Of a stretch of 64,000 nucleotides of DNA, positions 1-64,000 are shown piece by piece. Source of the DNA: Alligator mississippiensis. Lineage: Eukaryota; Chordata; Crocodylia; Alligatoridae. The notes beneath the pieces were generated by a model, which searched no databases, was not told the origin of the DNA, and was given only the letters and a program-made list of their open reading frames with translations. Every line of letters begins with the position of its first letter. Position 1 is the first letter of the stretch. Made by a program: the position numbers and the translations under genes. The DNA lies in the NCBI RefSeq assembly GCF_030867095.1, contig NC_081828.1, forward strand, positions 4,594,001 to 4,658,000, in the 5' to 3' direction.

Positions 1-811
1 CATCAGAGCCAACTCATGTGGGCAGGTCCAGTAGCTTCACAGAGAGAGACCTAGGTATTGTGGACAGCCCTTTCCTATAACTTCATATTTCCTTTTCGGG
101 TAGAGTAAAGTGTAACTGGTCAGATCTGTCTTCACTGAAAAAAAAAGTATTTTCTTAAGTAAAAAGCTAGATGATGCGATTCAATTTTCCGACAATGTGT
201 TATTTGAATAATGTTAGTTGAATAATGTTAGAGCCACATGGGAACTAGGATTCCTGTTTGGCCTGAGCTTCAGCAATTGAAATCTCTTTTCCATTTTAAT
301 TCAGGACGACAATTTAAAAAACACTTAAAATACTTTGTTCCAGCTTTCCCGTCAGGAAAAATATATGAAGCAAGAAGTGGGTCTGAAAAGAAGTGTCTAA
401 CCATTCCCATCCAGGAAAGCTAAAAGGCTTCACCCCTGAACAGAATTTGCAATAAGCATCTTCCCTCTGTTCACCGGGGGAGTTCTGGGAACTACCCGAT
501 GGTGTAACATGTGCCATTCAGGCAGCAAGCACATAGATAGAAGATCGGCTTGCACATATTATACACACAGTCTTGAGATATGGATTTCTTTCACAAAAGA
601 TCTCTATTAAAAACTCTACTCTTTAATCCTTCCCTGCCTTCTAGTTATGGGGCATTGCCAAGAGACTCTACCAGGTTTTCCTTTATTCTAGTCTGGCTTC
701 ATTCACTCCTTTAATTGACTTAGTAAGAGCTGAAAGCTGTATTCACACTTAAAAATTGCAGTAGGTTAGTCACAGATGTGTAGCAACACAGCTGGGCATC
801 TGTAACAGAGG
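1..811. other. Left-edge intergenic DNA, nothing recognised
   Basis: AT-rich, non-repetitive-looking sequence. Short open frames here (up to about 67 codons) show no family motif and no splice pattern. No gene or repeat was recognised. Confidence 0.4.
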
Positions 812-919
812 GACAGTGCTGCTCAGCGGTGGCAGATGACAATAAGGAGCAATGGCTTCAAGTTGCAGCAAGGGAAGTTGAGGAGAGATATTAGAAAAAC
901 CTCTCTCACGAGGAGGGTA
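812..919 (+). mobile_element. CR1 LINE 3'-region fragment
   Basis: The stretch reads like the CR1 3' coding/UTR junction: a 'gcagatgacaataaggagcaatgg' type phrase followed by a 'ttgcagcaagggaagttgagg' type phrase. The same run occurs in the longer CR1 at about 34940-35030. It stops abruptly where the inverted repeat at 925 begins, so the palindrome may have inserted into it. Confidence 0.6.
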
Positions 920-924
920 TTAAA

Positions 925-1020
925 TATAAAAGTGCTCTATGACGGTGCAGTGTTTCCTCCAGGAATAGTTATTTCTGTATGGGTGGAGGAAACACTGCAC
1001 CGTCATAGAGCACTTTTATA
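925..1020. repeat. Perfect 37-bp inverted repeat (hairpin)
   Basis: Bases 925-961 are the exact reverse complement of bases 984-1020, with a 22-nt loop (962-983). Left arm begins TATAAAAGTGCTC; right arm ends GAGCACTTTTATA. Pairing stops on both sides: 924/1021 and 962/983 do not pair. No mismatch in 37 bp implies a recent origin or active homogenisation. A small foldback MITE is the simplest reading (TA-rich ends, inside a CR1 fragment). A snapback duplication or a miRNA-type hairpin are alternatives. No family was recognised. Confidence 0.9.
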
Positions 1021-2510
1021 CTGGTACAGCCGCGTCCACCTTAGTGTGTTTACTGCTAAACTGTAACAGAAAAGAATAGCAGTTCCCTAATTAACATCAC
1101 TATCTACTAGTAGCACAATTAGGGTGGAGCAACCAGGACTGCCACCCCTGGGCACCAGCTTTTGGGAGTTGATAGTGGGATAGTTGACAAAGCTGAGAGC
1201 AAGCAAGGGGAGCAAAACCATTATGGTAAAAGCGGTGAAGAGTCTCGAGGGAGACAAGGTCCAAGTCACCGTGGAGCAGAAATGTGTGATGCCACCCAAA
1301 TCTCTAACCCCCAGCAAGCAGTTCACATCACTTTTGTTACACCTGCCACACTTGTTAGAAGGGGGAAAAGCCACTTATCAGCTTGTTTTTATATGAACGG
1401 CCTTGAGATTGCATAGGCAAGTCAGGATGCATAAATTAAGGGGTGACCCTTTACATGGTATTTGTAATGCAGTCTTTTTAACGCTTTTTTTCATTATTAA
1501 TATACTCATCAGGACTATAGTGTGAGACAAAGCTGCCACCTCCTGGTCAGCAGCAATCTAGCAATAATTAAGGAGCTTGTTACATGTTGTACTTTAAGCT
1601 TCTCAAATGTCGATTGGTTTTAGTTTGAGTTTAGAGTAGTTCCACATTCAGGTTAAAAATATCTGACTGTCCCCAACCTGCACAGCTGTGACTTGCCACT
1701 GCAGGGCTGGTGAGCAGGGGTCTGATTAGGAGCAATGGCTGCAAGTCATCCACACAGAACAGGAGGGTGAAGGAAAGGGACACTGCATCCTGGGATGCTG
1801 GAGGACTGCAGTGAGCATGGCTTCTCTCCACGGATTGGCCACACGTTCACGGAACAGGACCTGGGTAACATAGATCAGAGAAAAACCTGCTTCAGAGTGA
1901 TGCAACTTTAAGACACCTAAGCAGTGCTTAAAAAACTAGTTCAGGCATCTTAATGTGTGGGCAAGCCAAGAGTGAAGAACTCCCTGAGATGCCAAAAATG
2001 AATGTGTAACGAAACCCAAAGTATAGAAATGCCAAGGCAATATTAAGTTAGGAGCAAGGAGGCTTCCTTCTAGGACAGCCTGCAGTTTGTTCCATCAAGA
2101 AGATAGAAAATCATAAATTAACCCTCTTATCTCTAATCCTTCTCCCCCAAGAAATCATGAGACATTTCCAAATAGCATGAGATTTTTTAAATTTTTTTTT
2201 TTGTATTTTTTAATATTTTCTCTTCTGGGCTGGATTTTGATTTCTGAACCTCTCTGATGGAACAAAGCTGCTTATTTCTCTGCCTGCCCACAGTCCTTTG
2301 AGGAGCACAGGCCTGGAATGGACCTCCCAGGCCACTGAGACCCTTCTCCTTTGTTTGCACAAACCAAGTCTCCCAAGGGTCTACCAGGTTTGCCATCCCA
2401 CTCGCTATGCCCACAAAGCATTGCATGGGGAAAAAGCCCACAATGCACTGCTGCTTAAGGACACAGGCACCACCAATTGCTGTGCCAGAGGAGTGGCAGG
2501 GAAGTTATTA
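1021..2510. other. Intergenic DNA, nothing recognised
   Basis: No gene, RNA or repeat family recognised. Open frames are short and lack motifs. A T-rich low-complexity run lies at about 2183-2225. Confidence 0.4.
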
Positions 2511-2518
2511 GGTTGATG

Positions 2519-2739
2519 CAGAGGTTCCCAAACTGTGGTATGCATAACCCTGGGGGGGGGGGGTGCAAGACAACTCTGGGGGGGTACATGGGAGAAATCG
2601 AGTCATGGTAGACTTAATTTTCATTATAATAGTTGCCCTGTAGGTGGTTAAAATTATAAAATGTATTCTGGTAGGGGCATGGGGGCAGCTGGTAAATCTG
2701 GAAAGGGGTATACAATAAGAAAAAGTTTGGGAACCTCTG
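2519..2739. mobile_element. hAT-type MITE
   Basis: A 221-bp non-autonomous DNA transposon. The terminal inverted repeats are perfect over 16 bp: CAGAGGTTCCCAAACT at 2519-2534 and its reverse complement at 2724-2739. An 8-bp target site duplication flanks it (GGTTGATG at 2511-2518, GGTTAATG at 2740-2747, one mismatch). Eight-bp duplications and CAG-starting ends are hAT hallmarks. It has G-rich runs inside and no transposase. Confidence 0.88.
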
Positions 2740-2747
2740 GGTTAATG

Positions 2748-3639
2748 GACGCCGGTGACCAGCAGAATCCCCGAAACATGGGAATTCCAGGCCCTGAAAT
2801 CCAAATGATGGATATTTCCCCTCCTTCAAATCTAGGCATTACATTTGTTATTTCCCAGCCATAGGGCACTGGCCATGAGTTGACCGATTCAGTAGAAGAG
2901 GAACCCATTCTTCCACTACCGTGGGATGGAGGTTATCCGTTGTCACATTCACATTTCTATTTGGGGTCCAAAATATTTTCTTCATTCAGATCTTCAGTCT
3001 CCTTGAACACTGAGGCAAAATACTTCTTCAGCCCATGGGTCACACCAAGACCAACCATCACCTCCTTCCTGTCTTCAGGGTTCAGTGGTTCCCCCCCCCC
3101 CCCACACACACACATTTGTCATCCAAATAAAAGAAGAACAAGAATAGAAGAAGAGCCTTTTTCTCTTCGTATTATTTTTCACAGCAAGCTCCACCTCAGT
3201 TATTCTCACTCGATTTTTGCTCTTTTTGAGCCCTGGGATACAAAGATTGAGTACACTTTTAACTTTAAATGACTGTATGCCTCATCAACATGTATAGATT
3301 CTTATGGGCCTTAAGCAGGGAGGCTGCATTATAATCAGTACAAATTATGTCAAGTTAGGTCAAGAAGCAGAGCTAAAAGAAGCAGCAGCAGCAACAAGAA
3401 GTGGTAACTGGTAAGGAGACATCATAGGCAAGAAGCCTTTAAAATGTAGGCAACGGGTTTACTAACATAGCAAGGTCAGCTCTGGGTCACTCAGAGCTAA
3501 TTGTGTGGGCTCATGCTAGGTTGATCTTATCTGACTACAAAGATAGCTTATACCCAGGACAGAAAGAGGTGCACCTCCTTGGCAACAAGAAAGGTATGTC
3601 TGACAGCCATACTAGACAGAATTCATATTAATAATATTT
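2748..3639. other. Intergenic DNA with a poly-C/(CA)n tract
   Basis: No gene recognised. A 130-codon open frame at 2880-3272 has no motif and spans a simple repeat (C13 then CA repeats, 3091-3114), so it is probably chance. Confidence 0.4.
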
Positions 3640-5330
3640 CATATATTTCATATAGACATTAAGGCTGGAAGGGACCTTGGAAGATCATTGAGTCCAGCCC
3701 CCTGCCCGAAGGGGCAGGAAGTCAGCTGGGGTCACAGGATCCCAGCAAGATAAGCATCCAAATTTCTCTTGAAGGTGTTCAATGTGGGTGCTTGAACCAC
3801 CTCCTGTGGCAAGCTATTCCAGACCTTGGGGACTTGGACAGTAAAGAAATTCTTCCTTATTTCCAGCCTGAAATGGTCCTGCAGGAGTTTATAACCGTTC
3901 AACCTTGCCAACCCTTGGGGCGCTCTGGTGAACAAACATTCCCCCAGATCCTGGTGGACACCCCTGATAAACTTATAGGTGGCCACCAGATCACCCCTGA
4001 GCCTGCGCTTTTCCAGGCTAAAGAGCCCCACAGATTTCAGCCTGTCATTGTAAGGTCTGTTTTCCTGACCTCTATTCATGTGCGTGGCTCTTCTCTGGAC
4101 TCTCTCAAGCTTCTCCACATCCTTTTTGAATTGTGGAGCCCAAAACTGGATGCAGTACTCCAGCTGCAGCCTCACCAAGGCCGAGTACAATGGGAGAATC
4201 ATGTCCTGGGATTTGCTTGAGAAGCATCTATGGATGCAAGCCAGCGTTTTGCTCACTTTACTAGCTGCAGCATCACATTGAAGGCTCATGTTCATCTTGT
4301 GGTCAACCATGACCTCCAAGTCCCTTTCATCTGTAGTGCTGGCCAGTGTAGCACTGCCAAGCCTATAGGGATGCTGCTAGTTTTTCTTCCCAAGGAAGTG
4401 TTAAACACCATCAGGTTCTCATCCACCCATTTCCTGAGCCTGTCAAGGTCAGCCTGGATCACCACCCTCTCCTTAGGTGTGGATGCTTTACCCCAAAGTT
4501 TGGCGTCATCAGCGAACTTCGCCAGTCCACTTCTGACTCCAGTGTCCACATCATTAATGAAGATGTTGAATAATATAGGTCCAAGGACAGAGCCTTGAGG
4601 GACCCCACTGCTCACAGGGCGCCATGACGATTGACTTCCATCAACCATCACCCTCTGGGTCCTACCATGGAGCCAATTCCCAGCCAGCAGATCATGGTGG
4701 ACCCGAGGCCACAGTTGGCCAGTTTTGCCAAGAGGTGATCATGGGATACTACATCAAAGGCTTTTGTGAAGTCAAGATATACGACATCAATCTCTTCTCC
4801 CTTGCCCAGGTGATAGGTCACCTGGTCATAGAAGGAAATGAGATTGGTCAAGCAAGACCTACCCGCAACAAATCCATGCTGGCTATCCCTCAGGATGTTG
4901 CCATTGGCCAGTCCATTAAGAATGGCCTCTTTGATTATCTTTTCTAAGACCTTCCCCAGTATAGAGGTCAGGCTGATGGGCCTGTAGTTTGCCAGATCCA
5001 CTTTTCTCCCTTTCTTGAAGATAGGCACCACATTGGCCTTCTTCCAGTCATTGGGCGCTTCACCAGAGCACCAGGAGTTCTCGAAGATCTGTGCCAGGGG
5101 CTGGGCTATGATGCTGGCCAGCTCTTTGAGTACCCTGGGGTGTAAACCATCAGGGCAGGCTGACTTGAAGGTGTCCAGCCTCTCAAGGTGTTCCTTCACA
5201 AGGTCAGCATTGATGGAGGGCAAGGAATCTCCCTCACCCGGGCGTCCCTGTCCCATAATGGGCAGGGGCATCCCATGGGACTGGTGAAAAACTGACTGGT
5301 GATAGACCAATATGAACTGATCATTCAGAT
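3640..5330 (-). mobile_element. CR1 LINE, 5'-truncated, reverse transcriptase region
   Basis: A 5'-truncated CR1 whose 3' end lies at about 3640, where TCTATATGAAATAT-type terminal repeats are seen on the - strand. Reading right to left, it carries a CR1 ORF2 reverse transcriptase: DGLHPRVLKELA, NYRPISLTSILGKVLEKI, QHGFVAGRSCLTNLISFYDQ, YLDFTKAFDVVSHDHLLAK, GVPQGSVLGPILFNIFINDV and the catalytic FADD at about 4500. The maturase-like tail follows (LYSALVRLQLEYC...VQRRATHM, FSLEKRRLRGDLVATYKFI) and ends at about 3732. The frame changes at about 4650 and about 4305, so ORF2 is broken by at least two indels. Endonuclease and ORF1 are absent. Moderately young judging by the long open stretches. 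Confidence 0.93.
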
Positions 5331-5759
5331 TAATCAAGCATAAAAGTCCAGGTGTGCCCAGGAATCTCTGCTTTTCAGCCTAAATAATGGTCCATCTGAA
5401 TAGTCCACCTGCAATTGAACCAAGATCACTACTACTTTGACATTTAGTCTTTAAAACCTAGGTAAGAAGTCCTTTTTCCTGACATGTGGGTCACGAGTTA
5501 GAAATGTTTAAAACTTTAGGATTTAAACATTTTTATATTAAAAATAGATAAAGACTAGTTTTAAATATACTGGTATTTCTTTAGGGTAAGAAGCATTTGA
5601 TTATTTTGAATCAGTTGCTGTATACACCTTAGCCTGTACAGCCTTATCATTCACGTACTATTCATATACTAAAACTCCTATTAAAAATACACTTCAAATG
5701 TATTTTCCCAAGTACTTGAGTTTGGTGGGACAGGTTTCTTGAACCTTAGTTGGATCAGG
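5331..5759. other. AT-rich spacer, nothing recognised
   Basis: AT-rich DNA between the CR1 and the Tx1 element. No feature recognised. Confidence 0.4.
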
Positions 5760-6581
5760 TAGCAGAGCCCTCCCCCCCACACTCTGGGGGAGGAAGGGAC
5801 CCTGGGGCTCACGTCTCTAAGCCCTGCTGAGGGGGAGCAGCCTCCCCAGGGCCCCAAGGGGGATACTATTGCCAACACAGTCCCTAAGGGATCTCCTCTG
5901 GCTCCCCTCCTGCTGCCCTCCTAGGGGGTGGCAGTGGGGTCCCCCACCCAGTAGGTTGCCCCTGTGCTGGGAGAGAAGCCCTCCTCACAGCCCTCCCTGA
6001 GTGACCGTCCTGTCTTCCCCAGAGTTGGCTCCTGCCCTGGCCACACCCCAAGAGGCTGCAGAAGCACTCCCTCATTCAAGGCGGGGGCCTCAGCAGACCG
6101 GGGGGGTCCAGATGGTGTCCTACCACGCCTCCACCCCTGACCTGGTGGAGACTAGAGACCACCACCTGTCCCATGAGCCAAGCAGGGACCACTAGGCCCC
6201 AGGACCAGGCAGAGGATGGAGGGGAACAGCAGTTCCTACAGAGCCTGCAGACCCCCTAGCCCTGACAGTGCCCAGGGATGAGTTGGTCAAGTTCCTGGAA
6301 AAGGCATGCACTAGGTGCTCCCCAAACCAGGTGCAGCTCACACTGGACTGCTGGGGGGGAGGGGGGGGGGCTCCCACAGCATCCTAGATACCACAAGGGT
6401 GTTGGCAAGGGAACAGAAGGGGCCGAAGCAGGTGCAACACTCGGACCTACACCTGGGTCTGCACCTTCCTCGATGCCCTGTCCACCTATGGGTGGGCAGC
6501 AAGGCTGTGGATGGACCCAAGGCTATGCATTGCCATGTGTGAGGCCCTGGCTAGGTTGCTTCAGCAACTTCCCCCTCAGCC
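5760..6581 (+). mobile_element. Tx1-clade LINE, ORF1 remnant
   Basis: GC-rich sequence directly upstream of the Tx1 ORF2. Degenerate reading in several frames gives an ORF1-like C-terminal part: TVPRDELVKFLEKACTR at about 6265-6315 and an LCIAMCEALARLLQQLPP-like end just before ORF2. Frames are scrambled by indels and homopolymer G runs. The 5' end is uncertain; a change from AT-rich to GC-rich DNA at about 5760 was used. I recognise this by position and overall similarity to Tx1 ORF1 tails, not by a clear domain. Confidence 0.5.
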
Positions 6582-9500
6582 ATGAGGTTACTCGATGTCA
6601 CAACCCTCAACATCCACAGCTACAGGCATGGTCCCTGGAGGAACCAGGTGCTCTCCTTCCTTTGCGGGGGGGGGGGGGTACTCGCTGGTTTTTCTCTAGG
6701 AGACCCGGACAACTTCAGCTGATGAAGCCAGCTGGTGGCTGGAGTGGGAAGATGGGGTTTTCTTTAGCCACCTGATGTCCACCTCTTGTGAGGTGGCCAC
6801 CCTGTTCTCCCTGGGCCTGCAGCCAGAGCTCCTTATCCTTAAGGATGTTGAGATGATGCCAGGCTGCCTGCTGCACATGCAGGTCCAGGTGGAGGGGCTG
6901 GCACTCAACCTGTTGAACATCTATGCCCCCATGCAGGTCCCAGACCCAGTGGAGTTTTTTTCACCAGGCCGCCACTTATCTTGGCACCCTCAACCCTTGC
7001 AAGTGCATGATCCTCAGCGGGGACTTCAGCATGACCCTGGAGGAGCAGGACTGCTTGGGTAGGCAGTGCAGCCAGGCAACTGCGGATGTCCTCTGGGAGA
7101 TCCTGTGGGATCACACCCTGGTGGATGTCTGGCACACCTGTCACCCCGACGGCCCCTCTGCCTTCACCTTTGTGAGGGTGGAGGAGGAGTGGGCGTTCCA
7201 CTCCCAGTTGGACTGCATTTACATGTTCCTGCTCCACTTTGCTCAGGCCAAGTCCTCCAGCATGAGGCTCGCCCCCTCTAGCAATTGCTATCTGGTGTTC
7301 GTCTGGGCCATGCCAGGGTCCGGGCAGTCAGGGTCGGCCTACCGGCACTTCAACAACAGCCTGCTGGAGGAGACAGGCTTCAGAGTGGCTTTCTGGGAGT
7401 TCTGGCTGGCCTGACATGAGCAGCAGCATGCTTTCTCCTCGGCTCAGAGATGGTGGGATGTGGGGAAGGTGTGCATCCAGCACTTCTGCCACAGTTATAC
7501 CCGAGGGCAGAGCCAGCACAGGGAGGCAGCCAGGGAGCAGCTTGAGTGGGAAGTGCTAGAGCTGAAGGGGCACCTGGTCACCGACCTGCAGAACCCATCC
7601 CTCTGCGGGCAGTGCAGGGAGAGGTGGGAGGAGCCAAGAGGCCCGGAAGATTACTACACTCACAGTGCATTTGTCTGCTCACGCACCCAGCTCTTGTGGG
7701 AGATGGACTGCAGCTCCCACTTCTTCTATGCCTTGGAGAGGTGGGGGGGAGGGGCCAGGAAGTATACCGCCTGCCTCTTGGCGGGCAATGGCACCCCCCC
7801 ATGGGCCTGGGAGAGCTGCGAGACCAAGCAAGAGCCTTTTACGGGGGGCTCATCTCCTGGGACCCGACCAATGCTGCAGCCTATCACGTCCTGTGGGAGG
7901 GACTGGTGCAGGTGAGCGCAGGTGACTGGGACCGGCTGGAGGCTCCTCTCACTCTGGCTGAGTTCTTGGCCACCCTCTATCTACTGTCCAGCAACAAAGC
8001 ACTGGGCCCAGATGGGCTGACCATGGAGTTCTACCGGGCCTTCTGGGACCTCATCAGCCTGGACTTCGCTGCAGTGACCCTCATGCCAAAGAAGGGGGAC
8101 CTCCATGACTTGAGAAACTGATGTCCCATGTCCCTAAGGTCCATGTACTACAAAGTGGCAGTGAAGGCCATCTCACTATGCCTGTGGTCCATGCTGGCAG
8201 ATGTGGTCCATCCCGACCACTCATACATGGTGCTGGGGAGATCCATCTTCAACAACCTGTCCCTGGTTCGGGACCTCCTGGAGCTGGCATACCAGGAGGG
8301 CCTGATGTTCTGCCTCCTGTCTCTGGACTAGGAGGAGGTGTTTGACAGGGTGGATCATGGGTACCTCACAGGCACTCTGGGGGCATTTGGCTTTGGACCT
8401 CATTTCATGTGGGCCCTCCAGGTGCTGTACACTTCCGCAGAGTGTTTGGTCAATCTGAGCCAGACCCTGACAGAGCCCATCCTATTCAGGCGAGGGGTGT
8501 ATAAAGGCTACCCAATGTCAGGCCAGCTGTACACCTTGCCTCCAAACATCTTCCTGTGCCTCCTGCGGTGGTAGGGTAGTGCTCTGGGAGCTGGCACTGC
8601 AGCTGGTCCTGTTGGCATATGCCAATAATGTGCTCCTCGCAGTCCAGAACCCAGGCAACCTTGCATGTGTGGTGGCCTGCCAGGTGGTGTACTCGATGGC
8701 CTCCTCCACCCAGGTCAACTGGGTCAAGAGCTCTGGCCTAACTATGGGTGCCGGGTGGCAGGTGGACTCACTCCCCCCTATGCTCCAAGGGATCCATTGG
8801 AGTGCGGGTTCATTGCTCTAGCTGGGGGTGTACCTGTCCCCCACACACCCCTCCCCACTGGAGAATTGGACCCAGCCAAGACCTCCTTAGGGCCTGGGAG
8901 CTGCTCTCCAACTCCTAGTCCCCATTGCAGGTGGCCTGGGGTAACAACCTGCTCGCTGAGCCGTTGCTGTGGAACCCCGCAGCTAGCAGTCTTGGTAGCA
9001 GCGTTACTCTGGGCATGCCAGACGATGGCTTGGGGTGGGGGGGGTCACCCAGCTCAGAGACCTCCTGGACTGCACCAAGCAGAGGCGGCTGAGCCCCACT
9101 GCACTGGCCCAGCGCATGGGTTTGGCCATGGAGTGGGCACCCTACTTGCACCTAGTCCAGGTGAAAGCTGCTCTGCTTGTTGACACTCTTGCCCACTTGA
9201 AGCATGTTCTAACAGAAGGTGGTGCCACCACCCTCTCTGGCTCAGTGGAGCTGCTCATGGGGCCTGCATCAGACTGGCAGGCCCTGCGGCACTCCCTGAT
9301 CCACCATACGAGCTGGCTAGGGGACATATGCCCAGTCTGCTTTTCTACAGCCCACCGGTGCCAGCTCTACACGCTCGTCCACCATACAGTCCACCATGCC
9401 GCCCTCACGTCCTACCCAGACACCAAGTGGTGGGACATCCTGGGCAAGGGTGAGGCCGATGGACCCTGGTGGCAGAGTCTGTATTCCACCCTGATCCCCC

Positions 9501-9973
9501 TTCGCCACTGGGGACCTAGGCTGGCAGCTCCTTCACAGAGCTGTCATGAAGGGCATGTACCTGGTGCGCTTCAATGCACTCCCAACTTGTGGCCATTTTG
9601 TGGGCAGAGGGAGACACTGGCACACCTAGGACTGGAGTGCACCAGGTTGCAGCCCCTGCACCTTCTTCTCCAGGACCTTCTGCTGCAGTTCTGGCTGTAC
9701 TTCTCCCCACACCTTTTTATTTATTCAGTCCCCATCCATGGCCCCACAAAGGCCCAGGACCGCCTGGTCAACCACCTCCTGGCCCTGGCCAAGCTGGCCA
9801 TCTGGCTGACCAGGAAGGAGGTCTTTTTCCTGAGTCTCCTCCATTCCCACATCCAGGCAGAGTACCAGTGGGCAGTAGCTGCCAGCTCTCTGGCTGCTTT
9901 TGAGAGCCAGTGGGTGCTGCCCGATGTCCTCTGCTTGGTGTCTCCGCAGTGTGCATTTGTTTTGTCCCTGTGA
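6582..9973 (+). mobile_element. Tx1-clade LINE ORF2 (endonuclease + reverse transcriptase), decayed
   Basis: ORF2 of an L1/Tx1-superfamily LINE. It starts at ATG 6582 (MRLLDVTTLNIH), followed by apurinic endonuclease pieces: FLQETRTT, NIYAPMQV, LSGDFSMTLEEQD and DVWHTCHPDGPSAFTF (6690-7200). The reverse transcriptase follows: NKALGPDGLTMEFYRAFWD at about 7990, LMPKKGDLHDLRN, SLRSMYYKVAVKAIS, FDRVDHGYLTGTLGAFGFG at about 8340 and GYPMSGQLYTL. The catalytic YADD is YANN here (about 8618-8630), so the enzyme is dead. A cysteine-rich tail (PFCGQRETLAHLGLEC, about 9590) leads to stop 9971-9973. At least three frame shifts (between 6900 and 7550 and between 8575 and 9035) and in-frame stops at 8119-8121, 8329-8331 and 8572-8574 break it. 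Clearly old. Confidence 0.88.
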
Positions 9974-10199
9974 CTCCATGAGCATGTCCTCTTTTCTCAT
10001 TTGTTGTCCCAAGCATTTAGTTGGTGACATTAGTTCCATTGCTGCCCACAGGTGGCAGCCACAAGTTACATAGTGGGCTAGGCCCACAGCTGTGGTCACC
10101 AAATAGGCCCAAGGAATTAGTTGGCAATTTCAGCTCCATCACTACCCACCAGTGGCAGCAAAAGTAAAATAGTGGGGTAAGGCCACACTTGTCATTGTC
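9974..10199 (+). repeat. Tx1 3' UTR with duplicated tail unit
   Basis: The 3' UTR after the Tx1 stop holds two imperfect copies of a unit of about 100 bp (about 10014-10090 and 10117-10203). Each runs 'agttgg..a.ttagctccat..ctgcccac.ggtggcag...agt.gggctagg.c.ca'. A third related unit lies at about 10695-10795 after the next Tx1 piece. Tandem tail units are compatible with how some LINE 3' ends are built. Confidence 0.6.
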
Positions 10200-10795
10200 A
10201 AATAGGTAAAGACGGCGCCTGACATGTGCCCATTCTATGGGCACAGGGAGACCCTGGCATACACGTTCCTGGAGTGTGCCAGGTTGTAGTCCCCGTACTT
10301 CTTCCTTCAGAATCTCCTGCTGAGGTTCTTCCTGCACTTTCCCCCAGACTAGTTTTTTTTTTTTTTTCACTCCACATCCCTGGCCCCACCAAGGCCTGGG
10401 ACCTCCTGGTCAATCTCCTCCTTGTCTTGGCCAAGCTGGCGATTTGTGTGTCACCAGGAAGGAGGCACTGGCCGGGAGGGTACCTAGGAAATGTGGGGCC
10501 ATATTCTTGGGTATGGTCTGGTCCCATCTCTGAGCAGAGTACCACTGGGCACTAGCCACCAGTTGTCTGGCTGCATTTGAGGGTTGGTTGGCACTGCCTG
10601 GGGCACTCTGCTCGGTGTCCCCCAAGGTTGTGCTTGTTTTGAACCTCTGACCCCACTGTCACTTCTCTTTTGCTTTTGTTGTCCCCACTAATTAGTTGGG
10701 ACCATTAGCTCCATTCTCCATCCTTTAGTGGTGGCCTCACATAACTTGGTGGGCCTAGCTCACATGCACTGGTCTCAAATAGGCTTATGGGACAT
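10200..10795 (+). mobile_element. Second Tx1 3'-end fragment (tandem)
   Basis: A second copy of the ORF2 C-terminal region directly follows the first element's tail. It shows CPFYGHRETLAYTFLECARL-like sequence at about 10222-10285, then HIPGPTKAWDLLVNLLLVL and AKLAICVSPGRRH-like reading (10370-10470) and a tail unit at about 10695-10795. It parallels 9580-10090 of the first element. This is either a 5'-truncated insertion next to the older tail or a tandem duplication. Frames are broken. Confidence 0.75.
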
Positions 10796-12403
10796 TTTTT
10801 GGATAACAGGTAACCGCAACCAGGAGGGGGAACTGAAGCCTGGGGCCTAGCCAAGTACACCATGGGGAGTATGTGGAGGGAAACTGCAGGCGGCTGGAAT
10901 GTGGGTCACCAGGTTGACCCTACTGAGGCCCAGAGGTGGCTTTTCAGACACTAGATCAACCCCACCACTGCCAGGGAGACCCAGCCACCTGCCAGCTCTC
11001 ACAAAGTCAGAGGGAATCTTACTAAGAGTAGCTCTGGGCAAGGGTTGGTCTACCTGGACACCAGAGCCCCATGCTGGGGTTCGAGGTTGCCCTGGCCAAG
11101 GAAGGGGAGAAGTGCTAGACCCTACCCACCTGCTGACTACCCTCCCCAGGGCCCTCCACAAGGCCAAGTCACATGCCAGGAGCTGGTCAACTTGGGCCAT
11201 GGCAAAAGGAAACGTTAGAACAGCCAGATGCTCCCCACAAGAGGGTCACCCTGCCCACCTCCCCCCTCTCCCACCAGGTGAGAGGGGGAAGGTGGACACT
11301 TTGGGGTGGGAGATCCCAGTCTGGTGCTGGTTTTCTTGCCTGTTCCTGCTTTCCCTGGTTCTTCCTGCTCCCTTCCTCTCCTTGAGTCCAGGGACATTTC
11401 TGAGCCACCTAGGGAACTGACCTGTGTGTGGTCCCCAACCCTTTAGGGAGGGTAGGGTTGGCAATTGGCAGTGGGAGACTCCGGTCTGGGGCCAGTTCTT
11501 CCATGCAGCCTGACCATCCTGGTGTTCACTCCCCTGCTCCCAGGCTGTGCCTTGAACCCTTTTGCACTTCTCCTCCGATTGACGTGGCAATCCCTTTTCA
11601 GGGATGCCCTTTTGCAGGCCAGCAGTCCCCCTGCTGGTGGTCAGGTAAAGTGGCTACCTTCCCTTTTGTTCTCTTCCTCCAATCAATGTGGCAATTGTGG
11701 TCAGGTTGGGGAGGACCTTTTGTGGGCCAGTGGTCCCCCTGGCTGTGTTCAGGCAAAGCAGCTATCTCCCCTTCCGGTGTCACCCCTCCATTCCAGAAAA
11801 GCCTCTCCCCTTGCTGGGTGAGGGGCTTGGGGGCAGTGGTCTTCCTCTTCTCAGAGGTTTGGCCGAACCCCGCCAAGCAAGACCCAGAGGTCTGACCATG
11901 CCTAGAGATGCCAGTGAGAGTTGGCAGGCCCAGTGGGGAGCCCCATGAAGTTCCCCTCCCCTCCACACTCCCTGTCTCATGGATGCTGTCTTCTTCAACA
12001 GCCACTGTGATGATCGGTGCTGCTGAGGTCCACCTCGCCACCCCACCATGATGCTTGAGGGGGCCTGCCAGGGAAAGCAGGTAGGAAGAGGGTGCCCAGG
12101 CTCTGGCTCATTGCCTGGATTCCCTCCACACTGTCCTTCCCTGTGCAAGGTCCCTGGATCAGCCCCAGGGGGACTGCTACCCCCAGTGGTCCACCCTGCC
12201 ACTGCACTGCAGTCCCCGTGCCTTCCCTGCCCTGGGAGAGCGAGGATGCAGGGGCAGCAGGAGGAGCCAACCCTCACAAAACATTAAGACCCTGATAGAC
12301 TTTGTCTTCCTCTGCAAGGAGTGGAAGGGAAGGGAAGCCTGATCTGTGTCCATCTGTTTCTCAGGCCACTGCCTTCTCATAATCCACAAAATGGGAGGAC
12401 AGC
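10796..12403. repeat. GC-rich repeat-like region with tandem ~107-bp units
   Basis: GC-rich, low-divergence-looking sequence with no host-gene signal. Two adjacent imperfect units of about 107 bp lie at about 11574-11680 and 11681-11788. Both run gt-ggcaat...ccttttg..ggccag..gtccccctg...tcagg.aaag..gct. A further loosely repeated phrase (gtgggaga..c..gtctgg.gc.gtt) occurs at about 11300 and 11470. In one frame 11688-11710 reads QCGNCGQVGE, resembling half of a CCHC knuckle. It may be a 5' UTR/ORF1 part of another Tx1 copy. That assignment is weak. Confidence 0.35.
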
Positions 12404-13531
12404 TGTGTTACTGAAGAGGGTGTAGTCATGAAAGTAGCTGGCTGCAATTCCAATTAGACAGGGCTGCCTCATTGGGAACAGGGGCCAGCTGATCTTTGTA
12501 AGGGCTGGGCCCTGAACAGCAAATACAGCAGTTTGCTGCCAGCAGCCAGAGACACACCACCAACTGAGCTGCTGCTCAGAATACCTTGGAGGTAAGGGAG
12601 GAACTATGGGGGTGGCAGGAATTTCCTGGTCCTGGGTATGACAGAAAACTGCACCCTGCCGGGGAAGGATGGTCTGGTGGGGTAGTTTATGCAACTGCCA
12701 GGCCAGTTGCCTCTCCAGTGAAAGGTGAGTATGGGGTGCCTTCTAAACCCAGCTCCATATCCCTAGTGGGTGGTAGGAGAGAGCAAGGTGAGCCCAGATT
12801 CACTGTGAGTGCCAAGGCAGAGCCCAGGTCCAGTGGAGGGACCTGAGGCAACACCCAGACTCACAGCTGAGACCACTGGAGCCAGGATCAAGGCTCCAGG
12901 AGGGTGGGGCTGTGAACCTTTGTGGAGCTATTAGTGAAGCTCCTGTGCAAAGGGATAAGGTACTATGCTTAGGGAGGACAGGGGATGGGGTTTGGAGCCC
13001 TGATCCTTTACTGCAGACTTGAATCCTGGAGATAGGGCCTGGTGCCCAGAGTTGAGAGGGGGTTGGAGCCCTGGGATTGGATGCAGCTTGAGGCCCTGAA
13101 TTGGTAGAGGCTCCAACGCCCTCAACTCTGGATGCCAGCCCTGAGGGGGAACCAGGCTGGGAGCCCAAGTGAGTGAGTGGCTCGGTGGTAGGCCAGATAA
13201 GTAGGCCAGGTGTCAGGCCATGGAACATCTGCAAAGCACTGCGACTATAAGCTCCAAAGGGGAGTGAGAGTCCCATGTGAGACTCTGGAGCTCGGGTTCC
13301 AGTGTGAGGCATTGGAGGAACATCTGAGAGACATGGGACACGATAAGGGGTGGTCAGAGCCATGTACATAGGCCCTTGTCACCAGGGCAAGTAAACGGGC
13401 AGCCTCCCACGTGCTTAACATCATATAATCATTAACATCAAGGTGTGGCAGACGAGGAAGGTGGGCAGTTAGCCCTAAGACAAGTTGGTGGGCTAACGAT
13501 CAGATTGGTGCCAGGGCACCCACTTGTTACA
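12404..13531 (+). mobile_element. Possible LTR-retrotransposon fossil (LTR-like stretch)
   Basis: A GC-rich stretch beginning TGTGTTAC and ending TTGTTACA. Its first 200 bp resemble the start of the solo-LTR-like element at 20914-21726: an aattag-gggc-gcc phrase, a tgccagcag phrase, then ctgagct followed by ggaggtaagg. The family looks Gypsy-like by this resemblance. It is old and broken. Ends are approximate and no clear target duplication was seen. Confidence 0.3.
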
Positions 13532-14180
13532 AGCTGGAAAGGGGCAGAGGGCTGTAGAAGCTAAATACCAGCCTGCCAGAAGATGAAAATACTCAGCGCA
13601 ATTTTAGAGCGCACTAGGCAGGGTAGAGGACCCTCAGAGACCTGTATCCAAACCAGGCAGTGGTGGGCCAGCATCAAAGAGAGGACCAAAGTCTTCTTCC
13701 AGCAGGTTGGCAAATGATGAGCCTTCTTCCAAAGGCAGCAACATGAGGACCTGACCCGTAAGTTGCAGGCCCTGCACAGGCAGGCAGCAGCAGGCTGGCA
13801 TGTGAGGGATGAGGTGAAGGCCCAGATCGGTACTTGGTACCGGGAGGAGGCCAGGAAAAAGATCTGCCAGGCCATGGCCCCCTGAGTGGAGGAGAGGGAG
13901 GAAAAGTGGTCTGCTTACTTTAGGAAGTTAAAGAAGAGAAGAGAGAAGCTCATGCTATGTCTGAGAGGCAGAGCAGGAGCAGAGCACTGGTTTAAAGAAG
14001 GCATGCTGGAAATAATGGAAAGACAGCCAGAGGCAGATTTGTTTTATAGGTTGAAACGTGCTAAAGGCCTGGAGCTTCTGCTTGGGACCATTCGTTTCAA
14101 GTCTGGCCAATATCCAACTCTGAGCACGGGTGACACAGGCCAGCTACAGGGCTACAACATTCCTACAGGGATAGATTATT
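13532..14180 (+). other. Degenerate coding-like sequence, possible retroelement remnant
   Basis: Directly after the LTR-like stretch there is lysine/arginine/glutamine-rich coding-like sequence (about 13640-13960) with coiled-coil character. It could be an internal part of the neighbouring LTR-type fossil or of a LINE. I cannot decide which. It is old and broken, and it is not a host gene as far as I can see. Confidence 0.3.
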
Positions 14181-14218
14181 AACACCAGGGAGATTTGAAA
14201 CTATGTTAAGTACCACTC

Positions 14219-14445
14219 ATTAACCACAAACCAACAAGCCAACTGAGTGAAATGCACCTCTGCCCTGTATCCATCAAGGTTTTCCTGATCATTCATTATC
14301 TCAAAGGCTTTGAGTCTGGTGTGATGTTTCGCATGGTTTCCACATTCTACAATTTCATAAACGTAGAAGTATTAAGTGCTGCAGCGTCACCAGCTTCTAC
14401 AACAGGACTGTCCCATTTTATACCAGCTGAGGATCCTCATATCCA
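14219..14445 (+). repeat. Dispersed repeat, copy A
   Basis: A degenerate repeat of about 220 bp, paired with 15219-15445. Shared phrases in order: ac-aagccaact..gtgaaatgc; tctggtgtgatgtttcgcatg / tttggtgtttggcgtgag; tcccattttataccagctgagga / tgccattttttaaccagctaagga. Family unknown; the ending resembles old L2/CR1-type tails. Confidence 0.5.
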
Positions 14446-15218
14446 CAGAGCTATACAAAGGCTCAAAGAGCTGCTTTTCGGAAGGAACAAAGAAAGGAGT
14501 GTTGTTTAAGCCAAGGAACAGCTTTGGTAGTAAACAAGAGGGACCTAAAAAGTGCAAATATGCAAAGATAACTAAAAGTTTAAAGGAGGTTTCTTCGATT
14601 TCTCAGCATTAAGAGACACTAGAAGCAGCGCTGGCAAAAATCCTATGTCATTTTGAGATGCATCTTAATTATCCAATGGAAAAGATTCAATGTGCAGCGA
14701 ACATCTGCAATAGCAGGACTTTGAATTCAGTGAGGATGTGAAGATGATCCCCACTCAGTCCTGTGCCCTGTGGAAATGCTCATGCCTCATAGCATTTTGC
14801 TATTACCAGTAAAGCCGAAAAGAGAATGAAAAACTGTTCGAGACTGCATGGCTCCCTGCACTCTAGGCCAAATTCAGCCCCCATACAAATAGGATGCCGA
14901 TGCTGAACTGGGCCTTCTCTGATTGCCAAATCTCGTGTGTGCACATGCCTCACTGAGGATACCATGCAAGAGGAAAAAGAGCAGCAGATTTCTAATAAAA
15001 TGTATTAAATCACTGTATGGGACAGGTGTACCATAATGAGCCATTAGTGCACTGTGGGTACTCAGAATTTCTCTCTTGCCCCACAATCTTATCAGAGTCG
15101 CACACGTTCGGCAGGGTATTGCAATCGAAGGTGTCCCTGTAAAACTCCTTTGGACTTGAATACAAATATTCTACCCGTGGATTAAGGTTTTACAATACAA
15201 CATGCTGACTAACTGAAA
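14446..15218. other. Intergenic DNA, nothing recognised
   Basis: AT-rich spacer between the two dispersed repeat copies. No gene or family recognised. Confidence 0.35.
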
Positions 15219-15445
15219 AGCAACAACTGACAAGCCAACTTGGTGAAATGCCACCATGCTGGGCAATGGTTAGGTCAGTTTTCTGGATTCATTGGAAACT
15301 CCAGGGTTTGGTGTTTGGCGTGAGTTTTTACATAGCCTCCATAGTCTCTGGTTCTTTAAAAGATATAAACCACTATAAACTTCCACCCATGACTATAGCA
15401 TAGCTGTGCCATTTTTTAACCAGCTAAGGAATGTATTTTATCACT
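15219..15445 (+). repeat. Dispersed repeat, copy B
   Basis: The second copy of the repeat at 14219-14445, about 1 kb away in the same orientation. Similarity is patchy, suggesting old insertions of the same family or an old local duplication. Confidence 0.5.
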
Positions 15446-16659
15446 ACAAATGTTCATTGAAATGGGCTTGTGTGGGGTTAACCACCAGGAAACCCAAGTC
15501 TTATTTGGGCTCAAGGACAATGTTGGCACAAGAACAAGTGGGTGAGCACTGGCTATGAGTGCATTGATGCTGGAGATGAAAGGAAAGTTCCTCACCATCA
15601 GAAAAGTGACATTTTGCAAGTCTCTCCCAATCAGAGCAGTGAGAGCAAAAAAAGTCATTTTAAAGATGGGACTTGACAAGGCAGTGTTGGGAATCAGATC
15701 ACACAAGTGCTTGCAGAAACAGAGGTCTGGATGCAGGGACACAGGATCTCCCCCAGTCCCATGTTCTTACAATAAATGGCACGGCAAGGCGGCAGAACAC
15801 CATCCAAGTTTTTACAGCTCCCTGCACTGGGCACTGGGGCTGAATTTGGCTCAAATAGGTGTCCGACTGCACTGTGCCTTATAGGTTTCCAGAATCTCTT
15901 CTGGCCTCCAAATCTATGAACTGAATAAAACACACATTTCACCGTTTGCTCCCAAAGGGGAGAGAGAGTGTTTCTCTTTCTGTTGCTCAAGGACCTTCTT
16001 ACTGAAGTTTCAAGCTAAATTGTTAAATAGCGCTAACCAGGTACACTTGCAAGTGAGCAATTCAGCAAGAATTTAGGTCAAGACAGAATTTAAAAAATCC
16101 CAACGTGGACCTGGGTTTTGTACTCTACTGCTTAACGTATACTACGCTATATAGAATATGACAATATGCACTATACACCATTCACTATACATTACTACAC
16201 AAGGTAAATAAATATTTTTAAAAAAGTGCTCCTTGTAAGTGTTTCTCTGGATTAATAGTCATAAGGTTATTCTTGTTCCCTATATAAGTTTGACTTTGTT
16301 CCAAATTAGCTATGCCTATCACCAAACCACCAGATGTACTCATGGTAACCTTGCAGCCTTTACCTCTGTTTTTGTCCCACACATTTGACTCAAGGTCTCT
16401 AAAAATGATTTTGTACCTTGTGACATTTTCTCCCTTCTTCTAGCAAAACTGTAGTCAAGCAGATACAAATACCTCCTTTCAATAAGCAGCTTAAGGCCTA
16501 CTATAGCCTACACATTTCACACAGTAGATCAATGAGCCTTGAGTCTGAAACGGTGCATACGATGGGATGCAGTGTGGCCAGGACCGGAGCAAAGGTCTCC
16601 CACGTTCAGTTCTTTATCTCTAGCGCTGCCTACCCAGCCACAAAAAAGCCTCATCAACA
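15446..16659. other. Upstream flank of CYP4B1-like gene, nothing recognised
   Basis: AT-rich intergenic DNA. No exon, repeat family or RNA gene was recognised. Confidence 0.35.
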
Positions 16660-17002
16660 AAAGGTTACTAAATAACCAGTGTTTATAAAAGCCTCCCTAA
16701 TCCTCTCTACATAGGAGGCTTCTTTTTGTGCTATTCTGAATAAAGCTGGAGAAGAGACGTGGTTATAAGGAAGCTGGGCACTTAAGCAGGAAGAGTCAAG
16801 CTTTTTTATTGCTGGGCTGAGTGTGCTTCCTGCTACATAAATCTCCTCTGGACTGCCCAGCATACGAGAGTCCTTTCCCCCTGGATGAAAGGGAAGGGCC
16901 AATATCTTACCATTGACTAGGCCTTCTCTTTAGGGACAGACACAACAGCAGTGTGAAAGGCAGCAAGAAGACACCTTTTGCTGACCCTCAACCAGCAGGA
17001 CC
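16660..17002 (+). promoter_or_regulatory. Putative promoter and 5' UTR of the CYP4B1-like gene
   Basis: The 340 bp before the CYP4 start codon. Possible TATA-like elements are TTATAAAAG at about 16683-16691 and CTACATAAAT at about 16833-16842. No upstream exon is needed, because exon 1 holds the normal start, and CYP4 genes usually have no separate 5' non-coding exon. The start has a favourable context (accATGG). The transcription start cannot be fixed from sequence alone. Confidence 0.3.
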
Positions 17003-30874
<13,872 letters not shown>

Positions 30875-31105
30875 TACCGTGGGAAGCAGGGAGCATCACA
30901 GGGGCTTCTGCAACATCCACTTGTTACCAAGGGAGTGCAAGCAATATGCTTGCTTAGATGCATACCCCTGTTCATCCAGCCCTGGCTATAATTTCTCTTT
31001 GACCGCTCGGTGCCAGTTTTCTGTTGCCTCCCCAGAGATTGGGGGAAGCAAGTCTCAAGGGAAGACAACACACATTCTGACCATGGCAATAAAAAAAAAA
31101 AGCCA
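30875..31105 (+). terminator. CYP4B1-like 3' UTR and poly(A) signal
   Basis: The 3' UTR runs from the TGA at 30872-30874 to a canonical AATAAA at 31088-31093, giving about 230 nt. An A-rich run follows directly. No other polyadenylation hexamer lies between. Confidence 0.65.
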
Positions 31106-31677
31106 CAGACTTGCTGTTTCCTGACTAAGAAACTCTTTGCTCATCAGTGCAAGCAAATGTGGTCTTACACTCCAACTTGCATGCAAGTGAGGGCAGCAAC
31201 TTCAGGCTCCCGCAGCCCCACATTGCACAAGCAGATCATTGCACGCCTGTTCTCCAACACAAACCGTAGAAGGCAGAGTTGCATTGGACTAACTCTTTCT
31301 CCATAGGACTTAAGTGAGCCTTTGATTCCCATCCCCTGATAACCAATGGGTTAACTCAGGGCTGCCCAACTGGCAGCCTGTAAGCCACATGTGGCTTGTG
31401 AAGGGTTCATTTGTAGCCCCCCAGGTCCCACCTGGGTGCTGCTCCCTTCACTTCCAAAAAGTTGCCACTACCAGGATGGCCGGACTCCCCATCCCTCCTC
31501 CAGATGTTGCTTTCTGCTTTCCACCATCCTCTGCCCTTAGCTTGGGTTCATCTGGGTTAAAGCTTGAGTAGACAGCCTTGTTGACTCTGGGGTTTTAGCC
31601 AGCAGTCTCTGCACCAGTACAAACCTCTCATGCTGCCATGACTGAGTGCTGCAGTAAAGCTGCATTTGCATTTAACC

Positions 31678-31955
31678 CAGCGATTCTCAGGCAGGGCATT
31701 GAGAGAGCCTTTGAAAAGGTGTTGCGAGGTGCCATGCAATGCAAGCACTGTTAGGTGTGCAAACACCTACGCCATTCACAAGATAAGACCGCAAGTTTCA
31801 AATACAAATCCAGACCACCAAAACTGTTCAGATCTGTTGTGGGCTGAGTTCCATGCTCTATTATTTTTCCATAATCAAAAATGAATGAAAGCAAAGGGAT
31901 GGCGTTTTCTGGGTCTAACAGGGGGGCCCTCGAGTCTATAAAGGTTGAGTCACTG
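31678..31955. mobile_element. hAT-type MITE
   Basis: Ends CAGCGATTCTCA and, on the other strand, CAGTGACTCAAC. Flanked by an 8-bp duplication with one mismatch (ATTTAACC at 31670-31677, ATCTAACC at 31956-31963). No transposase. A related hAT-like end (CAGGGCTGCCCAACTGGCAG) lies nearby at about 31362. Confidence 0.72.
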
Positions 31956-31963
31956 ATCTAACC

Positions 31964-33985
31964 CTCCATGTATTTGTTGCATCAGTTGCACTGTATCTTA
32001 TTCCCCAGACAAAATGTTTAACGGAGGCATGAATTCCACCCCAAAAACCCACTCCCAGCCCCGACCAGGGATAAACACTGAAGCATCCCATTCAAGGAGA
32101 GACCTCCTTTTCAGTCAGGTGAAATCTTTACCACCGTGGGCAGCTCTGGTATTTTTCTTCATCATCTTAGAGCAAAAGCATTGGGGCGAGGCGGGGAAAT
32201 CTCAGATCCGAATCTGAACACTGAGAATAATTAGATCCATTCATCAGTCATGTGTATATTGACACTATATAGCACGGGCAAGAGCCATGCATATGCTTTC
32301 TTCATGAATGAAGGCCATAGGAACACCCAAATATGAAGTCTATTCATGGTCCAAAATGCAGCAGCAAAGACAAAGGCCACCATCATTAAAGCAGTCTGAC
32401 TTGTGTGCATTTGTAGATACCAGACAGCCAAATTCTGCCTGGATCTAGAGTTGTGTGTGGTTTCATTCAAATGTAGGGCATAAACTGGGATATCATTAAC
32501 ACATTTATAATAGAATACATGCCACTCCCAATAAGTGCATAGTTTGCCTAAATGCAGAAGGCAGTGCCAGTCTGTCTATTGCTTACATTACGACTAACAT
32601 GGGGTTCAGTGTAGTTTCCTTAAGAGCACATTGGATAAGTGCATAAGTTGCTTAACTGTATCACAGGAGGCCAGATCCTATTTTTGCATATTGTTCACAA
32701 TAGTGTAAGAAAGCAAGTACTCCTATAGCGTGCGATGCATCCCAGATTTGTATGCATCCATGGAAATACGCTTAGTTACTCTCCCTTTGGTGAATCTTCT
32801 GCAAAATATGTTCCTGACCTCTCCAGCAGTTTTGCAGATGCTTACAAGCCAGCAAGTTGGGGTCCAGACATGCCTGAACTTGGAGAAAAAGTTCAGATCT
32901 ATTTACATTTCTTTCAACAGGCTCGGGATTCAAACCCTCTCTCCAGGCAGAGATTTCACAAGTTGAATATAGAATAAAACACTTAGAAAATAACAGCTTG
33001 TACAAGAAAGCAGTGAAGTGTTTTTTATGGATCAAGAAGTACCGAGAGCTGCTAATAAAATTCATAACATTCGTTAGTATAAAAAAGGCTACTGTGGAAT
33101 CACTTCAACCAATAAAACGACTACAGCTGTTTCTGGGTAAAGGGCCCTTGATGGTTAAACAGCCCACAGCAACAGCAGCACCATGCAACAGTCTACATCA
33201 GTGGTGAAGGAATGCCTCATGATGCCCAGCGGACAACCATTTTCTCTAAACAAATGGGCCAAACTGGAAGTACATGGAAAGCCACTCAGGGTTAAATTCC
33301 CAAAGCCCTGAGAAAAATGCCTGGAGAGACTGAATTTGGAGAAATAGGTTGGGATAGGGGGGCAGATCTAGGGGGTGCACTGGTACAGCTGTACCCCCTT
33401 TGATTTCTGCTCCACCCCAAGTTTAAAACCAACTGTCCAGCAGCGGCAGCTGCATCTCTATTCAGGCAGTGCTGAGGGAGCCACTTGACTTCATGGCTCA
33501 TTATAAATCTACCAGATGCTTTCTAAACTCTTCACTCCACAGGTGTTAACAATCCTCTCCCCTTTTTAATGGTCTTGATATTCCACTAAGCCTTTTGTCT
33601 GCAATGGTGCTGTCTGTTAGCTGTTCCTGGTAAGGTAGCTCCTCTGTCACAGCCCTGCAGATAGTTTAACTCATATTCCAATGAAAGTATATTTGTTTTG
33701 GCTTTGATCTTAAATTGAATAATGCCACCCTAGACCCTTGGCATATTAGCAAAGCTTCTAGTTTTGCTACCTGGAGAAAGATAGGTGCTGTATTATATGG
33801 GATGACGCACCCATCTGTACCCCACTTCTCAAACTCCTAGAGCTGCCAGTGATTGGGAGGGATCTTCTACTTTCTCAGCAAAGAAATAGCACTTCCACCA
33901 GTACTGCACTCCTGACTGTGATGCAGACTGAGGGGATAAAAAGCACTCAATCCTCCACAACAATATTGTAATCTGAGGTTTCAGC
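31964..33985. other. Intergenic DNA, nothing recognised
   Basis: AT-rich, with no recognised gene, exon or named repeat. Overlapping short frames at 32730-33065 lack motifs. Confidence 0.35.
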
Positions 33986-35215
33986 AGAGTCTGTGCAAAG
34001 AAAAGGATTTGGGGTCATGCCTGACCAACCCAATTGCCTTCTATGATGCGATGACTGGCTCTGTGGATGTGGGGAGACTAGCGTACCTTGATTTTAGCAA
34101 GGCTTTTGATATGGTCTCCCACAACATTCTCCCAAGCAAGCTTAGGAAGTACAAGTTGGATGAATGGACTGTAAACTGGATAGAAAACTGGCTGGAGCAT
34201 CAGGCTCAGTAGTAATCAATGGCTCGATGCCTAGTTGGCGTCTGGGATCAAGTGAAGTGCCCAAGCGATCAGTCCTGGGGCTGGTTTTGTTCAATATCTT
34301 CATCAGTGACCTGAAAGATGGGATGGAGCGCACCCTCAGCAAGTCTGCAGATGACACCAAGGTGGGGGAGTAGTAGATACACTGGAGGGGAGGGCTAGGA
34401 TTCAGAGAGACCTCTACAAATTGGAGGATTGGGCCAAAAGAAATCTCACGAGGTTCAACAAGAACAAGTACAAAGTCCTGCACTTAGGATGGAGCAATCC
34501 CGTGCACCGGGGCATGCTGGGGGTGACTGGCTGGGCAGCAGCTCTGCAGAAGAGGACCTGGGGGTGACAGGGGACAATACACTGAATATGAGCCAGCAAT
34601 GTGCCCTTGTTGCCAAGAAGGCGACCGGCATCCTGGGCTGCATCGGGAGGAGCGTTGCCAGAAGATCAAGGGCAGTGATTATTTCTCTCTATTCAGCACT
34701 GGGGAGGCCACATCTGGACTCCTGAGCCCAGTTTTGCACCCCCACTACAGAAAGGATGTGGACACATTGGAGAGAGTCCAGTGGAGGGAAACAAAAATGG
34801 ATTGGGGGCTGCAGGACATGACTGGTGAGGAGAGGCTGAGGGAGCTGGGATGATTTAGCCTGGAGAAGAAGAGACTTAATATCCACCTTCAACTGCCTGA
34901 AGAGGGGTTTGGAAGAGGGTGGAGCTGTTCTCAGTGGGGGCAGATGACAGGACAAGGAGCAATGGACTCCAATTGCAGCAAGGGAGGTTGAGGTTAGATA
35001 TTAGGGGAAACTATCATTAAGAGGGTGGTGAAGCACTGGAACAGGCTCCCCAGAGAGGTGGGGGAGTCTCCATCCTTGGAGGTTTTCAAGACCCGGGTAG
35101 ATAAAGCCTTGGCTGGGATGCTGTAGCTGGGGCTGGTCCTGCTTGGAGCAGGGGTTGGACTAGATGTGACTCCTGACGTCCCTTCAACCCTCCTTGTCTA
35201 GGACTATGGATGTCC
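33986..35215 (+). mobile_element. CR1 LINE fragment, decayed reverse transcriptase
   Basis: ORF2 pieces in order: CLTNPIAFYDAMTGSV at about 34020, LAYLDFSKAFDMVSHN at about 34080, a GVPQGSVLGP-like [20 protein letters not shown] at about 34250, SADDTKVGE (normally FADDTK) at about 34350 and HLGWSNP-like sequence at about 34480. After about 34550 the C-terminus shows 'ggggtgacaggggacaatac', SLYSALGRPHLDS-type reading and 'gaagatcaag'. The 3' UTR ends at about 35215 ('gacgtcccttcaaccctcc'). Several frame changes. 5' truncated within the RT domain. Confidence 0.9.
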
Positions 35216-38035
35216 GCGCCAAGCTGAATAAGGGCACCAGGTGGCAGCAGAGTGATTCCCAAATATTATTGAACAGCCTCAACTGAAAAGCTTTGGCCTG
35301 CAGGGAAGGCAGGAACAGCTAAATCCATTTGAATTTTGCCATGTATGACTTCTGGCCATGTCAGAGCCCTCCTTTGTCCTTGCTCAAGTCAGTTATAGAC
35401 TTGAGAGATCCACATTTCAATGGTTCAAACCCTCCTGCCAAGGCAAAGTTTTAATCTCAAGCATTTCGCCAAGGCTAAGTTTTAAAACAACTCTCTCTCT
35501 GCAAAGTTTTATTTAAGAAATCCCACAGAATGAAGCGGAGGAATCGATACTGAGTGGGTGATGTGATGGGCCGGGGACTAAGGTCATACATGGCTCAGAG
35601 AAGAAGCAGAGCGATTTGGAAGGACGAATCAACTCGCGTTCGTGGTCCAGTTGGGGAAATGAAGCACGAGGTTCACCTGTGCATGGCACCAGAGCTATGC
35701 ACTGCTTTTGTGTAGTTGTTCTTTGTCTTGCAGCAATGCCCAGGCATGGGACCAGGCCCCCCTCCTGCTAGATGCTGATTTAGGAACGATTCCTATGCAA
35801 GCGCCATCAGCTGCAGTCTCTCCCCCACCGCCAGCTCTGGTGCTCAGTTCTGTTATTTGGGGATAGCAGGATGAATGCGGTCCCCTGGCAGATCTCTGTT
35901 AGAAAACAATCTGCACTTGCAGCAGGGGCACCTGGTTTCAGAAAGGCACCAGCTAAAAGGATCAAGTTCACTGGCTGCAGAGTAGACTAGGCCACCCAGG
36001 ACCGTCATCATTTGGGCTTTGGATGCTCCAGGTTTCACAACATGAGCAGATAGAGATGCTGTCTCTTCAGCCTGGCTTCTTGTTCCTGCTTCCCATGTCC
36101 GTGTGTCCCGGAGTCCCTGCCTACAGACTCCTGGCACTGCCTGCACTAGATGTGGAGATTGCTCACCGACTATGACCGATTCATACTTTCCAACCCCCTC
36201 TTGCAGTCTCAGCCCTTGGCCTGGATCCTCCTCCGAGTACTTGTTTATCCCTGTACCCCTCCAGGAGCGCACCATCTCTCCACCAAGATGCCTAAAGAAG
36301 GTGAATGGAAGCATTAATCTTGATGGGGGTGTGTTGTCTCTTATGGAAGCCCTCAACCATATTTCACATAGACCATCAAAAAGCCCACTGGCGCTTAACT
36401 CTCAGTGTGGGCTGGGTAATTCATTCCTCGGGAGGTGAAAGACGCTGCATCCTCTTATTGGTCCTTCTTGATGGATTACAAAAATGGTTTACAAATGTGG
36501 CCCATTTCAACAGCATCCCTGCTTCCATGTGAATACGAGTGCACCAGGTAACCAGTTCCTAGCAGTGCTATTGTAAGTCTCGCACTACTTGGCCTCTTTC
36601 CCCAACGCGCCAGCTCCCGGAGTCAGGTGATTAACAAAACAATCTCTCTCTTTGTAAGTAAAGTTTCCAGCTGCTTTGGTTGTGGAGCAAATGAATGTCA
36701 TGTTCAAGCCATAAAGGCTCAGAAAATAGAAGAGGAATAACTAAACCCACGTAGCTTATTTTATTAAAAAAATCTCTTAAATTCTTAGGAAGTCTCCTGA
36801 TTTTTTAACACTGATTTAGCAATATTGTACATCATCACGTGTCCATTGAAATCCACAGCAAAGCTCCCATCTATTGGATGCTGTAGCAACGATCTCATTG
36901 TGCCCTTGCAAAGGTGGATCCATGAAGCCCTCAGGGCATCCCAAGAAGATACAGGTATTGAGAGTATTGGATTGTATTTCCCATCTACCCAGGGAAAAAC
37001 AGACACAGGGAAGTCAGCTATAGGACTTGGGTGTGCAGCTAGTGCTGTGGTGGAGGAGATGGGACAAAGCCCAGCAGGCTGTTTCTGGTCCTTTGCTCTG
37101 TCACTAATAGTTTGCCCTTATGCTGCACCTTATGTTTTTAAAACACTTCCAGGACATTCAGAGTCACTGAATGAATGCATGCTCTTGTAACGCCCCTGTG
37201 GGGTTAAGTATTCTTTGTATACTGCTGCATAACTTCATCATAAAGGTGGGTAAACTGAGGCATGGAGAGACTCAATAAACTGTTCTGACTTCAAGTTGCA
37301 GCCCTTTCAGAACAAGTAGATCTACCTAGAGCACGCTGGCCTCTTTGAAGATGTGTGGTCTCCTGGGATCTAATTGGCACATACAATTCCTTATTTTTCT
37401 CCACTCAAAGAGATTCAGGACACACTTGCTTCCTCCTCATAAGGGTTCAAGTTCAAACCTCAAGGCCATCAGGGCAAATCTAGAATAGTTGCCTTAAAGG
37501 TCATGGTTTAGTTTGGTTTCAGGCACTAAACGCTTCTCTCCCTGTATGTAGCTCCAGTATTGCCAAGCCTATAAGCCAAGAGAAGACGTCTCCAAGCATT
37601 TATTGCTTTTGATTTGAGACTCTTTTCCTTCCTGTGGTATCTTCAGTCAATGCAAGGCTCCCTCTCAGTGGTTAATAGCAAGCTCCTTTTCCTTCCCACC
37701 CATTGTGCTGCTTTGCCATTCGTGGACCTTCCTACACATGACCACTTCTGATTGGTTGGGTGTTTCCAACAGGCTTGCTCTTCAACTTGGCCACTGCCTT
37801 CACGGGACATCCAAGGTGTCCATTCATGGCCTATGCACTATTCCACTGTCTTCTCTCTTGCACATGAGGCTCCATCATCCAATCAAGGAACACGAACACC
37901 ACCATATGATACTGGTGGCTAATTATCCATCTGGAATAGCCTTGACTTAAGACAAACTGAGCAGCCGGAGAGCAACAACTCATGGGGTGCAAATGTTTTG
38001 CCCAAGTTGTTTGGTGCATGGTGACAAAATGGCCA
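35216..38035. other. Intergenic DNA, one MIR-like piece
   Basis: No gene recognised, although several frames exceed 100 codons (35853-36356, 36103-36438, 36825-37190). None has motifs or splice support. About 37190-37290 carries a SINE/MIR-like phrase ('gtgggtaaactgaggcatgg'). Confidence 0.4.
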
Positions 38036-38039
38036 ATGA

Positions 38040-38185
38040 ATGAAGTCCGGCCCACTGTGATGGATACAAGGTTAGGCCTGAGTTACAAATGCTACATGCA
38101 GAAAACCACTGGATGAAGTGCTATGGCCCGTGATGTATAGAAGTTCAGACTAGATGGTCCCTTAAATCTATGGGTATGGGTCTGA
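38040..38185 (+). mobile_element. CR1/L3-type LINE 3' tail
   Basis: The 3'-end phrase 'cagactagatggtcccttaa' followed by 'atctatgggtatg' is typical of CR1/L3 tails. Short and degenerate. Confidence 0.6.
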
Positions 38186-38788
38186 ATTTCTTCAGTAGAC
38201 ATCTTGATTCATCTCAAATTCTTACCAAAGGTACACAATCCAGGTCAAGGATCACTTTCTTTAATATTGACACTGAACAATGAGGTTAAGATCCCACCAC
38301 TCTATGTTACCCAGGTCACTACCTCCAATCTGCTTCCTCTAAGCCCCTTGGGTCTATGCCAAAAGCTGGCTCAGTTCAAGAGGGAAAAGCACCACCTACT
38401 AGTAATCCATCACCCATATTACAAACTGCATGCCCGGGGTCTCTTTTCCCAGTCGCCTATCCCGAATACTGGCCAAACCATAGCCTTTCTGGAACCGAGA
38501 GCAAAGCCAGCTGCACTGTGATGGTTTACAGGGTGTGTTCACAAAGTGCCCAGATTGAGAGACCTCAGGAGAAGGCAAAAGACATCCCCGCTAAACAAGG
38601 GGAGGAATTAGTGATATATCAGTTAGAGACACTAGCTGAAGATCCTTTTGAATCAGAGAGGGAAGTTAAATACAAATCTCTACTTAAGGGATAGGTTTTT
38701 TGACTCCAGCTAGTGGTTAGTAGCAAGGGTTTCTTGCTGTCCAAACCAGTTATACAAGTGCCAGCTTTTGCTCACAGATTGCCTAGGA

Positions 38789-38936
38789 CAGTGGTTTTCA
38801 ATCTGTGGTCCACAGACCCCTGGGGGTCCACAGACTATGTCTAAGGAGTCCACAAAAGATGACAATGATCAATCAAATGTACATGAATACCCACACTTAC
38901 AATTCAAAAGAGGTCCAGCACCTACATTCAAAAAAA

Positions 38937-38968
<32 letters not shown>

Positions 38969-39005
38969 GGGGCTCCACTAATGAAAAAACCGTTGAAAAC
39001 CACCG
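38789..39005. mobile_element. hAT-type MITE with long G tract
   Basis: Ends CAGTGGTTTTCAA and, on the other strand, CGGTGGTTTTCAA. It carries 'ctgtggtccacagacccctg' typical of hAT MITEs. Flanking 8-bp sequences match at 5 of 8. The middle holds A/T runs and about 25 consecutive G (about 38948-38972). Confidence 0.7.
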
Positions 39006-39235
39006 GCTTAAGCAGTCCAGCTGGAGGAAGTATCGCCCAAAGAAAATGAAGCTTATGGGCCCAATTCTCAGCTGAAGATCTGGCTGTTTTTGAAAAGACT
39101 CATATTTGCAATGGCGAAACTCAACACCAGACTCACCTGTAACCATGCAAGTTACTCAGTGAAAACCTCTTTCCACTCATTTATCTGGGGAGGTTTTCCT
39201 CTTGCCTGGATATCAGTTTCCCTCATTTGTTGCAT

Positions 39236-39345
39236 GTGATGAAGTGGGAATCAACCCATGAAAGGTTGTGCTATCTATATATCGAGAGACAGAGGCAGGA
39301 ACCTTGCCTACCTATGTCCTTAGACCAACATGGCTACAACTAAAA
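39236..39345 (+). repeat. Dispersed repeat with hammerhead-like hairpin
   Basis: Begins TGATGAAGTGGGAATCAACC then CATGAAAGG, a small TGGG/CCCA hairpin placed between TGATGA and GAAA. It ends 'ccttgcctacctatgtcctt' then 'agaccaacatggctacaac', the tail also seen at about 63400-63440. Same dispersed family as 62543-62576 and 63152-63440. Confidence 0.5.
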
Positions 39346-39390
39346 ACCCAGCATATATTTCTATATTTTATAGATAATATATGGTATGTG

Positions 39391-39420
39391 CGCGCACACA
39401 CACACGCGCGCACACACATT
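39391..39420. repeat. (CA/CG)n alternating microsatellite
   Basis: About 30 bp of alternating purine-pyrimidine sequence mixing CG and CA steps. Prone to length change and to left-handed DNA. Confidence 0.85.
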
Positions 39421-39567
39421 TTGGTTATTCTATAAGGTGCAAATCAATCCTCATTTCACAACCTAGCTGGTTCTTTTAAAAAGTTTAGGATCGTGAGCTG
39501 CTTTTATTTACAAATTAAATAAAGTAAGATTGGAACAGAGAATCATTCCCCCAAGTACTTCCTTAAA

Positions 39568-39645
39568 TGGGAAGGGCAGGACAAGGTGGCACCTTAGAGA
39601 CTAACTGGGAAAAGATATGCAATGAAAGTGTTGTCATCAGTGTAC
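39568..39645 (-). repeat. Dispersed repeat tail (same class as 62462-62600)
   Basis: On the - strand it reads 'ctgatgacaacactttcatt' and 'cagttagtctctaaggtgcc', a tail phrase shared with the other hammerhead-like dispersed repeats. Confidence 0.45.
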
Positions 39646-40324
39646 CAGAGCAGGGAACTGGGTGGATTCTAGTCCTAAGCGCACTATATAAATGCATACT
39701 TCCCTGCATCTCTAAATTGTCTGTAAAATGGCCAGTACTGATCTACTTCACAGCAGCGTGATGAAGCTAGCAGTTGTAAAAGTGCTAGGAGATTGTGAGA
39801 TGCCAAGGGCTGCATTTCAGTCCTCTCAAATCTGTGTGACAGACTCGTAGAGCTCACGTTGCCCATGCTTCCTTTCACCATGCCAACCCAGAGTTTTCAG
39901 CCAAAAGGATCGTGCAGGAAAAAAAAAAGAGGAGAAATGCAAAGCTGATCAGAAAGCTTTTTTTTTTTTTGGCAGAAAAAACCTCCATTTCTGACCAAAT
40001 TGGGAAATCGTCCTGGCCAGCTCTGGTAACACAAATACATAATCACATTAGTGCTGATGAGGCCTGACTTGAATATGGTTTCAAACACCAATTCAGGGCC
40101 TTTTCCTGCAGCCCTCAAAAGAGAGAAAAAGCTTTCCTGGATTTGAAGGTCATCTGCCTGTATCCAGACCAGTCAGTCATTCTGGGGGTACACCAACACA
40201 TTAATAAGAATTGAACATATGGCACGGTCAAAGGCTCAATACAGGGATAAGGGTGAATTTTAGTGGCCGGTGTTACACACATACTCAGGATAGACAGTAG
40301 CATAGCTGTATAGTGAGCCCTCTC

Positions 40325-40410
40325 CCTCCCACCCCGTGGCTAAGTGGGGCATGAGCCCCTCCCCCCCCCCCCCCGGCCAAGCGGGGCATGAGCCCCCCCT
40401 ACCCCGTGGC
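40325..40410. repeat. GC-rich imperfect tandem repeat
   Basis: Two neighbouring copies of a unit near 'ccccgtggctaagtggggca' followed by 'tgagcccc', then C-rich runs (about 40332-40360 and 40372-40410). Low-complexity DNA. Confidence 0.6.
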
Positions 40411-41099
40411 CTCTCACCCTCCCATCAGTCCCCTACAACTTCCCCGTAGTGGGTCCAATAGCTTGGAGGGGCCAAGCAGCAGCAGCATGAGGTTCACGAG
40501 CAGCAGCATGGTGGGGAGGAATATCACATCCAGTTTTTGCTGCAGAAAAAAACCTGGTGTTTAAATAGCCATATCAGATGCAAAAAAAAGGAGGCGACAT
40601 CACCCCACTGCCGCTTTTGCAGCAAACACCGCTGTTTCCCAGCATGCTTAGCTGGCCAGTGATGCCTTAGGGGCTAGATGTTTTAAATGGTACCCAATCT
40701 GTGGATGCCATCATACTACAGGGGCATGAAACAACCCTTCTCTCTCAAGCCCACATTAAAAGGGCCCATGAAAGCAAAGAAACCCAGCGTGAGAAACAGT
40801 CAGCTCGGCCAGATCGAGATCTCCTCTCAAGGTTTCATCTCAGATGGCTCTCTTTAAGGCCATGACATTTCTGTACTTTTCTCCCGCCTCTCTTTTGACA
40901 ATCACCATGGCTACAAGCGCAGCAAATCAAACAGCATTTTATTAGGGGGGAGGGGGGGCACCATCAATCCAGTTAATGCCACCAACTGGCTCTGCTGGCA
41001 TTAATGGGAGGTGGCAGCGAGACAGTTAGGGAAACCAGTTTGTGTGTTTAGTACCAAATATCCACCCCCCCTCCTCTTTTTTTTTCCCCCTGAATCACA

Positions 41100-41440
41100 A
41101 ACAATGGAGCTAAAAGGTTAGGTATCAGCCTGATAATCGTGAATGACGTGTCATTATTACATGCCACACGTTTATTATCTCCCACTACAGCAGTGTCACA
41201 GGCGGCTGGAGGAGGGCAGATAACCGGGTTCCTTCATGCAGATGGTTTATTATCAGGATGCTCCAGGAGGAGGTTTAAGACAGTTAGTGATGCTGTTTGC
41301 CAGTTAAAGATTAGAGACCCCAGAGAATAATTAACAATCCCAAAACCCAGTTTTCTGCAGGATTCTTATGCTTTCTCTCCCCTCCTCCATCCTCTTTAAT
41401 CTATTCATTCTAGCAGGTGTAATAAAGTGATAAGGAGAGG
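41100..41440. promoter_or_regulatory. Candidate enhancer: GATA/E-box cluster
   Basis: Five WGATAA sites in about 300 bp of unique sequence: TGATAA 41131-41136, TTATCT 41175-41180, AGATAA 41218-41223, TTATCA 41250-41255, TGATAA 41428-41433. Two sit in recognised composite arrangements. CAGGTG (41414-41419) is followed by exactly nine bases and GATA, the TAL1-E2A/LMO2/GATA1 complex site. On the - strand CTG-N7-AGATAA covers 41175-41190. A CTG-N9-AGATAA lies at about 41206-41223. In mammals a TAL1 erythroid enhancer (+40 in mouse, about +51 in human) lies beyond PDZK1IP1 on the side facing the CYP4 genes, which is this interval. Motifs are seen; enhancer function is inferred. Confidence 0.5.
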
Positions 41441-42055
41441 CTCCGGGGATGTTTGTTTGACTGCTGTGGGTATACAAACCAACAATGAATGGTGGTTTAC
41501 TGCTGGCTTTTGCTTGCTTGAACTGAAACCAAAAACTTTTCCAGCCACCTCTGTCATTCAGCCCTAGCCCAAATCCCACCTGGACACAGAGGGCTCTCGT
41601 GGAACCAGCCACGTTTTCCTCTTCTCCCATCAGATCGATCCAGCTCCTTGCCAGAATTGCAAGCAGATGTGAGAACCCAGGGACAGCTTTCTTCCATTTC
41701 TATTCTCTCCCCCACTTCTTCAGTTTGGATTTTTGGTTTCTCTGGGTGACTTCTGGTCCATTGTTATTGCAAAAATTAAAAAAAAAAAAAATGCTTGCTA
41801 CGTGCATCCCAACAGCCTCCCAGGATGCAAACCTTATTTCCATAGAGCAGTCAGAGCCCTGATGAGCTCTCGCGCAATGCAAGCAGCATAAGACAGGATG
41901 CTTCCTCTTAAAGTTGTAGTTGAAATCAAAGGTACCAGTCAGACTATTGCTCCATCTCCCAAATAATGAGACTTATGAACAGGCATTTCTCACATTGATC
42001 TCTCCTAGGTTTTTGTTGCAATGGCCATTTAAATACAATGAGATTTATATTGCCT
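41441..42055. other. Unique intergenic DNA
   Basis: Non-repetitive sequence flanking the GATA cluster. No gene recognised. Confidence 0.35.
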
Positions 42056-42140
42056 CTTGATTACATGGTCTTCAGGGTTGGACTCGATGATCTTCCGAAG
42101 CCCCTTCCAGCCCTAACATCTATGAAATCTATGAAAATCC
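42056..42140 (+). mobile_element. CR1 3' tail
   Basis: Contains 'gggttggactcgatgatctt', 'cccttccagccctaacatct' and the terminal ATGAAATCTATGAAA repeats of CR1. A very short 5'-truncated insertion. Confidence 0.85.
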
Positions 42141-43639
42141 ATGAGCCCTGGGCCCTGATTGGCACCAGTGGAAAATGCATTGAACACAAAGATCACCTTC
42201 AAAACAAGGAAAGGTCTTCTCTTTTTCTCTATTAATCCATCACTACCAGCTGAAGGATTCAACCCCTGATTTTGTGCAACACTTAAGCTCAACTGTTTTT
42301 TTTTCTATGTGCGTACAGCACCGGACACAGCAGTCCGCGGCTGGCAATCCCAGCTTCTACAGCCGTACAAGTGGTGCTGCCATGATAAAACAAAAGGAAG
42401 CCTTTACACCAGTTTAAAACCAGTAGCACCTGTTGGATTTACTGGGATTAGTAATTTACACTGCCATTATCACTAGGCCGGCTGTTCATTGGAATTAGCG
42501 GGAGCTTTGCCTCGCACTGCAGTAGGAGCTAGCCCTCCAAAATCCTCCAAGAAAAGAAGCAGGCATCTTCATTGCCCCAGGCTGGTCAGAAGTAGAGAGA
42601 CAAGGCTCAGATGTCACCTCCCCCCCTTAAGTTTTTCTGCAGTTGCCAGACAGAGGATGTCCACTCAAAAGGGTATCAGGAAAACAACTGGTTTCAGAAT
42701 GCCACGGAGCTCTCCCCCGTTATCTTTTATGCATGCATGAAATGTATGTTAAGACACATGCCTGATAACGAAACGCCCTGTTCTCCCTCAGTCAGTCAGT
42801 CTCTTGCAGATGTGCCTGGCAATTTTGTGATAGTCCTTCTGCCAGCAAGATGAGCAGACGCAGTAACTCAAACCGGTCTACAGTGGGAATTCCCATTTCC
42901 CTTGCATTTATATGCAGTTCCCGAGGTGCTCTGTTGCTTGCTTTGGGGTTGCGTGGGGGTCACAGCTGCGGTTGTGCAGGTAATTCTAGCAAGACTGCCT
43001 AAGCAGCCACTCATAGAAAGACATTTAAACTAATTACCCAGCTTCAGGAAGGACTGGCATCTCACACTGAGCTGGTTACACAATTAGTGGTAGCACCACT
43101 AACTAGTTTAAAGCTCATTTGAGTACATCTGCATTATGCTGCAGTCCTAGCAGTCATTGCAATGGAGCCATCCCCTTAATTATTCCAGCTAGAGTCACCA
43201 GTTGTTTTAGGTAGATGTCCCAGAGGTAGATGCCAACACGCAGGTGTGAATGTGCCCACTGCAGTTCCTAGGGCTTGTGCTCAAGCTGCTGTACACCGAG
43301 ATGAAAAGTCAAGGGTAGGAACTTGCAGAGGGATGTGAAACGAGGGGTGGGATTAGGCATGACCTTGTTAGAGGATGATGCATGACGGCCACGTGCGACA
43401 GGCCCTGTACTTCAGACTAGAGGAGCTTCAGAGCCGCTGTAGTTTACATCAACCCATTACACCAAGCTCCAAATGAGCTGCCCAGCCAGACACCAGGTGC
43501 ACATAGATTTTTTGCTAGCCACCCTATGTTTCACTTTTAAAATCACCTGCGCTGCACACAGGCAGAACCCCCCCCCCCTCTACTCACTAGGGATAATAAT
43601 TTACCACCCTTTAAAAGCAACACCGCAGAGGCAAAACTC
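42141..43639. other. Intergenic DNA, nothing recognised
   Basis: No gene or named repeat recognised. Confidence 0.35.
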
Positions 43640-46157
43640 ATGCAAAATGCGGGTTTTGGGTTCCTCAACCACGGTCTGCACTTCAATGAGAGAGGAGTTG
43701 GGAAGGGATGGCCTCCGCCTCACTTGGAAAGGGAAGCTCATCTTGGCCAGAATAGCTGACCTTCTTGACAGGGCTTTAAACCGAGACCGCTGGGAGACGA
43801 GCGGTCTACTATCACTTGTAGCCCAGGTCATGTCAGCCGCACTACCAACACCTTGGGCAGCCCAAGGGAACCCGCCCTGGCAACAGCCCAAGGAAAGGTC
43901 CCCCTTCACCCCTCAGGGAAGCATCGGGCTTCTCATGGCAGACTTAACTGCCTGTACACAAACGCCAGGAGCTTGGGAAATAAGCAGGAGGAACTGGCCT
44001 TTCTCCTATGCAATAATCACTGCAACCTTGTAGTGATTACGGAGACCTGGTGGGGCTCCACCTACGATTGGCCGGTGGCAGTAGAGGGTTACACCATGTA
44101 TAGAAAAGACCGTGTGGGGAAGAGGGGTGGGGTGTTGCTCCCTACATCGAGGATCAGCTCACCTCTCTGAAGATCGAGTTTCCAAACCAGGAAGAGCATC
44201 TCGACACCCTCTGGGTCAAGATATGAGGAGGACATGAGGAGAGTGACATACTGGTAGGAGTCTACTATAGGCCTCTCCACTAAGAGGAAGAACTAGATCG
44301 GGAATTCAACAGGGAACTGGTTGAAGCCGCAAGCTCCCGATGCATGATCGTCATGGGGGACTTCAACTTCCCTGACACCTCTTGGGATAACCAGACAGCC
44401 AAATCTGACAGGTTGTATAGCTTTCTCATATGCATTGATGACCTCTACCTAACCCAGGAGGTCTATGAGTCAACTAGGGGAAAGGCATTGCTCGATCTGG
44501 TCCTGGCCAAAGGGGAGGACTTGGTGAGTGACGTGCGGATCGAGGGGAAGCTTGGTGTCAGCGACCATGAATTGGGCACCTTAGTTCACCAAAGAGCAGG
44601 CAAACCCCTCAGTAAAACAGAAGTCCTTAACTTTGGGAAGGCTGACTTCTGCAAACAGAGAGCTGGTCAGTCAGGCAGGCAATTAGAGGCTGTACCCTCC
44701 CCCCAGAAAAGAGAGTACATGAGGAATGGTCATTGCTCAAAAACAATCCTTGAAGCACAGGGGAAAGCTATACCGTCTTGCAAGAAATGCAGTCAACGGG
44801 CAGGGAAGCCCCTATGGCTGAATAAGGAACTGTTGGACCTCATTATGATCAGAAGAGTAGCCTACACCAGCTGGAAAACAGGAGGCACCAAAGAGGATTA
44901 ACTCTGCTCTCACCTGCACCTGTAGAGAGCGGTCAAGAAAAGCCAAGGCACAAACCGAACTCAGGCTAGCCACGGGAATCAAGAACAACAAAAAAAGTCC
45001 TTCTTTAGATATGTGAGTAGTAAAAAGAACAAGGACAGTGTTGGGCCCTTGTGAGATCCAATGGGGCAACTGACATCAAATGCCCAGGAAAGGGCCAGTC
45101 TCCTAAATGACTTTTTTGCATCGGTTTCTCACCCTCCCAGGAGGATCACACTATCAGGAATGGCACAAGCCATTCTGGGAGCGGGCGACGGGCCCAAAAA
45201 TCGACGTGGATCAGGTGAGGGAACACCTCGAGAAACTAGACATTCACAAGTCCACAGGCCCAGACAAGATGACCCAAGAATCTTGAAGGAGCTGGCAGAC
45301 ATCACTGCACCCCCCTTGGCAGAGATATTTGAAAATTCATAGCACTCAGGCAAGGTCCTGGATGACTGGAAAAAAGCCAACATGATCCCTATCTACAAGA
45401 AAGGGAGGCGGGATGACCCAGGGAACTATAGACCAATCAGTCTGATGTCCATCCCTGGAAAAATCCTGGAGAAAATTGTCAAGGGATCCATCAACGTCAG
45501 ACTAATTGAAGGCAAGCTTCCGAATGCCAGCCAACATGGCTTTCTGACTGGCAGGTCTTGCCTGACCAACCCCATCTCCTTCTATGACCAGGTAACATGT
45601 GCCCTGGACAAGGGAGATGATGTGGACCTCATTTGTCTGGATTTCAAGAAGGCTTTTGACCTAGTTCCCCCTGATGTCCTCATGATTAAGCTGGGGAACT
45701 GTGGCCTTGATCATTATACAGTCCAATGGCTAGGGAACTGGCTACAGGGTTGGACCCAAAGAGTACTAGTTGATGGGAACAAATCAACGTGGCGCAGGAT
45801 GACCAGTGGAGTCCCTCATCAGGGCTCAGTACTTGGGCCAGTACTCTTTAACATCTTCATCAATGTTCTGGATTCAGGAGTCAAACATGACCTGGCCAAG
45901 TTCGCAAATGATAACAAATTATGGGAGACGGCTGACACGCTGCAGGACAGGCTGGGAATACAGGCCAACCAGGACATGCTCTCAAGGTGGGCCAACCAAA
46001 ACCCAATGGCCTTCAATGAAGAGAAGTATAAGGTGCTGTACCTCAGTAGGAAAACCCCCCAATATGCTCACAGGCTCGGCCGTGCTATGCTCACTACCAC
46101 GACCGAAAGGAACTTGGGGGTCTTGATTGACCACAAAACGAACATGAGCCACCAATG
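43640..46157 (+). mobile_element. Older CR1 LINE, left part (interrupted)
   Basis: An older long CR1 on the + strand. It starts within ORF1 (REELGRDGLRLTWKGKLILA, then DLLDRALN at about 43780). ORF2 endonuclease follows: LNCLYTNARSLGNKQEELAF at about 43950, ITETWWGSTYDW, MYRKDRVGKRGGV and VMGDFNFPDTSWDNQT at about 44350. The reverse transcriptase comes next: DDPGNYRPISLMSIPGKILE at about 45410, QHGFLTGRSCLTNPISFYDQ, CLDFKKAFDLVPPDVL, VPHQGSVLGPVLFNIFINV and FANDNKLWE (normally FADDTKLWG, catalytic Asp changed) at about 45900. Several frame changes and stops between 44160 and 45380. It breaks off after NMSHQC at about 46157, where a younger CR1 begins, and resumes at 50234. Confidence 0.93.
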
Positions 46158-46213
46158 CCCAGGGGGACAAGGCTAACCGGAGCTGGTCTAAGGCCTCCAC
46201 CCAGACCGAGCCC

Positions 46214-47184
46214 ATGGGGGAGCTGATGTCCCCCTACCTCCTGGGGTGTGGGGGATCCCCGGCAGGGCCGGGGGGGGCAGAGATTGGGGGCCCCCACACC
46301 TGTCCGGCAGGTGCCCATTTTAGGGCTCTGGAGGCGCAGGTGAGGGAGCTCCGGGAGGAGGTTAGCAGGCTCAGGGGGATCAGGGAGGCGGAGGATGAGA
46401 TTGACAGCTATTTCCTCTCCCTGCAGGCCCAGGCACCCAAGGAAGAAGCAGCCCGGGGAAAGCCCTCCGCAGCAGAGTGGCAGACGGTCACAGCCAGGAC
46501 CGGAGCAGCTCGCAGCGAACCGGTACCAGCTTCTCCAGTCCGACTGGAGAACAGGTACGAGGCCCTGGCAACCCTGCAGGATATGGAAGGGGAGGAGGAA
46601 ACCCTTGGGCAGGAAGAAACACTACATTCTTCACACTCCGAACAGGTCAAGAGATCCAAGAGGACCCAGAGGAGGAGGTGACGAGTGCTCGTCATAGGCG
46701 ACTCCATCCTGAGAGGTACGGAAGGGCCCATCTGTCGCCAGGACCCCTCAGCATGAGAGGTATACTGCCTCCCTGGAGCAAAGATTTGGGATGTGACGGA
46801 GGTAATCCAGGCCAGGATCAAGCCCACCGATTACTACCCCATGGTCCTAGTCCATGCGGGTACTAATGATGCGGCCAGGAGAACACCCGACCACCTGATG
46901 GCGGACTACAGTGCTCTGGGCGGCTGAGGGAGTTCGGTGCACAGGTGGTTTTCTCTTCCATCCTACCAGTGAACAGGCGCAGAAGACGGCAGGAGAACTG
47001 CATCAGAGAGACCAACTGGTGGCTTCGGCAATGGTGTCTCGAGGCAGGCTTCGGCTTCCTGGACAACGACCTGCACATCACGACAAGGGACATGCTCAGC
47101 TGGGATGGGCTTCACCTGTCCCCCAAAGGTAAGCGTGTGTTTTCTTCTAGGTTGGCGGATCTCCTCCGGCGGGCTTTAAACTAG
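46214..47184 (+). pseudogene. CR1 ORF1 with SGNH/esterase domain, broken
   Basis: The CR1 ORF1 protein binds the LINE RNA and has an esterase-type domain. ATG 46214 opens a segment with a coiled coil (LEAQVRELREEVSRLRGI, about 46330-46385). The SGNH hydrolase domain follows: VLVIGDSILRG (GDS, about 46690), PMVLVHAGTNDAARR (GTND, about 46858) and LSWDGLHLSPKGKRVFSSRL (Asp-x-x-His, about 47100). It ends LLRRALN at 47182-47184. All SGNH blocks survive. In-frame TGA codons lie at 46679-46681, about 46754 and about 46925, and the frame shifts by one near 46930. It is a pseudogene, but a fresh one. Confidence 0.85.
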
Positions 47185-47224
47185 GCTCGTCGGGGGGAGG
47201 GGAAGCTGTGGACCACCAAACCAT

Positions 47225-50147
47225 GTGGCACCCACAAGGACAGCCCAGCCTGAAGAAGGAGAATATTGGGAACCTGAAAGCCATGGGGAGGCCAGCACTA
47301 CAGAACAGGTAAGAAACAAGAAGGTAAGAAACAATGGGCCCCATGGGACTCGGAGTGGGGGGGCAGCAAAGGCGCCAGTCGCAGGGCTCAAGTGCCTATA
47401 CACTAATGCTAGGAGCATGGGGAACAAGCAGGATGAACTAGCACTCCTGCTTGCACTAAACACCTATGACTTAGTGGGGCTAACAGAGACCTGGTGGGAT
47501 TCATCCCATGACTGGGCGGTACATATTGAGGGCTATAGATTGTACAGAAAGGACAGGGTGGGGAAGAAATGGGGAGGGGTTACGCTCTATGTCAGTGAGC
47601 GATATACATCAACCCTCATCAAGACAGAATCCAAGGATGAGGAAGTAGAAGGATTGTGGGTTAGGCTACATGGGGGGCAAGGAGAAAGGGATTTGGTGGT
47701 AGGGGTCTGCTACAGACCCCCACATCAAGGGGAAGGAAGATTCAGGGCTCCTGAGGCAACTCTCGGAGACCATAACAGCTAAAGAGGCGGTAGTCATGGG
47801 GGACCTAAACTACCCGGACATCTGCTGGGAGACGCAGACAGCAAGGTCCCATCGCTCACGCAGGTTTCTAACCTGTGTACAGGACCTCCACCTGACACAG
47901 GAGGTGCATGGTCCCACTAGGGGGAATGCCATACTGGATCTGGTATTGGCAACGGGAGATGACATGATAGGGGACCTCCAGATCGGTAGCTATCTGGGAG
48001 ACAGTGATCACCTAATAATAGAATTCACCATAAGACGGCGAGTGGGTAAGGTAACTAGTAGGGTGAAAGTGCTAGACTTTAGGAAAGCTGATCTCAGTGC
48101 ACTCAGGCGATTAGTCAAGGACGCACTGCAGAGTAGGAGATTTGAAGGGATGGGTGCCCAAGAAGAGTGGCTGTGCCTTAAGGAAACGATCCTTCGGGCA
48201 CAAAGCAAGACGATCCCCGAGTGAGGCAAAAGAGGGAAAGGGGCCAGGAGGCTTCCCTGGCAGACCAGAGAAATCCAGGGCAGCCTAAGGGCCAAAAGGG
48301 GAGCACATAAAAAGTGGAAACAGGGAGAGATCACCAAAGACGAATATACCTCCTCTGCTCGTGCTTGTAGGGAGGCAGTTAGGCGGGCCAAAGCTGCCAT
48401 GGAGCTGAGGATGGCAACCCAAGTAAAAGACAACAAGAAATTGTTTTTTAGATATATTGGGAGTAAAAGGAAGGCCCAGGGAGGAATAGGACCCCTGCTA
48501 AATGGGCAGAAACAATTGGTGACAGATAGGGGGGACCAGGCTGAACTCCTCAACGAGTTCTTTGCCTCAGTGTCCCTAAGCGAGGGGCACGACAAGTCTC
48601 TCACTGGGGTTGTAGAGAGGCAGCAGCAAGGCGCCAGACTGCCATGCGTAGATCCTGAGGTGGTGCAGAGTCACTTGGAAGAACTGGATGCCTTTAAGTC
48701 GGCAGGCCCGGATGGGCTCCATCCGAGGGTCCTGAAGGCACTGGCCGACGTCATTGCAGAGCCACTGGTGGGAATATTTGAACGCTCGTGGCACACGGGC
48801 CAAGTCCCGGAGAACTGGAAAAGGGCTAACGTGGTCCTCATTTTCAAAAAGGGGAGGAAGGAGGACCTGGGCAACTATAGGCCGGTCAGTCTCACCTCCA
48901 TCCTTGGCAAAGTCTTTGAAAAAATTATCAAGGCTCACATTTGTGAGAGCCCGGCAGGACAAATTATGCTGAGGGGAAACCAGCACGGGTTCGTGGCAGG
49001 CAGATCGTGCCTGACCAATCTAGTCTCTTTCTATGACCAGGTTACGAAACGCCTGGACACAGGAGGAGGGGTGGATGTCATATACTTAGACTTCAGGAAG
49101 GCCTTTGATACGGTATCCCACCCCATACTGGTGAACAAGTTAAGAGGCTGTGACGTGGATGACTACACAGTCCGGTGGGTGGTGAATTGGCTAGAGGGTC
49201 GCACCCAAAGAGTCGTGGTGGATGGGTCGGTTTCGACCTGGAAGGGTGTGGGCAGTGGGGTCCCGCAGGGCTCGGTCCTTGGACCGATACTCTTTAATGT
49301 CTTCATCAGCGACTTGGACGAGGGAGTCAAATGTACTCTGTCCAAGTTTGCAGATGACACAAAGCTATGGGGAGAAGTGGACACGCCGGAGGGCAGGGAA
49401 CAGCTGCAGGCAGACCTGGATAGGCTGGACAAGTGGGCAGAAAACAACAGGATGCAGTTCAACAAGGAGAAATGCAAAGTGCTGCACCTAGGGAGGAAAA
49501 ATGTCCAGCACACCTACAGCCTAGGGAATGACCTGCTGGGTGGCACAGAGGTGGAAAGGGATCTTGGAGTCCTAGTGGACTCCAAGATGAACATGAGCCG
49601 GCAGTGTGACGAAGCCATCAGAAAAGCCAATGACACTTTATCGTGCATCAGCAGATGTATGACGAACAGGTCCAAGGAGGTGATACTTCCCCTCTATCGG
49701 GCGCTGGTCAGACCGCAGTTGGAGTACTGCGTGCAATTTTGGACGCCACACTTCAAGAGGGATGCGGATAACCTGGAGAGGGTCCAGAGAAGGGCCACTC
49801 GTATGGTTAAGGGCTTGCAGACCAAGCCCTACGAGGAGAGACTAGAGAACCTGGACCTTTTCAGCCTCCGCAAGAGAAGGTTGAGAGGCGACCTTGTGGC
49901 TGCCTATAAGTTCATCACGGGGGCACAGAAGGGAATTGGTGAGGTTTTATTCACCAAGGCGCCCCCGGGGGTTACAAGAAACAATGGCCACAAGCTGGCA
50001 GAGAGCAGATTTGGACTGGACATTAGGAAGAACTTCACAGTTTGAGTGGCCAAGGTCTGGAACGGGCTCCCAAGGGAGGTGGTGCTCTCCCCTACCCTGG
50101 GGGTCTTCAAGAGGAGGTTAGATAGGCATCTAGCTGGGGTCATCTAG
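47225..50147 (+). pseudogene. CR1 ORF2 (endonuclease + reverse transcriptase), nearly intact
   Basis: The LINE replicase. The endonuclease is read first: LKCLYTNARSMGNKQDELAL at about 47388, LTETWWDSSHDW, YRLYRKDRVGKK and VVGVCYRPP at about 47700. After one frame shift (47740-47795) come MGDLNYPDICWETQ at 47796 and SDHLIIEF at about 48003. The reverse transcriptase follows in the same frame: SAGPDGLHPRVLKALADVI, ENWKRANVVLIFKKGRKEDL, NYRPVSLTSILGKVFEKIIK, YLDFRKAFDTVSHP, GVPQGSVLGPILFNVFISDL and FADDTKLWG with both catalytic Asp residues at about 49350. The tail runs to VWNGLPREVV and a stop at about 50145. Only two in-frame TGA codons (48222-48224; 50043-50045, probably a CpG change of CGA) and the one shift break it. 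48399-50045 is open for 548 codons. Confidence 0.93.
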
Positions 50148-50233
50148 ACCCAGCACTCTTTCCTGCCTATGCAGGTGGTCGGACTCCATGATCTATTGAG
50201 GTCCCTTCTGACCCTAACATCTATGAATCTATG

Positions 50234-50640
50234 AGAGGCTGAGGGACTTGGGACTCTTCAGTCTGGAGAAGCGAAGGCTCGGGGGGGACTTGGTGACAGC
50301 TTACAAAGTATATGATGTGGGGTGCATCAGGACTGGGGAGAGCATCTGTTCACCAGAGCTCCCGAATGGGATAACAAGGTATAACGACCATAAACTCCAG
50401 GAAGGCCAATTTAGACTGGATATAAGAAAAAAGTTCTTTACAGTGCAAGTGTTCAGGGTCTGGAACAAACGCCCCCCAGAGATGGTGCAAGCACCTACTC
50501 TGGGCTCCTTCAAAAACCAGATGGATATATTTCTTGCTGGGGTCACTTGATCCCAGCTGAGTTCCCACCTATGGCGGGAAGACTGGACCCAATGATCTCA
50601 TGAGGTCCCTTCCAGCCCCTAATGTCTATGAAATCACAAC
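50234..50640 (+). mobile_element. Older CR1 LINE, right part (3' end)
   Basis: Resumes the older element: ERLRDLGLFSLEKRRLGGDL, ICSPELPNGITRYNDHKLQE, FRLDIRKKFFTVQVFRVWNK and NQMDIFLAGVT with a stop at about 50548. The 3' UTR has 'ggtcccttccagcccctaat' and 'gtctatgaaatca'. Together with 43640-46157 it forms one old CR1 split by the younger copy. Confidence 0.9.
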
Positions 50641-51309
50641 CACTGGCTTTGGGTAGGCAGGTGACATCCTACAACTGCTGGCACTGCTTATTTAGGCAAC
50701 CATAGCTATCTTTGCTGTCACAGCATTGCCTACCCCATTCCACTGCTCACCCCCCTGTGTGTCCATCCAGGTCACATCACACACAGACTTGCAAGCTCAT
50801 TAGGTCTTTATCCCAACAAAGCCCAGCACAATGGGGCTCTAAGCCTTGGTTAGGTTCCTAGATAATAGGGGCCAGGAATTTGCAGTGAGAGAAACACCAA
50901 TGCAGCCTTGCAAAGCGAATGCAGGCAGCTGGCCACTGGAGAGACCAGATGGCAGAGACTTCCAGCCCCCACCCAGCCAGGTCACAAGCTCCGGCTTGCA
51001 CCATCAAAAGGCTGCCAACATCTGTACATGATATTCTCTTGTCCTAATAGTGACCTTCCTACAGCAGAGGGGAATTGCACATGAGGCAATTACAATCCTC
51101 CATGCAGCAAAGGGGAAGAGAAATGCTGGCTATCTGCTTCATTTCACCGCGAGACTGGCTGCGCCGTGTCTAGTTCTGGGTCTTGCATTTGGAGAAGAAG
51201 GGAAAGAAACTAGCAACCGGAGGCAAGCAACAAAGATAGCAAAGGGGTTGCAAGGCAGCTCCATAATGGAGGAACTAGGTATGCATTTAGTTTGAAGGAA
51301 AGGAAACTA
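50641..51309. other. Intergenic DNA, nothing recognised
   Basis: No gene or named repeat recognised. Confidence 0.35.
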
Positions 51310-51640
51310 AAAGCAGGAATAGGATTGCAGTCTTCTGTTTGAAAGCTGCCAGGGGAAGGATGGAGGAACATGGTTCTCCCTGCCAGAGGGCAGCAATGAG
51401 TTTAACCTACAGCCATACAGATTTAGATTAAATCTCAGGACGAACTTCTGAACCGTAGAGCAGTGGGATAATGGAGCCAGCTGTCCAGGGAAGTTGTGGA
51501 AGATGCTTTGCTGCAGGTTTTCAAGAAGAGGCTGGACAAACATCTCTTTGGGATGATTTAAGAACAGAGAAGCTTGCATCTATGTAGGGATTTGGACTAG
51601 GTGGGCTTCAAGGTACTTCATCACAGGGTTGGAAGGGATT
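51310..51640 (+). mobile_element. CR1-like 3' fragment
   Basis: CR1-type 3' region phrases: 'gggaagttgtggaagatgct', 'ggttttcaagaagaggctgg', 'acaaacatctctttgggatg' and 'atttggactaggtgggcttc', with an ending near 'agggttggaaggg'. Degenerate. Confidence 0.7.
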
Positions 51641-52638
51641 CCTACTTATATACAAGTGAACTCAAAAAAGCATATTTAATACTTTTTTGAGTGATGGGAA
51701 ATCAGGGCATCATGATCATTCAGCTCGCAATAATGAATAAAAATGGCAAAGGGGGTTAGGACCAGGGGATGGGATGCCAAGTCCCCACGGCTTCTTGTCG
51801 TTACCAAGTCATGTCTAGCTTCTCTTCAGCTGAGTTTTGCCGTCTGTAAAAAGAGAGCAACAGGCTCCTACCCAACTCCCAGTTACTTCAGCTTTGTCAA
51901 GTACTTTGAAATCTTGAGAGTGACTAAAAACCACGCAGAACATTAGTGCTACAGGGGTGCCAAACTTGGTAGGTGTACAAGATTTCCATTGTTGGCAACA
52001 ATCGGTATCATCTAGACACCAGTTTGATTCTCTACCCAGTTCTCAGCTTCATCATTCGGTGCAGCTGTACTGGTCCAGTTAAATACATTGGCTCAGGAAG
52101 GCAGAAACGCAGCTAGCAAAGGCTCTGGAAGTCAAGGAGCGGACATTTCCCTTGCAGCTTGTAGACTGCTCTTCTCCCCCAGCAGGGCCATCCTTTAAGA
52201 AGCAAATTTTAAAATTTTAAAGGGGCTGTTTGGAAAACCATTCCTTCACCACTTCTTTCACCAGACCTGGCTAGGTGAGGACACCCACACACTACAAATC
52301 CTGCATGCACTAGTCATGGTGAAATTGTATTGGACCCAGACTTGATTGTGAACTCAAGCAAGCAGTTCCAGTTCTTTCACTCCTTACAATATTTGTACCT
52401 TCCCTGGTGTCCTGTCACCGCATTTTGGTAGCAGGACTGCACCGTGCCTATTTGGAGGCAAACAATGCTGAAACAGGGTCCTGAAAAGAAAATAGCTGTG
52501 ACTCAGTTTTTCCTTGTGATTAACATCTCTGTGTATATCTCGGATTGTATAAATACATCTCGGATTTAATTAGTTGATAAAGAGTTCTGCCTTTTGCCTG
52601 ACCAGACTAAAATAGTTACTTCTCTCGGTTCTTCCCTG
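51641..52638. other. Intergenic DNA, nothing recognised
   Basis: No gene or named repeat recognised. Confidence 0.35.
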
Positions 52639-53160
52639 CCATGATGAAGAAGTCACATGGGGTTAGGAAGGCAATTTTCCCCTCCTGTTATGGGTGTCAG
52701 GGGTGTTTTTCACTTTCCTTAGAAACACTGCGTGTTGGCTGCAGCCAAAGCTGGAGATTTTGGCTAGGGTCTGCCAATGCTCCTGCTGGGACTTAAAAAA
52801 CCCAGAGGCGTGCATGCATCAGTAGCACTTGCGAGCCAGATTTCCCTGCTAAAAGGAGGAAGGAGAGCTACAGAAGCCATAGGGTCTCCCTATTCTGCTT
52901 AGGGTCAGCCCAAATCAACACATTTGGGATCAGGAAGGAATTTTACCCTATGGTCAGATCAGCAAGGTCTGTGGGGATTTCTGCCTTCCTTTGCAGCGGG
53001 GGCTTAGGTCTTTTCCTTGGACCTCGAGTGCATTTCAACAAATGTCTTCTTTTCTTTGCAAGGACAGGACACCAACAGTGCCCTCATCCCCCTGCTTTAC
53101 CTGCAGCAAGTTAGGGTGTCTTTGATGCTTCAGGTATTGTGCCTGGTAGTTGTGCAAGCT
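52639..53160 (+). mobile_element. CR1/L3-type 3' UTR fragments
   Basis: Two overlapping tail phrases typical of L3-like CR1: 'aggaaggcaattttcccctc' at about 52664 and 'ggatcaggaaggaattttac' at about 52928. 'gtctgtggggatttctgcct' and 'ttcctttgcagcgggggctt' follow the second. A segment at about 52826-52880 ('cgagccaga..tccctg.taaaag') recurs at about 53572-53605. Confidence 0.7.
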
Positions 53161-53164
53161 GGTT

Positions 53165-53300
53165 GTTCACAACGTTTTTAAGAACCGGTTGTCTAGTTTA
53201 AGGCAGGAATGATCCAGCCTTGAGCCGGGGTGGGTGCGGGGTTGGATTAGGTGACCTCCTGAGGTCCCTTACAGCTCTAGGAGGCTATGATTTCATGCAT
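53165..53300 (+). mobile_element. CR1 3' tail
   Basis: Contains 'ggttggattaggtgacctcc' and 'tgaggtcccttacagctcta', a standard CR1 3' end, then 'ggctatgatttcatg'. Confidence 0.8.
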
Positions 53301-54185
53301 TTAACTCAGCACCTGACCAGGCAATAAGCCAATGGGATGGAGGTTTAAAGATGATGTTCACAGATACTGCAGCAATGGATCCCATGTGTGCCGTCACAAG
53401 TGCTTGCATCATAAATAACTTGTGTATAAAAGGATAGTGGAACTATTCGACCTACTTCAGTGAACTTCTCCAGCCTCTGGTTATTAGTTCTAATGCTGAA
53501 CATCTGTCTTTGACCCCGGGTAGGAGCACAAGGGCTGATATTCTGTTAGAGTACAGAAGTGGTAGCAGCCTGCGAGCCAGAGCTCCCTGGTAAAAGAGGG
53601 AGGACAAACTACCTCCTAGAAGCCTGACGGGCCACACAGACACCCTTAGGCTGCTAACATATGAGGACCATGAACCCCAGGTGGAGCAGAGCCGCTAGCA
53701 CGTCCAGGTCTGATGCATTGTGCAATTCCCCCTGGAGTCGATTCCCACTGGGCTGTTGAGCCAGCACAAAACATAGTGCATGATCCATTAGCTTTGCTTC
53801 CAAATGCAACTGCAGAGGCCCATGCTAATAATGCTACGTAGGAAGCATGGGATAGGGGTGGAGCATGGGCTCCAAAACCGCAGTATGAAAAAGGAGCCCC
53901 AAGAACAACTCACCTAACACTTCTACCAGCTGCACCTGGGCCCCAAATACCCCACACCTTACCTGGCTGCTCTGCTGTGCACATGGTCACCTCTGTAATT
54001 GGTGTGAAGAAATAGGAAATAGGCAAACTAGCATCAAGGGGAGGAGCTGGTATGGGGTAACAACCTTTGTGGTCCCTGGGTATGTTGTAGCTGGCAGAAG
54101 GGAGATGCTTTGTATCATGTCCTTACACTTAGCCACCATCCAAGAAATCAGAGCCTGCCTCAAGACCTCAGCCCAGACAGGATTG
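53301..54185. other. Intergenic DNA, old repeat traces
   Basis: Apart from the short repeated CR1/L3-like phrase at about 53572-53605, no gene or element recognised. Confidence 0.35.
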
Positions 54186-54193
54186 CTCTGCAT

Positions 54194-54470
54194 CAGCGGT
54201 TCTCAACCTTTCTTTGTACCAGGACCCATTTGTAAGCATCAATGGCCAGTCCCAACCCAGTGCCCCTCACTCCTGACCCACTGCCCCCTTCCCCCAGCCT
54301 CCCAGCATGTGGGGTAAAGGGTGTCTTTGAGGCATGGGGGCAAAGGAAAAGCCAGTTTCCCATGTTTTTCTTCTTTAAAGGAGAATCTATTTTTACAGTT
54401 TTGTTCACAACCCTTTCGTATAGTCTTGAGACCCACTTTTGGGTCATGACCCATGGGTTGAGAAACACTA
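54194..54470. mobile_element. hAT-type MITE
   Basis: Ends CAGCGGTTCTCAACCTTTCT and, on the other strand, TAGTGTTTCTCAACCCATGG. An 8-bp duplication flanks it (CTCTGCAT at 54186-54193, CTCTGTAT at 54471-54478, one mismatch). It carries 'cttgagacccacttttgggt', characteristic of this hAT group. No transposase. Confidence 0.82.
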
Positions 54471-54879
54471 CTCTGTATAGCAGACAAAATTAGGGATCCT
54501 GAAAACTCTGCACTCGTGTTCTCCTGAACATGTTCTGCCTCGGGACCTCGGGTAGGATTCAGGGTCATGGTTTGGCCTGCAGGGACTGCTCCCTGGCTCC
54601 CTACAGTAGCCATCACGCATGGCACAACTGCCCCCAAGCTTGTATGTTCATGATAAAATGGCCAACTTTAGCCTACACCATGGAGAGAAACCAGGTCTCA
54701 CCTCAGCTGAACTAGATCACACAGGAACTATCTGATCATCTCACTGCAGGCAAGGGGACCTACACCAAGAAGGCTTATCATCCTAAAGAGTGTTGATGAG
54801 CAGTAGCTGCCTGCATTTATTTATGTTACAGGAGCTCCTCAGCTAAAAACAGGAGCTGTAAAATCACAGGTATGGGTAG
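54471..54879. other. Intergenic DNA, nothing recognised
   Basis: No gene or element recognised. Confidence 0.35.
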
Positions 54880-55062
54880 AATCAGGTCTCAATCTTCACA
54901 ATGAAGAGTCTGTAACAACCTCAATACGCTAAGAGGAAACTGAAGCACAGAGCAGTGAAGTGACTTGACTGAGATCACACAGCGGATCGGTAGCAGAGCT
55001 ACAGCCACAACCCAGCTCTCCTGGTTCCCCGCTCAGTGTCCGACCTGCTAAACCACTCCACC
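54880..55062 (+). repeat. MIR SINE
   Basis: Contains 'gaggaaactgaagcacagag', 'cagtgaagtgacttgactga' and 'gatcacacagcggatcggta', then 'gcagagctacagccacaacc'. This is the core and 3' region of MIR, + orientation. Confidence 0.8.
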
Positions 55063-55101
55063 TCGAAAGCAAAAAACTAGACAACGAACTATAGGGTAGA
55101 T

Positions 55102-55226
55102 CAGGACTGCTCAAGTGGCATCCCATGGGCTGCCTGCAGCTTGCGAGGGGTTAAATCATGGCCCGCAAGGCTCCTTGGTGCATCTCCAGGACCAACCCAC
55201 TGGGACAAAGAAGCTGGACAGCCCTG
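55102..55226. mobile_element. Short hAT-like MITE
   Basis: Starts CAGGACTGCTCAAG, ends CTGGACAGCCCTG (reverse CAGGGCTGTCCAG). It contains 'cccatgggctgcc' and 'catggcccgcaaggc', as in hAT MITEs of the CAGGGCTGCCCAA type. The duplication match is weak (5 of 8). Confidence 0.5.
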
Positions 55227-56744
55227 CTGCAGATTATTCAAAGCATTGTAGACATCCCAGCTACCAGTGACATGAGCCAGTAAAGACTTGCTAAAGGTAC
55301 AGAGAAAGATGGGACCCCCCTCCGCCCCCACCACTCATTCTGGTTTCCTGGGATCTGCAGGGGAATTGTGCCCTGTGATTTCTCTCATATAACAGCTACC
55401 CAAGCAGTGTGAACCAACTCATGCCAGGCCAAGCTGTCACTTGCCTTTTGTTAGCACCGGACTTTTGCTTCTAATGACACCCGCTTCTGTTTCATTCGGT
55501 GTCCAAGGAGCATAATGGTTAATGGAACAATTATGGATCTGCAAACACACAAAGACCGGGCGTTGGATCAGACCGGGTGGGCAAAGACAAACAACGGTTG
55601 GTGTTATTCATTTCAGGATGACGTTTAAAGTTGCTTTGCAACCCCCAATGGTCTTTCATCCTCACTAAGACCTCCCCTCCTCCCCCACCACATGGGCTGA
55701 AATGCTTACGCAAGGGAAGTGTTAAATGTCTAATCCCAGTTGAATGCTGCTGAGTGAGCAATTACTAGCAAACTCTCAGGATCTTGGCTTTGAAATCCAT
55801 GTACAATGCTAAAGCTGCAGGACAGCTGGGAGCTCTTGAGAACAAAAAATCACATGGACAGGAGACTTGACACTGCATGGGAAGTCTGTTCCCGTCTCTG
55901 CCACAGACTCACTATGTGGCCCCAGGCAAATCACTTAACACATGCATTTCACCTGAGCTTTTCTGTCCAGTGAGAATGCTGATCGGCCTGGCCGCAGTGC
56001 TGGGAAGCTTCATCAGTGTTTATAAAAGTGAGACAGGAAATGTCAGGCTAGAGCTGCTTTTCAAACCCAGCATTCCCTCCGGTGGGGCTGAAATGTCAAA
56101 GGAAATGCAAAGAAACCTACAGAAAATAGGGGAAACAAGGAAAAAAAGCTTCCCCCCTGAGCACTGAAGATGACTTATACCCCGAAGCTAGAGAGTTGAA
56201 CCTGTCCAAAGCTCTTGGCTATTACTTAACATTTTTACTCCTTTTTGTTTCTTGCTTTAAGATCCCCAGGGAAAAGCTGCTCCACTACGTGCAATACCAT
56301 TAAAAGCAGAGCTAGTGCTTTGATGCCGGCTATGCCAAGGGGTCAGATTGGATTCAGGTCTCTGGGTTTCCGGTGGCCAGCTGCTCGTTTCCAGGCTCCA
56401 AGAGGAGCTGGTTCCGGTTGCAACATTAGGAGCACGTTGGAGGAAGAAAACAGGAATTGATTTCAGGTTTACTGTTTGTCCACAGCAAGGATCAATGCAC
56501 TAAAAACTGCACTCATTTGGCATTGTTCTTCCCCTTTCACTTAGCCTTCTGGTGTTGGAAGATCCTTACTGTTCTCCAGTGCTAGGCTATGAACAATTTA
56601 CTGTATCTATAGTCTTAGTCTACTCATTAAAGTAAAAATCCTTCCCCTGGTATTTCTAGAACTCCAGGTCCCCACGGCACTTTCCATTCAATAGAGTGTG
56701 TCTAGGTTTATAGCAGTGTAACTAAGCATAGGATCCATCTCTTA
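55227..56744. other. Mostly unique intergenic DNA
   Basis: No gene recognised. About 55440-55830 is non-repetitive and balanced in composition, a possible conserved non-coding stretch, but nothing in it is diagnostic. A short MIR-like piece lies at about 55890-55960. Confidence 0.35.
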
Positions 56745-56910
56745 GCGACTCATTTAGTCAGTATCCTCATAAGGTCATTATTATCCCCATTTTACAGATG
56801 GGCAAATTGAGGCATTGAACCAATTGCTTAACTTTTTTATGTTGAACAAGTCAGTGCCAGGGCTGACCCCAGGAATCCTACCCTCTTGCCCTTTGCTCTA
56901 GCCATGAGAC
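56745..56910 (+). repeat. MIR SINE
   Basis: Contains 'tcattattatccccatttta', 'cagatgggcaaattgaggca', then a decayed 'agtcagtgccagggctgacc' and 'aggaatcctaccctcttgcc'. Clear MIR order, + orientation. Confidence 0.85.
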
Positions 56911-58179
56911 CCTATAAATCTAGGAAGCCAGATGATTTGGTTGCTTTTCCAAGGCTTCAGATTAATCAATCCTGCTCCTCATTAAACCAGTATTTTAAGT
57001 CACCCTAGCACTGACTAATAGAAACAGATGCTAATGTCTGACTTGCTTTTGTCCTTAGAAAGTTCTGCCTTACCCTGGCAAAAATGGAGCCAAGCTTTCG
57101 GACATCCTTTAAGCCATAGAGCTATTTAGATCAGGATATGAACTTTACAGTTCTGGCCTGTCTCTTGTCTTTAGTGGATACAGCCAAAAGGAAATTCAGA
57201 TTTCTACATCCTTCCTACCCCAATTCCTTGCAAATAATGCATGTGCATTTTCCTTCGTGGCTTCCTTTTTTACCCAGAGTAAGTGATCCAAAGTGAGCTG
57301 TGCAGACCAGTGTACCCAAAGGCACCAGGGACTTCAAAAGAGGCATGGGCTCTTCGTATGTGCAGCACCTAGCACAGTGAGCTCCCATCCACAGCCAAGA
57401 GCTTGGAGAAGGGCAAAGTGGCTCACAAAAGGCAACTGTGATTAGCCTGGGGAGGAAACCAATGCACTTTGCAAGCAGGTGAGCACTTTCACCTCTTCAG
57501 CTAGAAGAAAAGCTATCAGGATTTTTAAGGCTAGGAAGAAATGGCTGCTAATAGAAGAGGATTAGGTACAGACAAGCAAAAGGCCCTAAAGTTGTTCTTC
57601 ATGCAAAATCAGTGCATTTGAAAAAATAAAACAAAACAAGGAAGCCAACTCAAAGGATTCCTTGAAACTAGAGCTCAATAAGCAACCACGCTCCGCTGGC
57701 TCAAGTCCGTATCCACTAGAAATCCCCAGCTTTCTCCTTGCACTTCCCTATGTAGTGGTGATCTCTCTCTCTATATTCTCATACTTTGCTAGTATCCCTA
57801 TTTGTTTCATGCTACTACAGTGCAATGTAGCCCTGCTCCGTATCTGGGATCCCTACAAGTTACCATTACTCTAACAACACACCCCTCCAAACCAAGCCGT
57901 CTTCCCCCAGCCCTGCTCCAAACCAGAGCCTTCCCCAAACCCCTCCCTTAAAGCTCTTCCTTAATGACCAAGTTGCTTTCAGCTGAGCAGAACCACATCT
58001 TCCACCCCCACCCTCCAAAATCACCTAGATGTGGCTTTAAATCAGCACCTGATTAAGTGCAACCACCTGGTTGAGCTGTTCTGCCCAAGCAGAGCCTGCT
58101 GCTGGGGGGGAAGGAGTCTCAACAGCATTCGGAGGCTGAATTGTGGTAGCTTTCCATGGGAATGAGGCAGACAAGGTTT
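56911..58179. other. Intergenic DNA, nothing recognised
   Basis: No gene or named repeat recognised. Confidence 0.35.
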
Positions 58180-58332
58180 TTGGGGGGTAGATGTGATGTT
58201 TTTTATCAGTTGGAAAAGTTGTTCTTTGTAAGCTTTTGGGCACAAATATAGGAATGAGGCACTTGGATAGCCTTAAAGATGCTGGTTGTTAGCACACAAG
58301 AGCCAGGTGTGTAAAGGTAGCCAAGGGAAGGA
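58180..58332 (+). repeat. Dispersed repeat (caaggtt/agcttttgg family)
   Basis: Begins 'gacaaggtttttggggggta', contains a decayed 'gatatcttttattag' block, 'agttggaaaagttgttcttt' and 'gtaagcttttgggcacaaat'. The right part (58229-58332) is repeated almost exactly at 59061-59163. Confidence 0.65.
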
Positions 58333-58714
58333 CTTGCTCTGCATTGGGAGGGGAAAGACTGCATTCTGTAAATGCTTTTCTTCCTGAGAAAGGTGATGCA
58401 GGGGTGTTGGTGTACGTGAGGTGAAACATGCTGTGCTGTCCTGAGCACATTGTACATTGTGCAATCGCAGTTGTGTGCTGCTGTTTTCCCCAAATACCTA
58501 ACTGAAGAACATCCCTGGTTTCAGCAAAGCTGCAGAGTCAGCATCGCTTAAGGAAGAAAGAGACCCAGTTAATAAACAGCTCAGTGGGGAGGACCCTTCA
58601 GCCCTCAGGGAAAGTCTCTAGAGCCTTTCCTTTCCCCTTGGAGGAAGTGGGTTCAGTCCTGCCCCTATTTGTATTGAACAACAGGACAAAAGTTTGCTGC
58701 AGGCTGGTGGGAGA

Positions 58715-58835
58715 GGCATTCTGCTGGCACCCTTCTTGATGCCGCTGGCTTGAGGGCCACCTGGGGCAAGCTCTTTGATCACTCTGTGCCTCAGTTTTCC
58801 CATCTGGAAACTGAAGGTTAAACTCCTTAACTTCT
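58715..58835 (-). repeat. MIR SINE
   Basis: 'tctgtgcctcagttttccca' then 'tctggaaactgaaggttaaa' is the reverse complement of the MIR 3' region, so the SINE is on the - strand. Confidence 0.75.
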
Positions 58836-59005
58836 GTAAATAAGAACGGCCATGTCCTGGATCAGACCCTAAGTCCATCTCGCCCAGTGTCACATGGGGG
58901 CAGAGAGCGGATGCTGAAAGGGGGAGTGTACCTGCTTATTATAATTAGTAGTAGTAGTAGTCACTCTTGTTCATCACCGTGCAAGGTATTTCTGGCCAGA
59001 CCTAC

Positions 59006-59163
59006 TGTTCTACAGATGAACAACTGAGGCATGGGAAGATTTTTATAGGTACATAGGTGCAAGCTTTTGGGCACAAATATAGGAATGAGGCACTCAGATA
59101 GCCTTAGAGATGTTGGCTGTTAGCAAACAAGAGCCAGGTATTTAAAGGTAGCCAAGGGAGGGA
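59006..59163 (+). repeat. Composite duplicated segment
   Basis: Bases 59006-59060 match 59560-59613 at about 95% ('ctgttctacagatg.acaact' ... 'tttttataggtacataggtg'). Bases 59061-59163 match 58229-58332 at about 92% ('aagcttttgggcacaaatat' ... 'ggtagccaaggga'). The segment joins pieces of two neighbours 0.6-0.8 kb away at about 59060. Confidence 0.8.
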
Positions 59164-59559
59164 CATAAAATCAATGACAGTTAAAAATGGAGTAATACTT
59201 TGCTCTTTTGATGCCAGAAATCCAATGATCCTTTACTTACTTGCATGTTTCCTGGTAATATTTTACTTCTGGAGAGTGGGGTGGTTGAGGGAGCTTACAA
59301 CATGCCTGGATTTTGCTCTTGCTTTGAGCCATGCTTGCTACCAGACCTCGCGCTGCAGCTGAAGTCCTGCAGGAAGGTGTGTAACAGGGGGGGCTCTTCC
59401 TATCAATTATATCACAGAGGAACCTAGATGTGGAAAGAGGCCAAGCTTTATTGAGCAGGGGGCTATAGAAACACACACACAGCCCTTGCTTGCCCCTCTA
59501 AAATGCCTCCTGTCTAAAGGGGAAAAACAAGGAGTGGGAAAAGGAAAGGGGTCTTATGC

Positions 59560-59613
59560 CTGTTCTACAGATGGACAACTGAGGCACGGGAAGATTTTTA
59601 TAGGTACATAGGT
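59560..59613 (+). repeat. MIR-like piece duplicated at 59006
   Basis: 'ctgttctacagatggacaac' and 'tgaggcacgggaag' resemble the MIR core end. The following 'atttttataggtacataggt' is shared with 59040-59058. Confidence 0.7.
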
Positions 59614-59805
59614 GAAATCAAAAGGAGTTAGGTGCTTGCAGATGTAAACGTCTGGCCCAAAGGGACATGACTGGTCAAACCCAGAAACTCTGGCAAAAGT
59701 TAAACCCAGTCTCATTCAAGTGCTAGAACTAACAAGTTATCCTTTCCTACGCAATATGAACTTTCATTTCTACCCAGGAAAACTTTTATAATCTTTTTTC
59801 CTATG

Positions 59806-59910
59806 CCTAGAAAAGGGTGCTTGTGCCCAAAAGCTCGCAATTAATTCTTTTTTTCTCTTTTTTTGGTGAGAAATTCGAATTGGCCTAATAAAAGATATCA
59901 CTTCTACCAC
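59806..59910 (+). repeat. Dispersed repeat with hammerhead-like hairpin
   Basis: 'cctagaaaagggtgcttgtg' then 'cccaaaagctcgc' gives a GGGTGC/GTGCCC hairpin between a decayed CTGAAGA and GAAA. It is followed by 'ggcctaataaaagatatcac', the shared block of this family. Confidence 0.55.
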
Positions 59911-60509
59911 GAGTTCTGATAACTAGAAAGTTACAGTTAATACGGTTGGCATTCATGTATTAGCTAGGAGCTGTAGTCTTGGATCCTGCTGTGCTAGGTC
60001 CTGTACAAACCAAGAACACAAGGGCCCAAATCTAACTTCTAATCCAAGTTAGACAGATGGAAATGGGCCAGTGGGGGAGTACAAGGAAACACAGACCATC
60101 TTGGTCAAAGTGGTCTCAGCAGCCAGCCCACCGTTAAGTTCTTTATAGGTATCAAGAGGTGCTTTCAGGAGGGATGGGAAGGGAAGAAGTGAAGTAGCTT
60201 GGCCGATGCAGCGAGGGGACGTCACACTGATGAGGAACAGCATCGGTGGAAAATACAGAGGTGCTTGCTTCCAGTCCCCAACCAGGTGCTTGTGGGTAGC
60301 AACACAGGCTGATCAGAGGTGAGAGCTGACCTCCATCCATACCCTGCTTCGATCCCAGCCTGGAGGCAGATGAGACCCGGCCCATTCAGAAGATTGCTGA
60401 GACCATCATTATTTCCCATTAAATAGGCCCCTGTTTCCTGTCCACAAAAGCCCCTGAGCAACTAACTGTCAAGGCACCCGATTCATTATGCCTCACCGGC
60501 TATCACAAC

Positions 60510-61356
60510 ATTTAAGAATAATTCTCTTTATTGCTCACAAGGAAAAAATATGTACAAAGGAGCAGATTCAATCACTTGGCTATTTTTGTTGTTGACCAGC
60601 AGAGAGAAATGACACGATTGCCAACAAGAGGATGCACAGATCTTTCAATCAATAAATAACTAGCTCCAAGGGTGGGGAATAAATGTGTATGGAAAAGACA
60701 CCATTTGCTCATTTGGTTCAGATATCGAGATAGTCTTTCTATGGATAGCCAATTAGCCCAGCCACAGATGATAACAAGGGATGGCAGGGGGGAAGCAAGG
60801 CTGGGGTGGGTTCATACACCTGGGGCTGGGTAGAAACCTCCAGAGTGTATGCCACAGGAACCAGACCGTAATTGCAAAACTGACTGGTCTTTGCTTCTAG
60901 TTGTGAAGGGGTGGGCATGTGGCAGCCATGCCACTTCTCCCTCTGGGTTGTACTTGAGGTGCTGGCTGTTATCTTGGGAGCAGGTTTAGCAAAGTCTCCT
61001 TCCACACCTCGCTGCACCTGGAGGGAAGAGGAGAGAAGGAGCCAAAGCTAGCTAATGTCCCTCCCACCCAGGCACTGGTTGCAGCAAGGATGGTGTCCCA
61101 TCCGGAGGCTGCCCAACTATTCCTGTCACTGGCAGGCAGCAGGACTCCCAACGAGGTCCATGCCAAGTCGTCCCGTGTAGCAGAGGCTTCACGCAAGGAA
61201 GAGAAAGAGAAAGGGGCTATGTGGATGGTTCATTGGAGTGATCTTCATCTGCTGGAAGGGTGGTTGGATCCAGGGACGAGAGCTCCTCGCAACGAGAGGA
61301 GGAGAGTTAGGGTTTGCTGGAGGTGGTGATGATGGAGCGATCCTCAAAGGCAGTTG
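60510..61356 (-). terminator. PDZK1IP1 3' UTR and poly(A) signal
   Basis: The - strand 3' UTR runs from the TAG at 61357-61359 to a canonical AATAAA (TTTATT on + at 60527-60532), about 830 nt. Cleavage is expected near 60505-60515. The length is inferred from this first clear signal. Confidence 0.6.
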
Positions 61357-61429
61357 CTACATCGCGGTGGTGAGGACTTTCTCGTCGTATTCAATGACGT
61401 TTTCATAGGCACGCTCATTTTCTCGGGAT
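61357..61429 (-). CDS. PDZK1IP1: PDZK1IP1 (MAP17) last coding exon
   Basis: The C-terminal end of PDZK1-interacting protein 1, a small single-pass membrane protein of epithelia. It binds PDZK1 and other PDZ scaffolds and acts with apical transporters such as SGLT2. Acceptor tttcag (- strand), then (R)SRENERAYENVIEYDEKV LTTAM and TAG at 61357-61359. Human MAP17 has SSEHENAYENV...STPM at the same place. AYENV is kept, and TTAM fits the class I PDZ ligand (S/T-x-hydrophobic). The first base completes the Arg codon split from the previous exon. Confidence 0.92.
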
Positions 61430-61900
61430 CTGAAATATTAGGGAACAGGGGTCAGTTATGAAGCCTGCGAGCAAAGGTCTTCCAGTCAGGTCTATAACTG
61501 AATGGGGCCCAGTTTAAACAGAGAGAGGGGGGCGACCCATACTAGTCTGTGATGAACTGGCCGGCGTGCAGAAGAACGACTGCTGTCTCTTCATAATTTC
61601 ATGGGGGCTGGAAGAGACCTTGCTTGGCTGGTTTTCATGGGTCATCGTACCTGTACTGCTGGATTCTGGAAGCCGGAGTCAGGACTTTCCTATTGCCCTA
61701 TTTAGGGTAGATCTTTAGGAAAGGTAGAGGAAAAGTCTCAGCTCCATCCATGCATGGACTAATACTGCCAGCAATGCTAGCATTTCATTGGCAATTACTG
61801 ATGCAAGAGGAAGCTTAAAGGCCCTAATCTTGCCAAGACTGATGTGCCCATTTTACTTTGATGCTTCACTGTGCTTAAAGTTCAGCAGGGCTGTAAGTGC

Positions 61901-62022
61901 TGCCTACAGCACCCGGGATTCAAGGCTGGGCTCCTATCCAAGTACTAGTCAAACCCGTGACTGTTTAGCTTCCAAAATCAGATAAGTTGTAGGTGCGCAT
62001 TCAGTCTCATATGGCCATATGG
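61901..62022 (-). pseudogene. 5S rRNA-like sequence (pseudogene or 5S-derived SINE head)
   Basis: In the intron between the two PDZK1IP1 exons. The + strand matches the reverse complement of vertebrate 5S rRNA over about 121 nt: 'gcctacagcacccgggattc', 'tcctatccaagtactagtca', 'actgtttagcttccaaaatc' and 'tatggccatatgg'. Divergence is about 25-30% by eye, including in the internal promoter region, so a working gene is unlikely. The full-length match suggests a 5S retropseudogene or the head of an AmnSINE/SINE3-type element. Confidence 0.75.
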
Positions 62023-62059
62023 GGTGCATGCATCTCGTAGGATCAGGGCTTCAGTTTGC

Positions 62060-62330
62060 AAAAATAAGAACGGTCCTAGACTGCTACGCTGGCTAGAAAC
62101 TGGAGTGAAACTGGATTAATGCATCAAATCCAAGAGCACACACAAGGCTGTGGCAAGACGCTTCAACCTCCCTGGACACACCATCGCTGAGCTCATGGTA
62201 GCTGGTCTTCTGCAGCAACACTTTAAAAGCCAACTTGATCACGAAATTGCAGAACAAGAAATCATCCACAGACTGGATTCAGTCTGGTCTAAACACAGGG
62301 TCCAGAGTCTTATCCCATTGCATGGATTAT
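62060..62330 (+). mobile_element. Penelope-like element C-terminal (GIY-YIG end) remnant
   Basis: An open stretch at about 62150-62315 reads VARRFNLPGHTIAELMVAGL, LQQHFKSQLDHEIAEQEIIH and RLDSVWSK. The R-FNLPGH-x-I-x-L-x-V block followed by an acidic/basic helix with EQ-IIH-LD is typical of the C-terminal end of Penelope-like retroelement proteins after the GIY-YIG core. The GIY-YIG core and reverse transcriptase are not visible upstream, where the 5S-like sequence lies. It sits in a PDZK1IP1 intron, opposite strand. Family call from memory of the motif. Confidence 0.55.
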
Positions 62331-62461
62331 CTTTTGTGACCCCTTTGTCCCTACAGCTTTATTACATGTTTGCCTCACTCAGAACGGATCCCGCACTTCC
62401 CTCCTATCCCCTCCCTTCCCTGCCTTTTGTATTCAGTGAGCAGAGGGAGGTGGTATTAGTC

Positions 62462-62600
62462 TGAAGTCTTATAGACTATAGACGAACCTTATAGATTAAC
62501 TTTATAGACTAACCTTATAGACTAAATCAGAGATGTATAGCATAAGCTGTTGTGAGCCTGAGCTCACTTCTTCAGATGCATACAGAGGCACTAGGAACAT
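62462..62600 (-). repeat. Dispersed repeat with hammerhead-like hairpin and short tandem
   Basis: The - strand reads 'ctgaagaagtgagctcaggc' then 'tcacaacagcttatgc', a 6-bp GTGAGC/GCTCAC hairpin between CTGAAGA and a decayed GAAA (62543-62576). A tail ('ttagtctataaggtt') is repeated about three times at 62470-62527. It lies just downstream of the Penelope-like ORF, in opposite orientation, as an inverted terminal repeat of such an element might. Confidence 0.5.
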
Positions 62601-62884
62601 CCCTCCCGTCTCATGTGTTATGGGGACCATACAGGGGACACAGATGGGGGGAGGAAGGGTATGGGTGAAAGTGGAAGGAGCTAGGTCCCCAGCACATGAG
62701 GAGGTTGCTCTAAACATACAACCAGAGACCATTCTGATCCCTGGTACCCAGAATCTGGATGGTGTAAAGGTGGCAGAAAGTCATTTCTGACCCTCCCTCC
62801 ACCCCCACCTCACCCCCACCCCACTGACAAAATGGGACCCATTGGGTCACAGAACTAGAAAGCTCTTGAAAATGCCTCCATCAC

Positions 62885-62983
62885 CTGAAATCGGCCACGT
62901 TTGAGGAGTACTTCCCCTCGTGCCCATTGGATACGATGGACTCCGGCTTGTTTCCAATGGTGACCACCGACTCCATGCTTTCG
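62885..62983 (-). CDS. PDZK1IP1: PDZK1IP1 (MAP17) penultimate coding exon
   Basis: On the - strand it reads acceptor gtgcag|CGAAAGC and donor TTCAG|gtgatg. It encodes ESMESVVTIGNKPESIVSNG then HEGKYSSNVADF(R). It aligns with human LTVGNKADGVL...GRYSSMAASFR, the cytosolic juxtamembrane region. Splice phases at both ends fit the next exon. The exons for signal peptide, ectodomain and membrane helix are not in 62984-64000 as far as I can see, so the gene continues past the right edge. Confidence 0.9.
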
Positions 62984-63151
62984 CTGCACAAGAAGCACAG
63001 TTAAAGCAGTTTAGATGCAACAGAAATGCTGCTAGCCGCATGACCCAATGCACAGAGCTAGGGACTAAGCAACAGAGCAAATAATTTCATCCTTTGTAAT
63101 CATCATCTCAGCAAGAATCCCCAGGTGGTATCAAACCCTTTGAATTTTTGA

Positions 63152-63440
63152 TTCTGGGTAAATCTGATATCTTTTATGAGACCAACTCAAATAATTGGAA
63201 AAATTCTTCTTAGTAAGCTTCTGGGTATAAATACCCTTTGTCAGGCTGAGGAAGTCTCTGCAATTGGTGTGTGCTCATCCTGGATGGGATGCATAGTAAA
63301 GAAGCCAGAGGCTGGTATGCATGCAAGAAAGCCATGCAGAAAAAAAAAATCGAACTATTTAAGTTGGTCTAATACAAGATACCGGATTTACCCAAAGAAC
63401 CTTGTCTTCCTATGACCTTAAACCAACACGGCTACAACCT
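63152..63440. mobile_element. Dispersed element with ~50-bp terminal inverted blocks
   Basis: Left block (63152-63205: 'tctgggtaaatctgatatct', 'tttatgagaccaactcaaat') and right block (63352-63405, reverse: 'caaggttctttgggtaaatc', 'cggtatcttgtattagacca') are inverted copies. A hammerhead-like hairpin lies at 63213-63246 on the - strand (CCTGACAAAGGGTATTTATA, then CCCAGAAGC). The tail has 'ccaacacggctacaacctag'. Same family as 24540, 58180 and 59806. Confidence 0.6.
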
Positions 63441-64000
63441 AGACCCCTGGTTCTGGGTAAGTCACTCACAAAAGCAGAGAGATGGGTACTTATAGAGGTA
63501 ACCAAGTTAGCCTTAAAAAAGAATGAGGCTGAATTAGTCCCCACAGAGCTCCCAGTTGACACAACTATGCTAAACTACCTTAACTTAATTCATTTAAAGC
63601 TAGCTTTATTCGTTCTATACTGCACTGCCATCTGCCATGTAGACATACCCAGGAATTAATTCCCCTTTCTTTAAACAGTCTGTGCCCTGATCATAAGACT
63701 CCTTTTGGCCTGGAAACCTGCAAAGAGACTCGACAGTGGCTTTTTATCTGAGAGGGTCTCCCTTGTTCGGTCACAAGTCCCTCCTCAATGCTCTTCCACA
63801 GAGCTCAAGGGTTTTTCTTTACTCTGCCTTGCTCTCTAATGAATCTGGTGATTTATAGCAAGGGGAGGGGGAAACTCAAGACTTGGTTCATGCAGCACCC
63901 ATTGAATGTGTACTCAAGTTTCTAATAATCATTCATGGAGCGTGTGTCTTAAAGCATTTTTTTCGAAAGCAGGTCAATGCCGGTGTCCCCCGCTGTGACG
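63441..64000. other. PDZK1IP1 intron, nothing recognised
   Basis: Presumed intronic DNA of PDZK1IP1. I looked for the hydrophobic membrane exon on the - strand and did not find it. Confidence 0.4.

Follow-up and report, generated by a model that had tools for sequence, protein, structure and literature searches.

TAL1, a master gene of blood formation, raises the question of how regulatory switches came to differ between mammals and other vertebrates. One mammalian switch is a distal erythroid enhancer, designated +40 in mouse and +51 in human, where it lies only a few kilobases past MAP17 (PDZK1IP1). A related motif grammar occurs at GATA2, whose mammalian intronic +9.5 element is a TG-N8-AGATAA composite.

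In K562 and HEL cells, the SCL erythroid complex is reported to bind human +51, which is placed between MAP17 and CYP4A22 and has three conserved GATA sites, one forming a composite with an E-box (PMC2816701). The mouse element is reported to drive midbrain/hindbrain expression as well, and to be open in GABAergic precursors (PMC12431775). Beyond +40, 5 kb CYP-ward, a CTCF insulator at +45 is described as separating Scl/Map17 from Cyp4x1 (PMC3291548). In human, CTCF is reported at +53 and +57, H3K27me3 rises towards the CYP4 genes, and the CTCF boundary is set 6 kb CYP-ward of +51 (PMC2816701); the CTCF sites in human reportedly face TAL1, with +53/+57 forming a loop with a site at -31 that overlaps a STIL exon (PMC7102946). 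At the level of single binding sites, a mouse ChIP-exo report states that, at about three quarters of some 4,000 locations co-bound by GATA1 and TAL1, WGATAA is preceded at a distance of 7 or 8 bp by a partial E-box; of the 2,997 co-occupied WGATAA sites counted in its methods, 1,650 have a TG at 7-9 bp (PMC4702602). Among the matches listed from the open-licence literature, titles and abstract openings named no reptile or bird counterpart of +40/+51, a result that speaks for those titles and openings and does not establish absence from print.

We analysed a 64-kb stretch of the alligator genome (the window, C5:4594001-4658000, whose numbering is also used for positions beyond its end), in which an earlier note had proposed a GATA/E-box cluster as the sauropsid counterpart of this enhancer. 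The cluster is real, unusual for its interval and in the right synteny.

Composition of the cluster and its gene neighbourhood

As listed in Table 1, a motif scan found five WGATAA sites within 303 bp (41131-41433), starting at 41131(+), 41175(-), 41218(+), 41250(-) and 41428(+), which bears out the earlier count of five in about 300 bp. When these were checked for the GATA1/TAL1 compound motif, TG[N7-8]WGATAA, three of the five fitted, with a spacer of 7 at 41175 and of 8 at 41250 and 41428. Only the last of these has a full E-box. It corresponds to the CAGGTG-N9-GATA composite pointed out beforehand, which is indeed present, is the sole instance in the 64 kb, and has the TAL1-type spacing of the compound motif, although its E-box centre, CAGGTG, departs from the reported CAKCTG bias (PMC4702602). 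The CTG-N7-AGATAA named on the minus strand was found in its place as well, as one of three CTG-N7-WGATAA occurrences in the window. The case of the CTG-N9-AGATAA is mixed: it exists, and is the only CTG-N9-WGATAA of the window, but we rejected it as a good composite because its spacing exceeds the enriched 7-8, although the ChIP-exo methods also counted spacings of 7-9 (PMC4702602). Every composite named in advance was thus there, but the list had overlooked the compound motif at 41250.

Table 1. Positions of the cluster, its motifs and flanking features in the window
Feature	Position	Strand	Basis or remark
Candidate enhancer core (GATA/E-box cluster)	41100..41440		five WGATAA, three in TG[N7-8]WGATAA compound motifs
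WGATAA site 1, TGATAA, without compound motif	41131..41136	+	motif scan
Compound motif CTG-N7-AGATAA, CTGTAGTGGGAGATAA	41175..41190	-	WGATAA at 41175(-); motif scan
CTG-N9-AGATAA, spacing beyond preferred 7-8	41206..41223	+	WGATAA at 41218(+); motif scan
Compound motif TG-N8-TGATAA, CCTGGAGCATCCTGATAA	41250..41267	-	WGATAA at 41250(-); motif scan
Full E-box composite CAGGTG-N8-TGATAA (= CAGGTG-N9-GATA, 41414-41432)	41414..41433	+	WGATAA at 41428(+); motif scan
CTCF-like motif	35231..35249	+	score 17.0, approximate matrix
CYP4B1-like cytochrome P450 gene	24785..30874	+	Pfam exons, PDB match
PDZK1IP1 (MAP17) last coding exon	61360..61434	-	PDB chain and Pfam MAP17

The DNA of the cluster had been called unique. 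Three pieces covering it and its flanks (40400-41000, 41000-41500 and 41500-42100) matched only themselves in the 2.35-Gb own genome (195 contigs); the search ignores simple repeats and very common words, and the result supports a single copy rather than proving it.

The proposed placement in the same interval as the mammalian enhancer was confirmed by the gene order, which reads CYP4B1-like(+), cluster, PDZK1IP1(-), TAL1(-), CMPK1(+). Exon matches put the cluster between the CYP4 gene and PDZK1IP1, on the other side of PDZK1IP1 from TAL1. In the CYP4B1-like gene, three p450 exons passed the Pfam cut-off (27141-27467, 29803-30213 and 30563-30871), while the first, at 24785, fell below it; the last exon gave a strong PDB match to CYP4B1 alone (E 1.2e-18; next 3.8e-5), and its reading frame stops at 30874. 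For the last exon of PDZK1IP1, the PDB match was to the PDZK1IP1 chain and covered its 25 C-terminal residues (E 0.044), with Pfam MAP17 below the cut-off. A poly(A) signal lies near 60532, and the transmembrane exon (67276-67181, beyond the window) is 87.5% identical to the probe. Farther out, the bHLH region of TAL1 at 131932-131729 (minus strand) is 97% identical to a human query fragment, further matches lie near 138.5 and 140.6 kb, the TAL1 exons being placed at 131.7-140.7 kb, and CMPK1 (plus strand) occupies 184.9-198.8 kb. The cluster is located about 10 kb past the CYP4 gene. The PDZK1IP1 poly(A) signal is about 19 kb away, across a span that contains LINE repeats, and the most remote of the TAL1 coding matches found is at a distance of about 99 kb.

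Compared with the mammalian +40/+51 element, the alligator locus shares the PDZK1IP1-CYP4 interval, several GATA sites and a GATA/E-box composite. It is denser, with five GATA sites and three compound motifs as against the three conserved GATA sites and one composite described for human +51, and it sits about 19 kb past PDZK1IP1, where the human distance is a few kilobases. The proposal of an enhancer counterpart is thus supported in the syntenic interval and the motif grammar, whereas the position does not appear to match exactly.

How often such a cluster arises by chance

The window as a whole is not GATA-rich, a possibility we rejected on the count of 61 WGATAA against 57.5 expected. In 1000 dinucleotide shuffles of the window (2-kb blocks), at least five WGATAA fell within 303 bp in 17 and at least three TG[N7-8]WGATAA in 6, and both features occurred, not necessarily in the same place, in one. 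Markov-1 resampling of the 29.6-kb CYP4-PDZK1IP1 interval never gave five WGATAA and three compound motifs in the same 303 bp (0/2000).

Nor does the interval contain a comparable cluster elsewhere. It has two further compound motifs, each single. One of these, at 48925, was rejected as an alternative: it falls within the LINE frame at 48225-50045, and the same 15-mer recurs at 117237. The CANNTG-N9-GATA at 56782, in sequence that is MIR-type SINE-like by eye, was discarded since it reads GGGGATA, not WGATAA.

The 264-kb domain holds 301 WGATAA and 47 compound motifs. Among its 303-bp stretches, the cluster alone reaches five WGATAA (four occur at three other places), and it alone has at least two compound motifs. 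A TG at N7-8 accompanies three of the five cluster GATAs and 44 of the 296 in the rest of the domain (binomial P 0.026). Over this larger territory, however, chance becomes a more serious competitor: both features came together in the same 303 bp in 2 of 300 Markov-1 copies of the 264 kb, the five WGATAA singly in 58/300 and the three compound motifs singly in 17/300. The joint figure amounts to about one cluster per 40 Mb of resampled sequence, hence dozens by chance in a 2.35-Gb genome, so that location has to bear much of the weight. All these probabilities are also optimistic, because the locus had been picked from a scan.

Genome-wide counts of paired sites were high. One arrangement of two compound motifs had 755+717 occurrences, the reversed pattern 299+272; a single repeat family supplied many of the matches listed. 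This is an unclassified repeat of about 0.7 kb which, in the copy examined, holds two TG-N8-WGATAA about 80 bp apart; the copies L035 (1306-2012) and L037 (1438-2142) are 90% identical, and L036 is a 99.4% duplicate of L035, flanks included. By spreading paired TAL1/GATA1-type sites, the repeat inflates the genome-wide counts. For the full E-box, CAGGTG-N8-WGATAA was counted 440+461 times (reversed 140+134) and CAGGTG-N12-WGATAA 330+320 times (reversed 164+148), a weak excess of N8 over N12; repeats such as CAGGTGACCTGGCCAGATAA recur in the N8 places among the matches listed.

CTCF-like sites, accompanying motifs and a GATA2 control

The best CTCF-like site of the interval, at 35231(+), lies 5.9 kb CYP-ward of the cluster and is oriented towards TAL1. 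It might mark a domain boundary between CYP4 and the cluster, comparable in place and orientation to the mammalian CTCF boundary 5-6 kb CYP-ward; the alligator site is a motif score with an approximate matrix, on which all our CTCF-like scores depend. For 64 kb of sequence, 17.0 is nothing unusual, the median best score of 100 resamplings being 16.15, whereas a score of at least 17 at 4-7 kb CYP-ward, on either strand, appeared in 2 of 200 resamplings. In contrast to the human locus, we found no counterpart of the +53 or -31 CTCF sites: 2 kb CYP-ward, where a strong counterpart of +53 was sought, the best score was 12.0 at 38811, and from the TAL1 coding matches to CMPK1 (140.7-185 kb) no partner of at least 15.5 was detected (best 14.3, plus strand). 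The strongest CTCF-like site of the 264-kb domain, at 100895(-), falls between PDZK1IP1 and TAL1; judged by its opposite orientation, it could close a loop with the cluster and PDZK1IP1 that leaves TAL1 outside.

Scans of 40850-41700 with consensus motifs gave no match for strict KLF1 (CCMCRCCC), RUNX, EBF or AP-1/NF-E2. Loose CCNCNCCC matches at 40946, 40948 and 41062, and the only ETS-like match of that stretch, at 41615, are all outside the core. Inside the cluster, an HNF1-like site with two mismatches (41323-41335) overlaps a TAATTA core; the window has four such HNF1-like sites against 1.27 expected, and at least four were present in 4 of 100 shuffles. Identical GTTTATTATC copies at 41170-41179 and 41245-41254, 75 bp apart, each overlap a compound GATA site, and may be a HOX- or FOX-type partner site.

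As a control for the grammar, we inspected the presumed GATA2 zinc-finger intron (C12:19690601-19695000, minus strand), chosen by 95% identity to a zinc-finger query fragment. It contains TATCTG-N8-AGATAAGGAAAC, which has a degenerate E-box and may correspond to the +9.5 composite of mammalian GATA2. The TG-N8-AGATAA grammar is common to the +9.5 element and the cluster; unlike the cluster, however, the GATA2 element consists of one composite with an ETS-like GGAA after it, and has no multi-GATA arrangement. Genome-wide, the +9.5 pattern with four wildcards had no match, and the full pattern with up to three mismatches had 25, the GATA2 locus not among them. The intron sequence suggests that the TG-N8-WGATAA grammar is in use in the alligator lineage. 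The control has two compound motifs only, about 1.7 kb apart, and would consequently fail the clustering test, so clustering is not validated by it as a sign of function.

Alternative readings of the cluster

The likeliest single reading, to which we give a probability of roughly 0.45, is that the cluster is a distal enhancer bound by TAL1 and GATA factors, which serves the TAL1-PDZK1IP1 domain and is a counterpart of +40/+51 in position and grammar. It builds on the motifs, their spacing, their clustering beyond chance within the interval, the gene order and the fact that no second copy was found; from these we infer binding, activity, target gene and any orthology. The 41.1-41.44 kb segment would then be a distal cis-regulatory module of the domain. 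In erythroid or haematopoietic cells, a TAL1/E-protein-LMO2-LDB1-GATA1/2 complex would assemble on its three compound motifs and its two other GATA sites. Looping through LDB1 would place the module next to the TAL1 promoter, PDZK1IP1 or both, and the module would work like the mammalian TAL1 erythroid enhancer of the same syntenic interval.

A functionless coincidence of short degenerate motifs in moderately AT-rich DNA is somewhat unlikely, but it draws support from the resampled 264-kb domains, from the selection of the locus out of a scan of many features and from the genome-wide abundance of compound-motif pairs. Set against it, the cluster falls in the single interval predicted to hold such an element, none of the 2000 resampled intervals matched it, and the TG[N7-8] criterion, applied after the finding had been recorded, added a third site. 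If the cluster did arise by chance, it would show how far motif clusters mislead without comparison. We consider it quite improbable that the segment is an enhancer of another tissue, either a GATA4/6 and HNF1 element serving PDZK1IP1 or CYP4 in gut or kidney, or a GATA2/3-TAL1 midbrain/hindbrain element. The HNF1-like site and the repeated GTTTATTATC keep a gut, kidney or neural enhancer in play; strict KLF1 matches are absent, mouse +40 itself is reported to have neural activity (PMC12431775), and the CTCF-like sites at 35231(+) and 100895(-) are oriented in such a way that they would place the cluster together with PDZK1IP1. Three sites with TAL1-type spacing, on the other hand, would not usually be expected in GATA4/6-HNF1 elements.

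The reading as a TAL1/GATA-bound enhancer does not need descent from the mammalian element, and it overlaps with the idea of an erythroid element that evolved separately in the same interval, with the same function but not orthologous to +40/+51. The different position within the interval would fit such an origin, which we hold to be fairly improbable given that common origin is the simpler account of the shared synteny, grammar and CTCF-like flank. Orthology to mouse +40 and human +51 is, all the same, doubtful. We likewise regard as unlikely the fuller scenario in which the distal erythroid enhancer and its CYP-side CTCF boundary were already in place in the amniote ancestor, both surviving here in a denser form with three composites, about 100 kb away from the coding exons of TAL1, kept by motif grammar and not by alignable sequence. 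If the cluster is a true counterpart outside mammals in the same syntenic position, the origin of the distal erythroid enhancer would go back to that ancestor, and the locus would also be a test of whether motif spacing can preserve an enhancer whose sequence has diverged.

Several minor features of the window were recorded alongside. An N-terminal-like CYP4 frame at 16985-17239 was recognised by eye only, without a Pfam match. The stretch from about 6000 to 14000 is GC-rich (53-61% per kb), with several long open frames, some of them reverse-transcriptase-like by eye; a 324-aa frame at 8999 had no Pfam match above the cut-off. The LINE at 48225-50045 (plus strand), CR1-like by eye, has a 606-aa open frame with a reverse transcriptase domain. 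Rfam at its gathering score gave a single match in the window, at 61901, and a known RNA family at the cluster was thereby rejected. The match itself, to 5S rRNA (61901-62022, minus strand; 39.3 bits against a gathering score of 38), lies in a PDZK1IP1 intron and is possibly a 5S-derived SINE.
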